Shown: piece after piece, positions 1 to 64,000 of the stretch
Layout: every line of letters starts with the position of its first letter
Numbering within the stretch: the stretch's first letter is position 1
Assembly (NCBI GenBank): GCA_018432615.1
Contig: JAHDSQ010000012.1
Location: 124,001-188,000 of the forward strand
Length of the DNA: 64,000 nucleotides
From: Clostridia bacterium
GTDB lineage: Bacteria; Bacillota; Peptococcia; DRI-13; SM3-B62
Direction: 5' to 3'
Notes under the pieces: model-generated
What the model was told of the DNA's origin: nothing
Database searches by the model: none
Seen by the model: the letters and a program-made list of their open reading frames with translations, nothing else
Translations under genes and position numbers: made by a program

Positions 1-932
1 TGGGACCTAAAATCGTCAGTAAAAAGTGGGGCGAAACCTCTTATTCTTTAAGAGTCCTGCCTATTGGTGGTTTTTGTAAAATGGCCGGAGAAGCCGGAGA
101 GGAAGACAGTAATACACAAACAGTTCCCAGGGACAGAAGATTTGACGGAAAACCCGCTTTATCAAGGATGGCTGTTATTTTTGCCGGGCCGTTGATGAAC
201 TTCGTATTTGCTGCCGTTTTATTCGCGGTTCTCTTTAGCTTTTTAGGAATACCTGTAGACTATCAAAATGAAATCGGTCAGGTTCAGCCGGACAGCATTG
301 CTGAAGAGGCAGGCTTTTTGGAAGGCGACCGAATTATTAAGATTAATGAGAAACCGATTGAAACATGGCAAGATGTAGTCGGCGTAATCCATAACAGTCC
401 CGAGGAAGAATTAAATATTACCGTTGTCAGGAATGATGCTCCTTTAAACATCAAAGTCATTCCCGGGCTCGACGAGGAAACTGAGCTTGGCATGATAGGA
501 ATCGTCCCGGGAGAACCAATCCTTCAAAAGGTGGGTATTTTGACCGGCATCAAGGATGGTATTATCAACACTATGGAGCTTACGGTGCTAATAATACAAG
601 GTTTGGTTCAGTTAGTTACCGGGGAAGTATCACCCGAAGGGGTGGCAGGACCTCTTGGTATTATCCAAATGATTGGTGAGTCGGCTGAATTCGGTTTGAT
701 TTATTTGATCAATTTTACAGCTTTTCTATCTGTAAATCTCGGGCTTTTAAATCTTTTGCCCATCCCGGCCTTAGACGGCAGTCGCTTACTGTTTTTATTG
801 CTTGAAGTTGTTAGAGGAAAACCAATCAATCCGGCTAAGGAGAATTTTGTGCATTTAATTGGTTTTTTCTTGCTAATGCTGCTAATGGTCGTTATTACCT
901 ATCAGGATGTAGCTCGTTTATTTGTTCGTTAG
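1..932 (+). CDS. rseP: RseP-type site-2 intramembrane protease, 5' part missing
   Basis: This is the C-terminal part of a site-2 zinc metalloprotease (RseP/RasP) that cuts transmembrane anti-sigma factors and signal-peptide remnants inside the cytoplasmic membrane. The reading frame is open from the left edge (first full codon at 3), so the gene begins outside the window and the HExxH zinc motif is not visible. What is visible: the GGFCKMAGE block typical of the family near the left edge, a transmembrane segment after KPALSRMAVIFAGP, a PDZ domain (roughly 270-500), and near the end NLLPIPALDG, the second half of the active site with the third metal ligand Asp, followed by a last hydrophobic helix. 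It lies 28 bases before ispG, the usual dxr-rseP-ispG-proS order. The identification is firm; only the start is missing. Confidence 0.95.
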   Translation, partial: GPKIVSKKWGETSYSLRVLPIGGFCKMAGEAGEEDSNTQTVPRDRRFDGKPALSRMAVIFAGPLMNFVFAAVLFAVLFSFLGIPVDYQNEIGQVQPDSIAEEAGFLEGDRIIKINEKPIETWQDVVGVIHNSPEEELNITVVRNDAPLNIKVIPGLDEETELGMIGIVPGEPILQKVGILTGIKDGIINTMELTVLIIQGLVQLVTGEVSPEGVAGPLGIIQMIGESAEFGLIYLINFTAFLSVNLGLLNLLPIPALDGSRLLFLLLEVVRGKPINPAKENFVHLIGFFLLMLLMVVITYQDVARLFVR

Positions 933-960
933 AATTTGTTTTTAAGGAGAAGGTTAGATA

Positions 961-2034
961 ATGGAAGGAATAAGACGGAGGGAAACAATTGATTTGTTTT
1001 TGGGCGGAATAGGTATCGGCGGGGCGCATCCCGTAACTATACAGTCTATGACTAATACAAATACCTGCGATATAACAGGGACCCTGGAGCAGATTAGGAG
1101 ATTAGCGTTGCACGGCTGTGATATTGTGCGAGTCGCGGTCCCTGACGATTCTGCGGCTGAGGCTGTGGCTAAAATTGTGAGGGAATCCCCAATGCCTGTG
1201 ATAGCCGACATTCATTTTGATTATTCTCTGGCTTTGTCGTCCTTGAAAAATGGCGTACATGGCTTAAGATTGAACCCCGGTAATATAGGTGCCGAATGGA
1301 AGATAAAGGAGATAGCCAAAGCAGCCCAAGAAAGAAACGTACCAATCAGAGTTGGCGTCAACAGTGGTTCCTTGGAGAAAGAACAGCTTGCAAAGCATGG
1401 TGGAGTGACATCGCGGGCTATGGTGGAAAGCGCTCTCAAGCATGTAAATATTTTAGAAAAGATAGGTTTTAATTTGATAAAAATATCGTTAAAGGCCTCC
1501 GGTGTGCCGTTAATGATCCAAGCTAATCGTGAGATTGCCGAAAAGGTCAAATATCCGCTTCATTTGGGCGTTACTGAGGCAGGCTTGTATGAAAGTTCCA
1601 GTATTAAATCTGCGGTGGGCATTGGAACTTTACTTTCCGAAGGGATTGGGGATACCATCAGGGTATCGGTAACCGGCGATCCGGTCCGGGAACTAACAAT
1701 CGCCCATAGTATTTTAAAAGCACTTGGTCTAAGAAAAAAGGGTGTTGATATCGTATCCTGTCCCACCTGTGGACGGTGTCAGGTTGATTTGTTTAAAATA
1801 GCCAAAGAGGTTGAGGAAAAAACGGCCGGCATCAACCAACCACTAAAGATTGCTGTTATGGGTTGTGTTGTCAACGGACCAGGCGAGGCCAGGGAAGCGG
1901 ATTTAGGAATCGCAGGCGGGAAGGGCAGTGGATTGCTTTTTTCCAAGGGCAAGATAATACGTAAAGTACCGGAAAGCGAATTAGTCCAAGCGCTTTGTGA
2001 CGAAATAGATAAAATAGCCGGAAAAGAGGTATAG
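961..2034 (+). CDS. ispG: 4-hydroxy-3-methylbut-2-en-1-yl diphosphate synthase (IspG/GcpE)
   Basis: This enzyme makes HMBPP from methylerythritol cyclodiphosphate, the penultimate step of the non-mevalonate isoprenoid pathway, using a [4Fe-4S] cluster. The 357-residue protein has a TIM-barrel N-terminal part starting RRETIDLFLGGIGIGG and a C-terminal ferredoxin-like part. The cluster ligands are visible as CPTCGRC (Cys267 and Cys270) and MGCVVNGPGEA (Cys302), the family signature. The length is normal for the bacterial two-domain form. The ATG at 961 is preceded by AAGGAGAAGG. It sits between rseP and proS, only 3 bases before the latter, so the three are probably co-transcribed. Confidence 0.97.
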   Translation: MEGIRRRETIDLFLGGIGIGGAHPVTIQSMTNTNTCDITGTLEQIRRLALHGCDIVRVAVPDDSAAEAVAKIVRESPMPVIADIHFDYSLALSSLKNGVHGLRLNPGNIGAEWKIKEIAKAAQERNVPIRVGVNSGSLEKEQLAKHGGVTSRAMVESALKHVNILEKIGFNLIKISLKASGVPLMIQANREIAEKVKYPLHLGVTEAGLYESSSIKSAVGIGTLLSEGIGDTIRVSVTGDPVRELTIAHSILKALGLRKKGVDIVSCPTCGRCQVDLFKIAKEVEEKTAGINQPLKIAVMGCVVNGPGEAREADLGIAGGKGSGLLFSKGKIIRKVPESELVQALCDEIDKIAGKEV

Positions 2035-2037
2035 AGC

Positions 2038-3756
2038 ATGTACTTTAGTAAATTATTAGCCCCAACATTGAGAGAGACGCCGGCAGAGGCCGAAGTAATC
2101 AGTCATCAGCTCTTAGTAAGGGCCGGTTTTATTCGGAAATCATCATCAGGTGTATATACTTATCTTCCTTTGGCTCAGAAGGTCATAGCAAAAATATCAT
2201 CAATTATCAGGGAGGAGTTGGATAAGGCAGGATGCCAGGAATTGATGCTGCCAATTATCCAGCCCGCTGAGCTGTGGTTGGAGTCGGGACGTTGGAATGT
2301 ATATGGCAAAGAGTTATTTCGGTTGCAAGACAGACATGAAAGGGATTTTTGCTTAGGCCCGACTCATGAAGAGATAATAACCGATTTGGTGAGAGCGGAG
2401 GTAACTTCCTATCGGGATTTGCCGTTGAATCTCTATCAAATACAAAATAAATACCGCGACGAGAGAAGACCGCGTTTCGGTTTGATGCGCGGCAGAGAAT
2501 TTATTATGAAAGATGCCTATTCCTTTGATAAGGATGAGGAAGGTCTAGCCCAAACATATCAGCAAATGTATGATGTGTATCAGAGGATATTTACAAGATG
2601 CGGATTAATGTTCCGCGCTGTTGAGGCCGATTCAGGGGCTATCGGCGGAAGCATCACTCATGAGTTTATGGTCATTGCAGATGCAGGAGAGGCTGAAATT
2701 GTCTACTGCCCGGAATGTGACTATGCCGCAAATATCGAAATCGCCTCGTGTCAACCGAGCCGGTTCGTATCTGACGACAATCCTATACCTGGTAATCTTG
2801 AAAAGATTAAAACTCCGGGAAAAACAACAATTGAGATGGTATCTGATTTTCTGTCAGTGGCAAAGCAGGAATTGATCAAAACCGTATTTTATCAGGCAGA
2901 TGATGAAGTAATTGTTGCCCTTGTGCGTGGAGACAGAACGTTAAATGAGATAAAGCTGAAAAGGCTTCATCCTTGTGTGGATTTGGAAATGGCTTCGGCA
3001 GAAAAAATCAAGGAAATTACAGGTTCAGAACCGGGTTACGTTGGACCGATCGGCCTTGATAGAGATTCTGTCAAGGTATACGCTGATAATGAGGTAAAGA
3101 TGATGATAAATGCCATATGTGGGGCAAATGAGCGTAATTACCATTTTATCAATGTCCAGCCGGAAAAGGATTTTTCCGTTACCATGTACGGGGATTTACG
3201 GTCTGTGGAAGAAGATGAGCCTTGCCCGCACTGTGGCGCTGCTTTGATCAAAAGAAGAGGGATTGAAGTTGGGCAGGTCTTTAAGCTGGGGACAAAATAC
3301 AGCACTGCACTAAATGCAAAATACGTAGATGAAAACGGCCAGGAAAACCTGCTGCATATGGGTTGCTACGGCATAGGTGTCAGCAGAACAATGGCCTCGG
3401 CGGTAGAGCAGAATTTTGATCGGGACGGCATTATCTGGCCTGTGGCAATTGCGCCTTTCCAGGTGGTGATAGTACCCATAGACATCAATAATGATCGGAT
3501 GTGGGAGGTTGCCAAGAATATCTACAATGAGCTCAAGGAAAGTGGGATTGAGGTAGTTCTCGACGATAGGGGAGAGCGGGCCGGAGTTAAGTTTAAAGAT
3601 GCGGATTTAATTGGCTATCCCTTGAGGGTGACTATTGGGAAAAAGCTTATTGAAGATGGTTTGATCGAGATTAAATCAAGAAAGGAAAAGAACGGAATCA
3701 CGATCAAGCCAGAGGAGATAACGGTGTATATTCAAAGCAAATTGGGAAACATGTGA
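2038..3756 (+). CDS. proS: Prolyl-tRNA synthetase, bacterial type
   Basis: Charges tRNA-Pro with proline in the cytoplasm. The 572 residues match the bacterial class II ProRS with an editing (INS) insertion between motifs 2 and 3. Visible blocks are GVYTYLPLA near residue 40 (motif 1 region), [20 protein letters not shown] (motif 2 region), the insertion domain between about residues 225 and 400, which should clear mischarged Ala-t[11 protein letters not shown] (motif 3 region), and a C-terminal anticodon-binding domain with the [18 protein letters not shown] block. The ATG is 4 bases after the ispG stop. Nothing appears missing. Confidence 0.97.
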
Positions 3757-3787
3757 GAAGAAAGATTGTTTACAAGGGGGAATATCT

Positions 3788-4420
3788 ATGTCTGTTACGG
3801 CAATTATTCCTGCTTATAACGAAGAAAAATATCTGGGGGGCGTCTTAAACGTACTGCTGGATGTGGAACTGGTTTCACAAATAATTGTTGTCGATGATGG
3901 TTCAACAGACAGAACATCACAGGTTGCGCGAGGATATGGCGTGGATGTGCTTGAGCTACCGTATAATAAAGGAAAAGCAGGAGCTATGGCAGCCGGTCTG
4001 AATTATGCCAAGGAAGATAATATACTTTTTCTTGATGCAGATTTGCTTGATTTGCATAAGCAAAATATTTACGACCTTGTTATTCCGGTAATCAATGATG
4101 ATGCCGATATGACAGTTGGCATTTTCGGAAGCGGGAGACCGATAACGGACGTAGCTCAGCTTATTGCGCCCTTTCTGTCAGGACAGCGCTGCATTAAGAA
4201 GAAATGGCTTTCCGAAATCGATAAGTGGGCAGACGCCGGATTTGGCGTGGAGATTGCTCTAACAGCCTATGCTCATCGTAACAAACTGCGCATCAAGAAT
4301 ATCGAACTGCCGGGAATGTCTCATGTTATGAAAGAAGAAAAACTTGGCGTTGTTCGCGGCTTTGCCTTTCGGATGAAAATGTACTGGGAGATAGCCAAAA
4401 AAATACGGATAGGGGGTTAA
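3788..4420 (+). CDS. Family 2 glycosyltransferase
   Basis: A 210-residue GT-A fold glycosyltransferase of the GT2 type. The N-terminus TAIIPAYNEEKYL and VVDDGSTDRT form the nucleotide-sugar binding region, and FLDADLLDL supplies the DxD-type metal-binding motif. No membrane segment is evident, so it probably acts at the inner face of the membrane or in the cytoplasm. The acceptor and sugar cannot be deduced; some short family members of this shape make glucosyl-phosphoglycerate or modify lipid carriers. The ATG has AAGGGGGAA upstream. It lies between proS and an MgtC-like gene, only 7 bases before the latter. Confidence 0.8.
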   Translation: MSVTAIIPAYNEEKYLGGVLNVLLDVELVSQIIVVDDGSTDRTSQVARGYGVDVLELPYNKGKAGAMAAGLNYAKEDNILFLDADLLDLHKQNIYDLVIPVINDDADMTVGIFGSGRPITDVAQLIAPFLSGQRCIKKKWLSEIDKWADAGFGVEIALTAYAHRNKLRIKNIELPGMSHVMKEEKLGVVRGFAFRMKMYWEIAKKIRIGG

Positions 4421-4427
4421 TTGTAAG

Positions 4428-5096
4428 ATGGAATATGAACTAATTCTATCTTTGCGAATACTGGTTGCGGCCATTCTGGGCGGCATCATTGGGTTGGAAC
4501 GGGAAAGTCTTAACAAAACCGCCGGTTTTCGTACCCATACCCTCGTCTGCCTTGGTTCATGCCTGATAATGATATTATCGATTGAAATGTTTGAAGTGTA
4601 CGGTCGTGGAGAAATAGGTGATCCGGCCCGTTTGGCGGCACAGGTCGTAAGTGGGATTGGTTTTTTAGGGGCCGGTGCAATTATGCGTTCCGGGTTTGGT
4701 GTTAGGGGTTTAACTACGGCGGCAACCTTATGGGTAGTTGCCGGTATTGGGCTGGCCGTTGGGGCAGGAAAGTTTATATTAGCTGTAGGAACAACGGTTA
4801 TTGTCTTTATTGTGTTAACATACTTAACATTCTTCGAAAAAGCCCTCAGTACTTCACAAAAGAAGGACAAGAGAATCGAAGCGATCATTACGGATAAGCC
4901 GGGGCAATTGGGCCTGGTCTGTACAGCCTTAGGAGAAATGGATATTCTTATTAAGAATGTAGAAATGCATGAGGACAAAGGCGATAATACGATTAAAATA
5001 GGGTTTTCCGTAAATATTCCCTATGCTGTGGATAAAGAGTTAATCATTCAAAAATTAAGCGGTGTCAGTGGCGTACACGAGATTAAAATGATCTAA
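4428..5096 (+). CDS. mgtC: MgtC/SapB family membrane protein
   Basis: A 222-residue inner-membrane protein of the MgtC/SapB family, which is linked to growth in low magnesium and to membrane potential. The conserved GLERE motif (GGIIGLERESLNKTAGFRTH) lies near the N-terminus, followed by helices with SGIGFLGAGAIMR and GLTTAATLWVVAGIGLAVG. The C-terminal 70 residues are soluble and ACT-like (IEAIITDKPGQLGLVCTALG). The family is broad and transport activity has not been proven, so the function is stated at family level only. The ATG follows an AGGGGG stretch at the end of the glycosyltransferase gene. Confidence 0.88.
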   Translation: MEYELILSLRILVAAILGGIIGLERESLNKTAGFRTHTLVCLGSCLIMILSIEMFEVYGRGEIGDPARLAAQVVSGIGFLGAGAIMRSGFGVRGLTTAATLWVVAGIGLAVGAGKFILAVGTTVIVFIVLTYLTFFEKALSTSQKKDKRIEAIITDKPGQLGLVCTALGEMDILIKNVEMHEDKGDNTIKIGFSVNIPYAVDKELIIQKLSGVSGVHEIKMI

Positions 5097-5115
5097 CAGG
5101 AGGCATATCATCAGG

Positions 5116-8100
5116 ATGTCAATGGTATCTGGCAACGACAATAAGCATTGGATGGAATTAGTAGCTTCAGCCGATCTGCAGGACGATGTAAAGATGTACA
5201 TAATGGATTGTAGCATTGCAAGAGTAAGGGTATCTCGTAAGGAAGGGAAATGGGATATTTTCTTGAACGCTAAATCCGAACCTAATGAAGATGTTTTCAC
5301 CTCATTATATAAAATGTGGCATGGGTTTTTTCCCGGGAGCAAGGTTGATTTTCACTTTAATAATTCTCAACACCTTTTGGGATTAAAGGAGCTATGGGAA
5401 AAACAGTATGATGCGATCATTGAAAAACTCAGTGTTAGTAATCCAAGTCTTCGAGGCTGGCTGGGAGAAGCGGAGTATCTTATTGAGAAAGAGAGATTGC
5501 AGGTTGTTGTGAGAAATGAAACCGCTTACTCCTATCTCAACGCGCAGAAAATTGAATCTAAGCTTGAAGCTTTACTGGCTGTGGAATATAATTGCAAGGC
5601 GCAAGTAGCTGTTATCTTAAGTCAAGATAACAGTGATGTATTTTCTGACGACTATAGACCGTCAATGGAAAGAATTGAAGAAGATTACCGTCAGAAGATC
5701 CTCAAAAATGTAGAGATGGCTGCCAATAAATCGGTATCCCACGTTGTCAAAGGTAAAAATAGCGTGGTTATGGGAAGAAAGATCACGGCAGCACCTGTTC
5801 CCATTCATTCAATAGCGGAAGAAGAAAAAGATGTTGTTATTAAAGGATTTGTTTTTAATTATGAAAAAAGGCTTCTGAAAAGCGGCAGGATTTTATTGAG
5901 CTTTGCAATAACAGATAAACATGACTCATTAGCCTGCAAAATAATTGATACTGAAGAAAAGCTTGGTTCCATCGATAATCTGTTTCAAAGTGAAGAAAAT
6001 AATTGTTACCTTCTACGAGGTTCTGTGCAAACAGATCGTTTCACACAAGAGTTAACAATGCTTCCTCGTGATATTATGATGACTGTCGCCGAGGAAAGAA
6101 TGGACGATGAAAAGGAAAAGCGGGTTGAACTGCATTTGCATACAAAAATGAGTGCCCTGGATGCCGTAGCAGGTGTGGAAGAGGTTATTAAAAGAGTGAA
6201 AAGCTGGGGGCATCCGGCTGTTGCTATTACAGACCATGGTGTTGTGCAGTCCTTTCCAGAGGCTTATGAGGTTGCTAAAAGGATCGGACAAAAAGTTATT
6301 TATGGCATGGAGGGTTATATTTTTGATGATCAGCAATTTGGTACTGAAAACAAAAAGGTACCAACGTACCATTGCCTTATTCTCGTTCTTAATCAAGAAG
6401 GACTGAGAAACCTTTATGAGCTTACCAGCATCTCTCACTTGCAATACTTTTACAGGGTTCCTCGTATTCCCAAGAGTAAGTTAAATGATTTGCGGGAAGG
6501 GCTGTTAATCGGAACGGCATGCGAGGCAGGTGAGTTAATCAGAATGTACCTTCAGGGAGCGGATGAAGGCAAACTGGAGGAGATAGCTTCTTTTTATGAT
6601 TTTTTAGAAATACAGCCTCGGGGAAACAACAGATTTATGCTGGAAAAAGGCACCTTTAAAACCGAAGAAGAGTTGCTTAAGATGAATAAAATGATCTATG
6701 AGTTGGGACTTAGGCTGCAAAAGCCTGTAGTTGCAACGGGAGATGTGCATTTTTTGGACCCGGAGGATGAGGTATACAGAAGGATTCTCATGGCAGGAAA
6801 AGGTTTTGAGGACGCTGACAATCAGGCACCCCTTTATTTAATGACAACTAGGGAAATGTTAAATGAATTCAGCTATCTCGGTGAAAAAGAAGCTCACGAA
6901 GTGGTAGTGGCTAATCCTCAAAGGATTGCAGAGAAGGTGGAGGATATTAAACCAATACCCGATGAGTTTTACCCTCCCGCCATACCTGGGGCCGAGGAAG
7001 AAATTAAACACCTATCCTTAACAAAAGCACATGAACTATATGGTGAAAAGCTTCCGGATTTGGTGCAAGAAAGACTTGATAAAGAGTTAAAAGCAATAAT
7101 AGATAATGGTTTCGCCGTTTTGTATCTTATTGCTCATAAGCTTGTCAAAAAATCGAATACCGATGGATACCTTGTAGGCTCACGTGGTTCCGTGGGATCG
7201 TCCCTGGTTGCAACATTCTGCGGTATTACCGAAGTTGATCCTCTTCCACCTCATTATCGCTGTAACGAATGTTATTATACAAAGTTTTTCGAAGATAAAA
7301 GTGCCGGTTCAGGAGCCGATCTTTCGGATATGAAGTGCCCAAATTGCGGAAAAGAGCTTTTGAAAGAAGGGCACGATATTCCTTTTGAGGTTTTTTTAGG
7401 ATTCGAAGGAGATAAGGTCCCGGATATAGATTTAAACTTCTCCGGCGAATACCAGCCTAGAGCGCATAAATACACGGAAGTCCTTTTTGGGAAGGATAAT
7501 GTCTTTCGTGCCGGTACTATTGCAACTGTTGCCAATAAAACAGCTTACGGATTTGTTAAAAACTACTTTGATGACAGGAAACAATTTGTGCGGGGCGTTG
7601 AAATCAATAGGCTGGTCAAGGGATGTAGCGGTGTTAAACGGACAACAGGGCAACATCCGGGAGGGATCATGGTCTTGCCTAAGGGGCTGGACATCCACCG
7701 GTTTACTCCGTTACAAAGGCCGGCTGATGATGTAAAATCAGCTACCCGGACAACTCATTTTGATTATCATGCAATTTCCAGCAGATTAGTTAAGCTCGAT
7801 ATTTTAGGTCATGATGATCCAACGGTCATTAAAATGCTAGAGGATTTAACGGGTATTGACAGCAGAGAAATACCCCTTGACGAACCTAAAGTATTGTCTA
7901 TATTCAAAGGTCCCGAGGTTCTTGGTTCCGGTCTTAAAGAAGAAGGAATAACAGTCGGTACGCTTGGTATTCCTGAGTTCGGAACAAAGTTTGTTAGACA
8001 GATGCTGGAAGATACCAAACCTTCGACCTTTTCCGATCTTGTTCGCATCAGCGGATTTTCCCATGGTACGGATGTATGGTTGAATAATGCTCAAGAACTG

Positions 8101-8847
8101 CTCAAGACAGGTACGGCAAAGATGCAGGAGCTGATATCGGCCCGGGATGATATTATGATTTACTTGATACGACAAGGTCTTAAACCTGATATGGCCTTTA
8201 AGATAATGGAGGATGTCAGGAAAGGTAAAGGGATAAAACCATCCTATGAGGAAAAGATGCAAAACCAAGGCGTACCACAGTGGTATATTGAGTCCTGTAA
8301 AAAGATTAAATACATGTTTCCCAAAGCTCATGCCGTTGCTTATGTTATGATGGCCTTTAGAATTGCTTATTTCAAGGTTTATCATCCCGCGGCATTTTAC
8401 GCTAGTTATTTTTCTGTCAGGGCAGACGAATTCGATGCCGATATTACGGTAAAGGGTATCGAATCGATAAAGGAGAAAATGCTGGAAATCCAAAAGAAGG
8501 GCAAAGGAACAACACAGAGGGAAGATAAACTCTATTCGATACTTGAAGTGGCACACGAAATGTATTTACGCGGTATCGGTATCAAAATGGTTAATCTAGC
8601 CGAGTCGGACAGTTTTCGTTTTTTGGTAGTCGAAGACGGCAAAATGCTGTTACCGCCCTTCATTTCATTACAAGGTCTTGGTCGTACGGCTGCTAAAGGC
8701 ATCGTAGAGGCCAGAAAGAAAAAGATGTTCAGCTCACGCGAGGATTTAAGCATTAGAGGACGAATAAATAAAAGTGTTATTGAGATGTTGGATAACCATG
8801 GAAGTCTGAAGGGATTGCCGGATAATGATCAGATGACATTGTTTTAA
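5116..8847 (+). CDS. polC: DNA polymerase III alpha subunit, PolC type, lacking the exonuclease domain
   Basis: Replicative polymerase of Gram-positive bacteria. In order: an N-terminal region, an OB-fold around residues 240-330 (KGFVFNYEKRLL), a PHP domain (HLHTKMSALD near 340, ITDHG, YGMEG at 396-400, ATGDVHFLD), the palm with catalytic Asp770 and Asp772 in PDIDLNFSG, a CxxC/CxxC zinc finger just before the palm, fingers, and a C-terminal clamp-binding tail QMTLF. At 1243 residues it is about 190 shorter than B. subtilis PolC. The PHP sequence runs from YGMEGYIFDD to VPTYHCLILVLNQEG with only about ten residues between, exactly where the usual roughly 170-residue DEDD 3'-5' exonuclease is inserted, so that domain is absent. 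The frame is continuous, so this is not a frameshift. The start ATG has ACAGGAGG upstream. Confidence 0.97.
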   Translation: MSMVSGNDNKHWMELVASADLQDDVKMYIMDCSIARVRVSRKEGKWDIFLNAKSEPNEDVFTSLYKMWHGFFPGSKVDFHFNNSQHLLGLKELWEKQYDAIIEKLSVSNPSLRGWLGEAEYLIEKERLQVVVRNETAYSYLNAQKIESKLEALLAVEYNCKAQVAVILSQDNSDVFSDDYRPSMERIEEDYRQKILKNVEMAANKSVSHVVKGKNSVVMGRKITAAPVPIHSIAEEEKDVVIKGFVFNYEKRLLKSGRILLSFAITDKHDSLACKIIDTEEKLGSIDNLFQSEENNCYLLRGSVQTDRFTQELTMLPRDIMMTVAEERMDDEKEKRVELHLHTKMSALDAVAGVEEVIKRVKSWGHPAVAITDHGVVQSFPEAYEVAKRIGQKVIYGMEGYIFDDQQFGTENKKVPTYHCLILVLNQEGLRNLYELTSISHLQYFYRVPRIPKSKLNDLREGLLIGTACEAGELIRMYLQGADEGKLEEIASFYDFLEIQPRGNNRFMLEKGTFKTEEELLKMNKMIYELGLRLQKPVVATGDVHFLDPEDEVYRRILMAGKGFEDADNQAPLYLMTTREMLNEFSYLGEKEAHEVVVANPQRIAEKVEDIKPIPDEFYPPAIPGAEEEIKHLSLTKAHELYGEKLPDLVQERLDKELKAIIDNGFAVLYLIAHKLVKKSNTDGYLVGSRGSVGSSLVATFCGITEVDPLPPHYRCNECYYTKFFEDKSAGSGADLSDMKCPNCGKELLKEGHDIPFEVFLGFEGDKVPDIDLNFSGEYQPRAHKYTEVLFGKDNVFRAGTIATVANKTAYGFVKNYFDDRKQFVRGVEINRLVKGCSGVKRTTGQHPGGIMVLPKGLDIHRFTPLQRPADDVKSATRTTHFDYHAISSRLVKLDILGHDDPTVIKMLEDLTGIDSREIPLDEPKVLSIFKGPEVLGSGLKEEGITVGTLGIPEFGTKFVRQMLEDTKPSTFSDLVRISGFSHGTDVWLNNAQELLKTGTAKMQELISARDDIMIYLIRQGLKPDMAFKIMEDVRKGKGIKPSYEEKMQNQGVPQWYIESCKKIKYMFPKAHAVAYVMMAFRIAYFKVYHPAAFYASYFSVRADEFDADITVKGIESIKEKMLEIQKKGKGTTQREDKLYSILEVAHEMYLRGIGIKMVNLAESDSFRFLVVEDGKMLLPPFISLQGLGRTAAKGIVEARKKKMFSSREDLSIRGRINKSVIEMLDNHGSLKGLPDNDQMTLF

Positions 8848-8886
8848 GCAGCAGTCCGCAGCTGCTGATACCTACCTACAATTAAC

Positions 8887-8916
8887 TTGCCAAGAACAGC
8901 GGAAATATGGTAGACT
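8887..8916 (+). promoter_or_regulatory. Sigma-A-type promoter for the rimP-nusA-infB operon
   Basis: TTGCCA and TAGACT separated by 18 bases, the second preceded by TGG (extended -10). It lies in the polC-rimP gap upstream of the leader hairpin and is the best promoter candidate for the translation operon. Prediction from sequence only. Confidence 0.5.
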
Positions 8917-8961
8917 ATCAAAGGTAGTCGTTATTTACCATTATTGTCAACTTGTTCAGTG

Positions 8962-8982
8962 AGAGTGGGTACAGCCCACTCT
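8962..8982 (+). promoter_or_regulatory. Leader hairpin upstream of rimP
   Basis: An 8-bp perfect stem (AGAGTGGG / CCCACTCT) with a 5-base loop, ending about 20 bases before the rimP ribosome binding site. Many Firmicutes carry a hairpin of this kind with a GAGTGGG...CCCACTC stem just ahead of rimP. It has only a short T-run (TTTC), so it could be a weak terminator or an RNA-stability or autoregulation element rather than a strong stop. Confidence 0.6.
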
Positions 8983-9015
8983 TTCGTCTTAAAAGTGTTA
9001 AGGGAGGTATTAATT

Positions 9016-9504
9016 TTGAGTGAGAAAATAAAGGATATTGTATATAAACTAGCAGAACCTATTATAGAAGAGATGGGATTTGAACTTATAGATGTTGAGT
9101 TTGTGAAAGAGGGGGCCGGCTGGTATCTTCGTCTTTACATAGATAAGGAAGGTGGGGTCGATTTAGACGACTGTCAAGCCGTAAGCAACAAGGTATCAGA
9201 TCTTTTGGATAAAGAAGATCCCATTCCGCAGTCCTATTTTTTAGAGGTGTCTTCGCCCGGTATTGAGCGTATTTTAAAGACAGACGAAGATTTTATAAAG
9301 TATAGAGGCAGTGAGGTGAAAATTCGCACATACACCTCGCTGCATGGAAAGAAGGAGTTCATTGGGACACTAGGATCCGCACAGGGGGATGTATTGTTGA
9401 TATCTGAAAAGGGTGGCAGTGAGATTAAAATTCCAAGAACACAAATATCTCAGGTTAGGTTGTCCTGGGAAGGGATAGGAGGAAAAGAGAAAAATGAATC
9501 TTGA
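9016..9504 (+). CDS. rimP: Ribosome maturation factor RimP
   Basis: Needed for assembly of the 30S ribosomal subunit. The chosen start is the TTG at 9016, because AAGGGAGGT lies 9 bases upstream; an in-frame start at 8944 would run through the leader hairpin. This gives 162 residues, the usual family length, starting MSEKIKDIVYKL. The sequence shows the N-terminal alpha/beta domain with GFELIDVEFVKEG and the signature SSPGIER, then the C-terminal SH3-like domain. The 3' end overlaps nusA by 11 bases, which indicates translational coupling. Confidence 0.93.
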   Translation: MSEKIKDIVYKLAEPIIEEMGFELIDVEFVKEGAGWYLRLYIDKEGGVDLDDCQAVSNKVSDLLDKEDPIPQSYFLEVSSPGIERILKTDEDFIKYRGSEVKIRTYTSLHGKKEFIGTLGSAQGDVLLISEKGGSEIKIPRTQISQVRLSWEGIGGKEKNES

Positions 9505-10546
9505 GCTTATACAAGCACTTAACGACCTGGGAAAAGAAAAAGGGATAGATGTTGAAATAATTATAGAGGCCATAGAAGCAGCTCTTGTTTCTGCTTATAA
9601 AAAGAATTTTGGTTCACAGAGTAATATGAGAGTGACTTTTGACAGAGAAACAGGGGAAATCAAGGTATATACGCGCAAATTAATAGTTGAGGAAGTTACC
9701 GAAGAAAGAGAAGAAATGTCATTAGCCGAAGCAAGAAAAAGAGATCCGCGTTATGAAGTGGGGGATATTGTAGAGATTGAAGTAACACCCAGAGATTTCG
9801 GCAGGATCGCGGCCCAAACGGCTAAACAGGTAGTTGTACAGCGTATCAGAGAGGCGGAAAGGGATATGATCTATTATGAGTATTCCAACCGCGAAGGTGA
9901 TATAGTTAATGGTGTCGTACAAAGAATAGAAGGCAAAAATGTATTAATCGATCTGGGAAAGACTGAAGCCATTCTAATGCCGAATGAACAAATGCCCGGA
10001 GAAAAAAATAAAAACGGAGACAGGATTAAATCATATATCATTGATGTTAAAAAGACGACTAAGGGTCCTCAGATCTTATTATCCAGGACACATCCCGGCC
10101 TCCTAAAAAGGCTTTTTGAGTTGGAGGTACCTGAAATACATGACGGAACAGTTGAGATCAAGTCAGTTGCCAGAGAAGCAGGCGCACGCTCAAAAATTGC
10201 CGTTCATTCAAAAAACGAAAACATCGATCCGGTTGGCTCCTGTGTAGGGCATAAGGGCATGCGGGTTCAGGCCATAGTAAATGAACTCCGAGGAGAGAAA
10301 ATAGATATTGTAAAATGGAGTTCCGATCCTGTTAAATACATTGCCAATGCGCTTAGCCCGGCTAAAGTATTAAGCGTGGATGTTTCTGCCGAAGAAAAAA
10401 TGGCGGCAGTTGTGGTACCTGATTATCAATTATCACTGGCTATAGGCAAAGAGGGACAAAATGCCAGGTTGGCTGCAAAGCTAACCGGCTGGAAGATAGA
10501 TATTAAAAGTGAATCGCAAATCCAATCCATTGATGCAGAAAGCTGA
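9494..10546 (+). CDS. nusA: Transcription elongation/termination factor NusA
   Basis: Binds RNA polymerase and nascent RNA and controls pausing, termination and antitermination. The 350-residue protein has the Gram-positive layout: an N-terminal polymerase-binding domain (about 1-125), an S1 domain (GDIVNGVVQRIEGKNVLIDLG), then two KH domains containing VGSCVGHKGMRVQAIVNEL and LAIGKEGQNARLAAKLTGW. The acidic C-terminal repeats of E. coli NusA are absent, as is normal in Firmicutes. The ATG overlaps the end of rimP and is preceded by AGGAGGAAAAGAG. Confidence 0.96.
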   Translation: MNLELIQALNDLGKEKGIDVEIIIEAIEAALVSAYKKNFGSQSNMRVTFDRETGEIKVYTRKLIVEEVTEEREEMSLAEARKRDPRYEVGDIVEIEVTPRDFGRIAAQTAKQVVVQRIREAERDMIYYEYSNREGDIVNGVVQRIEGKNVLIDLGKTEAILMPNEQMPGEKNKNGDRIKSYIIDVKKTTKGPQILLSRTHPGLLKRLFELEVPEIHDGTVEIKSVAREAGARSKIAVHSKNENIDPVGSCVGHKGMRVQAIVNELRGEKIDIVKWSSDPVKYIANALSPAKVLSVDVSAEEKMAAVVVPDYQLSLAIGKEGQNARLAAKLTGWKIDIKSESQIQSIDAES

Positions 10547-10552
10547 TGGGGA

Positions 10553-10837
10553 GTGATGACAGTGAAGCCAAAAAGGATACCGTTACGCATGTGCGTGGGA
10601 TGTCGGGAAATGAAGCCCAAAAAGGAACTTATCCGCATAGTTAGAACGCCCCAAGAGGAAATAATGATTGATGGGAGCGGGAAAAAATCCGGACGTGGCG
10701 TATATATTTGTCCCGATAAGATTTGCCTGCAAAAGGCATTGAAATCCAATAGGCTTGAAAAGAGTTTACAGCATCATATCTCAGATGAGGTAATCGAGAG
10801 ATTGAAAGTTGGGCTGGGTTATGAGGATAAATCCTAA
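10553..10837 (+). CDS. rnpM: RNase P modulator RnpM (YlxR family)
   Basis: A 94-residue protein of the YlxR family, shown in B. subtilis to bind RNase P RNA and modulate its activity. The family signature is clear: RMCVGCREMKPKKELIRIVRTP, then GRGVYICP and a conserved Cys. The assigned start is GTG at 10553; a GTG at 10562 (VKPKRI) is also possible. It lies 6 bases after nusA and overlaps the ylxQ start, the classical nusA-ylxR-ylxQ-infB order. Confidence 0.92.
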   Translation: MMTVKPKRIPLRMCVGCREMKPKKELIRIVRTPQEEIMIDGSGKKSGRGVYICPDKICLQKALKSNRLEKSLQHHISDEVIERLKVGLGYEDKS

Positions 10838-11141
10838 AGCAGAGGCACTTTTAGGTTTTGCAAGAAAAAGCGGGAAACTCTTAAGTGGAGAATCTGCGGT
10901 CAAGTTCGGAATAAAGACAAAAGCGGCCAAGCTTCTTTTGCTTGCCGTCGATATGCCGGAAAAAAGGAAAATTCATTGGATAAACTGGTGTGAAGATGAG
11001 GAAATACCCTATCTATCTATCGGCAACAAAGCAGAGTATGCCAGAATCTTAGGGATGTCAGCCAGAAGCGTTGTAGCCATTAAGGATGAAAAAATGGCAG
11101 CCGCGCTGCTTGAACTCCTTAACTTCGATAAAATTAATTAA
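10821..11141 (+). CDS. ylxQ: L7Ae-family RNA-binding protein YlxQ
   Basis: A small L7Ae/L30e-fold protein, likely binding kink-turn RNA. The start is set at ATG 10821 ([20 protein letters not shown]), inside the end of rnpM; a longer frame from 10809 would add only a few residues. The length of 106 fits the family. The visible core is [34 protein letters not shown]. Coupled to rnpM by a 17-base overlap and followed by infB. Confidence 0.88.
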
Positions 11142-11163
11142 TATATTACTTGGGGGTGATTGG

Positions 11164-13440
11164 ATGGCAAGTATTCGTGTACACGAGCTCGCAAAAGACA
11201 TGAATATGAGCAGTAAGGAATTACTTGAAAAACTTTGGTCATTAGGCTTAAACATGAAAAACCATATGAGTACTATACCCGGTGGTGAGGTAACCAGAAT
11301 CAAAAACATGGTAAGGAATGTCGATAAAATCAAAAATGAGCCGCTAAACATGCCAAAGGGGAAAGAAAATATAAGTCAACAGGCACCAAAGGAAAAGGAA
11401 CAGCAAACGTTGAGTAAAAAACCCGATTCAGGCGTACAGGTTAAAAAAGAGCAAAAAAACGTTGATTTTAAAAGCAATAAAACAGCCGATATAACCAGGG
11501 AAAAGGACACTTATGTCAAAAAAGCCGAAGAAACATTCGGTGATAAAGCATATGACAGAGGTGGAAAGACTAAGTCCTTTCAGAAGAGGCCTTCACGTTT
11601 TGATGATAATAAACGTAACGGGAAAAAATCAAACAAACGCAGAAACCAAAGGATGTCTCAAAACAAGAAAAAACAACAACCGGTAGCGGTCAAACAAATC
11701 ATGCTGGTAGGACCGATGACCGTGCAGGAATTTTCCGGTTTGATTAACAAAAAATCATCTGAAGTCATCAAGAAACTAATAAAAATGGGAGTTATGGCCA
11801 CCATTAATCAAGAACTTGATGTTGACACATTGATATTACTAGGTTCGGAATTCGGGATTAAGGTAGAAGTAGAGATCAAAAAAGAAGAACTACTGTTGGC
11901 AGAAGACCCTGATAAGCCGGAGGAACTGCAGGCTCGTCCGCCTGTTGTAACTATTATGGGTCACGTTGATCATGGCAAAACTTCACTTTTGGATATAATT
12001 AGAGAAACAAATGTTACTGCCACTGAGGCAGGAGGGATAACCCAGCATATTGGTGCCTATCAGGTTGAGGTCAATGGCAGAAAGATCAGCTTTTTAGATA
12101 CACCCGGACATGAAGCCTTTACAGCAATGCGCGCAAGGGGTGCACAAGTCACAGATATCGCCATCCTTGTTGTAGCAGCAGATGACGGTGTGATGCCCCA
12201 AACAATTGAGGCAATCAACCATGCTCAGGCTGCAAAAGTACCGATAATCGTGGCAATCAATAAAGTTGACAGACCAGACGCCAATCCTGATCGTATTAAA
12301 CAGGAGCTCAGCGAGCATGCCCTTATCCCTGAAGATTGGGGCGGGGATACAATATGTGTCAATGTCTCCGCAAAAACCAAGGAAGGTTTAGACACTCTTT
12401 TAGAGATGATTTTACTGGTGTCTGAAATGGCAGAGCTTAAAGCCAACCCCCAAAAAAGAGCTAAAGGTTCTGTGATTGAAGCAAAACTTGATAAAGGCAG
12501 AGGTCCTGTAACAACATTGTTAGTGCAAAACGGAACCTTAAAATTAGGGGATTTTATGATTGTCGGTACTACTCAGGGTAGAGTGAGAGCAATGTATGAC
12601 GACAAAAGAAACCCCTTGCAGGAAGCAACTCCGGCAACGCCTGTGGAGATTACCGGGTTGTCTGATGTGCCTCAGGCAGGAGACGTTTTTCAAGTAGTTG
12701 AAGACGAGCGGCTGGCTAAACAAATAACCAGTGAACGCACGGCGCAAAAGAGGGAAGAAGCCATCCAATCTCGAACTCGTGTTTCTTTGGAGGATTTATT
12801 CGATCAAATTAAACAGGGAGAGGTCAAAGATTTAAATATTATTGTTAAGGCTGATGTGCAGGGTTCAATTGAAGCTATCAAACAATCCCTGGAGAAGCTT
12901 TCCAATGAGGAAGTCAGGGTTAACATTATCCACCAAGGTGTTGGTGCGGTAAGTGAAACGGATGTTATGCTTGCAGATGCTTCCAATGCAATTATTATCG
13001 GCTTTAATGTGCGTCCTGATACAAACACCAGGAAAGCCGCAGAGAACCATCAGATTGATATCAAGCTTTACAGGGTTATTTATGACGCAATTGAAGACGT
13101 CAAGGCTGCCTTAAGCGGGCTGTTAAAACCGGAAATACGCGAAGTAATCCAGGGCCGGGCGGAAATAAGGGCTGTATTCAAGGTGCCTAAGGTGGGCACA
13201 GCGGCTGGTTGCTATGTCACAGAGGGCAAGTTCATGCGAACCTCTCATGTCAGGGTAATAAGAGACGGTATTGTTGCTCACGAAGGTGAAATAGCTTCTC
13301 TACGGCGTTTTAAAGACGATGTAAAAGAAGTTGTCAGCGGCTATGAATGCGGAATTGGGCTAGAAAGATATAATGATATACATGAAGGAGATATTTTAGA
13401 AGCATACACCTTCGAGGAGATTAAGAGGGAATTGTCCTAG
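11164..13440 (+). CDS. infB: Translation initiation factor IF-2
   Basis: GTPase that brings initiator tRNA to the 30S subunit and promotes subunit joining. The start is ATG 11164 ([20 protein letters not shown]), with TTGGGGGTGAT upstream; the open frame extends further left through the end of ylxQ, but that part is not IF-2. The protein has 758 residues: an N-terminal IF2N domain, a Lys-rich low-complexity linker (about 60-185), a second IF2N domain, the G domain with [18 protein letters not shown] and NKVD, domain II, and the C-terminal fMet-tRNA-binding domain. Last large gene before rbfA. Confidence 0.97.
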
Positions 13441-13469
13441 AATATAACCAGACAGGGGTGTGATGCGTT

Positions 13470-13841
13470 ATGTCAGAACGCAGAACCGCAAAGATTTCTG
13501 AGGAAATAAAAAGAGAACTTTCCTCGATGATTATGAATGAATTAAAAGATCCGCGAGTGAAAGGTTTAGTCAGTATAACCCATGTGGATGTGACTAATGA
13601 TTTGCGTTTTGCAAAAGTATATGTAAGTGTTTTCGCAGATGAGGAGAGTAGAAATTCTGCTTTAAAAGGATTGAACAAGGCAAGTGGGTATCTGCGCAGC
13701 GAATTAGCCAAAAGACTGCGTTTAAGATATACACCGGAGTTAATAATTAAGATTGATAATTCTATTGAGTACGGTTCGAAAATCAATAAGATGCTGTCGG
13801 AAATCGGCAATGATGCGGGAGATAAGGATAAGAATGTCTAA
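13470..13841 (+). CDS. rbfA: 30S ribosome-binding factor RbfA
   Basis: Cold-shock and 30S maturation factor that binds near the 5' helix of 16S rRNA. The 123 residues have the KH-like RbfA fold with [17 protein letters not shown] and NELKDPRVKGLVSITHVDVT. The ATG has CAGGGGTGTGA upstream. The stop codon overlaps the nrnA start by 8 bases. Confidence 0.93.
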   Translation: MSERRTAKISEEIKRELSSMIMNELKDPRVKGLVSITHVDVTNDLRFAKVYVSVFADEESRNSALKGLNKASGYLRSELAKRLRLRYTPELIIKIDNSIEYGSKINKMLSEIGNDAGDKDKNV

Positions 13842-14796
13842 CTGGAAGAATTTCATCTCGGTATTAAAGGATACCGTAAATACAGTGGTGCTTGTTCATG
13901 AAAAGCCTGACGGAGATTGTCTCGGTTCAGCATTAGCTCTCTGTCAGGCCTTGGATAATATGAAAATAAAGCCAGTATTGCTGTTGCCGGAGAAATTGCC
14001 TTCGCTATATAGTTTTTTGCCGGGGCAGCAATATATTGACTACAGACCTGCAGGCAAACTTGATGAAGGTCTCATGACGATTGCCGTTGATTGTGCAGAG
14101 CCACAGCGCATACCATATGAATTCGGCAAAAATAGCGTTATCATAAATATTGATCATCATATCAGTAATACAAACTTTGGTCATTTAAATATTGTCGACC
14201 CTGAAGCGGCCGCAACATCAGAGCTGCTCTATCGTATGTTTGAAGAGGGCGACATTGAGATAACCAGGGATATGGCCACCTGTATGTATGTAGCATTATC
14301 AACGGATACCGGCTCTTTCTCTTACAGCAATACAACATCCGAAACTTTAAAAACGGCTGGGGAGCTTTTATCTCTCGGTGTAGATATTGTACAGGTAAGG
14401 AGCAAAATACATGAAAACAGGCCTTTTAAGGAACTTTTATTGGCGAAGCTGGGATTAAATAATATTATAAAACCGCCAAACAAGAAAATTATTGCCTCTT
14501 TTTTGTCGTATGAAGACCTGAAAAAGCATGATCTGCTTACCGCCGATACGGACGGGCTCATGGGAATGATAAGAGCAACGGAGGGCGTAGAAATCGCCGT
14601 GCTTTTCAAGGAAGTTGAACCGGAAACGGTAAAAGTAAGCCTGCGTTCAAAATCCTACGCAGACGTAAATGAATTAGCTTGTGGATATGGAGGAGGAGGG
14701 CACTCACGGGCTGCCGGCTGTACACTAAAAGGCAATTTAAATAAGATTGTAGAAGAAGTGTTGGAAAAAGCCGGCAAATATGACGGGAGTGTATAG
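13834..14796 (+). CDS. nrnA: DHH-family nanoRNase / pAp phosphatase NrnA
   Basis: Degrades very short oligoribonucleotides and dephosphorylates pAp. The start is ATG 13834 (MSNWKNFISVLKD), overlapping the end of rbfA; the frame is open further upstream, but inside rbfA. The 320 residues show the DHH-DHHA1 motifs: HEKPDGDCLGS, VDCAEP, NIDHHISNTNFG, STDTGSFSYSNT, and GGGHSRAAGC at the C-terminus. The rbfA-nrnA-truB order is standard in Firmicutes. Confidence 0.93.
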   Translation: MSNWKNFISVLKDTVNTVVLVHEKPDGDCLGSALALCQALDNMKIKPVLLLPEKLPSLYSFLPGQQYIDYRPAGKLDEGLMTIAVDCAEPQRIPYEFGKNSVIINIDHHISNTNFGHLNIVDPEAAATSELLYRMFEEGDIEITRDMATCMYVALSTDTGSFSYSNTTSETLKTAGELLSLGVDIVQVRSKIHENRPFKELLLAKLGLNNIIKPPNKKIIASFLSYEDLKKHDLLTADTDGLMGMIRATEGVEIAVLFKEVEPETVKVSLRSKSYADVNELACGYGGGGHSRAAGCTLKGNLNKIVEEVLEKAGKYDGSV

Positions 14797-14802
14797 TGCC
14801 AC

Positions 14803-15702
14803 ATGGACGGCCTTATTAATGTTCTGAAACCTCCGGGGATGACCTCCCATGATGTGGTTTCTTTTTTAAGAAAAACTTTTAAACAAAAAAAAATCGGGCA
14901 TGCAGGGACTCTTGACCCACAAGCTGCCGGTGTATTGTTGGTTTGTATGGGTCAGGCCACACGTTTGTTGGAATACATGAGCGTTTATGACAAAGAGTAT
15001 GTATGTCGTCTTACCCTGGGTATTACGACAACCACTCAGGATGCTTGGGGTGAAGTGCTCCAGCAGCAAAATGCTGATAATATCACTCTAGAGGATGTGC
15101 AGCAGTCAATTAATGCTCTTACAGGTGATATAGTGCAGACCGTACCCGTCTATTCTGCAGTAAAGGTTAATGGGGTACCCCTTTACAAAAGGGCACGCAG
15201 GGGTGAAGAGGTACAACCTGTTACGAGAAAAGTTACAATTCATGAAATCAGATTACTTAAATTTATTCCACCTGTTGTGGTATTAAGTGTTAGATGTTCA
15301 AAAGGAACGTACATCAGGACATTATGCCATGATATAGGGGAAATGCTTGGTACTGGGGCTCATATGTCGTTTCTGTTGAGAAAAAAGGTTGGGGCGTATG
15401 ATATTGACAAAAGCTACACTCTGGAAGAAATAACCCAGAGAAAAGAGAAGGTGTTGCTTCCTGTCATAGATTGTATTAGGGGAATGAATAGAATTGTTTT
15501 GGACGGCAATGCACTGCATGCTTTGAAAAACGGTCAGACGGTATTTCTGCCTCTAGATGAATTGAGAAAAACAATCTATGATAAATATGGCGAAATAGCA
15601 GTATTGGATTCAGATGGAGATCTTCAGGCTATTGCCGTTTTCTGGCGTGAAAGTGACGGTAAGCATTTTTTGAAGCCAAAAAAAGTTTTTAATATGGAGT
15701 GA
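14803..15702 (+). CDS. truB: tRNA pseudouridine-55 synthase
   Basis: Makes pseudouridine 55 in the T-arm of tRNAs. The 299-residue protein begins MDGLINVLKPPGMTSHDVV and contains the catalytic block KIGHAGTLDPQAAGVL, with the catalytic Asp in TLDP, followed by CSKGTYIRTLCHDIG, both diagnostic for TruB. A C-terminal PUA-like tail is present. Six bases separate it from nrnA. Confidence 0.95.
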   Translation: MDGLINVLKPPGMTSHDVVSFLRKTFKQKKIGHAGTLDPQAAGVLLVCMGQATRLLEYMSVYDKEYVCRLTLGITTTTQDAWGEVLQQQNADNITLEDVQQSINALTGDIVQTVPVYSAVKVNGVPLYKRARRGEEVQPVTRKVTIHEIRLLKFIPPVVVLSVRCSKGTYIRTLCHDIGEMLGTGAHMSFLLRKKVGAYDIDKSYTLEEITQRKEKVLLPVIDCIRGMNRIVLDGNALHALKNGQTVFLPLDELRKTIYDKYGEIAVLDSDGDLQAIAVFWRESDGKHFLKPKKVFNME

Positions 15703-15705
15703 AAT

Positions 15706-16698
15706 ATGCGTCTATTAGAATCTATTGAAGACATACAGAAAATTGATCAGCCTATTGCGGTTGCTTTAGGTAATTTTGACGGTGTTCACAAAGGACATCA
15801 GGCCTTATTGCGTCAATGCGTAAATGAAAGCCATGATAATTCTTGGACTTCCGGCGTTTTTACCTTACATCCTCATCCTGCACAAATTATAAATAAGCAT
15901 AATAATATGATGTTTATAAATACCCCCGATCAGAAGAGATGTCTTATAGAAAAACTGGGGATTAATTACTATATGCAACTAAGCTTTACAGAGGAAATGG
16001 CCTTTCTTGAACCTCAAGAATTTATTAAGAACTACCTTTGCGAATTGATTTGTGTCAAGAAGGTTTTCGTTGGCTATAATTATACGTTTGGTAAAGGCGG
16101 AAAAGGAAATCCTGAGCTTTTACAAGAGGCAGGAAATAAGTACGGCTTTGAGGTTTTCGTTATGCCGCCCTACAGTGTTAACAATACTGTGGTGAGTAGC
16201 TCACTTATCAGAAAAATGTATCTTGACGGTAATATATCCGCAGCAGCTGAACTTTTAGGGTATTGGCCATATTTTGAAGGGTTAGTTGCACCGGGGATGC
16301 GTCGAGGTCGTGAAATGGGTTATCCGACAGCAAATATTGCAGTAGCAGAAAATACACTTTTGCCTGCGCTGGGGGTTTATGCGGGTATACTTGTTATAAC
16401 GGGCGAGAAAAGTATGAAAGAGGGCACAAGCTTCCCTGCAGTGGTCAATATTGGCAAAAAGCCAACCTTTGGAGGGGATGAGATTACAGTCGAAGCCCAT
16501 GTGTTGGATTATACGGGAGACCTATACAAAAAGAGAGTTAGGCTCCATATTATAAATTATCTTAGAAATGAAAATGTTTTTAAAAACCCGACAGAACTAT
16601 CGTTACAGATTGCCAAAGACGTCGAGAAGGCAAGGAATGTGATAATCGACACACTCGGCAAAACAACGACTTGCATATCTGTAGCCGATACCTTATAA
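15706..16698 (+). CDS. ribF: Bifunctional riboflavin kinase / FAD synthetase
   Basis: Converts riboflavin to FMN and then FAD. The N-terminal FAD synthetase domain shows ALGNFDGVHKGHQALL and VGYNYTFGKGGKG, plus the SSSLIR motif at about residue 167. The C-terminal kinase domain shows GRGREMGYPTANI and NIGKKPTFGG. The length of 330 is slightly above average because of a short tail. The start ATG lies 4 bases after the truB stop. Confidence 0.95.
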   Translation: MRLLESIEDIQKIDQPIAVALGNFDGVHKGHQALLRQCVNESHDNSWTSGVFTLHPHPAQIINKHNNMMFINTPDQKRCLIEKLGINYYMQLSFTEEMAFLEPQEFIKNYLCELICVKKVFVGYNYTFGKGGKGNPELLQEAGNKYGFEVFVMPPYSVNNTVVSSSLIRKMYLDGNISAAAELLGYWPYFEGLVAPGMRRGREMGYPTANIAVAENTLLPALGVYAGILVITGEKSMKEGTSFPAVVNIGKKPTFGGDEITVEAHVLDYTGDLYKKRVRLHIINYLRNENVFKNPTELSLQIAKDVEKARNVIIDTLGKTTTCISVADTL

Positions 16699-16715
16699 TT
16701 GGAACTGCTGAGTTA

Positions 16716-16763
16716 GCGTATTCTAGGCCGGACGAGTCACCGACGTCCTGACTTGGTTTACGC
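16716..16763 (+). promoter_or_regulatory. Probable S15 autoregulatory leader of rpsO
   Basis: A structured stretch between ribF and the rpsO ribosome binding site. An outer stem pairs GCGTA (16716-16720) with TACGC (16759-16763). Inside it GGCC (16726-16729) can pair with GGTT (16755-16758), giving two G-C and two G-U pairs in a row, which resembles the GU/GC site that protein S15 reads in 16S rRNA. Next, GGACG (16730-16734) pairs with CGTCC (16744-16748), and AGTCA (16735-16739) with TGACT (16749-16753). These last two stems interleave, so they are either alternatives or a strained pseudoknot. S15 represses its own mRNA in several bacteria; control here is inferred. Confidence 0.55.
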
Positions 16764-16790
16764 CGAATATAATAAGGAGGTGAATGTAGA

Positions 16791-17060
16791 GTGTCTCTCG
16801 AAAAGGACAGAAAGAATGAAATAATCGGCAAATATCGTCTCCATGATAGCGATACGGGTTCTCCTGAGGTACAGGTAGCGATATTGACCGAAAGGATCAA
16901 CTATCTGACAGAACACCTTAAGATCCACAAGAAAGATCATCACTCGCGTCGTGGATTATTGAAGATGGTCGGACAGAGAAGACACCTTCTGAACTACTTA
17001 AAGTCGAAAGACATTAAGAGGTATCAGAATGTGATAAAAAGTCTTGGTATCAGGAGATAG
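16791..17060 (+). CDS. rpsO: 30S ribosomal protein S15
   Basis: Primary 16S rRNA-binding protein of the 30S platform. The 89 residues match the family throughout ([35 protein letters not shown] and [21 protein letters not shown]). The start is the GTG at 16791, behind AAGGAGGTGA. A strong terminator follows directly, so rpsO may be a single-gene unit or the tail of the ribF transcript. Confidence 0.97.
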
Positions 17061-17084
17061 GGCGTTTTTAACGCCCTCTTTCTT
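17059..17084 (+). terminator. Rho-independent terminator of rpsO
   Basis: AGGGCG / CGCCCT stem with a TTTTTAA loop, followed by TCTTTCTT. It begins inside the rpsO stop codon. Confidence 0.85.
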
Positions 17085-17187
17085 ATGCCTTGTATTTTCA
17101 TTACGGTATGAAGGAAATAATAAATATTGTGTAGAATAAAGTTAGGTTAGGAAAAGAACTTAATGATTAGGAGGTTTATCAAGGTAT

Positions 17188-19320
17188 ATGGACTACATAC
17201 AAAAAATACTTACTAGAAGTATTGTCATTGCCGGAAAGGAATTAACACTAGAAACAGGAAGGATGGCTAAGCAGGCAGGTGGAGCGGTTTACGTCAGATA
17301 TGGCGATACGTGTCTTATGGCTACTGCAACCTCCTCAGCGGGGCCACGGGAAGGGATAGACTTTTTCCCTTTAACAGTTGACTACGAAGAAAGGCTCTAT
17401 TCGGTTGGCAAGATCCCAGGAGGTTTTATAAAAAGGGAGGGCAGGCCAAGCGAAAAGGCGATTCTTTCGGCAAGATTGATCGACCGCCCGATTAGGCCCT
17501 TATTCCCGAAAGGTTATAGAAACGATGTGCATGTGGTGTCAACAATAATGTCGGTAGATCAGGATTCGCGTCCGGATATAACTGCTATCATAGGAGTTTC
17601 AGCCGCCCTGCATATTTCGGACATACCTTTTAATGGCCCTATTGCTGCCGTTGAGGTAGGATATGTTGATGGGGAGTATGTCATCAATCCTAATCTTGAA
17701 CAAAGCGAAAAATCTCTTCTCAGTCTTATCGTAGCAGGTACGAAAGATGCAGTTATGATGGTTGAAGCCGGAGCATCGGAGGTTTCTGAAGATATTATCC
17801 TGGAAGCGATTATGACCGGACATGAACAAATCAAAGAAATTGTAGCTTTGATTGAGGATTTTAGAACAGAATCGCTAAAAATGGAATTAGCGAAAGAAAA
17901 AAGAATTCTCCAACTCAATGCTACTGATGAACAACTCGAAAAAGACGTACGGGAATACGCAGAAGGCCTATTGCTTGAAGCCGTCACTGTCAGAGAAAAA
18001 CTGGCGAGAGAAGAAAAAATTGATGCTGTTAAAAACGAAGCATTGGAAAAATATGCTGAAATCTATCCTGAGCAGTTGAATGAGGTCAAGAGTGTTTTGG
18101 ATGCAATCGTGAAGGAACATGTCCGTAAGCTGATAACGATAGATAAAATTAGACCGGACGGCAGAAAGACCGATGAAATCAGAACTATAACCTGTGAAGT
18201 AGGGGTTCTTCCGCGGACTCACGGCAGCGGCCTGTTCACCAGAGGGCAAACCCAGGTTATGAACGTATTGACATTAGGAGCTGTCGGAGACGAACAAATT
18301 CTTGACGGCTTGGGAGTAGAAGAAACAAAACGTTATATGCATCACTACAATTTCCCTCCTTATAGTGTTGGTGAAACCAGACCAATGCGCGGACCTGGCA
18401 GAAGGGAAATCGGGCACGGAGCACTGGCTGAAAGAGCCCTGGAACCAATGATTCCCAATGAAGTGGAGTTCCCTTATACGATTAGACTTGTATCTGAAGT
18501 CTTAGAATCAAACGGTTCAACATCGATGGCTAGCGTTTGCGGCAGCACATTGTCTCTGATGGATGCAGGTGTTCCGATTAAAGCTCCTGTTGCAGGTATT
18601 GCTATGGGATTGGTAAAAGACGGTGACAACTATACTATCTTGTCAGATATTCAAGGTATGGAAGACGCACTTGGTGATATGGATTTCAAGGTTGCGGGAA
18701 CAAAAGATGGTGTAACGGCAATACAGATGGATATAAAAATTGCGGGTATTAGTAGGGATATTCTTAAGGATGCCCTTGAGCAGGCAAGAAACGGACGTCT
18801 GTTTATACTGGATAAAATGCTGGCGGCGATTGATAAACCAAGAACGGAATTATCACCTTATGCTCCCAGAATAATCACGACGGTTATTGACTCTGACAAG
18901 ATACGTGATGTAATTGGGCCAGGTGGTAAAACAATCAAAAAAATTATTGAGGACACTGGTGTCAAAATCGACATTGAGGACGACGGACGTGTTTTCATTG
19001 CCGCGGTAGACGGCGAAGCAGGACAGAAAGCGCTAAGGATCATCGAAGATTTGGTAAAAGATGTGGAAGTCGGCATAACCTATGTAGGTAAGGTAACCAG
19101 AATCATGAATTTTGGAGCCTTTGTGGAAATACTTCCCGGTAAAGAAGGACTTGTACACATCTCACAATTGGCCGAGGAGAGAGTAGCTAAGGTCGAGGAT
19201 GTGGTCGCGGTTGGTGATGAAATAATTGTGAAACTCACCGAGATCGACAGACAGGGCAGAATAAACCTGTCGCGTAAGGAAGCCTTGCGCGAACAAAAAA
19301 ATAGCAATGACACGAAATAA
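17188..19320 (+). CDS. pnp: Polyribonucleotide nucleotidyltransferase (PNPase)
   Basis: Phosphorolytic 3'-5' exoribonuclease of the RNA degradation machinery. The 710 residues show two RNase PH domains (the first with [14 protein letters not shown]; the second with RRPIG-equivalent [14 protein letters not shown] and the active-site loop MDIKIAG), an alpha-helical linker, a KH domain ([17 protein letters not shown]) and an S1 domain ([15 protein letters not shown]). The ATG is preceded by TTAGGAGGTTT. The rpsO-pnp order is conserved across bacteria. Confidence 0.97.
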
Positions 19321-19351
19321 AGCGGTTAAAAATCGCTTTATTTTTCTTTTT
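19317..19351 (+). terminator. Rho-independent terminator of pnp
   Basis: ATAAAGCG / CGCTTTAT stem with a 9-base loop, then a T-rich tract TTTTCTTTTT. It begins within the last codons of pnp. Confidence 0.85.
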
Positions 19352-19374
19352 AGCTAAATCCTCGGCAGATAGAA

Positions 19375-19403
19375 TTGTTCCGCTGAAAGTGCATATATAT
19401 TAA
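19375..19403 (+). promoter_or_regulatory. Candidate promoter for ylxY
   Basis: TTGTTC and TATTAA with 17-base spacing, about 30 bases before the ylxY start. Moderate match to a vegetative promoter. A sporulation sigma factor would not be excluded. Confidence 0.35.
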
Positions 19404-19432
19404 ATAATTCTTATCTGTTTTGGGGTGAAAAA

Positions 19433-20140
19433 ATGAAGGTATATTTCATCAGCAAAGAAAAGGTTTTATATTATCTCGTGCCATTGTTGTTGCTTGTCTT
19501 TTTTCTGATTCTTCTATTAAGGTATTGCCATAATGTAAATGAAGTTCCGGTGATAAACCCAATTTACATCGGCAACACACAAGAAAAGGCCGTTGCTTTT
19601 ATGATTAATGTCGACTGGGGAGAAGATATTATACCGGGCATGCTCCAGATTCTTTCCGAGAATGACGTTAAAGCCACATTTTTTGTTACCGGCAGGTTTG
19701 CAAAAAAATTTCCGGATGTAGTATTAAGTATCTATGAGCAGGGGCACGAAATAGGTAATCACGGTTATTCCCATCCCCATCCGGACAAAATTACCATAGA
19801 AAAAAATCGTGAAGAAATATTGAGAACCGAGGAGACATTTAAAGAAATAGGAATCGAATGTAATAAGATATTTGCTCCTCCCTATGGGGAACATCAGGAC
19901 CATGTGATCAAAGCGGCAAATGAGTTAGGTTATAAAACTATTATGTGGACTCTGGATACTGTTGATTGGCAGGAACCGGCGCCGGAAAAAATAATAGAAA
20001 AGGTTATTTCCAAGTTAGACAGCGGCTTTTTGATACTGATGCATCCCAAGGAATGCACACTCCAAGCTTTGCCTGTATTGATAAACAGAATTGAAAGTGA
20101 AAATTACTTTTTTAAAACGGTTTCTGAAATCATCAGTTAA
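19433..20140 (+). CDS. ylxY: YlxY-type polysaccharide deacetylase (NodB fold)
   Basis: A 235-residue membrane-anchored protein with one N-terminal transmembrane helix (about 12-30) and an extracytoplasmic NodB domain. Motifs: INVDWGED replaces the usual TFDDG, GNHGYSHPHPDK provides the two metal-binding His residues, and APPYGEH matches the third motif. The region between pnp and the mlpA/pepR peptidase is where B. subtilis has ylxY, a sporulation-associated family member. The altered first motif keeps an Asp; whether it is an active deacetylase is unknown. Confidence 0.85.
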   Translation: MKVYFISKEKVLYYLVPLLLLVFFLILLLRYCHNVNEVPVINPIYIGNTQEKAVAFMINVDWGEDIIPGMLQILSENDVKATFFVTGRFAKKFPDVVLSIYEQGHEIGNHGYSHPHPDKITIEKNREEILRTEETFKEIGIECNKIFAPPYGEHQDHVIKAANELGYKTIMWTLDTVDWQEPAPEKIIEKVISKLDSGFLILMHPKECTLQALPVLINRIESENYFFKTVSEIIS

Positions 20141-20181
20141 TTTTCTTAAAAAAAGCCATAATATATAAAAGGTGATTGCAC

Positions 20182-21009
20182 ATGACTTTACGTAAAAAAA
20201 TATTTTACTGTCTCTTGATTTCTTATTTAGCAATTTCTGTTCTGCCGTTTACCGCAACAGCAGAAATATCCATATCTGCCCGTTCTGCAGTACTGATAGA
20301 CAGCGAAACCGGAAAGGTAATTTATGCCAAGAATGCCGATGAAATACTGCCTCCGGCAAGTACGACTAAGATATTAACAGCTCTACTGGGAGCAGAATCA
20401 GACAGGCTGGAGCAGGTATTTAGGATTAGCAAAAATGCTGCCTCTGTAGGGGAAGCCTCTATCCACCTTCATGAAGGTGATGAGATGTCTCTTTTAAACA
20501 TCCTGCATGGGGCATTAATAAAATCCGGCAACGATGCGGCCGTAGCGATTGCCGAAGCTGTAGCTCCCAGCGAAGAGGAATTCGTCGGCATGATGAACCT
20601 CAAGGCCAAAACAATCGGGGCATACGATACACAATTCTGTAATACCAACGGATTGCCCAATGATTATCACTTAACTACCGCTTATGACTTAGCTCTTATA
20701 GCCCGCTGCGCATTAAAAAACGACACCATTGCGGACATTGTTAAAAAAAGATATTATCGATTGGCGTGGGAGACACCGAAACGTTTGCAGCAAATAAAGA
20801 ACACCAACATTTTGTTGTGGACGTATCCTTATACCACCGGAATAAAAACCGGCACTACATTTAAAGCCGGTAAATGTCTTGTTTCTTCCGCGAAAAAGCA
20901 AGAAATAGAAATGATAGCGGTTGTATTAAATGCGTACGACAGGTATAATGATGCGAGAAGTTTATTAGAATATGGCTATAATATAATGGAGGGGACTTAT
21001 GCACAATAA
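20182..21009 (+). CDS. D-alanyl-D-alanine carboxypeptidase, DacF-like, short form
   Basis: Serine peptidase (family S11) that removes the terminal D-Ala from peptidoglycan stem peptides outside the cell. The start is ATG 20182, spaced correctly from AAAGGTGAT; the TTG at 20176 is too close. It has a signal peptide (residues 1-28, ending TATAEIS), the SxxK motif in PASTTKILT, SGN in IKSGNDAAVA, and KTG in GIKTGTT. At 275 residues it lacks the C-terminal PBP5-like domain and amphipathic anchor of DacF (about 390 residues). The 3' end overlaps the next gene by 11 bases. Confidence 0.88.
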   Translation: MTLRKKIFYCLLISYLAISVLPFTATAEISISARSAVLIDSETGKVIYAKNADEILPPASTTKILTALLGAESDRLEQVFRISKNAASVGEASIHLHEGDEMSLLNILHGALIKSGNDAAVAIAEAVAPSEEEFVGMMNLKAKTIGAYDTQFCNTNGLPNDYHLTTAYDLALIARCALKNDTIADIVKKRYYRLAWETPKRLQQIKNTNILLWTYPYTTGIKTGTTFKAGKCLVSSAKKQEIEMIAVVLNAYDRYNDARSLLEYGYNIMEGTYAQ

Positions 21010-22279
21010 TATCGCCAAAATACGCCTTAGTAATGGTATCAGGATCGTAACAGAAGAAATACCGGCTGTTCGCTCTGTAGCCATAGGAATATGGGTTGGA
21101 GCCGGCTCACGCCATGAATGCGAAAAGAATAAGGGGATTACTCATTTTATAGAGCATTTACTATTTAAAGGAACGTCGACTCGTTCTGCCTCAGACATTG
21201 CCGAATCACTTGAATCTGTCGGCGGCCAGCTTAATGCCTTTACGTCAAAAGAAATTACATGCTACTATGCCAAGGTGCTGGACGAGCATTTTGATTTAGC
21301 GGTAGATGTCTTGTCTGATATGTTCTTTAACTCTTTGTTTGCTGAAAAGGCGATCGATAAAGAACGGGGAGTTGTAGAAGAGGAAATAAAAATGTATGAA
21401 GATACGCCTGATGAGTTAATTCATGATGTTTTTGTGCAGACTGTTTGGCCAAACCATCCACTGGGTAGGCCGATTCTTGGTACAGTCGAATCTCTCAGTA
21501 AGATAACACGAGAGGACATTATTACTTATATACGTGATAATTACATACCTGAACGTATTGTCATAGCCGTAGCAGGTAATATCAAACATACAGATGTACA
21601 GGATAAACTTCGTCCGCTTTTTGAAGGAATGAAAAATGAAGCGGGAGCAGCTATTGATATATCAACGCCGCATCATACAAAACCAAATGTATCAAATCTA
21701 TACAGAGAGACAGGCCAGGTCCAGATTTGTCTTGGCACAAAAGGCCTAAGCCAAATCGACGAAAGGATATATAGCATTTATATTCTTAACAGTATTCTGG
21801 GGGGAGGCTCATCTTCGCGTCTGGTACAATCGATCAGAGAGGAACGTGGCTTGGCCTACTCGGTTTATTCATATCATGCCGCTTTTCATGATACCGGCCT
21901 TTTTACTTTCTATGCCGGGACAAGCCCCAAAAAGTATGATGAAGTTATAGACTTAATTATTAGAGAAACCTCGAGTATAGTTAAGGACGGTATTAACTCA
22001 AAAGAACTTGAAAGAACAAAGGAACACCTCAAGGGTAGTCTTTATTTAGGCTTAGAAAGTGTCGGCAGCAGAATGACAAGACTTGGCAGGACAGAACTGT
22101 CTCTCGGTAAAACAGTAACGGCAGACCAGGTCGTGGAAAAGCTAACAGCCGTGACACGAGATGATGTCCAAGAGATTGCCAAGGAGCTGTTTGGAGAAGG
22201 CGATTTTAATCTAAGTACCATTGGTCCCTTAAAAGAGCAAGTTAATATTGAACCTTATTTAAAACAGTTATTGTCATAG
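20999..22279 (+). CDS. M16-family zinc peptidase (PepR/MlpA/YmxG)
   Basis: A 426-residue processing-peptidase-like metalloprotease. The inverted zinc motif HFIEH (HxxEH) is at about residues 50-54, with the distal Glu in EEEIKMYEDTPDE. The second, inactive half contains the GGGSSSRLVQSIREERGLAYSVYS block. It matches the B. subtilis gene mlpA (ymxG) at the same chromosomal position. Physiological substrates are unknown. The start overlaps the carboxypeptidase gene, so the two are translationally coupled. Confidence 0.92.
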   Translation: MHNNIAKIRLSNGIRIVTEEIPAVRSVAIGIWVGAGSRHECEKNKGITHFIEHLLFKGTSTRSASDIAESLESVGGQLNAFTSKEITCYYAKVLDEHFDLAVDVLSDMFFNSLFAEKAIDKERGVVEEEIKMYEDTPDELIHDVFVQTVWPNHPLGRPILGTVESLSKITREDIITYIRDNYIPERIVIAVAGNIKHTDVQDKLRPLFEGMKNEAGAAIDISTPHHTKPNVSNLYRETGQVQICLGTKGLSQIDERIYSIYILNSILGGGSSSRLVQSIREERGLAYSVYSYHAAFHDTGLFTFYAGTSPKKYDEVIDLIIRETSSIVKDGINSKELERTKEHLKGSLYLGLESVGSRMTRLGRTELSLGKTVTADQVVEKLTAVTRDDVQEIAKELFGEGDFNLSTIGPLKEQVNIEPYLKQLLS

Positions 22280-22284
22280 CAACA

Positions 22285-22325
22285 CTCCTTTCCGCATAAA
22301 AATATTGTGGGAAGGAGGTTTTTTT
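22285..22325 (+). terminator. Terminator whose 3' arm contains the next gene's ribosome binding site
   Basis: A 12-bp stem (22285-22296 with 22306-22317, two G-U pairs), 9-base loop, then seven T residues ending directly at the ATG at 22326. The AAGGAGG Shine-Dalgarno of the following gene (22312-22318) forms the 3' arm, so the hairpin both ends the upstream transcript and hides the ribosome binding site. Confidence 0.75.
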
Positions 22326-22652
22326 ATGTTTTTCAAGCTGATTATATTATTGGTGACTATCGGTTTCGTCGTTTGGGCAGTTAAATCAAGAATAGAGATA
22401 AGGAGAAAAAGGGTCACCGAAAATGTGGAAGTTGCAGAAGCTTCACCGATGTCGGTTGCTATAGGTGAGTTGGTAGCAATAGCGGGAGGTATCTATATTT
22501 CCCTGGTATTAATAGTATCCTTCCTTAAAATGCAAATACCTGAAAGAGTGTGTTGGTTCAACGTTTCTTTGGATCCTTTAGCTATGATCGCCGTCATTGC
22601 GGCGCTTCTTCAGCCGATAGTTATTTTATTCTATTGTAAGATTAAAAAATAA
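22326..22652 (+). CDS. Small membrane protein of unknown function
   Basis: I do not recognise this 108-residue protein. It has three predicted hydrophobic segments: residues 1-17, about 47-66 (GELVAIAGGIYISLVLIV) and about 83-103, with a short charged stretch (RRKRVTENVEVAE) after the first. The start ATG 22326 is chosen because AAGGAGG lies 7 bases upstream; an earlier start at 22305 would lie within the hairpin. It sits between the M16 peptidase and ylmC. The expression logic is unusual because its ribosome binding site is part of a terminator stem. Confidence 0.7.
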   Translation: MFFKLIILLVTIGFVVWAVKSRIEIRRKRVTENVEVAEASPMSVAIGELVAIAGGIYISLVLIVSFLKMQIPERVCWFNVSLDPLAMIAVIAALLQPIVILFYCKIKK

Positions 22653-22675
22653 GATTAAACAGGAGTGGAGTGATT

Positions 22676-22948
22676 TTGGATAAGGTAAGACTTAGTGATT
22701 TAATTGGCAAGGATATTGTTAACATCCAGGATGGTTGCAGATTGGGGACCGTGGCCGACTCCGACCTGGTCATACAAGCAGAATCGGGGGAAATTGATTC
22801 GATAATTTTACCGAGCAGGAATGGTCTATTAAATATGTGGAACAGAAATAATTTTACTGTACCTTGGAGTGCCGTAAAGAAAATCGGAGCTGAAGTTATA
22901 ATTGTTGATCTGGATGATACTCACATGCGATATAAGCTCTCTTATTAA
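22676..22948 (+). CDS. PRC-barrel protein of the YlmC/YmxH sporulation family
   Basis: A 90-residue PRC-barrel protein starting at TTG 22676 (MDKVRLSDLIGKDIVNI); GTG 22670 is the alternative. The family signature is visible in GCRLGTVADSDLVIQAESGEIDSIILPSRN and FTVPWSAVKKIGAEVIIVDL. Such proteins are widespread in endospore formers and occur near mlpA-dapA genes, as here. The molecular function is not established. Confidence 0.85.
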   Translation: MDKVRLSDLIGKDIVNIQDGCRLGTVADSDLVIQAESGEIDSIILPSRNGLLNMWNRNNFTVPWSAVKKIGAEVIIVDLDDTHMRYKLSY

Positions 22949-22976
22949 AAATAAACTAATAAAAATCGCCTAATCC

Positions 22977-23005
22977 TTGACAAATACCCGGGATAGACAT
23001 AAGAT
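22977..23005 (+). promoter_or_regulatory. Sigma-A promoter of the lysine riboswitch-dapBA unit
   Basis: TTGACA, 17-base spacer, TAAGAT. It lies about 30 bases before the first conserved riboswitch helix, the expected position. Confidence 0.7.
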
Positions 23006-23040
23006 TATATGTAAAACAGATATATTACCTCACTCTGGCG

Positions 23041-23221
23041 GGTGGGGTAGGGGTGCGGCATTTATCAGTAATCCGGGAAGCTCAGCAGTGATGAACCGGA
23101 CGAAAGGACCTGTCGCCGAAGTGCACATGGTACTGGCCTTGTTGCGCTGGGGTTGCATTGAATAAGTGCAACACTGTCAACCGTTTTTGGCCCTATAACG
23201 GTTGGAGAACTATCTCACTGT
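23041..23221 (+). promoter_or_regulatory. Lysine riboswitch (L box) aptamer upstream of dapB-dapA
   Basis: The stretch carries the conserved elements of the lysine-sensing L box: GGGGTAGGGGTGCGG at the 5' side of helix P1, GTCGCCGAAG in the core, CTGG..TTGCATTGAATAAGTGCAA, CTGTCAA...TTGGAG and ACTATCTCAC closing P1. When lysine is bound, the aptamer should stabilise P1 and favour the terminator at 23251, lowering expression of the diaminopimelate/lysine genes dapB and dapA. The recognition rests on visible sequence identity with the B. subtilis lysC leader as I remember it. Confidence 0.93.
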
Positions 23222-23250
23222 GGGCATGAGGAGGGTAGCTAGAGCTTATG

Positions 23251-23289
23251 ACAGCTGAAAGTTACGCTTTTAGCTGTTTTTGTTTTTTT
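23251..23289 (+). terminator. Expression-platform terminator of the lysine riboswitch
   Basis: ACAGCTGAAAG / CTTTTAGCTGT stem (one G-U pair) with a TTACG loop, followed by TTTTTGTTTTTTT. It lies 30 bases after the aptamer and 60 bases before dapB. Confidence 0.9.
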
Positions 23290-23348
23290 CATAACTACTC
23301 ATTGATGAGCAGTTATGAAATCATTAAACGGAAAGGGATTGGTAAGTT

Positions 23349-24143
23349 ATGGATTTACTTGGAGTTGTTGTTATTGGAGCAACCGGAAAAATGGGAAGGG
23401 AAGTAGTCAATGCCGTTAATGAAGCCGACGATGTTTATGTTGCCGGTGCCATTGATATTTCGAATCAAGGTGCAGATATAGGTGAAATGATAGGAAGTAA
23501 ACCATTAGGTGTTTTTATTTCCGATGACCTTGGGACGGTTTTAGATAATGCAAAAAAGCCTTGTGTGGTGGTTGACTTTACCAGAAAAGACGCGGTTTTA
23601 AAAAATATTCCTGTTGCTTTAATGAAAGGGGTATCTGCTGTTATTGGGACAACAGGATTTACAGACGAGGAAATAAGTGAGTTTGATAAACTAGGGAAAG
23701 AAAACAATGCCGGAATAATGCTGGCACCTAACTTTTCTCTCGGTGCGGTACTGATGATGAAATATGCAAAGGAACTTTCTCGTTTTTACGATCAAGCAGA
23801 GATCATTGAGTACCATAATGACAAAAAAATCGACAGTCCTTCCGGAACGGCAAAAACAACTGCCGATGGTATGACAAAGGATGATAACTCTATCATAACG
23901 GGTGTTGGCAGTTCCGATAATCATCCCTGCCGCGGTGGTGACTTTAACGGTGTACGGGTACACAGTGTCAGATTAAAATCAATGATTGCCCACCAAGAGG
24001 TGCTTTTTGCCGGACACGGTGAATTACTTACTATCAGGCATGATTCATTTTCACGCCAATCCTTTATGCCGGGAGTACTGATGGCTGTGAGAAAAGTTCG
24101 GGAATGGAACGGATTGAAATATGGTTTGGATTCAATTATATAA
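23349..24143 (+). CDS. dapB: 4-hydroxy-tetrahydrodipicolinate reductase
   Basis: NAD(P)H-dependent reductase of lysine and diaminopimelate synthesis, also needed for dipicolinate made in spores. The 264 residues include the nucleotide-binding VIGATGKMGREV at the N-terminus, VIGTTGF, and the catalytic block EYHNDKKIDSPSGTA. The start ATG follows AAAGGGATTGG. It lies directly behind the lysine riboswitch terminator and before dapA. Confidence 0.96.
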   Translation: MDLLGVVVIGATGKMGREVVNAVNEADDVYVAGAIDISNQGADIGEMIGSKPLGVFISDDLGTVLDNAKKPCVVVDFTRKDAVLKNIPVALMKGVSAVIGTTGFTDEEISEFDKLGKENNAGIMLAPNFSLGAVLMMKYAKELSRFYDQAEIIEYHNDKKIDSPSGTAKTTADGMTKDDNSIITGVGSSDNHPCRGGDFNGVRVHSVRLKSMIAHQEVLFAGHGELLTIRHDSFSRQSFMPGVLMAVRKVREWNGLKYGLDSII

Positions 24144-24184
24144 ATGACGTTATTTCAACAATAAATTACAGGGAGGATAAGTTT

Positions 24185-25063
24185 ATGAAGGCATTTCCAA
24201 GGTTGTTTACAGCTATGATCACGCCCTTTAAAGAAGATATGAGTATAGATTTTGATGCTGCGCAAAGGTTGGCCTTAAAGTTGGTGAATGATGGAAGCGG
24301 CCTTGTCGTTTGCGGAACCACCGGTGAATCCCCAACCTTATCTATCAAAGAAAAAATCGATTTATTCAAGGCAGTGAAGGAAGCTGTAGGGGAAAAAGGA
24401 ACCGTTCTGGCCGGAACAGGTACTAATTCTACCTCTGATTGTATAGAAATGACACAAGCGGCGTGCAAGCTTGGGGTTGATGGTGTAATGGTTGTTGTAC
24501 CATACTACAATAAACCCAATCAGGAGGGACTCTATCAACATTTCAAAGCAATTGCCGCTGAGTCTTCTCTGCCTATTCTGCTTTATAACGTTCCGGGACG
24601 AACCGGTATAAATATGTTGCCGGATACGGTGAAAAGACTAGCGGGAATAAAAAATATCGTCGGTATTAAGGAAGCTTGTGGCGACATGGATCAGGTGTCC
24701 TTACTAAGATCAATACTTCCTAAAGACTTTCTCATTTATAGCGGCGATGACAGCATCACATTGCCGATGATGGCTCTTGGATGTTACGGTGTTATCAGTG
24801 TTGCAAGCAATATCGCAGCTAAGGAGATCAATCAAATGCTTAAGGCATTTACAACAGGACAAACAGAAAAAGCCTTACAAATTCATTTGCGCCTGTTCGA
24901 CTTATTTAGGGCAATGTTTTTAACAACTAATCCCATTCCGGTTAAAAAAGCTGTCTCGCTGACAGGTATGTGTTCCGATAAATTGAGGCTTCCTATGGTA
25001 GAAGCCGATTCAAAACAGGAAAAGGTAATTAGTAATGTCCTCAAAGATTTATCTTTGATTTAA
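24185..25063 (+). CDS. dapA: 4-hydroxy-tetrahydrodipicolinate synthase
   Basis: Condenses pyruvate with aspartate semialdehyde, the committed step to diaminopimelate. The start is ATG 24185 (MKAFPRLFTAMITPFKEDM) behind ACAGGGAGGATAA; the open frame reaches back into dapB, but that part is not conserved. The 292-residue TIM barrel shows GTTGESPTL, the catalytic Tyr in LLYNVPGRTG and the Schiff-base Lys in VGIKEACGD. The unit ends after this gene. Confidence 0.96.
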   Translation: MKAFPRLFTAMITPFKEDMSIDFDAAQRLALKLVNDGSGLVVCGTTGESPTLSIKEKIDLFKAVKEAVGEKGTVLAGTGTNSTSDCIEMTQAACKLGVDGVMVVVPYYNKPNQEGLYQHFKAIAAESSLPILLYNVPGRTGINMLPDTVKRLAGIKNIVGIKEACGDMDQVSLLRSILPKDFLIYSGDDSITLPMMALGCYGVISVASNIAAKEINQMLKAFTTGQTEKALQIHLRLFDLFRAMFLTTNPIPVKKAVSLTGMCSDKLRLPMVEADSKQEKVISNVLKDLSLI

Positions 25064-25083
25064 ATTAGTTTGAATGATTTAAA

Positions 25084-25120
25084 AAGGGGATAACCGTTGT
25101 ATATCTGCGGTTATCCCCTT
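25084..25120. terminator. Strong hairpin after dapA
   Basis: A perfect 13-bp stem (AAGGGGATAACCG / CGGTTATCCCCTT) with an 11-base loop. On the plus strand it is followed by AAAAATTA rather than a T-run; on the minus strand it is followed by TTTTT. It may act as a transcript-end or stability element for dapBA. Confidence 0.6.
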
Positions 25121-25197
25121 AAAAATTATATCGATGCAACGTATAGAATATGAAAAATAATGTAACAATATGAAAAAGCATATAAAAAAGCTTGCCC

Positions 25198-25226
25198 TTG
25201 TCATTTGATAGAGTTTATCTTATAAT
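25198..25226 (+). promoter_or_regulatory. Sigma-A promoter of the RNase J gene
   Basis: TTGTCA, 17-base spacer, TATAAT: a near-consensus vegetative promoter. Transcription should start near 25233, leaving a leader of about 105 bases before the coding region. Confidence 0.8.
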
Positions 25227-25234
25227 ATGCATTG

Positions 25235-25308
25235 AGGGTTTAGGTTCGGAATGCTCTGGGTTGGAAAGAAACCTTCGGCACGGAATGGAAATGTGAAGGT
25301 TTTTTTTT
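25235..25308 (+). promoter_or_regulatory. Attenuator-like leader with terminator before RNase J
   Basis: The leader contains a terminator: AACCTTC (25270-25276) pairs with GAAGGTT (25295-25301) and is followed by an unbroken T-run (25300-25308). Upstream, AGGGTTT (25235-25241) can pair with AAACCTT (25269-25275), which would occupy the 5' arm of that terminator. The two structures exclude each other, the usual layout of an attenuator. The signal that is sensed is unknown; I do not recognise a known riboswitch in the sequence. Confidence 0.6.
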
Positions 25309-25338
25309 GTGTCAAATAAAAATTAAAGGAGGACAGTA

Positions 25339-27006
25339 ATGTCGGATAAAGAAACTAAGTTGCAGATTATTCCTCTGGGCGGTTTGGGGGAAGTCGGCAA
25401 GAACATGACGGTATTGCGTTACAAGAACGAAATTATGATTATTGATTCAGGTTTAATGTTCCCCGAGGATGAGATGCTGGGAATTGATGTGGTTATACCT
25501 GATATAACTTACTTAATGGAGAATAAAGGTTTAATAAAGGGAATAGTACTAACCCATGGTCATGAGGATCATATTGGTGCTTTACCTTATGTTCTAAAGG
25601 AAATAAATGTACCTGTATATGGGACAAGGTTAACCTTAGGTTTGGTGCAAGAAAAGCTTAAAGAAAATGGTGTATCCGGCGCTAACCTTAGTATTATTAA
25701 ACCACGCGATACCTTTAAATTAGGGAAATACTTCTATATTGACACCTTCAAGGTAAGTCATAGTATCCCGGATGCTATTGGCTTGGCAATACGTACTCCC
25801 CTTGGTGTTGTTCTGCACACAGGAGATTTTAAGTTTGACCAGACTCCTGTTGACGGGGGAGTAATGGATTTCGCCAAAATAGCCGAGTACGGCGAGAAGG
25901 GTGTATTGGTTATGTTTTCCGACAGCACTAATGTGGAAAGACCTGGCTTTACTACATCGGAACGTACGGTCGGTAAAACCTTTGAAGAAATGTTTCTTCA
26001 AGCCAAGGAAAGATTGATTGTAGCAAGCTTTGCGTCAAACATTCACCGCATTCAGCAGGTCATCAATGCCGCCAATAAATACAATAGAAAGGTAGCAATT
26101 GTTGGCAGAAGTATGCTTAATGTTGTAAATATCGCTCATGAAACAGGGTATATAACGATACCAAAGGACACGCTGATAGAAATAGAGCGCATTGATAAAT
26201 ACCCTCGGGATCAAATTGCCGTTATTACTACCGGGAGCCAAGGCGAGCCCATGTCGGCTTTAACCAGAATGGCAAGAGGCGATCATCGTAATGTAGAAAT
26301 TGTTCCGGGAGATACGGTAATCATTTCAGCCAGTCCGATACCGGGCAATGAAAAACTGGTAGCTAAGACGATTAACCAGCTCTACAAGTTAGGGGCAGAA
26401 GTTGTTTACGAGGCAATGAGCGGTATCCATGTTTCCGGACATGCCTGCCAAGAAGAATTAAAAATGATGATCAACTTGGTTCGCCCAAAGTTCTTTATTC
26501 CGGTGCATGGGGAATACCGACATCTCGTAAAGCACGCCAAACTGGCCCAGCAAATGGGTATTCCTGAGGAAAACGTTTTTGTTGCGGAAAACGGCTCTGT
26601 TCTGGAATTCGGCAGAAACAGCGGAGCTTTTTGCGGCAAGGTCACATCCGGGAGAGTCTTGATTGACGGCTTGGGTATTGGAGACGTTGGCAATATTGTT
26701 CTGCGAGACCGAAAACAGCTATCGGAAGAAGGAATCCTTATTGTTGTCATGACAATAAATAAGGAACAGCGTATATTGGCGGCAGGACCTGACATTATTT
26801 CAAGAGGCTTTGTTTATGTAAGAGAATCGGAAGAGTTGATTGAAGAAGCACGTGAAATTGTTAAAGGCGTCTTGGATAAATGTTTTGAAAAAAAACTGCA
26901 CGAATGGGCTGCAATAAAGTCCCAGGTTAAGGATGCCTTAGGGAAATACCTTTATGAAAAAACAGGAAGAAGACCTATGATCATTCCCATCATTATGGAG
27001 ACATAA
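25339..27006 (+). CDS. Ribonuclease J
   Basis: Beta-CASP metallo-beta-lactamase RNase with 5'-3' exonuclease and endonuclease activity, central to mRNA decay and rRNA processing in Firmicutes. The 555 residues show the zinc motif HGHEDH at 73-78, the further His/Asp ligands in VSHSIPDAIG and LHTGDFKFD, the beta-CASP region (ASFASNIHRIQQVI, SGHACQEELKMMINLVRPKFFIPVHGEYRH) and a C-terminal domain. Only one RNase J is in the window, so rnjA versus rnjB cannot be decided. The ATG has AAAGGAGGACAG upstream. It lies behind an attenuator-like leader. Confidence 0.95.
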   Translation: MSDKETKLQIIPLGGLGEVGKNMTVLRYKNEIMIIDSGLMFPEDEMLGIDVVIPDITYLMENKGLIKGIVLTHGHEDHIGALPYVLKEINVPVYGTRLTLGLVQEKLKENGVSGANLSIIKPRDTFKLGKYFYIDTFKVSHSIPDAIGLAIRTPLGVVLHTGDFKFDQTPVDGGVMDFAKIAEYGEKGVLVMFSDSTNVERPGFTTSERTVGKTFEEMFLQAKERLIVASFASNIHRIQQVINAANKYNRKVAIVGRSMLNVVNIAHETGYITIPKDTLIEIERIDKYPRDQIAVITTGSQGEPMSALTRMARGDHRNVEIVPGDTVIISASPIPGNEKLVAKTINQLYKLGAEVVYEAMSGIHVSGHACQEELKMMINLVRPKFFIPVHGEYRHLVKHAKLAQQMGIPEENVFVAENGSVLEFGRNSGAFCGKVTSGRVLIDGLGIGDVGNIVLRDRKQLSEEGILIVVMTINKEQRILAAGPDIISRGFVYVRESEELIEEAREIVKGVLDKCFEKKLHEWAAIKSQVKDALGKYLYEKTGRRPMIIPIIMET

Positions 27007-27033
27007 AAATGCGCCAAGAGGCGCATTTTTTTT
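27006..27033 (+). terminator. Rho-independent terminator of the RNase J gene
   Basis: AAAATGCGCC / GGCGCATTTT stem with an AAGA loop and a T-run. A TTGACA box begins within the T-run (27032-27037), but I find no well-spaced -10 for it. Confidence 0.9.
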
Positions 27034-27099
27034 GACACTATCGGAAAGTATATTCCTATCAGAACATAGTATAAGTGCAACTAAGGAGTGGATCTTTTT

Positions 27100-27837
27100 G
27101 TGGCAAGAACAGGTGTGACAATCAGGAGTTTAAGACCGGATAAACCGGGCCAGAAAAAAAATGACGGAACAGATCTCATCAAGGAATTGGGTACCATTCA
27201 ACTGCCAGATCAAACGGCAACCAGCAGCATACACTGTTTGACAATTGTAGGGCAGATTGAAGGCCATATTATCCTGCCTCCGCAAAACAAAACGACAAAG
27301 TATGAACATGTCATACCTCAGCTTGTTGCAGTAGAACAGAATACAAATATAGAAGGCTTAGTAATTATTCTTAATACAGTCGGCGGAGATGTAGAGGCCG
27401 GGTTAGCTATTGCGGAAATGATTGAAGGATTGTCAAAACCAACGGTATCAATAGTGTTAGGCGGAGGTCATAGCATTGGTGTGCCAATCGCCCTGGCAGC
27501 AGACTATTCGTTTATCGCAGAAACAGCTACTATGACTATACATCCCATCAGGCTGACGGGACTTGTTATCGGCGTTCCGCAAACCTACGACTATCTTGAT
27601 AAAATGCAGGATAGAGTGGTAAATTTTGTTATGAAACATTCTAACATCACTGAAGAAAAGCTACGACAATTAATGTTTCAAACAGGCGATTTGGCCCGCG
27701 ATATAGGTACTGTACTTGTCGGCAAAGATGCGACGGAGGTTGGATTGATAAACGAAGTAGGTGGGTTATCACAGGCTGTTAAGCGTCTGAATGAATTGAT
27801 AAGAGCACGTAATTCTCAGAGGGGGCATTTACAATAG
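27100..27837 (+). CDS. tepA: ClpP-like serine protease of the TepA (YmfB) family
   Basis: A 245-residue cytoplasmic protein of the ClpP/crotonase superfamily. B. subtilis TepA is a germination- and secretion-linked protease. The start is GTG 27100 ([13 protein letters not shown]), with AAGGAG 11 bases upstream; GTG 27088 overlaps that Shine-Dalgarno. Motifs: [22 protein letters not shown], the nucleophile Ser in GGGHSIGVP and the His in [10 protein letters not shown]. The gene lies directly before ylzJ and ftsK, as in B. subtilis (ymfB-ylzJ-spoIIIE neighbourhood). Confidence 0.88.
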
Positions 27838-28058
27838 TTATTTACTCTCCTTTACCGCCGGAAATAATATGGGGTGATCCAGAACAAGGTAATTTTGAAA
27901 TAAAGGAAGAAATCATTAACGGTCAACCTGTGCAAGTTATGATGACAGCAGATAATTGTGTTAGATTAGAACGAATCTTAGGTACTGATCCCGCCGTTTA
28001 TCTTGACAACACGTTTCAACCAGGAAATCTATTGTCCTACAAGGTTAAATTAGAATGA
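27834..28058 (+). CDS. YlzJ-like small protein with a non-canonical start
   Basis: A 74-residue reading frame between tepA and ftsK, reading (M)[18 protein letters not shown] and ending [15 protein letters not shown]. Length, position and the pattern of hydrophobic N-terminus, DPAVYLD and FQPG match the YlzJ family. The frame is open only from 27813, and no ATG, GTG, TTG or CTG occurs before the conserved region; the best start is ATA at 27834, overlapping the tepA stop (ATAG) and preceded by GAGGGGG. The ATT at 27840 is the alternative. The function of the family is unknown. Confidence 0.7.
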
Positions 28059-28112
28059 TGAGCCTTTTTAACATATTTCTTAAATATTTTATAGTTGCAG
28101 CTCAGAAATCCA

Positions 28113-28141
28113 TTGCTCGGATGTCCCAGTCATAGTAAACT
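28113..28141 (+). promoter_or_regulatory. Candidate promoter for ftsK
   Basis: TTGCTC, 17-base spacer, TAAACT, ending 20 bases before the ftsK start. Partial match to the vegetative consensus. Confidence 0.4.
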
Positions 28142-28161
28142 AATTATGGTGGGGTGAATGA

Positions 28162-30399
28162 ATGAAAAAGAAGGAAAATGTTAAAGAGGAAATAAAACAC
28201 GAATTAATAGGTATGATCTTAATTGCCTTAAGCTTTTTTATTGTCTTATGCTTTTGGCAAGGAACCGGTGGAAACGACATTAGCACGATTGGTGCAGTCG
28301 GAAGCTTTTTTTACCGAGTGATGACAACCTTTTTCGGCAGTGGGAGATATCTTATCCCGCTTGTACTGTTTATTCTTGGAATAACAAGGTTATGGACTAG
28401 GAAAAAGTGGAGTAAGCAGGTAATCACTTCCTGGTTCGTGATTGTTTTGTCAATACTGGCAATACTGCATTTGCAATTACCGGAATCTCAACAAAACCTA
28501 GCTGCAGGAATGGAAGGAGAAGGAGGGGGAATTGCCGGTGCGTTAGCGGCACGCCTTTCTTTAACTTTATTCGGTAACGTAGGGGCTTATATATTTTTAA
28601 TTGTCTGTATTGGTATTTCGATTGTTGTAATTGCCCAAAAACCATTCATTGTTCTCCTGAGGAATCTATATAACCAGGTGTGTGACTTCCTTGGCAAAAC
28701 TCGCCAAGAACTGGTCGACTTTATTTTTCAAAAAGAGGAAGCAAAAGCCGTAAAAAAGAAAAAAAGTAATAGGCAGATAAAAATAGAATACGAAGAAGAT
28801 GTTCATGAAACACCGCTAATAGTAGATCATACAGAGACGGTAGTCGAGGAAAAAGAAATCAACGCGATGTCTTCTCCTGCGGTGGTAAGAGGTCATCTCA
28901 GGCTTGTAGAAAAAAAGGATAACGAGAACGAAAAACAAAAAGAGGATGCGATAGAGGAAACCTTAAGTACGGATTATGTGAAACCTTCTTTAAGCCTGTT
29001 ACAGTTTCCTACGTATGCCAAAAGCCGAAGATTGAATAAAAACATAACCGATAATGTCAAAATACTCGAAGAAACTCTGGTAAATTTCGGAGTTAAGGCA
29101 AAAGTAACTCAGGTTAGTAAAGGTCCTAGTATAACACGATATGAGATACAGCCCCCTCCGGGTGTAAAAGTCAGCCGTATTGTTAATTTAGCGGACGATA
29201 TCGCCCTTTCCCTGGCCGCACCACAGGTGCGGATTGAGGCTCCCATACCTGGGAAAGCCGCTGTCGGTATCGAAGTCCCTAACGAGGAAATTGCTGTTGT
29301 TACACTGCGCGAAGTACTGGAAAACGATATATTTCAGAATTCGCCTTCAAATCTTTCTATCGCGCTGGGAAAGGATATTGGCGGAAATCCCATTGTAGCG
29401 GACTTAAGTAAGATGCCGCACCTGCTTATTGCAGGTGCTACCGGTTCAGGCAAGAGCGTCTGTATGAATGCCATCATAGCCAGTATTTTGTTTAAAGCAT
29501 CTCCGGATGAGGTAAAGCTATTAATGATCGATCCTAAGGTAGTAGAGCTATCAAATTTCAACGGTATTCCGCATCTTATATCACCTGTTGTTACTGATCC
29601 CAAGAAGGCAGCAAGTTCATTGCGATGGGCAGTACACGAAATGGAAACTCGCTATGAGCTTTTTGCAGGATTGGGTGTAAAGGACATAATCCGTTATAAT
29701 CAGGCCAGAAAAGCAGAGGAACAACCAGAATTTCCTACATTGCCCTACATTGTTATTCTTATTGATGAGCTTGCGGATTTGATGATGGTTGCACCTGCAG
29801 ATGTGGAGGACGCCATCTGTCGTCTTGCTCAAATGGCCAGGGCGGCAGGTATACATTTGGTCGTCGCCACGCAAAGACCCTCTGTCGATGTTATTACAGG
29901 TATCATCAAAGCAAATATCCCCTCACGCATAGCTTTTGCTGTCTCCTCCCAGACAGATTCCCGCACCATACTGGACATGGGCGGTGCCGAAAGACTCCTG
30001 GGGAGAGGAGACATGCTGTTTTATCCGACGGGAATGGCGAAACCGATTCGGGTACAAGGTGTATATATTTCAGACCAGGAAATGGACAAACTGGTAACGC
30101 ACCTCAAAAATCAAATCACACCGCGGTATATTACACCCTGGGAAAATGAAGAAAGCAATGCTCGCGAGGAAACCGAAGAAGATGAACTACTGCCCCAAGC
30201 CGCCAAGCTATTTATTGAGAGTGGACAGGCTTCAATTTCTCTTCTGCAGAGAAGGCTGCGCATAGGATACACCAGAGCAGCACGTATTATTGACCAGCTT
30301 GAGGATAGGGGTATTGTCGGTGCTTATGAGGGAAGTAAGCCGCGTTCTATTCGTATGAACTGGGAAGAATATGAAAGAGTTTTTGTTGAAAACAAATAG
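28162..30399 (+). CDS. ftsK: DNA translocase FtsK/SpoIIIE
   Basis: Membrane-anchored hexameric motor that pumps chromosomal DNA through the division or sporulation septum. The 745 residues show four hydrophobic N-terminal segments (about 15-160), a charged linker (about 195-280), the motor domain with Walker A GATGSGKSV (Lys431) and Walker B YIVILIDELADLM, and the C-terminal winged-helix gamma domain (SGQASISLLQRRLRIGYTRAARIIDQLE), which reads polar DNA sequences. The start ATG has GTGGGGTGAATG upstream. Whether it acts as FtsK or as the sporulation-specific SpoIIIE cannot be decided from sequence. Confidence 0.95.
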   Translation: MKKKENVKEEIKHELIGMILIALSFFIVLCFWQGTGGNDISTIGAVGSFFYRVMTTFFGSGRYLIPLVLFILGITRLWTRKKWSKQVITSWFVIVLSILAILHLQLPESQQNLAAGMEGEGGGIAGALAARLSLTLFGNVGAYIFLIVCIGISIVVIAQKPFIVLLRNLYNQVCDFLGKTRQELVDFIFQKEEAKAVKKKKSNRQIKIEYEEDVHETPLIVDHTETVVEEKEINAMSSPAVVRGHLRLVEKKDNENEKQKEDAIEETLSTDYVKPSLSLLQFPTYAKSRRLNKNITDNVKILEETLVNFGVKAKVTQVSKGPSITRYEIQPPPGVKVSRIVNLADDIALSLAAPQVRIEAPIPGKAAVGIEVPNEEIAVVTLREVLENDIFQNSPSNLSIALGKDIGGNPIVADLSKMPHLLIAGATGSGKSVCMNAIIASILFKASPDEVKLLMIDPKVVELSNFNGIPHLISPVVTDPKKAASSLRWAVHEMETRYELFAGLGVKDIIRYNQARKAEEQPEFPTLPYIVILIDELADLMMVAPADVEDAICRLAQMARAAGIHLVVATQRPSVDVITGIIKANIPSRIAFAVSSQTDSRTILDMGGAERLLGRGDMLFYPTGMAKPIRVQGVYISDQEMDKLVTHLKNQITPRYITPWENEESNAREETEEDELLPQAAKLFIESGQASISLLQRRLRIGYTRAARIIDQLEDRGIVGAYEGSKPRSIRMNWEEYERVFVENK

Positions 30400-30409
30400 A
30401 AAGAGGAAA

Positions 30410-31465
30410 ATGAAGGATTGTATGGAAAATATTATTATGGCTCATGAGGCTTTGAATATGCAAGAACCGCTGTTTGTGGATTTGCGCTCACCGGCAGAAT
30501 TCCTGGAGGCAAATATCCCAGGGTCCGTTAACTTGCCTTTACTTGAAAACGAGGAAAGGGCTATTGTCGGAACCATCTATAAAAAGGGCTTAACCCAAGA
30601 AGCTTTTGATAAAGGTTTTTCTATAATTGCTCCGAAATTACCTGAAATGTATGGGAAGATAAAAGAAATCAGCCACGAAAAAAACATCGTTTTATATTGC
30701 TGGCGGGGCGGTATGCGCAGTCAGTCAATGTCTAAGCTCTTAGATATTTTGGGAATCAAACACTTTTTGTTGCAAGGTGGCTATAAAGGTTTTCGTAAGT
30801 TAGTCGTTTCTTATTTCTCAGAGCCTCTTAAACAGCAATTTGTCGTTTTAGATGGTCTTACCGGGGTAGGGAAAACAGAAATCATTAAAAAACTGCGTAT
30901 GGAAGGGATGCCGGCTATTGACCTTGAAAAACTGGCTGACAACAGAGGCTCGGTGTTTGGACATATTGGTCAATCCCTACCTCCTTCACAAAAACAATTT
31001 GAAGCCAGATTGTTTTTGGAGTTACTGAGATACAAAAATGAAAGCCGCATTATAGTCGAATGTGAAAGTAAAAGGATTGGGTCTGTTACTTTACCGGAAA
31101 CTTTTTTTCAGGCGATGCAAGAAGGTGAGAATGTTTTAGTTTATGATACCTTAGATAACAGAATCAAACGTTTAATTATGACATATCTTGATGGTAATGA
31201 GTTCATTCCACCAACAGATATGGAATTGCTAAAAGATGCGGTTTGTCATTTAAAAAAGCGATTAGGTCATAAAAGAGTTAATTATTTGATACAATTATTA
31301 AGTGAGGGTAATACGGATGAATTTGTTCGCACGCTGTTGCTTGACTATTACGATCCGATGTATAAATACCCTCCAGGTCCGTCACAGGACTATGAGGTAA
31401 ATCTAAATGCTCAAAACATGGCAAGGACGACAGCAGTACTGAAAGAACTGTTGTCGAAACAATAA
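30410..31465 (+). CDS. mnmH: tRNA 2-selenouridine synthase (MnmH/SelU)
   Basis: Exchanges sulfur for selenium at the 2-position of the wobble uridine in tRNA for Lys, Glu and Gln, using selenophosphate. The N-terminal rhodanese domain (FVDLRSPAEFLEANIPGSVNLPL) holds the catalytic Cys97 in YCWRGGMRSQS; the second half has a P-loop, LDGLTGVGKTE. The 351-residue length is typical. The start ATG 30410 follows AAGAGG; ATG 30422 is an alternative. The ftsK stop is 10 bases upstream. Its presence implies a selenophosphate synthetase (selD) elsewhere in the genome. Confidence 0.93.
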   Translation: MKDCMENIIMAHEALNMQEPLFVDLRSPAEFLEANIPGSVNLPLLENEERAIVGTIYKKGLTQEAFDKGFSIIAPKLPEMYGKIKEISHEKNIVLYCWRGGMRSQSMSKLLDILGIKHFLLQGGYKGFRKLVVSYFSEPLKQQFVVLDGLTGVGKTEIIKKLRMEGMPAIDLEKLADNRGSVFGHIGQSLPPSQKQFEARLFLELLRYKNESRIIVECESKRIGSVTLPETFFQAMQEGENVLVYDTLDNRIKRLIMTYLDGNEFIPPTDMELLKDAVCHLKKRLGHKRVNYLIQLLSEGNTDEFVRTLLLDYYDPMYKYPPGPSQDYEVNLNAQNMARTTAVLKELLSKQ

Positions 31466-31491
31466 ATATATCATAAAAGGAGGTGGAAACA

Positions 31492-32256
31492 TTGGGAATT
31501 GGTGATACTCTTAAAAAAGCGCGGTTAGAAAAAGGACTTTCATTTGCGGAAATAGAAAAAATCACAAAGATAAGAACACGCTATCTTGCCTCAATGGAAA
31601 ACGAACAATGGGATCAATTCCCCGGCAGGGTCTATTTAAGGGGTTTTTTACGGACATACAGTCGCCAGCTTGGCTTGAACGATGATGAAATTGTCACCGC
31701 ATTTGATGAATTGCAAATAAAAGAAGCCAAGACAGAACCCCTTCCGGAGAAAATAGAAATCCCCGGCAAGCCACGTAAAAAACTGGGTATTATCCTTGCC
31801 GTTATTGCAATCGCATTGTTAGTTGCCCTACAGTTTGTATACAAAAACTATGTCTACCACGTAATTCCTGAAAATAATCCTTCAGTGGGCCAAACAGAAA
31901 ATGGCGAGTCGACCACACCTGAAATTGAGGATGTTCAAAATCCTGAAGATGTCGAAAACGAAAACGGCCCAGGGGATGAAGTACCGGAAATAATTGAATC
32001 GATTACCTTCAAAATCGTTGCAAATAGCAAGTGCTGGGCTTCAATCAGGAGTGGTTCGAGACTTTTATACGAAGGTACATTGAATAAGGGCGACGAAAGA
32101 ACATTCAGTGACTTAACGCGCGTTTCATTTCACCTCGGAAATGCCGGAGGAGCAGAGGTGTTCTTAAACGATGAAAGTCTGGGAGCACTAGGGGGTATTG
32201 GCGATATCGTACGTAAAACCTATTTGTTAGAAGATAATGAAATAACCGAAAGGTAG
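31492..32256 (+). CDS. rodZ: RodZ-like cell-shape protein (YmfM)
   Basis: A membrane protein linking the MreB cytoskeleton to cell-wall synthesis. From TTG 31492 (preceded by AAAAGGAGGTGG; GTG 31483 would overlap that site) it has 254 residues: a helix-turn-helix domain (residues 1-75, TLKKARLEKGLSFAEIEKITKIRTRYLASME), one transmembrane helix (about 104-122, LGIILAVIAIALLVALQFVY), an acidic Pro/Glu-rich linker, and an extracytoplasmic beta domain (SITFKIVANSKCWASIRSG). The mreB gene of this window lies about 23 kb away. Confidence 0.88.
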   Translation: MGIGDTLKKARLEKGLSFAEIEKITKIRTRYLASMENEQWDQFPGRVYLRGFLRTYSRQLGLNDDEIVTAFDELQIKEAKTEPLPEKIEIPGKPRKKLGIILAVIAIALLVALQFVYKNYVYHVIPENNPSVGQTENGESTTPEIEDVQNPEDVENENGPGDEVPEIIESITFKIVANSKCWASIRSGSRLLYEGTLNKGDERTFSDLTRVSFHLGNAGGAEVFLNDESLGALGGIGDIVRKTYLLEDNEITER

Positions 32257-32276
32257 GCATAACGTTAGGATTGGCT

Positions 32277-32305
32277 TTGACACGGTTTGCGACGTATTAT
32301 ATACT
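32277..32305 (+). promoter_or_regulatory. Sigma-A promoter of rimO-pgsA
   Basis: TTGACA, 17-base spacer, TATACT: a near-perfect vegetative promoter 45 bases before the rimO start. Confidence 0.85.
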
Positions 32306-32350
32306 ATTAGCGATATGTAACCAGATTACCGAAAAAGACGGAGGATGCTG

Positions 32351-33718
32351 ATGTCAAAGTCCTTTCATATAGTCACCCTCGGCTGCCCCAAGAATATAGT
32401 CGACAGTAAACAAATATACGGTTATTTAGTTTCTTTAGGGTTTGTGCCTGAGAAAAGGGTAGAACTTGCGAATATCATTGTGGTAAATACTTGCGGTTTT
32501 ATTCTTGATGCTAAACAAGAGTCTATTGAAGAAATACTCAGACTGTCACAATGGAAGGCACGAGGGAAATGCCAATATTTAATTGCAGCAGGATGTCTTG
32601 TACAAAAATATGCCGAGGAACTTAGAAAGGAAATCCCCGAAATAGATGCGTATTTAGGCACTGGAAGTATTCACCGCTTACCGGAGTTGATAAGTGAATG
32701 GCATGAACAAAAAATTAAAAGGCCAATCCTTAAATTAGGTCCCCCTGATGATTTTTTGTATAATGAAAAATTCAGTGGAATTAGTACCTTGCCCGAGTCT
32801 GCAGCACATTATGCTTACATCAAAATAGCAGAGGGTTGCGATAACAGGTGCTCATACTGCGTAATACCTTCTCTGCGCGGTGCGTATAGAAGCCGTAAGA
32901 TCGAGAATATTGTCACGGAGGTTGGTTTACTGGCAAGTAAAGGTATGAAAGAGGCTATTCTTGTCGCTCAGGATACTACAAATTATGGCATGGATATCTA
33001 CGATAAACACATGCTGAGTCCACTCATAAGAAAACTCTCAGATATATCCGAATTAAAGTGGATAAGGCTTTTGTATTGTTATCCTAACCATATTAATGAC
33101 GATTTAATAATGACCATCAAAGAAGAAGACAAGGTATGCAAGTATCTCGATATTCCTTTACAGCATATTGCAGACAACACTTTAAAAAGAATGGGCAGAC
33201 CGTTTTTAAAAAATGATATTATAAGGCTATTAGAAAAGATAAAAAGCCAGTTGCCGGAAATAGTCTTACGCACAACCTTTATCGTTGGTTTCCCCGGAGA
33301 AACCGAAGATGATTTTCAGGAACTTCTTGCCTTTATTCGCGAATTTGAATTTGATCGTGCCGGTTTCTTCACTTACTCTCGGGAACCGGACACCAAGGCA
33401 TATTATTTGCCGGAACAGGTTGAAGAGCAAGAAAAAGAAAGAAGGCTTTTTTTAGCTTCTTCCTTACAAAAAGAAATTTTGGCAAAAAAACAGGAAAAGT
33501 TTCTCAACAAAACAATAAAAGTTATCGTAGATGGACCAAGCTCAGATTGTAATGAGCATTGGGAAGGCAGAACAGCGGGAGATGCCCCTGAAATAGACGG
33601 TATAGTTTATTTCAATCCGCAAAAAAGGATAGAACCAGGTAGTTTTATCAAGCTCAGGGTTACTCATTGTCAAGAATTCGAATTAATAGGAGAGATAGTT
33701 GATGAATCTCGCCAATAA
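32351..33718 (+). CDS. rimO: Ribosomal protein S12 methylthiotransferase RimO
   Basis: Radical-SAM enzyme that adds a methylthio group to the conserved Asp of ribosomal protein S12. The 455 residues include the N-terminal cluster Cys residues (TLGCPKN, VNTCGFI, AAGCLVQ), the radical-SAM CxxxCxxC in EGCDNRCSYCVIPSLRG, and a C-terminal TRAM domain. TLGCPKNIVDS distinguishes RimO from MiaB, whose gene is also in this window. ATG 32351 is preferred because GGAGG abuts the ATG at 32345. Overlaps pgsA by 17 bases. Confidence 0.94.
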   Translation: MSKSFHIVTLGCPKNIVDSKQIYGYLVSLGFVPEKRVELANIIVVNTCGFILDAKQESIEEILRLSQWKARGKCQYLIAAGCLVQKYAEELRKEIPEIDAYLGTGSIHRLPELISEWHEQKIKRPILKLGPPDDFLYNEKFSGISTLPESAAHYAYIKIAEGCDNRCSYCVIPSLRGAYRSRKIENIVTEVGLLASKGMKEAILVAQDTTNYGMDIYDKHMLSPLIRKLSDISELKWIRLLYCYPNHINDDLIMTIKEEDKVCKYLDIPLQHIADNTLKRMGRPFLKNDIIRLLEKIKSQLPEIVLRTTFIVGFPGETEDDFQELLAFIREFEFDRAGFFTYSREPDTKAYYLPEQVEEQEKERRLFLASSLQKEILAKKQEKFLNKTIKVIVDGPSSDCNEHWEGRTAGDAPEIDGIVYFNPQKRIEPGSFIKLRVTHCQEFELIGEIVDESRQ

Positions 33719-34238
33719 GCTCACTCTATCAAGAATATTTCTTGTTCCGGTTTTTATGTTTGTTCTCTTGACACGAATTAGTTTCGGAGAATACATAGCT
33801 GCAGCAATATTTATTATCGCTGCCAGTACAGACGGGTTAGACGGTTATATTGCCCGTAAGCGCAAAGAGGTCACGAACCTGGGGAAATTAATGGACCCTC
33901 TAGCCGACAAATTACTTATATCTGCAGCACTTATTTCACTTGTCGAATTAAAAGCTGTTTCGGCGTGGATAGCGGTGGTAATAATCGGCAGGGAATTTTT
34001 CGTTACAGGTCTACGTGCTGTTGTAGCTTCAGAAGGAGTAGTGATCGCTGCCAGTAAACTGGGCAAGATTAAGACAGTCAGCCAAATCGTGGCAATATCT
34101 GCCTTGCTTTTAAATGATTTCCTGCAGAGCCTTCTGAATATTGAATTTGGCAAATACGCCATTTATGTAGCGATGCTGTTTACTGTATGGTCCGGTATTG
34201 ACTATTTTTACAGAGCCAGAAAGTCAACAAGATTGTGA
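33702..34238 (+). CDS. pgsA: CDP-diacylglycerol-glycerol-3-phosphate 3-phosphatidyltransferase
   Basis: Makes phosphatidylglycerophosphate, the first committed step to acidic phospholipids, in the cytoplasmic membrane. The 178 residues have about four to five hydrophobic helices and the CDP-alcohol phosphotransferase signature DGYIARKRKEVTNLGKLMDPLAD. ATG 33702 has TAGGAGAG upstream and lies within the end of rimO. The next gene is separated by a terminator. Confidence 0.93.
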   Translation: MNLANKLTLSRIFLVPVFMFVLLTRISFGEYIAAAIFIIAASTDGLDGYIARKRKEVTNLGKLMDPLADKLLISAALISLVELKAVSAWIAVVIIGREFFVTGLRAVVASEGVVIAASKLGKIKTVSQIVAISALLLNDFLQSLLNIEFGKYAIYVAMLFTVWSGIDYFYRARKSTRL

Positions 34239-34263
34239 ATCCCGTAGTGCTGCGGGATTTTTT
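34238..34263 (+). terminator. Rho-independent terminator of rimO-pgsA
   Basis: AATCCCG / CGGGATT stem with a short loop, followed by TTTTTT. Confidence 0.85.
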
Positions 34264-34297
34264 CCATCCTTTTGCTAAGGAAATACCTCACTCCCTG

Positions 34298-34306
34298 TGA
34301 TATAAT
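34298..34306 (+). promoter_or_regulatory. Extended -10 promoter for the FtsH-like operon
   Basis: TGATATAAT matches the extended -10 consensus; no good -35 is seen. The expected start near 34313 leaves a very short leader before the gene at 34331. Confidence 0.55.
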
Positions 34307-34330
34307 GTGGCGCAGAGAGAGGTGTTGAGT

Positions 34331-34888
34331 GTGGATAAGATAAAAAAAGCGTTGACAATCCTGATTTCAGGTCTTGTTATTTTTGTTGTCTTAGCCGGCG
34401 CAACCGGCTTTTATAATAAAACCTTTTTACGAGCGCCTTTAGAAGATGCGGTGCAAAAATTGCAGGGCGTTGAATACTTTGAATATCAAAGCGCAAATAA
34501 CCGTAAAAAGGCAACTGTGCAATTCAACGTAAGGAGTAATTTAAAATCTGTATTTTATTTGTTTTTGGAGGAGCTTGAAGGAAGAACCAATAGCCGAAAT
34601 CCTGAAATCATAGTGGAAATAAAGAATCAAAGAAATCCTGAACTATCTCTTTTTTTCAAAAAAGCAAATCTTTTTATATATGAAGCCATAGATACAGGTG
34701 AGCTTTCAAAGTTACCTGTTCGGCTTGATAATATTTCTGATGGTCAGAATATTGCTTACGATATTGAAATTGACAATAATTACATTTTTCTCACAGCCAA
34801 TAAGGAAGATGATACCGCTCATCTCGTTATCTGTAAAGAGAACGGCACTTTACAGATCATCAATACCATGGGAGGTGATTATCTATGA
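34331..34888 (+). CDS. Single-pass membrane protein paired with an FtsH-type protease
   Basis: I do not recognise a family. From GTG 34331 (GAGAGAGGTG upstream) it has 185 residues: one N-terminal transmembrane helix (about 8-28, ALTILISGLVIFVVLAGATG) and about 155 residues predicted outside the cell, with alternating beta-like stretches and no Cys pairs beyond a single Cys near the end. The stop overlaps the start of the FtsH-type protease gene by 4 bases (ATGA), so the two are translationally coupled. It may supply an extracytoplasmic part to that protease, which lacks one; this is inference from context. Confidence 0.75.
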   Translation: MDKIKKALTILISGLVIFVVLAGATGFYNKTFLRAPLEDAVQKLQGVEYFEYQSANNRKKATVQFNVRSNLKSVFYLFLEELEGRTNSRNPEIIVEIKNQRNPELSLFFKKANLFIYEAIDTGELSKLPVRLDNISDGQNIAYDIEIDNNYIFLTANKEDDTAHLVICKENGTLQIINTMGGDYL

Positions 34889-36381
34889 TTGGACGCGAGG
34901 CAATTATAGGCGCAATTATCGGTGTTGCCGCATTTTTGGTATATCTAGGATTTGATATCACACCCCTTATCTTATTTGCCGCATTTGGTCTTGGCTTATA
35001 TATCATTACAAAAAAAAGAGGCCTTTTAAAGCTGGATTCCCATCAAAAGATTGTTGCAAATAAAAAGTTCAAGTTCGAGGATATCGGCGGACTTGAGGTT
35101 GCAAAACAGGAGCTCAAGGAAGCCTTAGAATTTCTGCTGGAGGCCGAAAAGATAAACAAGATGGGGATAAGACCCTTAAAGGGAATTCTTCTCACGGGTC
35201 CACCCGGTACAGGAAAGACTCTTTTGGCCCGGGCAGCCGCAGGTTATTCTGATGCTGTCTTTCTTACCGCCTCAGGAAGTGAGTTTATTGAAATGTATGC
35301 AGGGGTTGGTGCACAACGTGTCAGAAGTTTGTTTAAATCCGCGCGAGAAATGGCCAAAAAACAAAAAAGAGATAAAGCAATAATTTTTATCGACGAAATC
35401 GAAGTTCTCGGCGGAAAAAGAGGCAGTAACTCAAGCCATCTCGAATATGATCAAACTCTTAACCAGTTACTAGTAGAAATGGATGGTCTGACTAATGAAC
35501 GTGAAACACAGGTTCTGTTGATTGCCGCAACAAACAGAGCCGACCTTCTTGATCCGGCTCTCCTGAGGCCCGGAAGATTCGACAGACAGGTCAGAGTCGA
35601 TCTGCCGGATAAAGAAGGCAGACTGGCTATTTTAAAGCTTCACGCCAAAAATAAGCCCCTTGCTGATGATACGAGACTTGAAGAAATAGCAGGAGGAACC
35701 TACGGATTTTCAGGAGCTCATTTAGAAAGCCTGATGAACGAGGCGGCAATACTTGCCTTAAGAGACGAAAATTTAATGATACAGCAAGCGCATCTTACGG
35801 AAGCAATTGACAAGGTAATAATGGGTGAAAAACTTGACCATCAGGCCAATCAAGAAACACTGCGCCGTGTTGCCGTCCATGAAGCCGGACATGCTGTAGT
35901 AAGCGAGGTTTTAGAACCTGAATCTGTTGAGCAGATAACTGTAACGTCACGGGGCGATGCTTTAGGATATGTCCGTCACAGTCAATCTGAAGATACGAAA
36001 TTGCTTACAAAATCATCATTGGAGAATAAGATAATTATCTTATTGGCCGGAGCTGTCAGTGAAGAATTATTTTTAGGAGAGAAAAGCACAGGAGCTATTA
36101 ATGATTTTCAAAAGGCTATGGATTTGGCTGAAAGGATAATAAATGCCGGCCTTTCAAGGCTAGGTATTGCTTCTAAGGGGAATTTGCCGGAAAAGGAATT
36201 CCATCACGTTTGTCGTGAAATCATGCAAAACCTTGAATTCAAGGCAGAAGAAATCCTTACTGGAAAAAGAGACGTTCATGAAAGGATAGTAAAAGAGTTA
36301 ATTACACGAGAAAAGTTGAATGGACCAGAACTCAGGCAATTACTTGAGACAAGCCAGGACAAGGCAGCTATGTCAGCATAG
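34885..36381 (+). CDS. Short FtsH-type AAA+ metalloprotease
   Basis: ATP-dependent zinc protease of the FtsH family, anchored in the membrane. It has 498 residues against 600 or more for FtsH, because the two N-terminal hydrophobic segments (about 5-20 and 22-38) are separated by almost nothing, so the extracytoplasmic domain is missing. The AAA part is intact: Walker A GPPGTGKT (Lys111), Walker B IIFIDEIEVLG, and the second region of homology with NRADLLDPALLRPGRFDRQ. The zinc site HEAGH (332-336) and the downstream Asp in STGAINDFQKA are present, so it should be active. It follows its presumed partner gene. Confidence 0.88.
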   Translation: MIGREAIIGAIIGVAAFLVYLGFDITPLILFAAFGLGLYIITKKRGLLKLDSHQKIVANKKFKFEDIGGLEVAKQELKEALEFLLEAEKINKMGIRPLKGILLTGPPGTGKTLLARAAAGYSDAVFLTASGSEFIEMYAGVGAQRVRSLFKSAREMAKKQKRDKAIIFIDEIEVLGGKRGSNSSHLEYDQTLNQLLVEMDGLTNERETQVLLIAATNRADLLDPALLRPGRFDRQVRVDLPDKEGRLAILKLHAKNKPLADDTRLEEIAGGTYGFSGAHLESLMNEAAILALRDENLMIQQAHLTEAIDKVIMGEKLDHQANQETLRRVAVHEAGHAVVSEVLEPESVEQITVTSRGDALGYVRHSQSEDTKLLTKSSLENKIIILLAGAVSEELFLGEKSTGAINDFQKAMDLAERIINAGLSRLGIASKGNLPEKEFHHVCREIMQNLEFKAEEILTGKRDVHERIVKELITREKLNGPELRQLLETSQDKAAMSA

Positions 36382-36387
36382 CTGCCT
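36362..36387 (+). terminator. Hairpin at the end of the FtsH-like gene
   Basis: A perfect 11-bp stem (AGGCAGCTATG / CATAGCTGCCT) with a TCAG loop, spanning the stop codon. The following sequence is only moderately T-rich, so termination strength is uncertain. Confidence 0.55.
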
Positions 36388-36388
36388 G

Positions 36389-36417
36389 TTGCTTTATATC
36401 CCTTTTTTCTGTATAAT
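36389..36417 (+). promoter_or_regulatory. Candidate promoter for cinA
   Basis: TTGCTT, 17-base spacer, TATAAT, 32 bases before the cinA start. Good -10, weak -35. Confidence 0.55.
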
Positions 36418-36448
36418 AATGCAAGCGAAATCCAGGGGGATGCACATT

Positions 36449-37753
36449 ATGAATGCAGAAATAATTTCGGTAGGAACTGAGCTATTACTCGGTCAGATAG
36501 TAAACACCAATGCAAAATACCTTTCGGAAAAAATGGCAGAAATAGGTGTTGACGTATACTACCATACCACTGTGGGAGACAATAAAGAAAGATTTAAGAA
36601 AGCATTACAAATTGCCGAAAAAAGAGCAGATTTAGTAATCACAACGGGAGGGCTTGGTCCCACAAGCGACGACATAACGAAGGAAGTCGTTGCAGAGTAC
36701 CTTGATTTACCACTTCTTGTTTCAGAGGATGATGTTTCGCGGTTTAAGCGATATTTAGAAGAAAGAAATCGTGAATGGGTGGAATCCAACTTGCGCCAAT
36801 TCATGTATGCTAAAGGTACTGAGATATTAAAAAATGATCTCGGTTTTGCTTTAGGAATGGCTGCCAAAAAGGATGACAGCTCGTACATCCTATTGCCGGG
36901 CCCACCCGGCGAGATGAAATGCATGTTTGAAAGATACGCAATCCCGTGGATCAATAAAAATCTGCTTGGACACACAAAGATAACCCTGTTTTCACGTGTT
37001 TTGCGTTTCACTGGTATTCCTGAATCAAAGCTGGAATACGATTTAAAGGATTTGTTCGATGAACAGCAAGACCCTACCTTGGCTCTTTTAATCAAACCTG
37101 GGGAGATAACACTGCGCTTATCAGCTAAGGCTAAAAAACAAGAAGATTTTAATGCCAAAATCGAACCGCTACTGTCCAAAATCGAAAGCAGAGTTGGCAA
37201 ATACCTCGTTAAAGAAGACGAAGGGCCTTTACTGGAGATTTTGGCAAAACGGTTAACAAAACAGAAAATTACACTCAGTACAGCAGAATCCTGTACAGGA
37301 GGAATGGTAAGCGGGCATTTTACCTCAATACCGGGTTCGTCTCATTTTTATCTAGGCTCAATAATTGCTTACAGTAATGAATTGAAGAAAAGTCTTTTAG
37401 GTATTCCCTCCGAAATGTTGGATGATTATGGCGCAGTCAGTAAACAAGTAGCATCTGCTATGGCCGAAAATGTCAGAAGGGTGACCGGTAGCTCGTTGGG
37501 AATAGCTGTCACGGGAATCGCAGGCCCAGATGGCGCAACAGCAAAAAAAGAAGTGGGTTTGGTATATATCGCTTTAAACGCCCCCGGATTTGCAGTGACA
37601 CAAAAATTCAATTTCACAGGTGATCGTGAAAATGTCAGAATGAGTTGCGTTAATTCCGTACAGCACATTCTGTGGCAATACCTTAAAAAAGCGCCTAAAA
37701 TAGGCAGCACAAATATATATAATGAAGGAGCTAATAATGAGCATCGAATTTAA
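36449..37753 (+). CDS. cinA: CinA family protein (competence/damage-inducible, NMN amidase domain)
   Basis: Two-domain protein with an N-terminal MoaB/MogA-like pyrophosphatase domain (MNAEIISVGTELLLGQIVNTN, TTGGLGPTSDDITKE) and a C-terminal PncC nicotinamide-nucleotide amidase domain (LSTAESCTGGMVSGHFTSIPGSS), thought to recycle NMN made by DNA ligase. The start ATG 36449 follows CAGGGGGATG; ATG 36440 is possible. The 434-residue length is normal. The 3' end overlaps the DEAD-box gene by 17 bases. The cinA-recA neighbourhood is conserved in Firmicutes. Confidence 0.92.
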   Translation: MNAEIISVGTELLLGQIVNTNAKYLSEKMAEIGVDVYYHTTVGDNKERFKKALQIAEKRADLVITTGGLGPTSDDITKEVVAEYLDLPLLVSEDDVSRFKRYLEERNREWVESNLRQFMYAKGTEILKNDLGFALGMAAKKDDSSYILLPGPPGEMKCMFERYAIPWINKNLLGHTKITLFSRVLRFTGIPESKLEYDLKDLFDEQQDPTLALLIKPGEITLRLSAKAKKQEDFNAKIEPLLSKIESRVGKYLVKEDEGPLLEILAKRLTKQKITLSTAESCTGGMVSGHFTSIPGSSHFYLGSIIAYSNELKKSLLGIPSEMLDDYGAVSKQVASAMAENVRRVTGSSLGIAVTGIAGPDGATAKKEVGLVYIALNAPGFAVTQKFNFTGDRENVRMSCVNSVQHILWQYLKKAPKIGSTNIYNEGANNEHRI

Positions 37754-39326
37754 AGACTTATCAATAACAAAAAAAGTAATGGCGGCTATATCCGAGATGG
37801 GGTTCGAAGAACCAACCCCGATTCAGGCTAAAGCCATTCCTTTAATCATGAGCGGGAATGATGTAATCGGACAGGCTCAAACCGGAACAGGTAAAACAGC
37901 CGCATTTGGTATACCTATTGCGGAAGGAATTGATAGTAAGGTTTTTCAGGTACAATCACTGATAGTCACTCCGACAAGAGAACTTGCCATCCAAGTTGCA
38001 GAAGAAATGGCTAAGATAGGTAGGCAAAAGAGGATTAGGGTGTTGCCTATTTATGGCGGTCAACCCATTGACAGGCAAATACGTGCGCTTAAAAAAGGGG
38101 TTCATGTTGCAATAGGGACCCCCGGGCGCCTTATTGACCATTTACGCAGGAGAACCCTAAATTTAGATAAAGTAAAGATCGTCGTGCTTGATGAAGCCGA
38201 TGAAATGCTGGACATGGGCTTTGTGGAAGATATCGAATCTATTCTCAAATGTACAGATGAAGGTAGACAAACCCTGCTTTTTTCAGCGACTATGCCATTT
38301 CCAATCCGCCAACTGGCCGAAAAATATATGAAAAAACCACAATTAGTTACAATCGACAAGGAAGCAATCACTGTTCCTCTTATCCAGCAGTATTATTATG
38401 AAATATTGACCGGCACCAAAACAGATGCCTTGTGTCGTATTCTTGACTTCGAAGAATATAACTCAGTCATTATTTTTTGCAGAACAAAGAGAAGCGTTGA
38501 CGAATTGGCTGTAACATTACAAACCAGAGGTTATTTTGCCGAGGGCTTACATGGTGATATGACACAAGCCCAGAGGGACAAAACAATGAACAGCTTCAGA
38601 CGGGAAGATGTGGAGATTCTTGTTGCTACTGATGTGGCTGCAAGAGGACTCGATATCGGCGGTGTCAGTCACGTTATTAATTATGATATTCCACAGGACC
38701 CTGAGTCCTATGTGCACCGTATTGGCAGAACAGGACGTGCGGGTAAAGAAGGTAAGGCTCTGACTTTGATAGTTCCTAAGGAGTATCGACAGTTGAGAAT
38801 GATCGAAAGGTTAATCAAGACACGCATTGATAAAGCGAGCCTACCAACCTTTAAGGACGTTCTGGAACATAAGCAAAACATGACCTATAATACCATATGC
38901 GAAATAATCAAGATGAATGAGCTGGATGACCAAAAGAAAATCGTAGAAGACCTAATGAAGGAGTTTGATCTTTTAGATATAGCTTCGGCTGCAATAAAGC
39001 ACGCTTTTGTACAAAATGGTCTTGAATATGACGACCGTCCGGAAAACAATGAACTTACTAATACAGGCGCAAAAAACGGCATGGTAAGATTATTCATAAC
39101 CATAGGCAGGCAACAGAATATCAAGCCTATTGATCTCGTAAACCATATTAGTCGGGAAACCGGTATTAATGAACGTTCTATTGGGGACATCAGAATCTAT
39201 GATAAGTTTTCTTTTCTTGAGGTCCCTGAGGATGTCGCCTCCCGTGTGATCAATATTATGGATAGAAATGATATCAACGGAAAAAGAATTTCTGTTCAAC
39301 CGGCTCGAGCCAGGCGCGAATTTTAG
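37737..39326 (+). CDS. DEAD-box RNA helicase with DbpA-type RNA-binding domain
   Basis: ATP-dependent RNA helicase for ribosome assembly or mRNA structure removal. ATG 37737 is correctly spaced from AAGGAG. The 529 residues show the Q motif (MGFEEPTPIQ), motif I AQTGTGKT, Ia PTRELAIQ, DEAD, SAT, and in the second RecA-like domain VATDVAARGLDIG and HRIGRTGRAG. The C-terminal 75 residues (MVRLFITIGRQQNIKPIDLVNHI... to ISVQPARARREF) form a DbpA-like RNA-binding domain, as in CsdA/CshA/YxiN relatives. It overlaps cinA, an unusual insertion between cinA and recA. Confidence 0.92.
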   Translation: MSIEFKDLSITKKVMAAISEMGFEEPTPIQAKAIPLIMSGNDVIGQAQTGTGKTAAFGIPIAEGIDSKVFQVQSLIVTPTRELAIQVAEEMAKIGRQKRIRVLPIYGGQPIDRQIRALKKGVHVAIGTPGRLIDHLRRRTLNLDKVKIVVLDEADEMLDMGFVEDIESILKCTDEGRQTLLFSATMPFPIRQLAEKYMKKPQLVTIDKEAITVPLIQQYYYEILTGTKTDALCRILDFEEYNSVIIFCRTKRSVDELAVTLQTRGYFAEGLHGDMTQAQRDKTMNSFRREDVEILVATDVAARGLDIGGVSHVINYDIPQDPESYVHRIGRTGRAGKEGKALTLIVPKEYRQLRMIERLIKTRIDKASLPTFKDVLEHKQNMTYNTICEIIKMNELDDQKKIVEDLMKEFDLLDIASAAIKHAFVQNGLEYDDRPENNELTNTGAKNGMVRLFITIGRQQNIKPIDLVNHISRETGINERSIGDIRIYDKFSFLEVPEDVASRVINIMDRNDINGKRISVQPARARREF

Positions 39327-39344
39327 TAAATATATTTTTTTGGA

Positions 39345-39373
39345 TTGACAAACCATTCCCAAAATTGTACAAT
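39345..39373 (+). promoter_or_regulatory. Sigma-A promoter of recA
   Basis: TTGACA, 17-base spacer, TACAAT, immediately upstream of the LexA box and about 40 bases before the recA ATG. Confidence 0.85.
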
Positions 39374-39381
39374 TACATCAC

Positions 39382-39395
39382 CGAACAAATGTTTT
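39382..39395 (+). promoter_or_regulatory. LexA (SOS) box upstream of recA
   Basis: CGAACAAATGTTTT matches the Gram-positive SOS operator CGAACRNRYGTTYG in all defined positions but the last. Lying just past the -10 box, LexA binding here would block transcription until DNA damage. Confidence 0.8.
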
Positions 39396-39414
39396 GGGTA
39401 TAAGGAGGTTTCTC

Positions 39415-40425
39415 ATGTCTGATAAGAAAAAAGCGCTTGAAATTGCTCTGGCAAATATTGAGAAAAGTTTCGGAAAAGGTTCTGTAATGCGTTTAGGTGA
39501 AGCGTCTTCTAAGCTGCATGTTGAAGTAATTTCCACAGGAGTCCTATCGTTGGATATGGCCCTTGGCGTAGGGGGTGTCCCACGAGGTCGGGTGATTGAG
39601 ATATACGGCCCTGAATCATCCGGTAAGACAACAGTTGCTCTCCATATAATAGCCGAAGCGCAAAGAAGAGGCGGAGAAGCAGCATTTATTGATGCCGAAC
39701 ATGCCCTTGATCCGGTATATGCCGGAAATCTGGGAGTTAATGTGGATAAATTATTAGTCTCTCAGCCGGACACAGGAGAACAGGCCCTAGAAATTGCCGA
39801 AGCACTTGTCAGGAGCGGGGCAATTGATGTTGTTGTTATCGATTCTGTTGCGGCCTTGGTACCTCGTGCGGAAATTGAGGGAGAAATGGGAGACTCACAC
39901 GTAGGTTTGCAGGCACGTCTGATGTCACAAGCCCTGCGGAAATTGACAGGCGCTATCAGCAAATCACATACAACAGCAGTATTCATCAATCAAATAAGAG
40001 AAAAAGTAGGCGTCATGTTTGGCAACCCGGAAACCACCTCAGGGGGACGTGCTTTAAAGTTTTATTCCTCAGTACGTATTGATGTCCGAAAAATAGAAAC
40101 ACTTAAGCAGGGTTCAGATATGGTTGGAAACCGAACACGGGCAAAAATTGTTAAAAACAAGGTAGCACCACCTTTTAAGATGGCAGAATTCGATATCATG
40201 TATGGTGAAGGGATATCAAGAGAGGGTGATATTTTGGACCTGGCGGCTGATATTGATGTCATCAAAAAGAGCGGCACTTGGTATTCATACAATGAAGAAC
40301 GGTTAGGCCAAGGTAAGGAAAATGTAAAAAAATATTTAAAAGAACATCCTGAGCTCACATCAGAGCTAGATGCAAAGGTACGGGAACACTTTTTTGGACC
40401 CCCGAAGGACGCTGAGGTCAAGTGA
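39415..40425 (+). CDS. recA: Recombinase RecA
   Basis: Strand-exchange recombinase and SOS coprotease. From ATG 39415 (ATAAGGAGGTTTCTC upstream) it has 336 residues, typical length. It shows Walker [10 protein letters not shown] (Lys71), [21 protein letters not shown], the DNA-binding loop with [27 protein letters not shown] and the C-terminal domain. An SOS box and strong promoter precede it; recX overlaps its stop. Confidence 0.98.
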
Positions 40426-40868
40426 TTGATGAGAAAAAACTGCTAAGCTTTGCGTTGAAAAAGCTTGCCAGAAGGCAATACAGTGTTTGCGAGATGGACC
40501 GACTTATGAGGTATAAGGGTTATGAAGGAAAAGAGATAGAGACGGTGATAAATAAACTGCTTAGTCTTGGTTATCTTAACGATAAAGTCTTAGCGGAAAG
40601 CCTGCTTGAACTTTATACCCTCCATAAGCCTCATGGAAAAATGAAGTTAAAAGCAAAACTCTTGCAAAAGGGGATACCTGAAGATATTATTTCAATACAG
40701 ATGGAAAAATATGACACGCCTATGGAAAAAGAAACCGCGTTAACGGCGGCAAGAAGGTTTTTAATAAAGAATGAGCCCGATCAGCAAAAGCTGGCAAGAT
40801 TTTTAGCCCGAAAAGGGTTTTCTCAGGAGGTTATTGAGGGAGCAGTCTGGGATTTGCTCCAATCTTGA
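40422..40868 (+). CDS. recX: RecA regulator RecX
   Basis: A 148-residue, helix-rich protein that binds the RecA filament and modulates it. Three-helix repeats are visible: [36 protein letters not shown] (a RecX hallmark) and [25 protein letters not shown] 40422 overlaps the recA stop, so it is translationally coupled to recA, the usual arrangement. Shorter than many Firmicute RecX proteins (about 210-260 residues). Confidence 0.88.
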
Positions 40869-40946
40869 CAACTTTTATGTTTAATATTAGAATTAAAATC
40901 GGGTAAAAACGGTTTGATTTTTCTACCACAACGGATTTAGCATATA

Positions 40947-41123
40947 TATAATGGTGTTTTGTTATATTTTTGCACTGAATCCCAATGAGGGTATTATTAG
41001 ATATGAAGTGAAAATTTAAACATGATGTTGTTGTCATGATAGAATTAGTGTATCTAATATCACCTCGTTCAATTAAAGATGGTGGAAATGATAAACCGGC
41101 TCTTTTCCGGTTTTATTTTTTTA
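40947..41123 (+). ncRNA. Candidate structured RNA in the recX-rny gap
   Basis: The 328-base gap between recX and rny holds a TATAAT (40947-40952), a long-range helix pairing 40995-41003 with 41051-41059 (ATTAGATA / TATCTAAT core), extended by GGT/ACC after an internal loop, an inner hairpin CATGA/TCATG (41021-41025 with 41034-41038), and a terminator at 41093-41123. No convincing -35 and no plausible reading frame are seen. It could be a small RNA or a structured end of the recA-recX transcript; I cannot match it to a known family. Confidence 0.35.
41093..41123 (+). terminator. Rho-independent terminator before rny
   Basis: AAACCGG / CCGGTTT stem with a 7-base loop followed by TATTTTTTT. It separates rny from recA-recX. 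Confidence 0.85.
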
Positions 41124-41196
41124 TCAGGGTGCTATTTGCCCGCCTTGACTAGCTAATTTTTAATGAAGTTAGGTTATATTATCAAAATAATGGGAG

Positions 41197-42738
41197 GTGA
41201 AAAAGATTAAAGAGATAATAATAGCAGTTGTCGCCAGCTTAGTTGGAATACTGGTTGGCTACATAATTCGCAAGAAAATTGCTGAGGCAAAGATTGAATC
41301 AGCCGAGGATGCTGCAAACAAGCTTATTAGCGAAGCAAAGAGAAATGCAGAGGCGAAAAAGAAGGAAGCCATACTCGAAGCAAAGGAAGAGGCCCATCGC
41401 CTGCGTGTTGAATGCGAAAGAGAAAATCGGGAGCGGCGTAATGAACTGCAGCGTATGGAGCGTCGTTTGGTGCAGAAGGAAGAAACCCTTGATAGAAAAT
41501 CTGAATCTATTGAGAGAAAGGAAGAAAATTTCCATAAGCTCGAAAACGAATTAAACAATCAAAAAAAGAACCTGTCTGAAATAATGAAAAGACAGATGTC
41601 CGAACTTGAAAATATATCCGGTATGTCTTTTGAACAGGCGCGAGAAATACTCTTGGCTCGTGTTGAAAACGAAATAAAGCACGAAACGGCAATGATGATT
41701 AAGGATTACGAGAACCAGGCTAAAGAGGAAAGTGAAAAGAATGCACGTAAAATTATCTCATTAGCCATACAAAGATGTGCGGCCGACCATGTTGCCGAAT
41801 CAACGGTTTCTGTTGTGTCCTTGCCCAATGATGAAATGAAGGGACGAATAATAGGGCGTGAGGGTCGCAATATCAGAACCCTTGAAACTCTCACCGGAAT
41901 TGATTTAATCATAGACGATACGCCTGAGGCTGTTATACTGTCTGGATTTGATCCTATTAGGCGGGAAGTGGCACGTACTGCCTTGGAAAAACTAATCTTA
42001 GATGGTCGTATACACCCGGCAAGAATTGAAGAGATGGTTGAAAAAGCACAAAAGGAAGTAGACCAAAAGATAAGGGAAGAAGGAGAACAGGCAACATTTG
42101 AAACCGGAGTGAACGGACTGCATCCAGAACTCATTAAATTACTTGGCCGTTTAAAATATCGGACAAGTTATGGACAGAACGTCCTGAAGCATTCTATTGA
42201 GGTTTCACATCTAGCGAAAGTAATGGCTTCTGAAATTGGTGCGGATGTGACACTTGCTAAGCGTGCAGGACTTTTACACGATATTGGCAAGGCGGTCGAC
42301 CACGAGGTCGAGGGGCCTCACGTAACTATCGGTGCCGATTTAGCCAAGAAGTACAGAGAATCTCCTGAGGTTATACATGCGATTGCTGCCCATCACGGCG
42401 ATATATCTTTCCAGAGTGTTGAAGCGGTGTTGGTAGCGGCCGCAGATGCAATGTCGGCGGCAAGACCAGGTGCCAGGAGGGAAACCCTAGAGGCTTATAT
42501 TAAGAGACTTGAAAAGCTGGAAGAAATAGCGAACCAATTCGACGGTGTAGAAAAGTCATATGCTATTCAGGCCGGCAGGGAAATACGGATAATCGTCAAA
42601 CCGGATAAAATAGACGATGCTACCTCTGTCGTTATGGCACGGGATATTGTTAAGAATATCGAAGATAGCCTGGAATATCCGGGACAAATAAAGGTTGTTG
42701 TGATAAGAGAAACAAGATCGGTAGAATTTGCTAAATAG
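41197..42738 (+). CDS. rny: Ribonuclease Y
   Basis: Membrane-anchored endoribonuclease that starts mRNA decay in Firmicutes. The 513 residues include an N-terminal transmembrane helix ([21 protein letters not shown]), a long coiled coil (about 25-200, rich in Glu, Lys and Arg), a KH domain ([28 protein letters not shown]) and an HD domain with the catalytic [10 protein letters not shown]. The GTG at 41197 lies inside the GGGAGGTG ribosome binding site, so the true start may be the in-frame ATT at 41206, 8 bases after GGAGG. A terminator follows. Confidence 0.96.
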
Positions 42739-42764
42739 AAAAAGCGGTGAATAACCGCTTTTTC
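42738..42764 (+). terminator. Rho-independent terminator of rny
   Basis: GAAAAAGCGGT / ACCGCTTTTTC stem with a short loop; the 3' arm ends in the T-run. Confidence 0.9.
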
Positions 42765-42820
42765 CATATCTGTAATTTATTAATATGGTTGATTTGTCCC
42801 GGTAAAAAGGATTTTTGCAT

Positions 42821-43387
42821 TTGATGAAGAATAAAAAAACCTATACATATATTAAAGACAGGATGGTTATGCTGTTGCAGAAAAAGACGTTTAAAAATGA
42901 TGAGGAAAGCATAAACTTATTAACATCTCTTATGTTGCGCTTTCCCGAATTATGTAAAATACATTACACACCTAATGGTCACTTATTAAAAATGAACTTT
43001 ATTCTACAGGGAGAAATAGACTATAAATTACTTACATGTTTTAAAGAAAGATTGGAAAACTGTGTAAATGTTTTTATGTATTATGAGAACAAGAGAATGC
43101 CAAAATGCATAAACATAGAATATGCTATGAATTCCGGCATAACTGTGATTCAAATCACCAGAGACACAGTCACCCTTACTCCAAAGGAGATTACTTTAAT
43201 TGTTGATATTTTACACCAACAGTTTGAAAATATAATTGTAAGCGATGGACAATACATAGATGATGAAGAATTATTAGATCATGACGATTATATCGGTAAT
43301 ATGCTGGATAATTTAAGGATAAGGAAACCTAAGAATAAATTTATTGCCCTAAGAGAAGAAGGACGGGTTCTCGTTTTCAAAAGATAG
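42821..43387 (+). CDS. Hypothetical protein between rny and ymdB
   Basis: I do not recognise this protein of about 188 residues. It is soluble, with no signal peptide or membrane segment, and appears mixed alpha/beta, with ITVIQITRDTVTLTPKEITLIVDILHQQFENIIVSDG in its middle and an acidic DDEELLDHDDY stretch, then a basic tail. The start is uncertain: TTG 42815, TTG 42821 or ATG 42824, with AAAAGG at 42805-42810. It sits behind the rny terminator and 29 bases before ymdB. Confidence 0.7.
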   Translation: MMKNKKTYTYIKDRMVMLLQKKTFKNDEESINLLTSLMLRFPELCKIHYTPNGHLLKMNFILQGEIDYKLLTCFKERLENCVNVFMYYENKRMPKCINIEYAMNSGITVIQITRDTVTLTPKEITLIVDILHQQFENIIVSDGQYIDDEELLDHDDYIGNMLDNLRIRKPKNKFIALREEGRVLVFKR

Positions 43388-43416
43388 TATTCGAACGTAA
43401 TTCAGGGAGGACATTA

Positions 43417-44199
43417 ATGCTAAACATACTATTTATTGGTGATATTGTTGGAAGACCAGGTCGCAACGCTGTTAAAGAATTAGTCAAGGAATATAGAAAT
43501 AAATATAAGTTGGATTTGGTTATTGCAAACGGAGAAAATGCAGCCGGAGGAAACGGTATTACAAAAGCGATTGCAGATGAACTGTACGATAACTATATCG
43601 ACATAATTACAATGGGGAATCATACTTGGGATAAAAAAGAGATTTTTGAATTTATCGATCACGAACAATACCTGATCAGGCCGGCAAATTACCCGCCGGA
43701 GACACCGGGCCGTGGTTACGGAATAGTTAAAGTAAAAGGAGGAATAAAAGTTGCCGTAATAAATCTTTCAGGCCGTGTTTTCTTACCTCCCCTTGATTGT
43801 CCTTTTCGTAAAGCTATAGAACTGCTCGATGAAATAAAAATGGAGACCAAAATCTCAATTATTGATTTTCATGCTGAGGCAACCTCCGAAAAAGTAGCAT
43901 TTGGTTGGTATATGGACGGACTAGTTTCGGCAGTTATTGGTACACATACTCATATTCAAACAGCTGATGAAAGGATCTTGCCGCAAGGAACTGCCTATAT
44001 AACAGATGCCGGGATGACGGGACCTCGCGATTCTGTTTTGGGGGTTGAGAGAGAAATGGTTATAAAAAAATTCATTTCCCAAATGCCTGTAAGATTTGAG
44101 ACAGCTAAAGGAGATTCTCAATTGAACGGAATACTTTTGGAAATAAATGAAATGACAGGAAAGACCGAAAGCATCAAGCGAATCCAAGATTATATTTAG
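43417..44199 (+). CDS. ymdB: YmdB-family metallophosphoesterase
   Basis: A 260-residue calcineurin-like phosphoesterase acting on cyclic nucleotides; in B. subtilis YmdB controls the switch between motility and biofilm. Metal-binding motifs are clear: LFIGDIVGRPGR, ANGENAAGGNG, TMGNHTWDK, IDFHAEATSEK and GTHTHIQTADER. The ATG has CAGGGAGGACATT upstream. The rny-ymdB-spoVS order is that of B. subtilis. Confidence 0.94.
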   Translation: MLNILFIGDIVGRPGRNAVKELVKEYRNKYKLDLVIANGENAAGGNGITKAIADELYDNYIDIITMGNHTWDKKEIFEFIDHEQYLIRPANYPPETPGRGYGIVKVKGGIKVAVINLSGRVFLPPLDCPFRKAIELLDEIKMETKISIIDFHAEATSEKVAFGWYMDGLVSAVIGTHTHIQTADERILPQGTAYITDAGMTGPRDSVLGVEREMVIKKFISQMPVRFETAKGDSQLNGILLEINEMTGKTESIKRIQDYI

Positions 44200-44257
44200 C
44201 TTCCTACATCTTCTTGGAAAAAAAAAAGAGAAATAGAAAGGTTTATTTTTGGATTTA

Positions 44258-44284
44258 AAAGGAATTTTTTAAATTTTGTAGAAT
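44258..44284 (+). promoter_or_regulatory. Sigma-H-type promoter of spoVS
   Basis: AAAGGAATT, 11-base spacer, GTAGAAT: this fits the sigma-H consensus (RNAGGAWWW, 11-12 bases, RNNGAAT) at every defined position. spoVS is sigma-H dependent in B. subtilis, which supports the call. Confidence 0.8.
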
Positions 44285-44333
44285 AAAAATACTAAAGGAC
44301 TCATAAATATAGGATACGAAGGAGGTTACAAAG

Positions 44334-44594
44334 TTGGAAGTATTGAAGGTCTCAGCAAAATCTAGTCCAAATGCAGTTGCAGGTGCACTGGCAGGTGTAA
44401 TCCGCGAGAGGGGTTGCGCAGAAATACAGGCTATCGGTGCCGGAGCATTAAATCAATCTGTTAAAGCCGTTGCTATTGCTAGAGGGTTTGTTGCACCGAG
44501 TGGTATTGACCTGATTTGCATCCCTGCGTTTACAGACATCGTCATTGACGGAGAAGAGAGAACAGCAATAAAAATCATTGTCGAACCCAGATAA
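44334..44594 (+). CDS. spoVS: Stage V sporulation protein S
   Basis: An 86-residue Alba-fold protein needed for normal spore coat and cortex development. It starts at TTG 44334 behind GAAGGAGGTTACAAAG. The sequence MEVLKVSAKSSPNAVAGALAG and NQSVKAVAIARGFVAPSG is almost invariant in the family. It has its own sigma-H-type promoter and a terminator, so it is a single-gene unit. Confidence 0.97.
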   Translation: MEVLKVSAKSSPNAVAGALAGVIRERGCAEIQAIGAGALNQSVKAVAIARGFVAPSGIDLICIPAFTDIVIDGEERTAIKIIVEPR

Positions 44595-44612
44595 ATGGGA
44601 AATAATTTAAAT

Positions 44613-44638
44613 GCCTGTTACTATAACAGGCTTTTTTA
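44613..44638 (+). terminator. Rho-independent terminator of spoVS
   Basis: GCCTGTTA / TAACAGGC stem with a CTA loop, followed by TTTTTT. Confidence 0.9.
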
Positions 44639-44692
44639 TTGCCTGAATTTAATAACAATGCTATCCAAAACTACGAAGGCGGTGGTTTTTTA

Positions 44693-45667
44693 ATGATGAA
44701 TAGAGACGAGGACATTCATAGAAGTTGTGTCGTTATAGATGGGCATTGCGATACTTTACTGGAGCTTTACAAGCATAAACGATCGTTCTGGGAGCAAAAT
44801 AATCATTGTCACCTTAATTGGCCTCTTTTGCAAATGGGAAAAGTAAACCTTCAGTTTTTGGCTATTTATATTGAACCCGAGTATAAGCCTTATGGAGCCT
44901 TGTGCAGGGTAATGGAATTACTTGATCACTATCACACGATAAGCAGTGAAGGGGAAATACAGTTAAAAACAATCCTAAAAAAAGAGGATTTATCCTTGCT
45001 TGCTCCCGATACCAGTTGCATGTATTTACTGGCTATTGAAGGAGGAGAAGTGCTGGAAGGTAAAATAAGCACCTTGCGAATTCTATCTAAACTCGGCATA
45101 CGTTGCATGACACTCACCTGGAATCAGAGGAACAAAATCGCCGACGGGGTTTGGGAAAAAGACAGTCAAGGTGGTTTGACTACTTTTGGCCGGGAAGTTG
45201 TTAAAGAGATGAATAGAATAGGTATGTTGATTGACGTATCCCACATTTCGGAAAAAGGTTTTTGGGATGTCATATCTCAAAGCAATAAACCTATTGCGGC
45301 GACACATTCTTGTTGCGCTGCCTTGCATAAGCACCCCAGAAACCTGACTAACGAGCAATTAGCAGCAATTAAAGCTAATAAGGGGATAGTGGGAATCAAC
45401 TTTTATCCCGGTTTCCTGGGCGAAGGTGAAATAACAATAGATACGGTTATTGAACACCTTGAGTATGCCGTGTCCGTTGCCGGAATAGACCACGTTGGTT
45501 TGGGATCGGATTTCGACGGTATTGATAAAACCCCTCTTGGTTTGAGTAGCCCGGCGGATTTGCCACAGATAACAAAAAAGCTTATTATAAAAGGGTGGAG
45601 CCGGGAAGATATTAGAAAAGTGCTGGGAGGTAATTACGTTCGCTTATTGCAAAACACGTTGCCATGA
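44693..45667 (+). CDS. Membrane dipeptidase family (peptidase M19)
   Basis: A 324-residue binuclear zinc peptidase of the renal-dipeptidase family, likely cleaving dipeptides including D-amino acid ones. The zinc ligands are visible as IDGHCDTL, AIEGGEVLEGK, IDVSHISEKGF and THSCCAALHKHPRN, followed by GLGSDFDGI. No signal peptide is seen, so it is probably cytoplasmic. The start is ATG 44693; the open frame reaches back to 44639, inside the spoVS terminator, which argues against a longer form. Its stop is 14 bases before the PHP gene. Confidence 0.9.
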   Translation: MMNRDEDIHRSCVVIDGHCDTLLELYKHKRSFWEQNNHCHLNWPLLQMGKVNLQFLAIYIEPEYKPYGALCRVMELLDHYHTISSEGEIQLKTILKKEDLSLLAPDTSCMYLLAIEGGEVLEGKISTLRILSKLGIRCMTLTWNQRNKIADGVWEKDSQGGLTTFGREVVKEMNRIGMLIDVSHISEKGFWDVISQSNKPIAATHSCCAALHKHPRNLTNEQLAAIKANKGIVGINFYPGFLGEGEITIDTVIEHLEYAVSVAGIDHVGLGSDFDGIDKTPLGLSSPADLPQITKKLIIKGWSREDIRKVLGGNYVRLLQNTLP

Positions 45668-45680
45668 TGCCAAAACCCTG

Positions 45681-46502
45681 ATAAAATGCGACTTGCACCT
45701 TCATACAACTTTTTCAGACGGGAAGTATGATCCAGAGGTTCTTATTGATTTCGCGCATAAAAGTTATATCCGTTTTTTGTCCATAACAGACCATGATACT
45801 ACCGCAAGCTTACAAGAAACGGCACAAGCCTGTGAACAAAAGGGAATTAGCTTTATACCCGGAATAGAGCTCAGTACGGTTTATGAAGGCGTAGAAATTC
45901 ATATTCTGGGTTACAATTTTGATCCCCATAATGCCAGCCTGCAAACAGAAATAAAGAAGATGCGAAATTATCGCTTACAGCGTGCGAAAACCATAATTGA
46001 ACGTCTGAATAAGCTGGGAATAGAGGTACAACTGAGTGAAGTTTTAGATGTGGCCGGGAGCTGCGATAACATCGGACGACCCCATATTGCGCTGTTATTA
46101 AAAGAAAAAGGATATGTAAAGACGATTGCCGAGGCCTTTATTAAATACCTTGATCCCGGACGACCAGGTTATGTTGAACGCTATAAGCTCAAACCTTCAG
46201 AAGCAATTGAGTTGATTGTAAATGCAGGGGGGATACCGGTTTATGCACACCCGGGAATAAATTTTTCTAAAAATGTCTTTGATACTGTGTTAAACATGGA
46301 CATAGCAGGAATAGAGGTATTTCATCCCAGTCACAGCAGAGAGGTCTGTAGTTTCCTTTCTAATACGGCCCAAAAAAGAAAACTGATAATAACTGGCGGT
46401 TCCGATTTTCACGGACATGAAACCCATGATTTCTCTAATCTCGGAGCAATGAACGTACCTTATGCAACAATTGAGAAACTTTTTCAGGATGTGATACGAT
46501 GA
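45681..46502 (+). CDS. PHP-domain phosphoesterase (YciV/RNase AM-like)
   Basis: A PHP-fold phosphoesterase of about 273 residues, of the type that includes 3',5'-nucleotide phosphatases and RNase AM. Motifs: DLHLHTTFSDG, ITDHDT, IPGIELST, the inserted helical region with IGRPHIALLL, VYAHPG and GGSDFHG. The first canonical start, TTG 45693, would begin within the first motif and drop its Asp. The frame upstream reads ATA AAA TGC GAC, i.e. (M)KCDLHLHTTFSDG, as in typical relatives, so ATA 45681 is the proposed start. The 3' end overlaps cobU. Confidence 0.85.
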   Translation: MKCDLHLHTTFSDGKYDPEVLIDFAHKSYIRFLSITDHDTTASLQETAQACEQKGISFIPGIELSTVYEGVEIHILGYNFDPHNASLQTEIKKMRNYRLQRAKTIIERLNKLGIEVQLSEVLDVAGSCDNIGRPHIALLLKEKGYVKTIAEAFIKYLDPGRPGYVERYKLKPSEAIELIVNAGGIPVYAHPGINFSKNVFDTVLNMDIAGIEVFHPSHSREVCSFLSNTAQKRKLIITGGSDFHGHETHDFSNLGAMNVPYATIEKLFQDVIR

Positions 46503-47083
46503 GTGCAGGAAAGCTTATTTTGATATCGGGAGCAGTAAGAAGCGGAAAAAGTTCATTTGCCGAAAAAATTGCCATACAAAAGGACGAATCAGTGGCTTAT
46601 TTGGCAACGGCACAACCTTTGGACGATGAAATGGAAGAAAGGATTAGGCAACACCGCTTAGTTCGTCCGGACAAATGGCAGACATTTGAAGAGCCTTACG
46701 ACATTTCAAGCGTAATTAAAAGAAACCATACTGAGTATGATACTTGGCTTTTGGATTGTGTAACGATGCTGATATCAAACTTATATCTCGCAAAGATTGA
46801 TAATCTGCCACAAGAAAAACTGACAGCAGTAAAAATCAATGAAATTCAGGGCTTTATCATAGCGCAGTTTACAGATATAATTGATACTGTTATTGAAACG
46901 GGAGTCACAATGATTGCTGTTACAAACGAAATCGGTTGGGGAATCGTTCCTGCCGACCCTTTGACGAGGGGATATCGTGATATTGTCGGTCTGACTAATC
47001 AAATGCTAGCAGCGAAGGCCAGTGAAGTGTACCTTGTGTCACTTGGTATACCTCTAAAAATCAAACCGAAAAGAGATTATTAA
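46499..47083 (+). CDS. cobU: Adenosylcobinamide kinase/guanylyltransferase
   Basis: Bifunctional enzyme that phosphorylates adenosylcobinamide and adds GMP, in the assembly of the lower part of vitamin B12. The 194 residues begin with the P-loop ISGAVRSGKSSFAEKIA and include RIRQHRLVRPDKWQTFEEP, with the His that becomes guanylylated, and TNEIGWGIVPADPLTRGYRD. The ATG overlaps the PHP gene stop (ATGA), and the stop overlaps cobS. Confidence 0.95.
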   Translation: MSAGKLILISGAVRSGKSSFAEKIAIQKDESVAYLATAQPLDDEMEERIRQHRLVRPDKWQTFEEPYDISSVIKRNHTEYDTWLLDCVTMLISNLYLAKIDNLPQEKLTAVKINEIQGFIIAQFTDIIDTVIETGVTMIAVTNEIGWGIVPADPLTRGYRDIVGLTNQMLAAKASEVYLVSLGIPLKIKPKRDY

Positions 47084-47829
47084 TGAGAAGCTTCATAATT
47101 GCTCTTCAGTTTTTAACTATTATCAGGATTAAAAAAAACATACCCTTTACCGAAAGGGACTCCAGCAGAGCAACCGTATATTTTCCGTTTGTCGGGTTGC
47201 TCATAGGAGGACTATTGGCACTTTTGGCTTACTTTGGTAGCCATCTTTTCTTGCATTCAACAACAGTTATCTTTGTCATAATAGCTGAAATAATAATTAC
47301 CGGCGGTTTGCATCTTGATGGTTTTATGGATACTTGTGACGGCATATTAGCGCGCCGGGGACCGGAAAAAGCCTTGGAAATAATGAAAGACAGTCGTGTA
47401 GGAGCAATGGGTATCTTAGGTTTGGTTGTACTGCTTTTACTCAAAATATCTTTATTGCTCGAGGCTTCCTATCCGGTGATATTGGTACTTTTAGTCCTAA
47501 TGCCCTTATGCGGACGCTGGACAATGGTCTATTTAATTTATTTTCATCCTTCCGCCAGAAAATCGGGTTTAGGCAGCCTTTTTAAAAAGCATATTAAAAA
47601 AGTCGGTTTTTTCATCGCAACAGCATATACCCTCATCGCTTTGGTTGTTCTTTGGTTTTTTTCGGTTAAATTACTCATGGCTATTCCCTTGACAGGTATT
47701 TCCATAGTATTAATCGGCAGAAAAATCAACGAGATATTAGGTGGACACACCGGTGATACCTATGGAATGATGAGCGAGCTAACAGAAGTCCTTTTTTTAT
47801 TTTGGTGTATATTGCTTCTCAAAATATAA
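47083..47829 (+). CDS. cobS: Adenosylcobinamide-GDP ribazoletransferase (cobalamin synthase)
   Basis: Integral membrane enzyme that joins adenosylcobinamide-GDP with alpha-ribazole. The 248 residues have six or so hydrophobic helices and the conserved IALQFLTIIRI, GGLHLDGFMDTCDGILARR and KDSRVGAMG blocks. It starts on the last base of the cobU stop (TAATG). Acts after cobU and together with cobC. Confidence 0.94.
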   Translation: MRSFIIALQFLTIIRIKKNIPFTERDSSRATVYFPFVGLLIGGLLALLAYFGSHLFLHSTTVIFVIIAEIIITGGLHLDGFMDTCDGILARRGPEKALEIMKDSRVGAMGILGLVVLLLLKISLLLEASYPVILVLLVLMPLCGRWTMVYLIYFHPSARKSGLGSLFKKHIKKVGFFIATAYTLIALVVLWFFSVKLLMAIPLTGISIVLIGRKINEILGGHTGDTYGMMSELTEVLFLFWCILLLKI

Positions 47830-47848
47830 CAATTTCAGGAGAATTAAT

Positions 47849-48460
47849 ATGGTACAACGAATTTATCTCGTAAGACACGGTCAAACTATTTGGAATTATG
47901 AACACCGCTATCAAGGACATACCGACACTGAATTAAGTCCTGAAGGCATAGAACAAGCAATAGCCTTACAAAAACGTATGCTTCATAAAAATCTTACTGC
48001 CGTATATAGCAGTGATTTAAAAAGGGCTTATGAAACAGCCCGAATAATTGCCCAGCCGCACAATATTGATGTTAAAGTTTGTTCAGGCTTAAGAGAAATA
48101 AATTTTGGTGTATGGGAAGGCCTAACTTACACAGATATTGAACAAAATTATCCTGACTTGCTAAAACTCTGGTTGGAAACACCCCATCTTTTACATGTTC
48201 CTCAAGGAGAGAGTTTCCCGATTGTAAAAGAAAGGGCTTTGAAAAGCATAAAAGAAATAATTTATAGTAATCATAAAGACGACGTGCTTATCGTATCCCA
48301 CGGAGGTACTATAGCGGCTTTGATCTGTTCCTTAGAAGGGAAATCATTAATGGAAATGTGGCAGTATAAGCAGAGTAACACATCAGTAACCACCCTAATT
48401 ATTAATAAGGGAAATATCACTATCGAATCAATAAATGATGTTTCACATCTTCAAAGTTAA
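47849..48460 (+). CDS. cobC: Histidine phosphatase, likely alpha-ribazole phosphatase
   Basis: A 203-residue phosphoglycerate-mutase-like phosphatase with the catalytic RHG motif in IYLVRHGQTIWNYEHRYQGHTDTELSPEG and the second His in IVSHGGTIAALIC. Position right after cobU-cobS indicates removal of the 5' phosphate from alpha-ribazole-phosphate or adenosylcobalamin-phosphate. The name rests partly on context, because this superfamily is broad. Confidence 0.85.
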   Translation: MVQRIYLVRHGQTIWNYEHRYQGHTDTELSPEGIEQAIALQKRMLHKNLTAVYSSDLKRAYETARIIAQPHNIDVKVCSGLREINFGVWEGLTYTDIEQNYPDLLKLWLETPHLLHVPQGESFPIVKERALKSIKEIIYSNHKDDVLIVSHGGTIAALICSLEGKSLMEMWQYKQSNTSVTTLIINKGNITIESINDVSHLQS

Positions 48461-48480
48461 ATTTAATGAGGTGACTAATT

Positions 48481-48792
48481 ATGCCGAACGGATATCAGAG
48501 ATGGAGAATGATCTGGAATATTCCCCGGCTATTAAAAAAAAGCTGGAGATATCTAAGAGACGACAGTGTTTCCTTTTGGCACAAAACGCTGTTGCTCTCG
48601 GCTGGTATTGGCTACATCCTTTGGCCCCTTGATTTGATACCGGATGTTCCGGTAATCGGACAATTGGACGACATCGGCATAGTGTTTCTGCTCTTGAATT
48701 GGTTTGTGAACCGTTCTGAAAAGGGATTCATAGAAGCGGAATATCGCATTCATGATATGGAGGATGACATTGAGGATGGCGATGAAAAATAA
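48481..48792 (+). CDS. DUF1232 (YkvA-like) membrane protein
   Basis: A 103-residue protein with the DUF1232 core GYILWPLDLIPDVPVIGQLDDIGIVFLLLNW, forming one or two membrane helices, and an acidic C-terminus (EDDIEDGDEK). The family is common in bacteria and has no established function. The ATG follows AATGAGGTGACTAATT. Located between cobC and guaB, probably the end of the cob transcript. Confidence 0.85.
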   Translation: MPNGYQRWRMIWNIPRLLKKSWRYLRDDSVSFWHKTLLLSAGIGYILWPLDLIPDVPVIGQLDDIGIVFLLLNWFVNRSEKGFIEAEYRIHDMEDDIEDGDEK

Positions 48793-48824
48793 TATAACAT
48801 ATCCAGTTAGAATGTGTTATAATG

Positions 48825-48833
48825 CCAATAATA
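48825..48833 (+). promoter_or_regulatory. Extended -10 promoter of guaB
   Basis: TGTTATAAT, an extended -10 element 45 bases before the guaB start. No clear -35. Confidence 0.5.
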
Positions 48834-48862
48834 ATATTTTGCTGATATACTTAGCGTGATAA

Positions 48863-50329
<1,467 letters not shown>

Positions 50330-50360
50330 GTTTTAATAGTTATTACTATGTCAACTATTC

Positions 50361-50388
50361 ACAGAGGAGCAATCCTCTGTTTTTTTAT
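50361..50388 (+). terminator. Rho-independent terminator of guaB
   Basis: ACAGAGGA / TCCTCTGT stem with a GCAA loop followed by TTTTTTT. Confidence 0.92.
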
Positions 50389-50452
50389 TGTGGTATGTGA
50401 CAAAATAATTTACATTATTTGATAAATTGGTCTATATTTTGTCTTATATGTA

Positions 50453-50461
50453 TGTTATAAT
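50453..50461 (+). promoter_or_regulatory. Extended -10 promoter of the Tad-like cluster
   Basis: TGTTATAAT in a very A+T-rich leader, about 80 bases before the first gene. No clear -35. The leader between 50462 and 50542 shows no strong structure. Confidence 0.45.
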
Positions 50462-50542
50462 AAGTAAAACAATGTATATATATGCTATTACTTGTATATA
50501 TTGCTATCATTTTATAGCTTAGAGAGAGGAGGGAAAATAGGC

Positions 50543-51394
50543 GTGATTATTCCACTCATAAATACAATGCTCGTCGGAACTTGGTTTGTTTTTGCCGTAC
50601 TCTATCTGAATCCGACAGCGAAAAAGCCTTTTACCTTATTCTCAAACCGGGATTCTTTGAAAAGATCATCCTACAGATTTAAAATAAAAAAAAGATTACC
50701 CCTCATCACTTCCGCCAGCTGGGTATCTGCCATATTGATATCCATCATGACAGAAAATATTTTTCTTTTAGCGGCAGGGTTGGCTGCAGGAGCCTATTTG
50801 CCGGGTTTTTTCATAGAAAAAAAGAGAAGAGGGCAAAGAATAAGGATTATCACAAAGCTCGTTAGTCCTTTAAGGCTACTGATATCACGTTTGCCGGATC
50901 AGAACAACATAACAAAAGCCATTGAACTTACCCGCAATGAAATCATAGATGATGAGATTCGCAATATCTTTTCAAATTATCTCAAAGATGTTAATATTTG
51001 CGGAAACGTGCATGATGCCCTGCTGAATATGAAAGACTCAGTAAGCCTAAGTAAGTTTGATGTTTTTATTGAATACTTGCTGCAAACACACTATGAGGGT
51101 TTTACAAAAGAATCGCTTAATGCTTTGAGCAAATCCGTCGAAGCAATAGAATTTGATTTAAGAGCCATTGAGATTGTCAACGAAAAAAGCCGCACTAAAA
51201 AAAGAAATCTCTATACTGCCTTGGCGGTATCCTGGATGTTTCCCGTTATTCTTTCTTTTGCCAATACAGGTCAGCGCAATGTTTATCTTCATACCACAGC
51301 CGGAAAGATTCTAATTCTTTTCTATGTTGTCGGATCCCTGTTTGTTTATCTCAAGGGTGAAGAATACCTCACCTTAAACCTTGATGAACTTTAA
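50543..51394 (+). CDS. TadB-like type II secretion F-domain membrane protein
   Basis: A 283-residue inner-membrane platform protein resembling TadB. From GTG 50543 (GAGGAGGGAAAATAGGC upstream) it has an N-terminal hydrophobic helix (VIIPLINTMLVGTWFVFAVLYL), a second hydrophobic region (about 60-90), a cytoplasmic helical F-domain (about 110-225) and two C-terminal helices (ALAVSWMFPVILSFA, ILILFYVVGSLFVYL). In Tad systems TadB and TadC form the platform on which a secretion ATPase drives assembly of thin pili. Divergent; call based on topology and on the gene pair. No such ATPase gene is in the cluster. Confidence 0.7.
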   Translation: MIIPLINTMLVGTWFVFAVLYLNPTAKKPFTLFSNRDSLKRSSYRFKIKKRLPLITSASWVSAILISIMTENIFLLAAGLAAGAYLPGFFIEKKRRGQRIRIITKLVSPLRLLISRLPDQNNITKAIELTRNEIIDDEIRNIFSNYLKDVNICGNVHDALLNMKDSVSLSKFDVFIEYLLQTHYEGFTKESLNALSKSVEAIEFDLRAIEIVNEKSRTKKRNLYTALAVSWMFPVILSFANTGQRNVYLHTTAGKILILFYVVGSLFVYLKGEEYLTLNLDEL

Positions 51395-51407
51395 GGAGTT
51401 GGTATCA

Positions 51408-52313
51408 TTGCTGATGATAGTCTGGTCATACATAATGCCTTTCATCCTTGCCGCATGCCTAACAGGCCTTGTGGCAAAAAAACTACTACCTGACAAAAAA
51501 GCACATCAAGCGATAATAAAGGCTAGGCAGGCAATTATGTCCGAAACCGAATTAGAACTCGCTGCTGAGGGACAAGCAATAAAAACAGTATCGGCCTTAT
51601 TAAGAGCTATACGTAAGTATGCAGAATTAGACGATCTATTAATTGTAGAAATGGGAAATATGCTGCGCTTAATGGGTTCATTGAATAAGCCGGAAAAGGA
51701 ACTGGCACGCTATATCGTTCGCGCTATAGGTGGTGCTGTTCCAATTATCATTGTTCCTATTTTAACAGGCTTTGAAGGCTACCTTCTTCTATATCCGCTT
51801 GCCGTGGCTATATTGGTGCTCCATCAATATAAGAGCCTAAAAAAACAGTTTAATCAGTGGCAAAAGGATATAATTGTGGATCTGCCCGCCCTGATCGATA
51901 AACTGAGGATCAGTTTTTCCTGTGGTAAAGATTATGTTTCGGCATTTATACAGGTTCGTGAACTATCAGGTTTGAGGATGAAAACCGTTATTAACAACTT
52001 AATAAATGATTTGCAATATTTAAGACCTGCCTTAGCTCTTGATTTTTTCGCGGAATCCTTTAACCTGCCTGTTGTAAATAAGTTCACCTCTGCCGTTAAA
52101 ATAGCTGTTGAACATGGTTATGAGGCCGCAGAAAGCTATTTTGCCGCAATTGAGGATGATATTTCAGAAATTAGGAAGGTTGCTATTGAGGAGAAGACAA
52201 AATCAAAGCCGGAAAAGGTCGTTCTACTCTATTTGATTATTATCAGTTTGTCTGTAGGGTCATTACTGATTAAAGGATGGGAAATATTTAACGGGTTAAA
52301 TACCATAATGTGA
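51408..52313 (+). CDS. TadC-like type II secretion F-domain membrane protein
   Basis: Second platform protein, 301 residues from TTG 51408, which is well spaced from TTAAGGAG overlapping the previous stop. It has an N-terminal helix (MIVWSYIMPFILAACLTGLVA), two central helices (AVPIIIVPILTGFEGYLLLYPLAVAILVLH), a cytoplasmic F-domain with DIIVDLPALIDKLRISFSCGKDYVSAFIQV, matching the TadC/GspF core, and a last helix (VVLLYLIIISLSVGSLLI). Coupled to the TadB-like gene and followed by the pilin-like gene. Confidence 0.78.
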   Translation: MLMIVWSYIMPFILAACLTGLVAKKLLPDKKAHQAIIKARQAIMSETELELAAEGQAIKTVSALLRAIRKYAELDDLLIVEMGNMLRLMGSLNKPEKELARYIVRAIGGAVPIIIVPILTGFEGYLLLYPLAVAILVLHQYKSLKKQFNQWQKDIIVDLPALIDKLRISFSCGKDYVSAFIQVRELSGLRMKTVINNLINDLQYLRPALALDFFAESFNLPVVNKFTSAVKIAVEHGYEAAESYFAAIEDDISEIRKVAIEEKTKSKPEKVVLLYLIIISLSVGSLLIKGWEIFNGLNTIM

Positions 52314-52328
52314 AAGGGAGGAAAAAAA

Positions 52329-52496
52329 ATGATTAACATGAAAAATTTCATCGCCGACGAAAGGGGAGAAATGCTGGGAACTGTGGGATGGATGGCAATT
52401 GTTGCGACAATTCTGGTGCTGGTCCACGGACTAATTGCAGGATGGCTGCCGGGCTTCATTCAGAGGATTTTTAACCAGATGGATGCCCTTGTTTAG
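52329..52496 (+). CDS. Small Flp pilin-like membrane protein
   Basis: A 55-residue protein reading MINMKNFIADERGEMLG, then a hydrophobic helix (TVGWMAIVATILVLVHGLIAG) and a short tail. A charged start with DERG directly ahead of a single hydrophobic helix resembles type IVb (Flp) prepilins, which are cleaved after the Gly. The usual Glu at position 5 of the mature protein is Thr here. The ATG is preceded by GAAAGGGAGGAAAAAAA. Lying between TadC-like and CpaB-like genes, it is the likely structural subunit of the system. Confidence 0.65.
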   Translation: MINMKNFIADERGEMLGTVGWMAIVATILVLVHGLIAGWLPGFIQRIFNQMDALV

Positions 52497-52517
52497 GAAA
52501 GAGGGAGGTAGTGAAAA

Positions 52518-53261
52518 TTGCGCAGATTGACAAGAATAAAAATTTTTAAGACCGTCTTGCTCATAGCCACCTTTCTAATGGTGTTCACTGTTACTTTTAT
52601 GATAAACAGAACATATATCAGAAAACACACCGAATTAGTAGAAGTTGTGGTTGCCGCCAATAAGCTTCCACCATATTCTTTGGTAACTAGGGACGATCTC
52701 ACTTTATCTAAAAGACCGCGTTCTGTTGTCAGTACTGAAGCCGTCCGTGATTTAGAGTTTTTTAGAACCGAAAAAAGCTACTATATAGAGGAACTGGGAT
52801 TTGGCAAGGGTGATATTATATCCCAGGACCGCATTTTCGAAACAGAAACCTCGGAACTAGGCAAAATCGTCAAACTGGTGAATGAAAACAAGATGCTATT
52901 ATCTGTCAGTACTAACCTTGTCAGAAGCTGTGCAAATATGGTAACCACAGGTACTTATGTTGATCTTATTGTTTATCTCGATGGTAGAGATCAGGACGAT
53001 AGTGATACTATTATTAGCCCAGCGGAAGACGCCCGTCTTTCTAACTTGTTAGTTGTTGCCACCAAGAATTCCGAAGCCTCCGGAATCGAAGAGGAGGGAC
53101 GTAATGCTATTCCTGCCGTTGTTACCTTTGAATTAACAAGGGACAAGATGGATGTAGCAAAAGTGTTGGTTAAATATAACGAGAAGGGCAGTATTTATCT
53201 TCTGCCTGTGGGCTATAGCGGAGAAACTGACAAAGGATGTTCAATCGGAAAAAAATCATGA
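52518..53261 (+). CDS. CpaB/RcpC-like SAF-domain protein
   Basis: A 247-residue protein with an N-terminal transmembrane helix (about 10-30, VLLIATFLMVFTVTFMI) and an extracytoplasmic SAF domain (about 40-105, VVVAANKLPPYSLVTRDDLTLSKRP), followed by a RcpC/CpaB-type beta domain (LSVSTNLVRSCANMVTTGTYVDLIVYL). In Tad pilus systems this protein helps pilin glycosylation or secretion through the envelope. It starts at TTG 52518 behind GAGGGAGGTAG. Part of the Tad-like cluster. Confidence 0.78.
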   Translation: MRRLTRIKIFKTVLLIATFLMVFTVTFMINRTYIRKHTELVEVVVAANKLPPYSLVTRDDLTLSKRPRSVVSTEAVRDLEFFRTEKSYYIEELGFGKGDIISQDRIFETETSELGKIVKLVNENKMLLSVSTNLVRSCANMVTTGTYVDLIVYLDGRDQDDSDTIISPAEDARLSNLLVVATKNSEASGIEEEGRNAIPAVVTFELTRDKMDVAKVLVKYNEKGSIYLLPVGYSGETDKGCSIGKKS

Positions 53262-53311
53262 GAGAAAAACCGTCTACCAGACGGACATGTAAACCATGGG
53301 AGGTATGTATT

Positions 53312-53623
53312 ATGAAATGGAAAGTCAAAGAAGGACAGATTGTTATTGCTGGAAGAATCGGAATGATTGAGAAAAAAAGCGACAGTTTTTTTATTGTTTC
53401 CATTGCCAATAGGTTTAACAAAGATGATACCAAATGGGAGCATGTGGCTTTTGCCAGCCCAAAAAACGGGGATGGCTATAAATACGCTGAACTAGCGGAA
53501 AAGTATATGGTAATTGGACAATATATTACAGTTGTCTGCAATGAAAGAGAAAACGGAGAGTACAAAAATCTCTACGCCACTGCTGTTGAATTGGGTCCAA
53601 AACCATCAAAAAATAAAGAATAG
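53312..53623 (+). CDS. SSB-like OB-fold protein of the Tad-like cluster
   Basis: A 103-residue soluble protein from ATG 53312, with ATGGGAGGTATG upstream. The pattern GQIVIAGRIGMIEKKSDSFFIVSIANRF, then DTKWEHVAFA, YAELAEKYMVIGQYITVVCNERE and YKNLYATAVELG follows the strand order of a single-stranded-DNA-binding OB fold (VxLxGRL..., F.LAVNR, W..CVAFG, AE...KGxxVxVxG). The acidic C-terminal tail of true SSB is missing. The ORF is open further upstream but without a ribosome binding site. A DNA-binding protein next to a pilus-like system could hint at DNA uptake or transfer; this is inference. Confidence 0.6.
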   Translation: MKWKVKEGQIVIAGRIGMIEKKSDSFFIVSIANRFNKDDTKWEHVAFASPKNGDGYKYAELAEKYMVIGQYITVVCNERENGEYKNLYATAVELGPKPSKNKE

Positions 53624-53717
53624 GTTATCTATATGTTAGATTGTCGGCATAGAATTTTTGCTCTTGAATAAATATGCTTACAAAAGAACGCTCCTTTTAA
53701 AAAAGGAGGAATGCCTT

Positions 53718-54500
53718 ATTTCTGTTTTAATACTTTCCAAGAAGAATCTGGCAAGATATCTACTCGTTCTGGTTATAACAATAACAGCCATCAGCATATT
53801 CAGTCCCTCTCTTAAACAAACAACGCAAGAGGTTATTGCTGTTTTAGTCTCAGGGCAAAGACTTGTACCTATATATGCCGTAGAAACGAAGGAAAAAGTT
53901 GTGGCCATATCTTTCGATGCAGCTTGGGGCAGTACAAGGACGCAAGATATATTAAAAACACTGGCCGAAAATGATATCAAAACAACTTTCTTTCTCACGA
54001 ATATCTGGCTCAAAAAGTACCCCGAATTAGCCCGGCAAATTGTTGAGGAAGGACACGAAGTTGCACTGCATTCAGCCTCTCATCCGGATATGAGCAAACT
54101 GTCTGTCGCCGAAATAAAAAAGGAACTACAGGATAATGGGAGCATGATTAAGGATATTACAGGCCAGTCCCCTGTACTTTTCAGACCGCCCTTTGGCGCG
54201 TACAATAACATACTTCTTAAGACCGCCGAAGATTTAAGCCTCATCACAGTACAATGGAGCGTAGACTCACTTGACTGGAAAAACTTATCGGCAGATGAAA
54301 TATATACACGAGTAACTGAAAGAATAACACCAGGGGCCATAGTTCTTTTCCACAATGATGGTAAAAACACGCCCCAGGCTTTGATATCTATCTTAAATCA
54401 CCTGAAAAATGAAGGATATTCGATTGTTCCGATTTCACAGCTTTTACATAAGGATAACTACTATATCGACCATCAAGGGCTTCAGCGGCTCAAGGAGTAA
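53718..54500 (+). CDS. PdaB-type sporulation polysaccharide deacetylase
   Basis: NodB-fold deacetylase resembling PdaB, needed for stable spores in B. subtilis. It has an N-terminal signal/anchor helix (ARYLLVLVITITAISIF) and motifs ISFDAAWGS (catalytic Asp), HSASHPDM (metal-binding His pair), RPPFGAYN and ITPGAIVLFHNDG. A strong AAAAGGAGGA at 53701-53710 precedes an in-frame ATT at 53718 by 8 bases, giving 260 residues starting (M)SVLILSKKNLARYLL. The upstream canonical options, TTG 53658 and TTG 53664, have no ribosome binding site. The gene lies between the Tad-like cluster and hisC. Confidence 0.85.
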   Translation: MSVLILSKKNLARYLLVLVITITAISIFSPSLKQTTQEVIAVLVSGQRLVPIYAVETKEKVVAISFDAAWGSTRTQDILKTLAENDIKTTFFLTNIWLKKYPELARQIVEEGHEVALHSASHPDMSKLSVAEIKKELQDNGSMIKDITGQSPVLFRPPFGAYNNILLKTAEDLSLITVQWSVDSLDWKNLSADEIYTRVTERITPGAIVLFHNDGKNTPQALISILNHLKNEGYSIVPISQLLHKDNYYIDHQGLQRLKE

Positions 54501-54579
54501 GAAACCTGTTTCAATATTGCCTTTTTCTTTTTCCTCTAATATGTTAAAATACTTGTCGTAGCAAGTAAGGAGGATTTAT

Positions 54580-55656
54580 ATGCGTGATAGTATCAGCAAG
54601 ATAATACCCTATGATCCCGGAAAATCTGTCGATACACTGGAAAAGGAAATAAACAAGCCCATTATCAGGTTTCATGCCAATGAAAGCTTATGGGGTCCTG
54701 CCCCTGCTGTTTTAAATTTTTTACAGGAAGCTATAAAAAATATTATGTACTATCCTGACGGTGGGGCTCAAGAATTAAAGGATTCTCTAAGTGAATACTG
54801 GGGCTTTGAAAAAAACCGTTTCTGCATCGGAAACGGGACAGATGAAATAATTATGATGCTGGCTGCTGCATTCCTAAATCCGGGAGATGAAGCACTTATT
54901 CCGATTCCTACTTTCAGTCAGTACGCCACGGCTGTGACAATTGCAGGAGGATACAACAAATTCGTTGAACAACCATATTCTTCTTTTAAGCTTGAGGAAA
55001 TACTTTCGCAAGCATCTGAAAATACTAAGCTTGTCTTCTTATGTAATCCTAACAATCCCACAGGCACTATATTTACACATACCGACCTGGAATCTTTCCT
55101 GGAGAAATTATCTCCCGAGACGCTGGTGATTCTGGACGAAGCGTATTGCCAATACGCAAACGACCCCGATTTTCCGCGTTCCGAAAAACTGCTGGCTAAA
55201 TATGATAACATGATGGTCATGAGAACCTTTTCAAAAGTTTATAGCCTTGCTGCACTGAGAGTCGGTTATGCAGTAGCGTGTCCGAAGATTATTGAAAAGC
55301 TTGAGAAGGTAAGGCAGCCATTCAATGTCGGTATGCTGGCACAAGGGGCAGCTTCAATCGCCATCAAGGAAGTTGAGTATACAAACAACGTTATCAAAGA
55401 AACAATCAAGGAACGTGATTGGCTTTCAAAACAATTAGCAAAATTAGACCTGCTCGTTCTTCCTTCGCAGACAAATTATCTCCTTGTACAATTCAAAACA
55501 AAATCTGCAGCCACAGTTGCCGAGAAACTATTACAGGAAGGTATTCTTGTCCGCACTATGGCCTCATTTAATCTGCCTGACTGGTTAAGGATTTCCGTAG
55601 GAAAAAGATCGTCCATGGAAAAACTCATTTCCGTTTTAGAAGACATTTTAAATTAG
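54580..55656 (+). CDS. hisC: Histidinol-phosphate aminotransferase
   Basis: PLP-dependent class II aminotransferase of histidine synthesis, 358 residues. Visible: FHANESLWGPAP at the N-terminus, FCIGNGTDEIIMML, the NPNNPTG motif, DEAYCQYA and the PLP Lys in MRTFSKVYSLAALRVGYA. Related aromatic aminotransferases share this fold, so assignment to histidine is likely but not certain, as no other his gene is nearby. AGGAGG precedes the ATG. The gene overlaps mreB tail to tail by 4 bases. Confidence 0.85.
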   Translation: MRDSISKIIPYDPGKSVDTLEKEINKPIIRFHANESLWGPAPAVLNFLQEAIKNIMYYPDGGAQELKDSLSEYWGFEKNRFCIGNGTDEIIMMLAAAFLNPGDEALIPIPTFSQYATAVTIAGGYNKFVEQPYSSFKLEEILSQASENTKLVFLCNPNNPTGTIFTHTDLESFLEKLSPETLVILDEAYCQYANDPDFPRSEKLLAKYDNMMVMRTFSKVYSLAALRVGYAVACPKIIEKLEKVRQPFNVGMLAQGAASIAIKEVEYTNNVIKETIKERDWLSKQLAKLDLLVLPSQTNYLLVQFKTKSAATVAEKLLQEGILVRTMASFNLPDWLRISVGKRSSMEKLISVLEDILN

Positions 55657-56690
55657 TTAACAGCAAATTTCCTTAAAAGCCCTATTTCTTCAAGGGCTTT
55701 TCCTGTTCCCCGAACAACACAAGTTAGAGGGTTTTCGGCAATAAGTACCGGAATGTTAGTTTCTCCGGAAATAAATTTATCGATGTTTTTTAAAAGGGCA
55801 CCACCGCCTGTTAAGACCATACCTGTATCGATAATATCTGAGGCCAATTCAGGCGGTGTTTTTTCCAGCGTTATTCGCACTGCTTGAATAATCGATTGTA
55901 AGGGTTCATGAAGCGCACCGCTGATTTCCGCTGCGGTGACATTTATACTTTTGGGCAGTCCGCTTGCCAAGCTTCTGCCCTTTATTTGATATGTTCTGCC
56001 TTCAGGTGCATCAATGGCATAACCTATTTCGATCTTGGCCATTTCCGCTGTTCGTTCCCCTATATCCATGCTATATTTATTCTTTACATGCCTTACGATA
56101 GCAAGATTCATTTCATCCCCTCCAAAGCGGAGGGACTTACCGACAACAACACCACCCAAGGATAACAGCGCTACTTCGGTCGTACCCCCGCCAATGTCTA
56201 CAACCAAATTCCCCTTTGCCTCAGCAACAGGAAGACCGGCGCCAAATGCTGCTGCTACCGGCTCTTCAATTAGATACGCTTCTTTAGCGCCAGCCTGTTG
56301 AGCAGCCTCCAGCACCGCACGTTTCTCAACCTGTGTTATGCCTAAGGGTACTCCGATTAATACTCGCGGCTTAACGAGACTCATCCCTTTTAGTGTTTTA
56401 GAGATAAAATATTTAAGCATTAATCTTGTGGTATTGTAGTCAGCAATTACACCGTCTCTTAACGGTCTGATGGCAATAATGTTTTGTGGCGTTCTGCCAA
56501 TCATAGCACTTGCTTCACTGCCTACCGCAAGCACATCTCTGCTTTTTGCATCTATAGCCACAACGGACGGTTCTTCGAGGATGATGCCTTTTCCCTTCAA
56601 AAATACAAGTGTATTGGCTGTTCCCAAATCAATACCAATGTCTTTATATATTCTGAGAGAATAAGAACGTTTTCTCTTTCTTGGTCTCAT
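55653..56690 (-). CDS. mreB: MreB/Mbl-type actin homologue, solitary
   Basis: Bacterial actin that directs cell-wall elongation. The 345 residues include the phosphate-1 loop IGIDLGTANTLVFLKGKGI, GVIADYNTTRLMLKYFI, phosphate-2 VDIGGGTTEVA and the adenosine motif LTGGGALLKNIDKFI. The N-terminus carries an unusual basic extension of about 16 residues (RPRKRKRSYSLRIYK) before the conserved core. No mreC or mreD is adjacent, so this is a stand-alone paralogue of the Mbl/MreBH kind. The 3' end overlaps hisC. Confidence 0.93.
   Translation of the reverse strand: MRPRKRKRSYSLRIYKDIGIDLGTANTLVFLKGKGIILEEPSVVAIDAKSRDVLAVGSEASAMIGRTPQNIIAIRPLRDGVIADYNTTRLMLKYFISKTLKGMSLVKPRVLIGVPLGITQVEKRAVLEAAQQAGAKEAYLIEEPVAAAFGAGLPVAEAKGNLVVDIGGGTTEVALLSLGGVVVGKSLRFGGDEMNLAIVRHVKNKYSMDIGERTAEMAKIEIGYAIDAPEGRTYQIKGRSLASGLPKSINVTAAEISGALHEPLQSIIQAVRITLEKTPPELASDIIDTGMVLTGGGALLKNIDKFISGETNIPVLIAENPLTCVVRGTGKALEEIGLLRKFAVN
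55675..55701 (+). terminator. hisC terminator lying inside the mreB 3' coding region
   Basis: AAAAGCCC / GGGCTTTT stem with an 11-base loop, 19 bases after the hisC stop. It is made from codons for the last residues of mreB on the opposite strand, and its A/T flanks allow it to work in either direction. Confidence 0.7.
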
Positions 56691-56776
56691 TAGTCTAAAA
56701 CCTCTTCTTGTCTTAAAAAGTGCATATAAGTATTATTTTCTTTTTTAAAAAAAGAATACAAGGTTGAACTTTTCTA

Positions 56777-56805
56777 TTGCTAATAATCTCAAATGCTTTT
56801 ATAAT
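56777..56805 (+). promoter_or_regulatory. Sigma-A promoter of the decarboxylase gene
   Basis: TTGCTA, 17-base spacer, TATAAT, in the divergent gap between mreB and the decarboxylase. Good match. The minus-strand promoter for mreB is not clear. Confidence 0.7.
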
Positions 56806-56879
56806 GGTTCAGCAGGCATCTTGAAATTAATTATAATTTGTGCTTTATTATACATCCGTCTAGAATGGTGGTGAGTGCA

Positions 56880-58391
56880 ATGCCAAAAAAGATTCTCAAC
56901 CAAAATCAAACACCGCTTTATTCCGCTATTATTAACTACACAGCGGAAGGCACAATCCCTTTTCATGTTCCGGGTCACAAACAGGGCCGTGGGAACAAAG
57001 AATTAACAGATATATTGGGTCAAAATTGCATCAACATGGATCTGACATGCATGGAGGATTTGGATAATATCTGCAATCCTGTTAGTGCGATCAAAGAAGC
57101 AGAGGAGCTAGCCGCACAACTTTACGGGGCTGATAAAGCATATTTTCTTGTCAACGGAACCACAAGCGGTATTCAAGCTATGATTATGAGCGTTTGTGAG
57201 CCGGGTGATAAAATAATTTTACCTCGCAATGTTCATAAATCAGCTATTGGCGGGATAATTCTCAGCGGCGCAAAACCTGTCTATGTCCATACCGAAATAA
57301 ACGAGCAATTTGGAATTGCCATGGGAGTCAAAACAGAGGATATTGCCGCAGCACTAGAGAGTAACCCCGATGCTAAAGCCGTATTCCTGATGAATCCTAT
57401 CTATTATGGGATTGCCTCCAACCTCAAGGAAATCGTGTCTCTTGCCCACTCATATAATATACCTGTTATTGTTGACGAGGCTCACGGGGCTCATCTTGTA
57501 TTTGATGAAAGGCTCCCACAATCATCAATGGAAGCCGGTGCCGATCTGGCTGCCAGCAGCACTCATAAACTTGGAGGTTCTCTGACGCAAAGTTCCTTGT
57601 TGCTACTGCAAGGTTCATTAATAAATCCACAGAAACTCAAAGCCACACTGAATCTAACCCAAACCACCAGTCCTTCCTATATTTTACTGGCTTCCCTTGA
57701 TATCGCCAGAAAACAGCTGGCCTTAAAAGGGCAGCAAATGATTGAGGACACTTATGAACTTGCGATTTGGGCCGGTGAAAGAATAAAAAAAATAGAGGGA
57801 GTACAGGTCATGGACGAGGAAGTTTTAAACTACCAGGGTTCTTATGCCTACGACCCGACCAAAATTGTTATTAACGTCCGTGATTTAGGTCTTTCCGGAT
57901 ATGATGTCGAAAAAATCCTGCGGAAAAAATACCATATTCAGGTTGAGCTTTCCGATCTTTTCAATATCATAATACTAGTATCACTGGGTGACAATAAAGA
58001 AACTCTGAGTATATTGATAGATGCTCTTGCGGAAATAGCCAAGGGACAGAAGCTGCATAACGTGTTTAAATATTTTGTTCCGCTTCCTGCCATTCCTGAA
58101 TCCGTAATATCACCACGAGATGCTTTTTATGCTGAAACAGGGCCCGTCCCGCTATGTGAAGCAGAGGGGGAAATAAGTGCGGAAATGATAATGGCATATC
58201 CGCCCGGTATTCCCATTATATGCCCCGGTGAAAGAATAACCCAGGATGTTATCGACTATGTCAACATCTTAAAAAAGGAAACTGCAGAATTGCAGGGAAC
58301 AGAGGACCCGGACATGGTAAACATCAAGGTTTTAAAGAATCGTCTGGTATTGGTACAAAACGAAGAAAAATTGAATCAAGAAGCCATCTAA
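56880..58391 (+). CDS. Orn/Lys/Arg decarboxylase family PLP enzyme
   Basis: A 503-residue fold-type I amino-acid decarboxylase of the short Gram-positive type (B. subtilis SpeA/YaaO relatives). Visible: TPLYSAIINYTAEGTIPFHVPGHKQGRG, the PLP-contacting FLVNGTTSGIQAMI, VDEAHGAH and the PLP Lys in SSTHKLGGSLTQSS; C-terminal domain with AYPPGIPIICPGERIT. The substrate (arginine, lysine or ornithine) cannot be read from sequence; a polyamine role is likely. The start ATG 56880 follows GGTGGTGAG. Confidence 0.9.
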   Translation: MPKKILNQNQTPLYSAIINYTAEGTIPFHVPGHKQGRGNKELTDILGQNCINMDLTCMEDLDNICNPVSAIKEAEELAAQLYGADKAYFLVNGTTSGIQAMIMSVCEPGDKIILPRNVHKSAIGGIILSGAKPVYVHTEINEQFGIAMGVKTEDIAAALESNPDAKAVFLMNPIYYGIASNLKEIVSLAHSYNIPVIVDEAHGAHLVFDERLPQSSMEAGADLAASSTHKLGGSLTQSSLLLLQGSLINPQKLKATLNLTQTTSPSYILLASLDIARKQLALKGQQMIEDTYELAIWAGERIKKIEGVQVMDEEVLNYQGSYAYDPTKIVINVRDLGLSGYDVEKILRKKYHIQVELSDLFNIIILVSLGDNKETLSILIDALAEIAKGQKLHNVFKYFVPLPAIPESVISPRDAFYAETGPVPLCEAEGEISAEMIMAYPPGIPIICPGERITQDVIDYVNILKKETAELQGTEDPDMVNIKVLKNRLVLVQNEEKLNQEAI

Positions 58392-58395
58392 GTAT

Positions 58396-58417
58396 AACCC
58401 GGCAAAGCCGGGTTTTT
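58396..58417 (+). terminator. Terminator after the decarboxylase gene
   Basis: AACCCGGC / GCCGGGTT stem with an AAA loop, then TTT. It lies in the convergent gap with the L,D-transpeptidase gene. Confidence 0.8.
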
Positions 58418-58431
58418 CATTGTGAATACAA

Positions 58432-59115
58432 CTACAACAAACCCAGCAGTTGGTACTCCTTATAGCCAATCTGTCCGGTTTTAGCCAGACCATAATATTT
58501 CTGAAACTCTAAGACAGCTTTTTCCGTATAATAACCGTAAATGCCGTCGGGGTTACCTTCATAAAATCCCCTGCGCATCAAGATTTCTTGAATATGACTA
58601 ACATCTGAACCCTTATCGCCTTTGTTAAGCCTTTTTAATCCCCCCGACATATAACCGAAAGGATTGCCGACAACAATAACCTCTGTCCCGCTTTTGACCC
58701 ATGGATAGATTTTCTCAACGTCGGAATTATTCATGCGAAAGCAGCCATGGCTTGCCATCGCTCCTATAGACCAAGGTTTATTTGTACCATGGATCCCATA
58801 TGTGCCCCAAGGAACGCTTAATTGCATCCACCTGGTGCCAAATCCTGTCCCCCAATTCGTAGCCTTCCCAACCACTTTCCAATTGCCAATGGGGGAAGGA
58901 CTTTCTGATTTGCCGATAGCAATTGGAAAATCTGCAAAGGCAGCATTATCATCCATAATAATCAGCCTTCTTCTGAAGGTATCAATTAAAACAGTGACCT
59001 TTCCTACAGGTTCACTCTTTTGTTGTTCGGCGTTGACAACGCGGACTGAAGCAATAATACATATAACAGTTAACACAGATACTACAAGACAATAGAGCAT
59101 TCTTTTATTCGACAT
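58432..59115 (-). CDS. L,D-transpeptidase with peptidoglycan-binding domain
   Basis: Secreted or membrane-anchored YkuD enzyme making 3-3 peptidoglycan cross-links. The 227 residues comprise an N-terminal signal helix (about 8-28), the YkuD domain (about 38-155) with YGIHGTNKPWSIGAMASHGCFRM, where the catalytic Cys sits in SHGC, and a C-terminal PG_binding_1 domain (GDKGSDVSHIQEILMRRGFYEGNPDGIYG). The stated start uses the ATG with GGAGG upstream on the minus strand. Convergent with the decarboxylase, divergent from the patatin gene. Confidence 0.93.
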   Translation of the reverse strand: MSNKRMLYCLVVSVLTVICIIASVRVVNAEQQKSEPVGKVTVLIDTFRRRLIIMDDNAAFADFPIAIGKSESPSPIGNWKVVGKATNWGTGFGTRWMQLSVPWGTYGIHGTNKPWSIGAMASHGCFRMNNSDVEKIYPWVKSGTEVIVVGNPFGYMSGGLKRLNKGDKGSDVSHIQEILMRRGFYEGNPDGIYGYYTEKAVLEFQKYYGLAKTGQIGYKEYQLLGLL

Positions 59116-59215
59116 TTTTTACCTCCGAGTGAATTGTTTTGATTTCCCAGGAAATGTAAGTCATGCACCATTCACCCCTAGTACCTCATATAGTGTGGTA
59201 AGGGAGGAAGGAAAC

Positions 59216-60070
59216 ATGGCTCTGGGATTAGTTCTATCGGGTGGGGGTATCAAAGCTGGTGCACATATCGGTGTCCTCAAGGCCTTGCATGAAAATGGTA
59301 TAAAACCGGATGTTGTTTCCGGCACGAGTGCGGGTGCAATTGTAGCCGGTTTGTACGCTTATGGTTACACACCTGAAGAAATAGGGCTCATTGGTAACAG
59401 ATTGGCCAAGAGGTATTATGATGTTGACTATCCTGGTATCTTATCCTCAATTTTTTCTTTTATGTGCCAAGGTACACTCACGATCGACGGATTGATTAAG
59501 GGTAATATCATAGAATCTTACATGCACAGACTTACTAAGGGAACAAAAATTCGCGACGCAAAAATTCCTGTAGCGATAACAGCTGTCGATATCAACAACA
59601 CCAATATTGTCGTGTTTACTTCCTGTATGGAAAGATTATTATGGAGAGATGACTTTTTATTTGTTACCGATAGCTCCTTTGCCGAGGCTATACGCGCAAG
59701 TATCGCCATACCCGGAGTTTTCAAGCCAAAAATCTACCGGAACATGAGGCTTGTGGATGGCGGAATAAGGGCAAATTTACCGGTAGAAATAGTTAGAAGG
59801 ATTGGAGCGGAAAAGGTTATTGCCGTCAATCTGAGCTACAGCGGTTATCCAGTCCCTGGGGTAAGTGATATCTTAGAAATTTCGCTTCAAGCCATTGAAT
59901 TGATGGTTTTTCAGATTACACGACCAAGCATTGAATCTGCGAATATTATCATCTCGCCTGTAATACATGAAGTAAAGCAACGAGAAATGGGGAAAATAGA
60001 CTATATCATTGATTGCGGTTATCGGGCAACAAAAAGCATCATGCCGAAGATAAAGAAACTTATCAATTAA
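59216..60070 (+). CDS. Patatin-like phospholipase (RssA/YlbK type)
   Basis: A 284-residue serine lipase-fold protein. The oxyanion loop SGGGIKAGAHIGVL, nucleophile GTSAGAIVAG (Ser) and DGGIRANLP (Asp) of the Ser-Asp dyad are intact. ATG 59216 follows TAAGGGAGGAAGG; the frame is open upstream without a site. No signal peptide, so a cytoplasmic esterase or lipase is likely; the substrate is unknown. Confidence 0.9.
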   Translation: MALGLVLSGGGIKAGAHIGVLKALHENGIKPDVVSGTSAGAIVAGLYAYGYTPEEIGLIGNRLAKRYYDVDYPGILSSIFSFMCQGTLTIDGLIKGNIIESYMHRLTKGTKIRDAKIPVAITAVDINNTNIVVFTSCMERLLWRDDFLFVTDSSFAEAIRASIAIPGVFKPKIYRNMRLVDGGIRANLPVEIVRRIGAEKVIAVNLSYSGYPVPGVSDILEISLQAIELMVFQITRPSIESANIIISPVIHEVKQREMGKIDYIIDCGYRATKSIMPKIKKLIN

Positions 60071-60099
60071 TAACTGCAATTTTCAACACACAAAGAAGG

Positions 60100-60129
60100 T
60101 TCACTTTTACCGATGTAGAAGGTTATAAT
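60100..60129 (+). promoter_or_regulatory. Candidate promoter for miaB
   Basis: TTCACT, 18-base spacer, TATAAT, 45 bases before miaB. Confidence 0.5.
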
Positions 60130-60174
60130 AATAGTATGTCCCGGTTAATAGTCCAAATTTCAAGGAAGTGAACA

Positions 60175-61497
60175 GTGTTGAAAAAGTACCATATAGAAAC
60201 TTATGGATGTCAAGCCAATGAACACGATTCGGAAATAATGGCAGGTATCCTGCAGGAAATGGGTTATGAGAATACAAAAAAGGTAGAAGAAGCCGACATC
60301 GTTCTTTTTAATACTTGTTGTGTAAGGGAAAAAGCAGAAAACAAGGTATTAAGTAGAGTAGGGGAGATAAAGGAATTAAGAACAAAAAGGCCCGATGTCA
60401 TCATTGGCATTGCCGGTTGTATGACGCAACAGAATAATATGCCCCGTCATATATTGCATCGCGCTCCTCACGTAAATCTTATCTTTGGCACTCATAATAT
60501 CCAGGATTTGCCTCGTTTAATAAACAACCTGCTCGAAAAAAAGGAAACACCTCAAGTTGCAGTTCTTCCTGATAGCCAAGAAATTATCGAGGGTCTTCCT
60601 ACCTGCAGACAATTCCCTTATAAGGCTCTGGTGCATATCACCTACGGCTGTAATAACTATTGTTCATATTGTATTGTTCCTTATGTAAGAGGACGTGAGA
60701 AGAGTAGAGAGCCGCAAAACATTCTCCAAGAGCTTTCGCTTCTTGCCAAAGACGGTGTCAAGGAAATTATGCTATTAGGACAGAACGTCAACTCCTACGG
60801 CAAAGATCTAAAGACACCTTTTGATTTTGCCGATCTTTTAGAAAAGGTTCATAAAATCCAAGAAATAGAGAGAATCCGTTATATGACGTCACACCCGCGG
60901 GATTTTTCGGACAAGCTCATCGATTCCATTAAAAATCTGCCTCGTGTTTGCCGCCATTTCCACCTACCGGTCCAGTCGGGAAGCGATAAAATATTAAAAC
61001 TAATGAACCGTGGTTACACCAGAGGTTATTACCTGAATCTAATCGATAAAATCAAACATAATTTTCCCCAAGCCAGTATTACCACTGACATAATAGTTGG
61101 ATTTCCGGGTGAAGAGGAAAAAGATTTTGCACAAACATTAAGTCTTGTTGAAGAAGTAGGGTTCGATTCCGCCTTCACATTCAAGTATTCACCTCGCAGC
61201 GGCACACCCGCAGCTAGAATAACAGAACAAGTAGACGAGAATATCAAAAAGGACAGGCTGCAAATACTAATGGATGTCCAAAACAGAATAAGCCTCAAAA
61301 AAAATCTTCTTTTAGAGGGAAAAAACATGTCAGTCCTTGTTGAAGGCCCCAGTAAAACCTCCGGCCAGATATTCTCCGGTCGGTCGGATACCAATAAAAC
61401 AGTGTTGTTTGAGGGCAGACAGGAATTAATAGGGGAATTAATCACCGTCAGGATACAAAAGGCCCAAACATGGATCTTAAAAGGAGAAGTAATTTAA
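60175..61497 (+). CDS. miaB: tRNA-2-methylthio-N6-dimethylallyladenosine synthase MiaB
   Basis: Radical-SAM methylthiotransferase acting on A37 of tRNAs reading U-starting codons. The 440 residues contain the N-terminal cluster Cys residues (ETYGCQANEHDSE, NTCCVREKAENKV, AGCMTQ), the radical-SAM motif YGCNNYCSYCIVPYVRGRE, and a C-terminal TRAM domain. The start is GTG 60175 or TTG 60178, behind CAAGGAAGTG. MiaB-mutS is a conserved pair in Firmicutes. Confidence 0.96.
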   Translation: MLKKYHIETYGCQANEHDSEIMAGILQEMGYENTKKVEEADIVLFNTCCVREKAENKVLSRVGEIKELRTKRPDVIIGIAGCMTQQNNMPRHILHRAPHVNLIFGTHNIQDLPRLINNLLEKKETPQVAVLPDSQEIIEGLPTCRQFPYKALVHITYGCNNYCSYCIVPYVRGREKSREPQNILQELSLLAKDGVKEIMLLGQNVNSYGKDLKTPFDFADLLEKVHKIQEIERIRYMTSHPRDFSDKLIDSIKNLPRVCRHFHLPVQSGSDKILKLMNRGYTRGYYLNLIDKIKHNFPQASITTDIIVGFPGEEEKDFAQTLSLVEEVGFDSAFTFKYSPRSGTPAARITEQVDENIKKDRLQILMDVQNRISLKKNLLLEGKNMSVLVEGPSKTSGQIFSGRSDTNKTVLFEGRQELIGELITVRIQKAQTWILKGEVI

Positions 61498-61504
61498 GAG
61501 AGTA

Positions 61505-61513
61505 TGGTATAAT
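61505..61513 (+). promoter_or_regulatory. Extended -10 promoter of mutS
   Basis: TGGTATAAT between miaB and mutS, 62 bases before the mutS start. No clear -35. Confidence 0.5.
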
Positions 61514-61575
61514 GAAAAGATAAATTATTAACGGACAATTAAGCGCATGTATAGATTGGAGTGCAGTGAACCGAT

Positions 61576-64000
61576 ATGTTGGCAAAAACCCCGATGATGC
61601 TCCAGTATCAACAAATTAAGGAGCAGTACCCCGATACAATACTCTTTTTCCGCCTGGGGGATTTTTACGAAATGTTTGGAAAAGATGCCGAATTGGCTTC
61701 CCGAGTGCTGGAAATAACCTTAACAGGACGTGATGCAGGTTTACCCGAACGTGTGCCTATGTGTGGAATTCCTCATCATGCGGCCGACAGTTATATAAAC
61801 AAACTGATACAAAAAGGATATAAAGTTGCAATTTGCGAGCAAGTTGAGGACCCCAAAAAGTCAAAGGGTATCGTGAAACGAGATGTGATCCGAGTCATAA
61901 CCCCCGGGACAAACCTTGACCCGCAAATTATGAAGATTAAAGAAAATTCATACCTGGTAGCTCTATCTCAACATCAAGGGACTTGGGGTTTAGCATTTTG
62001 TGATATTTCCACCGGCGATTTTAAAGTCAGCGAATTCACGGGTCCTAATTGCGAAAGTGTCTTACAGGACGAATTAGTACGCTTGAACCCGTCGGAATTG
62101 CTCCTCAACGGTGAATGCAATCTTGGTTTTTTAAGAAACAATGGCAGGACAATCATAACAAGATGTGATAACCGTCTATTTTCCTTTGAAAAAGCTAAGG
62201 AAATGCTATTTAAACACTTTAAGGTCACCGGCTTAGAGGCTCTCGGCCTTCAGGACATGAGACAGGCTGTCATTTGCGCAGGTGCCGTAATATCTTACCT
62301 GCTGGAAACGCAAAAATCTCCGCCCCAACAGCTTAAAACCATCGAAATCTACCATCCTGACGCTTTCATGATGATTGATGCCACAACGTTTCGTAATCTT
62401 GAAATCAAGAGGACAATTCGCCGAAATGAAAGAAAAGGCAGCCTTTTTGATATCATGGATAGAACGAAAACCGCTGCAGGGTCACGTTTGCTGCTCAATT
62501 GGCTGCAGTGGCCTCTGACCGACATTGCAGAACTAAAAAGAAGGCATAATGCAGTTGAAACACTATCCGGCAGTTGGGAAATACGTCATGAAATAAGAAG
62601 TGACCTTGAAAAGGTATATGATTTGGAAAGATTAATGACAAGAATCCTCTATATGAGGGCGCAGCCTCGTGAATTACATGCCTTGAAAGATTCTTTGGCA
62701 GTAATACCAAGTATTAAGAAAGCGCTGGCAACATTAAAAGGTTCTGAATACCTTGACGAGCTAACAGAAAAAATAGATACACTTGAAGATATTCGGACAT
62801 TACTGGAACGCTCAATTGTCGCAGACCCGCCCTATACTCTTAAGGAAGGCGGAGTTATCAAGACCGGTTTTAATCCGGAAATAGATATACAGCGTGAAGC
62901 GAGTACCCATGGTAAAGAATGGATTGCCCGGCTTGAAACGGAGGAAAAAGAGAAGACCGGCATCAAATCACTCAAAGTGAGCTTTAATAAAGTTTTCGGC
63001 TACTACCTTGAGGTAACAAAAGCCAATCTCTCCCTTGTTCCGGAACGTTATCAGAGAAAACAAACACTGTCAAATTCCGAAAGATATGTTACGGAAGAGC
63101 TTATCCGTCTTGAAAATCAGGTACTGGGTGCCGAGGAAAAACTTTTGGCTCTGGAAGAAGAAGTGTATTATAGCTTATTAAGAGAATTAGGCTTGGCTAC
63201 CGACCGGATCCAACACACCTCTCAGATATTGTCACAAGTAGATGTCTTACAATCTATGGCCGAAATAGCCGTTAAAAACTCTTATACCCGCCCGCAAATG
63301 ATCGATTGTGACGAAAATGTTCTCTTCTTTAAGAACTTGCGCCATCCCGTAGTTGAAAGCATCATGTCGGAACCGTTTGTACCTAACGATTTAGAAATGC
63401 CAAAATCCACTGATCTCTTCATTATCACAGGACCCAATATGGGCGGAAAAAGCACTTATTGTCGCAGTGTTGCCTTAGCCGTAATTATGGCTCAGGCAGG
63501 AAGCTTTGTCCCGTCTCAAGAGGCTAAAATATCTATCAGGGATAAGGTTTTTGCCCGGGTAGGAGCTAGTGATGATTTAATGAGTGGACATTCTACCTTC
63601 ATGGTAGAAATGAACGAGGTCGCAAATATCCTTCGTCATGCCACAGAATACAGCTTAGTCGTATTGGATGAAGTAGGCAGGGGGACAAGCACCTATGACG
63701 GATTGAGTATGGCCTGGGCCGTTAGTGAATATCTCGTTAAAAAATTGCAGCCTAAAACACTTTTTGCAACTCATTATCATGAATTAACGCAGCTGGCGGA
63801 TATCTTCTCTAATATCAAAAATCTGTCTCTTGCAGTGAAAGAAAAGGGCGACGACATTATCTTTCTTCACAGGATAATCAAAGGCCCGGCAGACAAGAGC
63901 TATGGAATTCAGGTGGCACGACTTGCCGGTCTGCCAATCACAGTAGTCTCACGTGCCAAGGAAATATTAAGATTGTTGGAAAAGGGTCACCTTGGAGGCA
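61576..64000 (+). CDS. mutS: DNA mismatch repair protein MutS, 3' end outside window
   Basis: Mismatch-recognition ATPase. It begins at ATG 61576 (MLAKTPMMLQYQQIKEQYPD) and stays open to the right edge, giving the first 808 codons. The N-terminal mismatch-binding domain with the Phe-x-Glu wedge in GDFYEMFG, connector, core and lever domains are present, and the ATPase shows Walker A GPNMGGKST, the signature near SGHSTFMVEM, Walker B VVLDEVGRGTS and FATHYHEL. Only the C-terminal end is missing. No clear Shine-Dalgarno is seen. Confidence 0.97.
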   Translation, partial: MLAKTPMMLQYQQIKEQYPDTILFFRLGDFYEMFGKDAELASRVLEITLTGRDAGLPERVPMCGIPHHAADSYINKLIQKGYKVAICEQVEDPKKSKGIVKRDVIRVITPGTNLDPQIMKIKENSYLVALSQHQGTWGLAFCDISTGDFKVSEFTGPNCESVLQDELVRLNPSELLLNGECNLGFLRNNGRTIITRCDNRLFSFEKAKEMLFKHFKVTGLEALGLQDMRQAVICAGAVISYLLETQKSPPQQLKTIEIYHPDAFMMIDATTFRNLEIKRTIRRNERKGSLFDIMDRTKTAAGSRLLLNWLQWPLTDIAELKRRHNAVETLSGSWEIRHEIRSDLEKVYDLERLMTRILYMRAQPRELHALKDSLAVIPSIKKALATLKGSEYLDELTEKIDTLEDIRTLLERSIVADPPYTLKEGGVIKTGFNPEIDIQREASTHGKEWIARLETEEKEKTGIKSLKVSFNKVFGYYLEVTKANLSLVPERYQRKQTLSNSERYVTEELIRLENQVLGAEEKLLALEEEVYYSLLRELGLATDRIQHTSQILSQVDVLQSMAEIAVKNSYTRPQMIDCDENVLFFKNLRHPVVESIMSEPFVPNDLEMPKSTDLFIITGPNMGGKSTYCRSVALAVIMAQAGSFVPSQEAKISIRDKVFARVGASDDLMSGHSTFMVEMNEVANILRHATEYSLVVLDEVGRGTSTYDGLSMAWAVSEYLVKKLQPKTLFATHYHELTQLADIFSNIKNLSLAVKEKGDDIIFLHRIIKGPADKSYGIQVARLAGLPITVVSRAKEILRLLEKGHLGG

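Follow-up and report, generated by a model that had tools for sequence, protein, structure and literature searches.

A block of five genes in a clostridial genome very probably represents part of a Tad (type IVc) pilus operon whose genes became spread among three loci in an ancestor of its genus, with a CpaF ATPase encoded at a remote locus driving a single pilus. The block lies within a stretch of 64,000 nucleotides (the window; C32:124001-188000) of a 3.16 Mb genome in 70 contigs. The case is built on the gene content and complementarity of the pieces, on orthology, intact reading frames and purifying selection, and on both the ancestral site of the operon and an empty target site.

The tad block between guaB and a deacetylase gene

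The five genes are tightly packed on one strand at positions 50543-53623, downstream of a guaB terminator, as the initial annotation had described them. guaB (48875-50329, +) forms the left flank and is separated from the block by the terminator stem-loop (50361-50380, +), whose stem and T-run are conserved in the second species of the genus (G001). The first two genes encode a TadB-type (50543-51394, +; 283 residues, GTG start) and a TadC-type (51384-52313, +; 309 residues) inner-membrane platform protein. They are followed by genes for a 55-residue major-pilin candidate (52329-52496, +), a 247-residue CpaB/RcpC protein with a SAF domain (52518-53261, +; TTG start) and a 103-residue protein (53312-53623, +). 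A polysaccharide deacetylase gene (53673-54500, +), the neighbour of guaB in relatives, forms the right flank. No RNA elements were found, and TadA/CpaF, TadZ, a prepilin peptidase and TadE/F are all missing from the cluster, as had been recognized from the sequence.

Four of the five genes are core Tad-pilus parts, and the labels first given to them (TadB-like, TadC-like, pilin-like and CpaB/SAF) are supported by profiles, a structural model of TadB, PF16976/TIGR03177 and operon position. The CpaB assignment is firm, with matches to PF16976 (6e-8) and TIGR03177 (3e-17, under the curated cut-off of TIGR03177). Pfam gives no direct match for either TadB or TadC; in profile-profile comparison their family profiles match the TadB/TadC paralogs encoded in the same genome (E 7e-9 and 1.7e-13). 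The TadB profile also matches the TadC reference, as is expected because the platform proteins are homologous. Compared with the PDB, the AlphaFold model of TadB (pLDDT 76) has cytoplasmic domains from EpsF, OutF and PilC among its top-ranking hits (Foldseek probability 0.99-1.00, with E values of only about 0.15-0.9). The paralog comparison, the TadB model and the conserved TadB-TadC order together support the identification of both as platform proteins.

The pilin candidate carries a K/R-G-E/D...GW motif and lacks the canonical Flp pilin processing site, G/XXXXEY as defined in PMC4322843. No aligned member of its family has a Glu at +5, the G-E/D and GW elements being present instead; its size and operon position fit a Flp pilin, and orthologs occupy the same operon position in the loci of relatives. 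The missing Glu is a feature of this Tad subtype and is independent of the operon split.

The product of the fifth gene had been called SSB-like. It has no match in family searches, and the sole match to PF00436 in the genome is the genuine SSB. Against that protein, hhalign gave a probability of 0.6% (one genuine SSB in the profile) and shuffle z-scores lay at chance level (-0.7 to +0.6), so that an SSB identity is rejected on sequence and the proposed ssDNA binding finds no support there. Structure prediction yielded a model too poor to use for the 103-residue protein (pLDDT 40); its strand-strand-strand-helix-strand-strand order is similar to that of an OB fold, but at this confidence the similarity carries no weight. 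Among the genomes searched, both species of the genus have the protein, and the one other occurrence is in a relative (G005), where its gene (L120:7573-7890) sits in a different, T5-like tad locus, flanked by two minor-pilin-like genes. It thus recurs at Tad loci in two contexts and two genera. A mobile origin of the gene was considered and rejected after searches of plasmids, phages and viral contigs gave no hit.

This recurrence, together with the requirement for Tad pili in the transformation of Micrococcus luteus (PMC4322843), might favour a cluster acting as a DNA-uptake device, its last gene supplying an ssDNA-binding protein. The intact operons of relatives, however, are without the 103-residue gene, and the protein shows no SSB similarity by any of the three comparisons; we can give this explanation hardly any credence.

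The remaining pieces in the genus

A genome search for CpaF/TadA and prepilin peptidase genes, as the initial annotation had advised, located a matching CpaF on contig C60 and four PF01478 prepilin peptidase genes elsewhere, none of them linked to the three fragments. The CpaF gene forms part of a TadZ-CpaF-TadE-TadF unit behind a helix-turn-helix protein (L021:9687-13352), beside a different, complete tad locus. TadE starts no more than 40 bp after CpaF ends, and no remnant of TadB or TadC lies in the gap. In the genus of the window, the protein immediately upstream of TadZ-CpaF (L021:9687-10235) carries helix-turn-helix domains of the LuxR/sigma-region-4 type and may regulate the split system.

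This CpaF (P0006; PF00437, E 1e-33) is 74-77% identical to the CpaFs of intact operons in four relatives (G003, G004, G005 and G010), whereas other CpaFs in the same search reach 27-37%. In the tree it is nested among the CpaFs of intact operons and separated from the T1/T2/T3/T5 paralogs of its own genome (99/99). Near the genus, the trees of TadB and TadC have too little resolution for a test of strict co-evolution with CpaF. In relatives, CpaF is preceded by an ortholog of the putative TadZ gene on C60, whose product has only weak AAA_31 and CbiA matches; of the two 140-residue proteins after CpaF, TadE matches DUF4320 (PF14208, 2.8e-10) and TadF no family. The description of a system without an ATPase is consequently true of the local cluster and false of the genome. 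The suggestion of an ATPase borrowed from elsewhere was right as to place, but the enzyme belongs to the system itself, being a CpaF from the same lineage of operons.

The third piece is a gene for a 460-residue protein next to uppP, found on contig C41 of the window's genome and on C37 of G001. In the latter, the window-type block (C42:99.7-102.8 kb, +) and the TadZ-CpaF-TadE-TadF unit (C42:149.2-152.3 kb, -) lie ~46.5 kb apart. In the window's genome, the ends of C32 and C60 share an exact terminal overlap of 127 bp in the orientation predicted by G001 synteny, from which we infer a distance of ~49 kb between the two blocks. The three-way split is present in both of the two available genomes of the genus. 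At the C60/C32 join, a gene pair encoding copper amine oxidase-like N-terminal domain repeats and a CARDB-like protein (L021:13578-16094 and L023:16942-19280) seems to be duplicated in the window's genome and is single in G001.

Six genuine T2SSE-type ATPases are encoded in the whole genome, which also holds at least four further tad-type loci: L018 (C66), L019 (C8), L022 (C35) and L023 (C32:213-222 kb). At least three of these look complete, and the one on C35 adjoins ParA/ParB-like genes and looks mobile. With so many loci, another CpaF could in principle serve the platform of the window.

The intact operon and the course of its break-up

Using TadC as a query against 60 relatives, we recovered strong hits from 21 further genomes, with a single exception members of the same order, and read 20 of the neighbourhoods. 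A single operon recurs, in the order 460-residue protein, TadZ, CpaF, TadB, TadC, small pilin, TadE, TadF and CpaB, sometimes with a prepilin peptidase. Outside the genus, CpaF lies directly upstream of TadB in 17 of 17 loci with enough contig; in G012 and G015 the contigs end before the CpaF position, and in G005 the contig stops within TadC and so truncates the operon. Pilin, TadE, TadF and CpaB come after TadC wherever the contig reaches, with CpaB placed between TadC and the pilin in G003. The first gene of these operons encodes a conserved protein of about 440-460 residues without a family (L138:7665-8981; L050:4291-5667). The five-gene order of the block is kept in G001; other relatives have the single intact operon.

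These comparisons bear on the suggestion of a separate, minimal type of machine, having no ATPase or minor pilins of its own or using the ATPase of an unrelated tad system. The cluster does lack an ATPase, TadZ and a minor pilin, and other CpaF genes do exist in the genome. Yet a CpaF of the matching lineage and exactly the missing genes (TadZ, TadE and TadF) are kept in both species, and relatives always link a CpaF of the C60 type to these platform genes. We therefore regard a minimal machine as very unlikely.

Across relatives, the arrangement of phosphatase, small gene, guaB, deacetylase, aminotransferase, mbl and decarboxylase genes is mostly conserved. guaB and the deacetylase gene are adjacent, without the block, in seven of them (G002, G003, G004, G005, G007, G009 and G010) and separated by one unrelated gene in G006. 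The block is thus an insertion that we saw only in the genus of the window. The guaB gene of G010 (C6:26460-27908; L112/L127) is interrupted by a single TAG in frame, which may reflect an assembly error. In G007, G014 and G023 the intact operon likewise lies behind uppP, and we take this place as the ancestral site. Repeats bounding the block amount to short matches of the kind expected by chance, and no transposase marking the insertion was found among the open reading frames of the window. A single inversion as the cause of the split is rejected: with TadE-TadF remaining beside CpaF, and TadB, TadC, pilin and CpaB relocated, an internal block must have been displaced.

In the proposed course of events, the 460-residue first gene would have been left at the ancestral site beside uppP, TadZ-CpaF-TadE-TadF would have come to lie beside the different, complete tad locus, and TadB-TadC-pilin-CpaB, with the 103-residue gene, would have been inserted between guaB and the deacetylase gene.

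Retained function and relation to known systems

All genes of the pieces are intact in both species of the genus. Between the two, dN/dS is 0.20 for TadB, 0.12 for TadC, 0.10 for the pilin and 0.27 for CpaB, and 0.12, 0.03, 0.13 and 0.09 for TadZ, CpaF, TadE and TadF, respectively (guaB control, 0.04). The eight recognized genes are under purifying selection. The 103-residue gene is looser (0.42, on few sites), and the 460-residue gene is 93% identical over its full length. The ~100 bp compared upstream of TadB (50409-50509, +) contain 2 differences, at a synonymous divergence of about 0.2, and the window block probably has a promoter of its own in this region. Here TTTACA-18-TATATT (50409-50438) is a consensus match only, promoter-scan hits being at chance level. 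A conserved promoter-like sequence, TTGACA-17-TAATAT, precedes the HTH-TadZ-CpaF unit.

Intact frames, dN/dS and the conserved upstream regions of both blocks argue against silent remnants, which the initial annotation had considered alongside a full tad locus elsewhere; such loci do exist, but these copies are intact and selected. Operon break-up can accompany decay, and the loose constraint on the 103-residue gene would fit three decaying pieces of a broken operon without a working product. Given every frame intact in two species, the low ratios of the eight recognized genes, the conservation upstream and that of the 460-residue gene, we consider decay extremely unlikely.

Most likely, the products of the three loci continue to form a single Tad pilus of the monoderm type, powered by the remote CpaF; that they assemble together and yield a surface pilus is inferred from the genes. 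In a working scheme drawn from knowledge of the Tad family, the CpaF of the C60 piece would power the TadB/TadC platform of the window block. One of the four prepilin peptidases encoded apart from the fragments would process the small pilin, which would be extruded as a thin pilus, and TadE/TadF, which would serve as minor pilins, with CpaB at the pilus base and TadZ responsible for placement. No PF00263 match to a secretin was found in the genome, as expected for a monoderm; secretin is a Tad component of diderms only. Since none was detected, the machine would be of the monoderm type. Adhesion is the most likely role for such a pilus, as a default guess, with secretion and DNA uptake as alternatives. 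We think it unlikely that the dispersal was selected rather than accidental, with separate promoters allowing the motor half to be regulated separately or shared with the adjoining second pilus, and with the 103-residue protein as a new, lineage-specific Tad accessory factor.

The window system shares with Tad/Flp (type IVc) pili the CpaF ATPase, two platform proteins, a putative TadZ-like ATPase, a small pilin, two minor pilins and CpaB. It differs in occupying three loci instead of one, in a pilin without G/XXXXEY and in having no detected secretin, and is a diverged Tad subtype of Peptococcaceae-like Clostridia. A single locus is usual for Tad systems, if not strictly defining, and is thought to favour their horizontal transfer; the three-locus break-up of a normally single-locus machine is rare. 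The break-up can be reconstructed, since the genomes display the intact operon, the gene left at its ancestral place, both of the relocated pieces and an unoccupied target. Detection based on clusters may mislabel split Tad systems as ATPase-less or minimal.

In a survey, Tad systems were almost exclusively single-locus (PMC6668835). In Micrococcus luteus, two distant loci, tad-1 and tad-2, are both required for one Flp pilus and the prepilin peptidase is unlinked (PMC4322843). That organism resembles the window system in being Gram-positive and in its distant loci and unlinked peptidase; its loci, however, are each near-complete, whereas those described here complement one another and derive from one ancestral operon. 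Among published systems, Kil of Myxococcus xanthus comes closest, a split Tad system forming one working machine from an ATPase cluster and a separate cluster with platform, CpaB and pilin, which its authors termed a unique situation (PMC8460266). The window system has the same separation. Kil belongs to a diderm, has a secretin and keeps its pseudopilins with the platform, whereas the window system is monoderm and keeps TadE/TadF with the ATPase; as far as tested, the two are not related by descent. The window case, of which we found no earlier description in the open-access literature, is a separate monoderm split along a line similar to that of Kil, with both the ancestral and the empty site visible.
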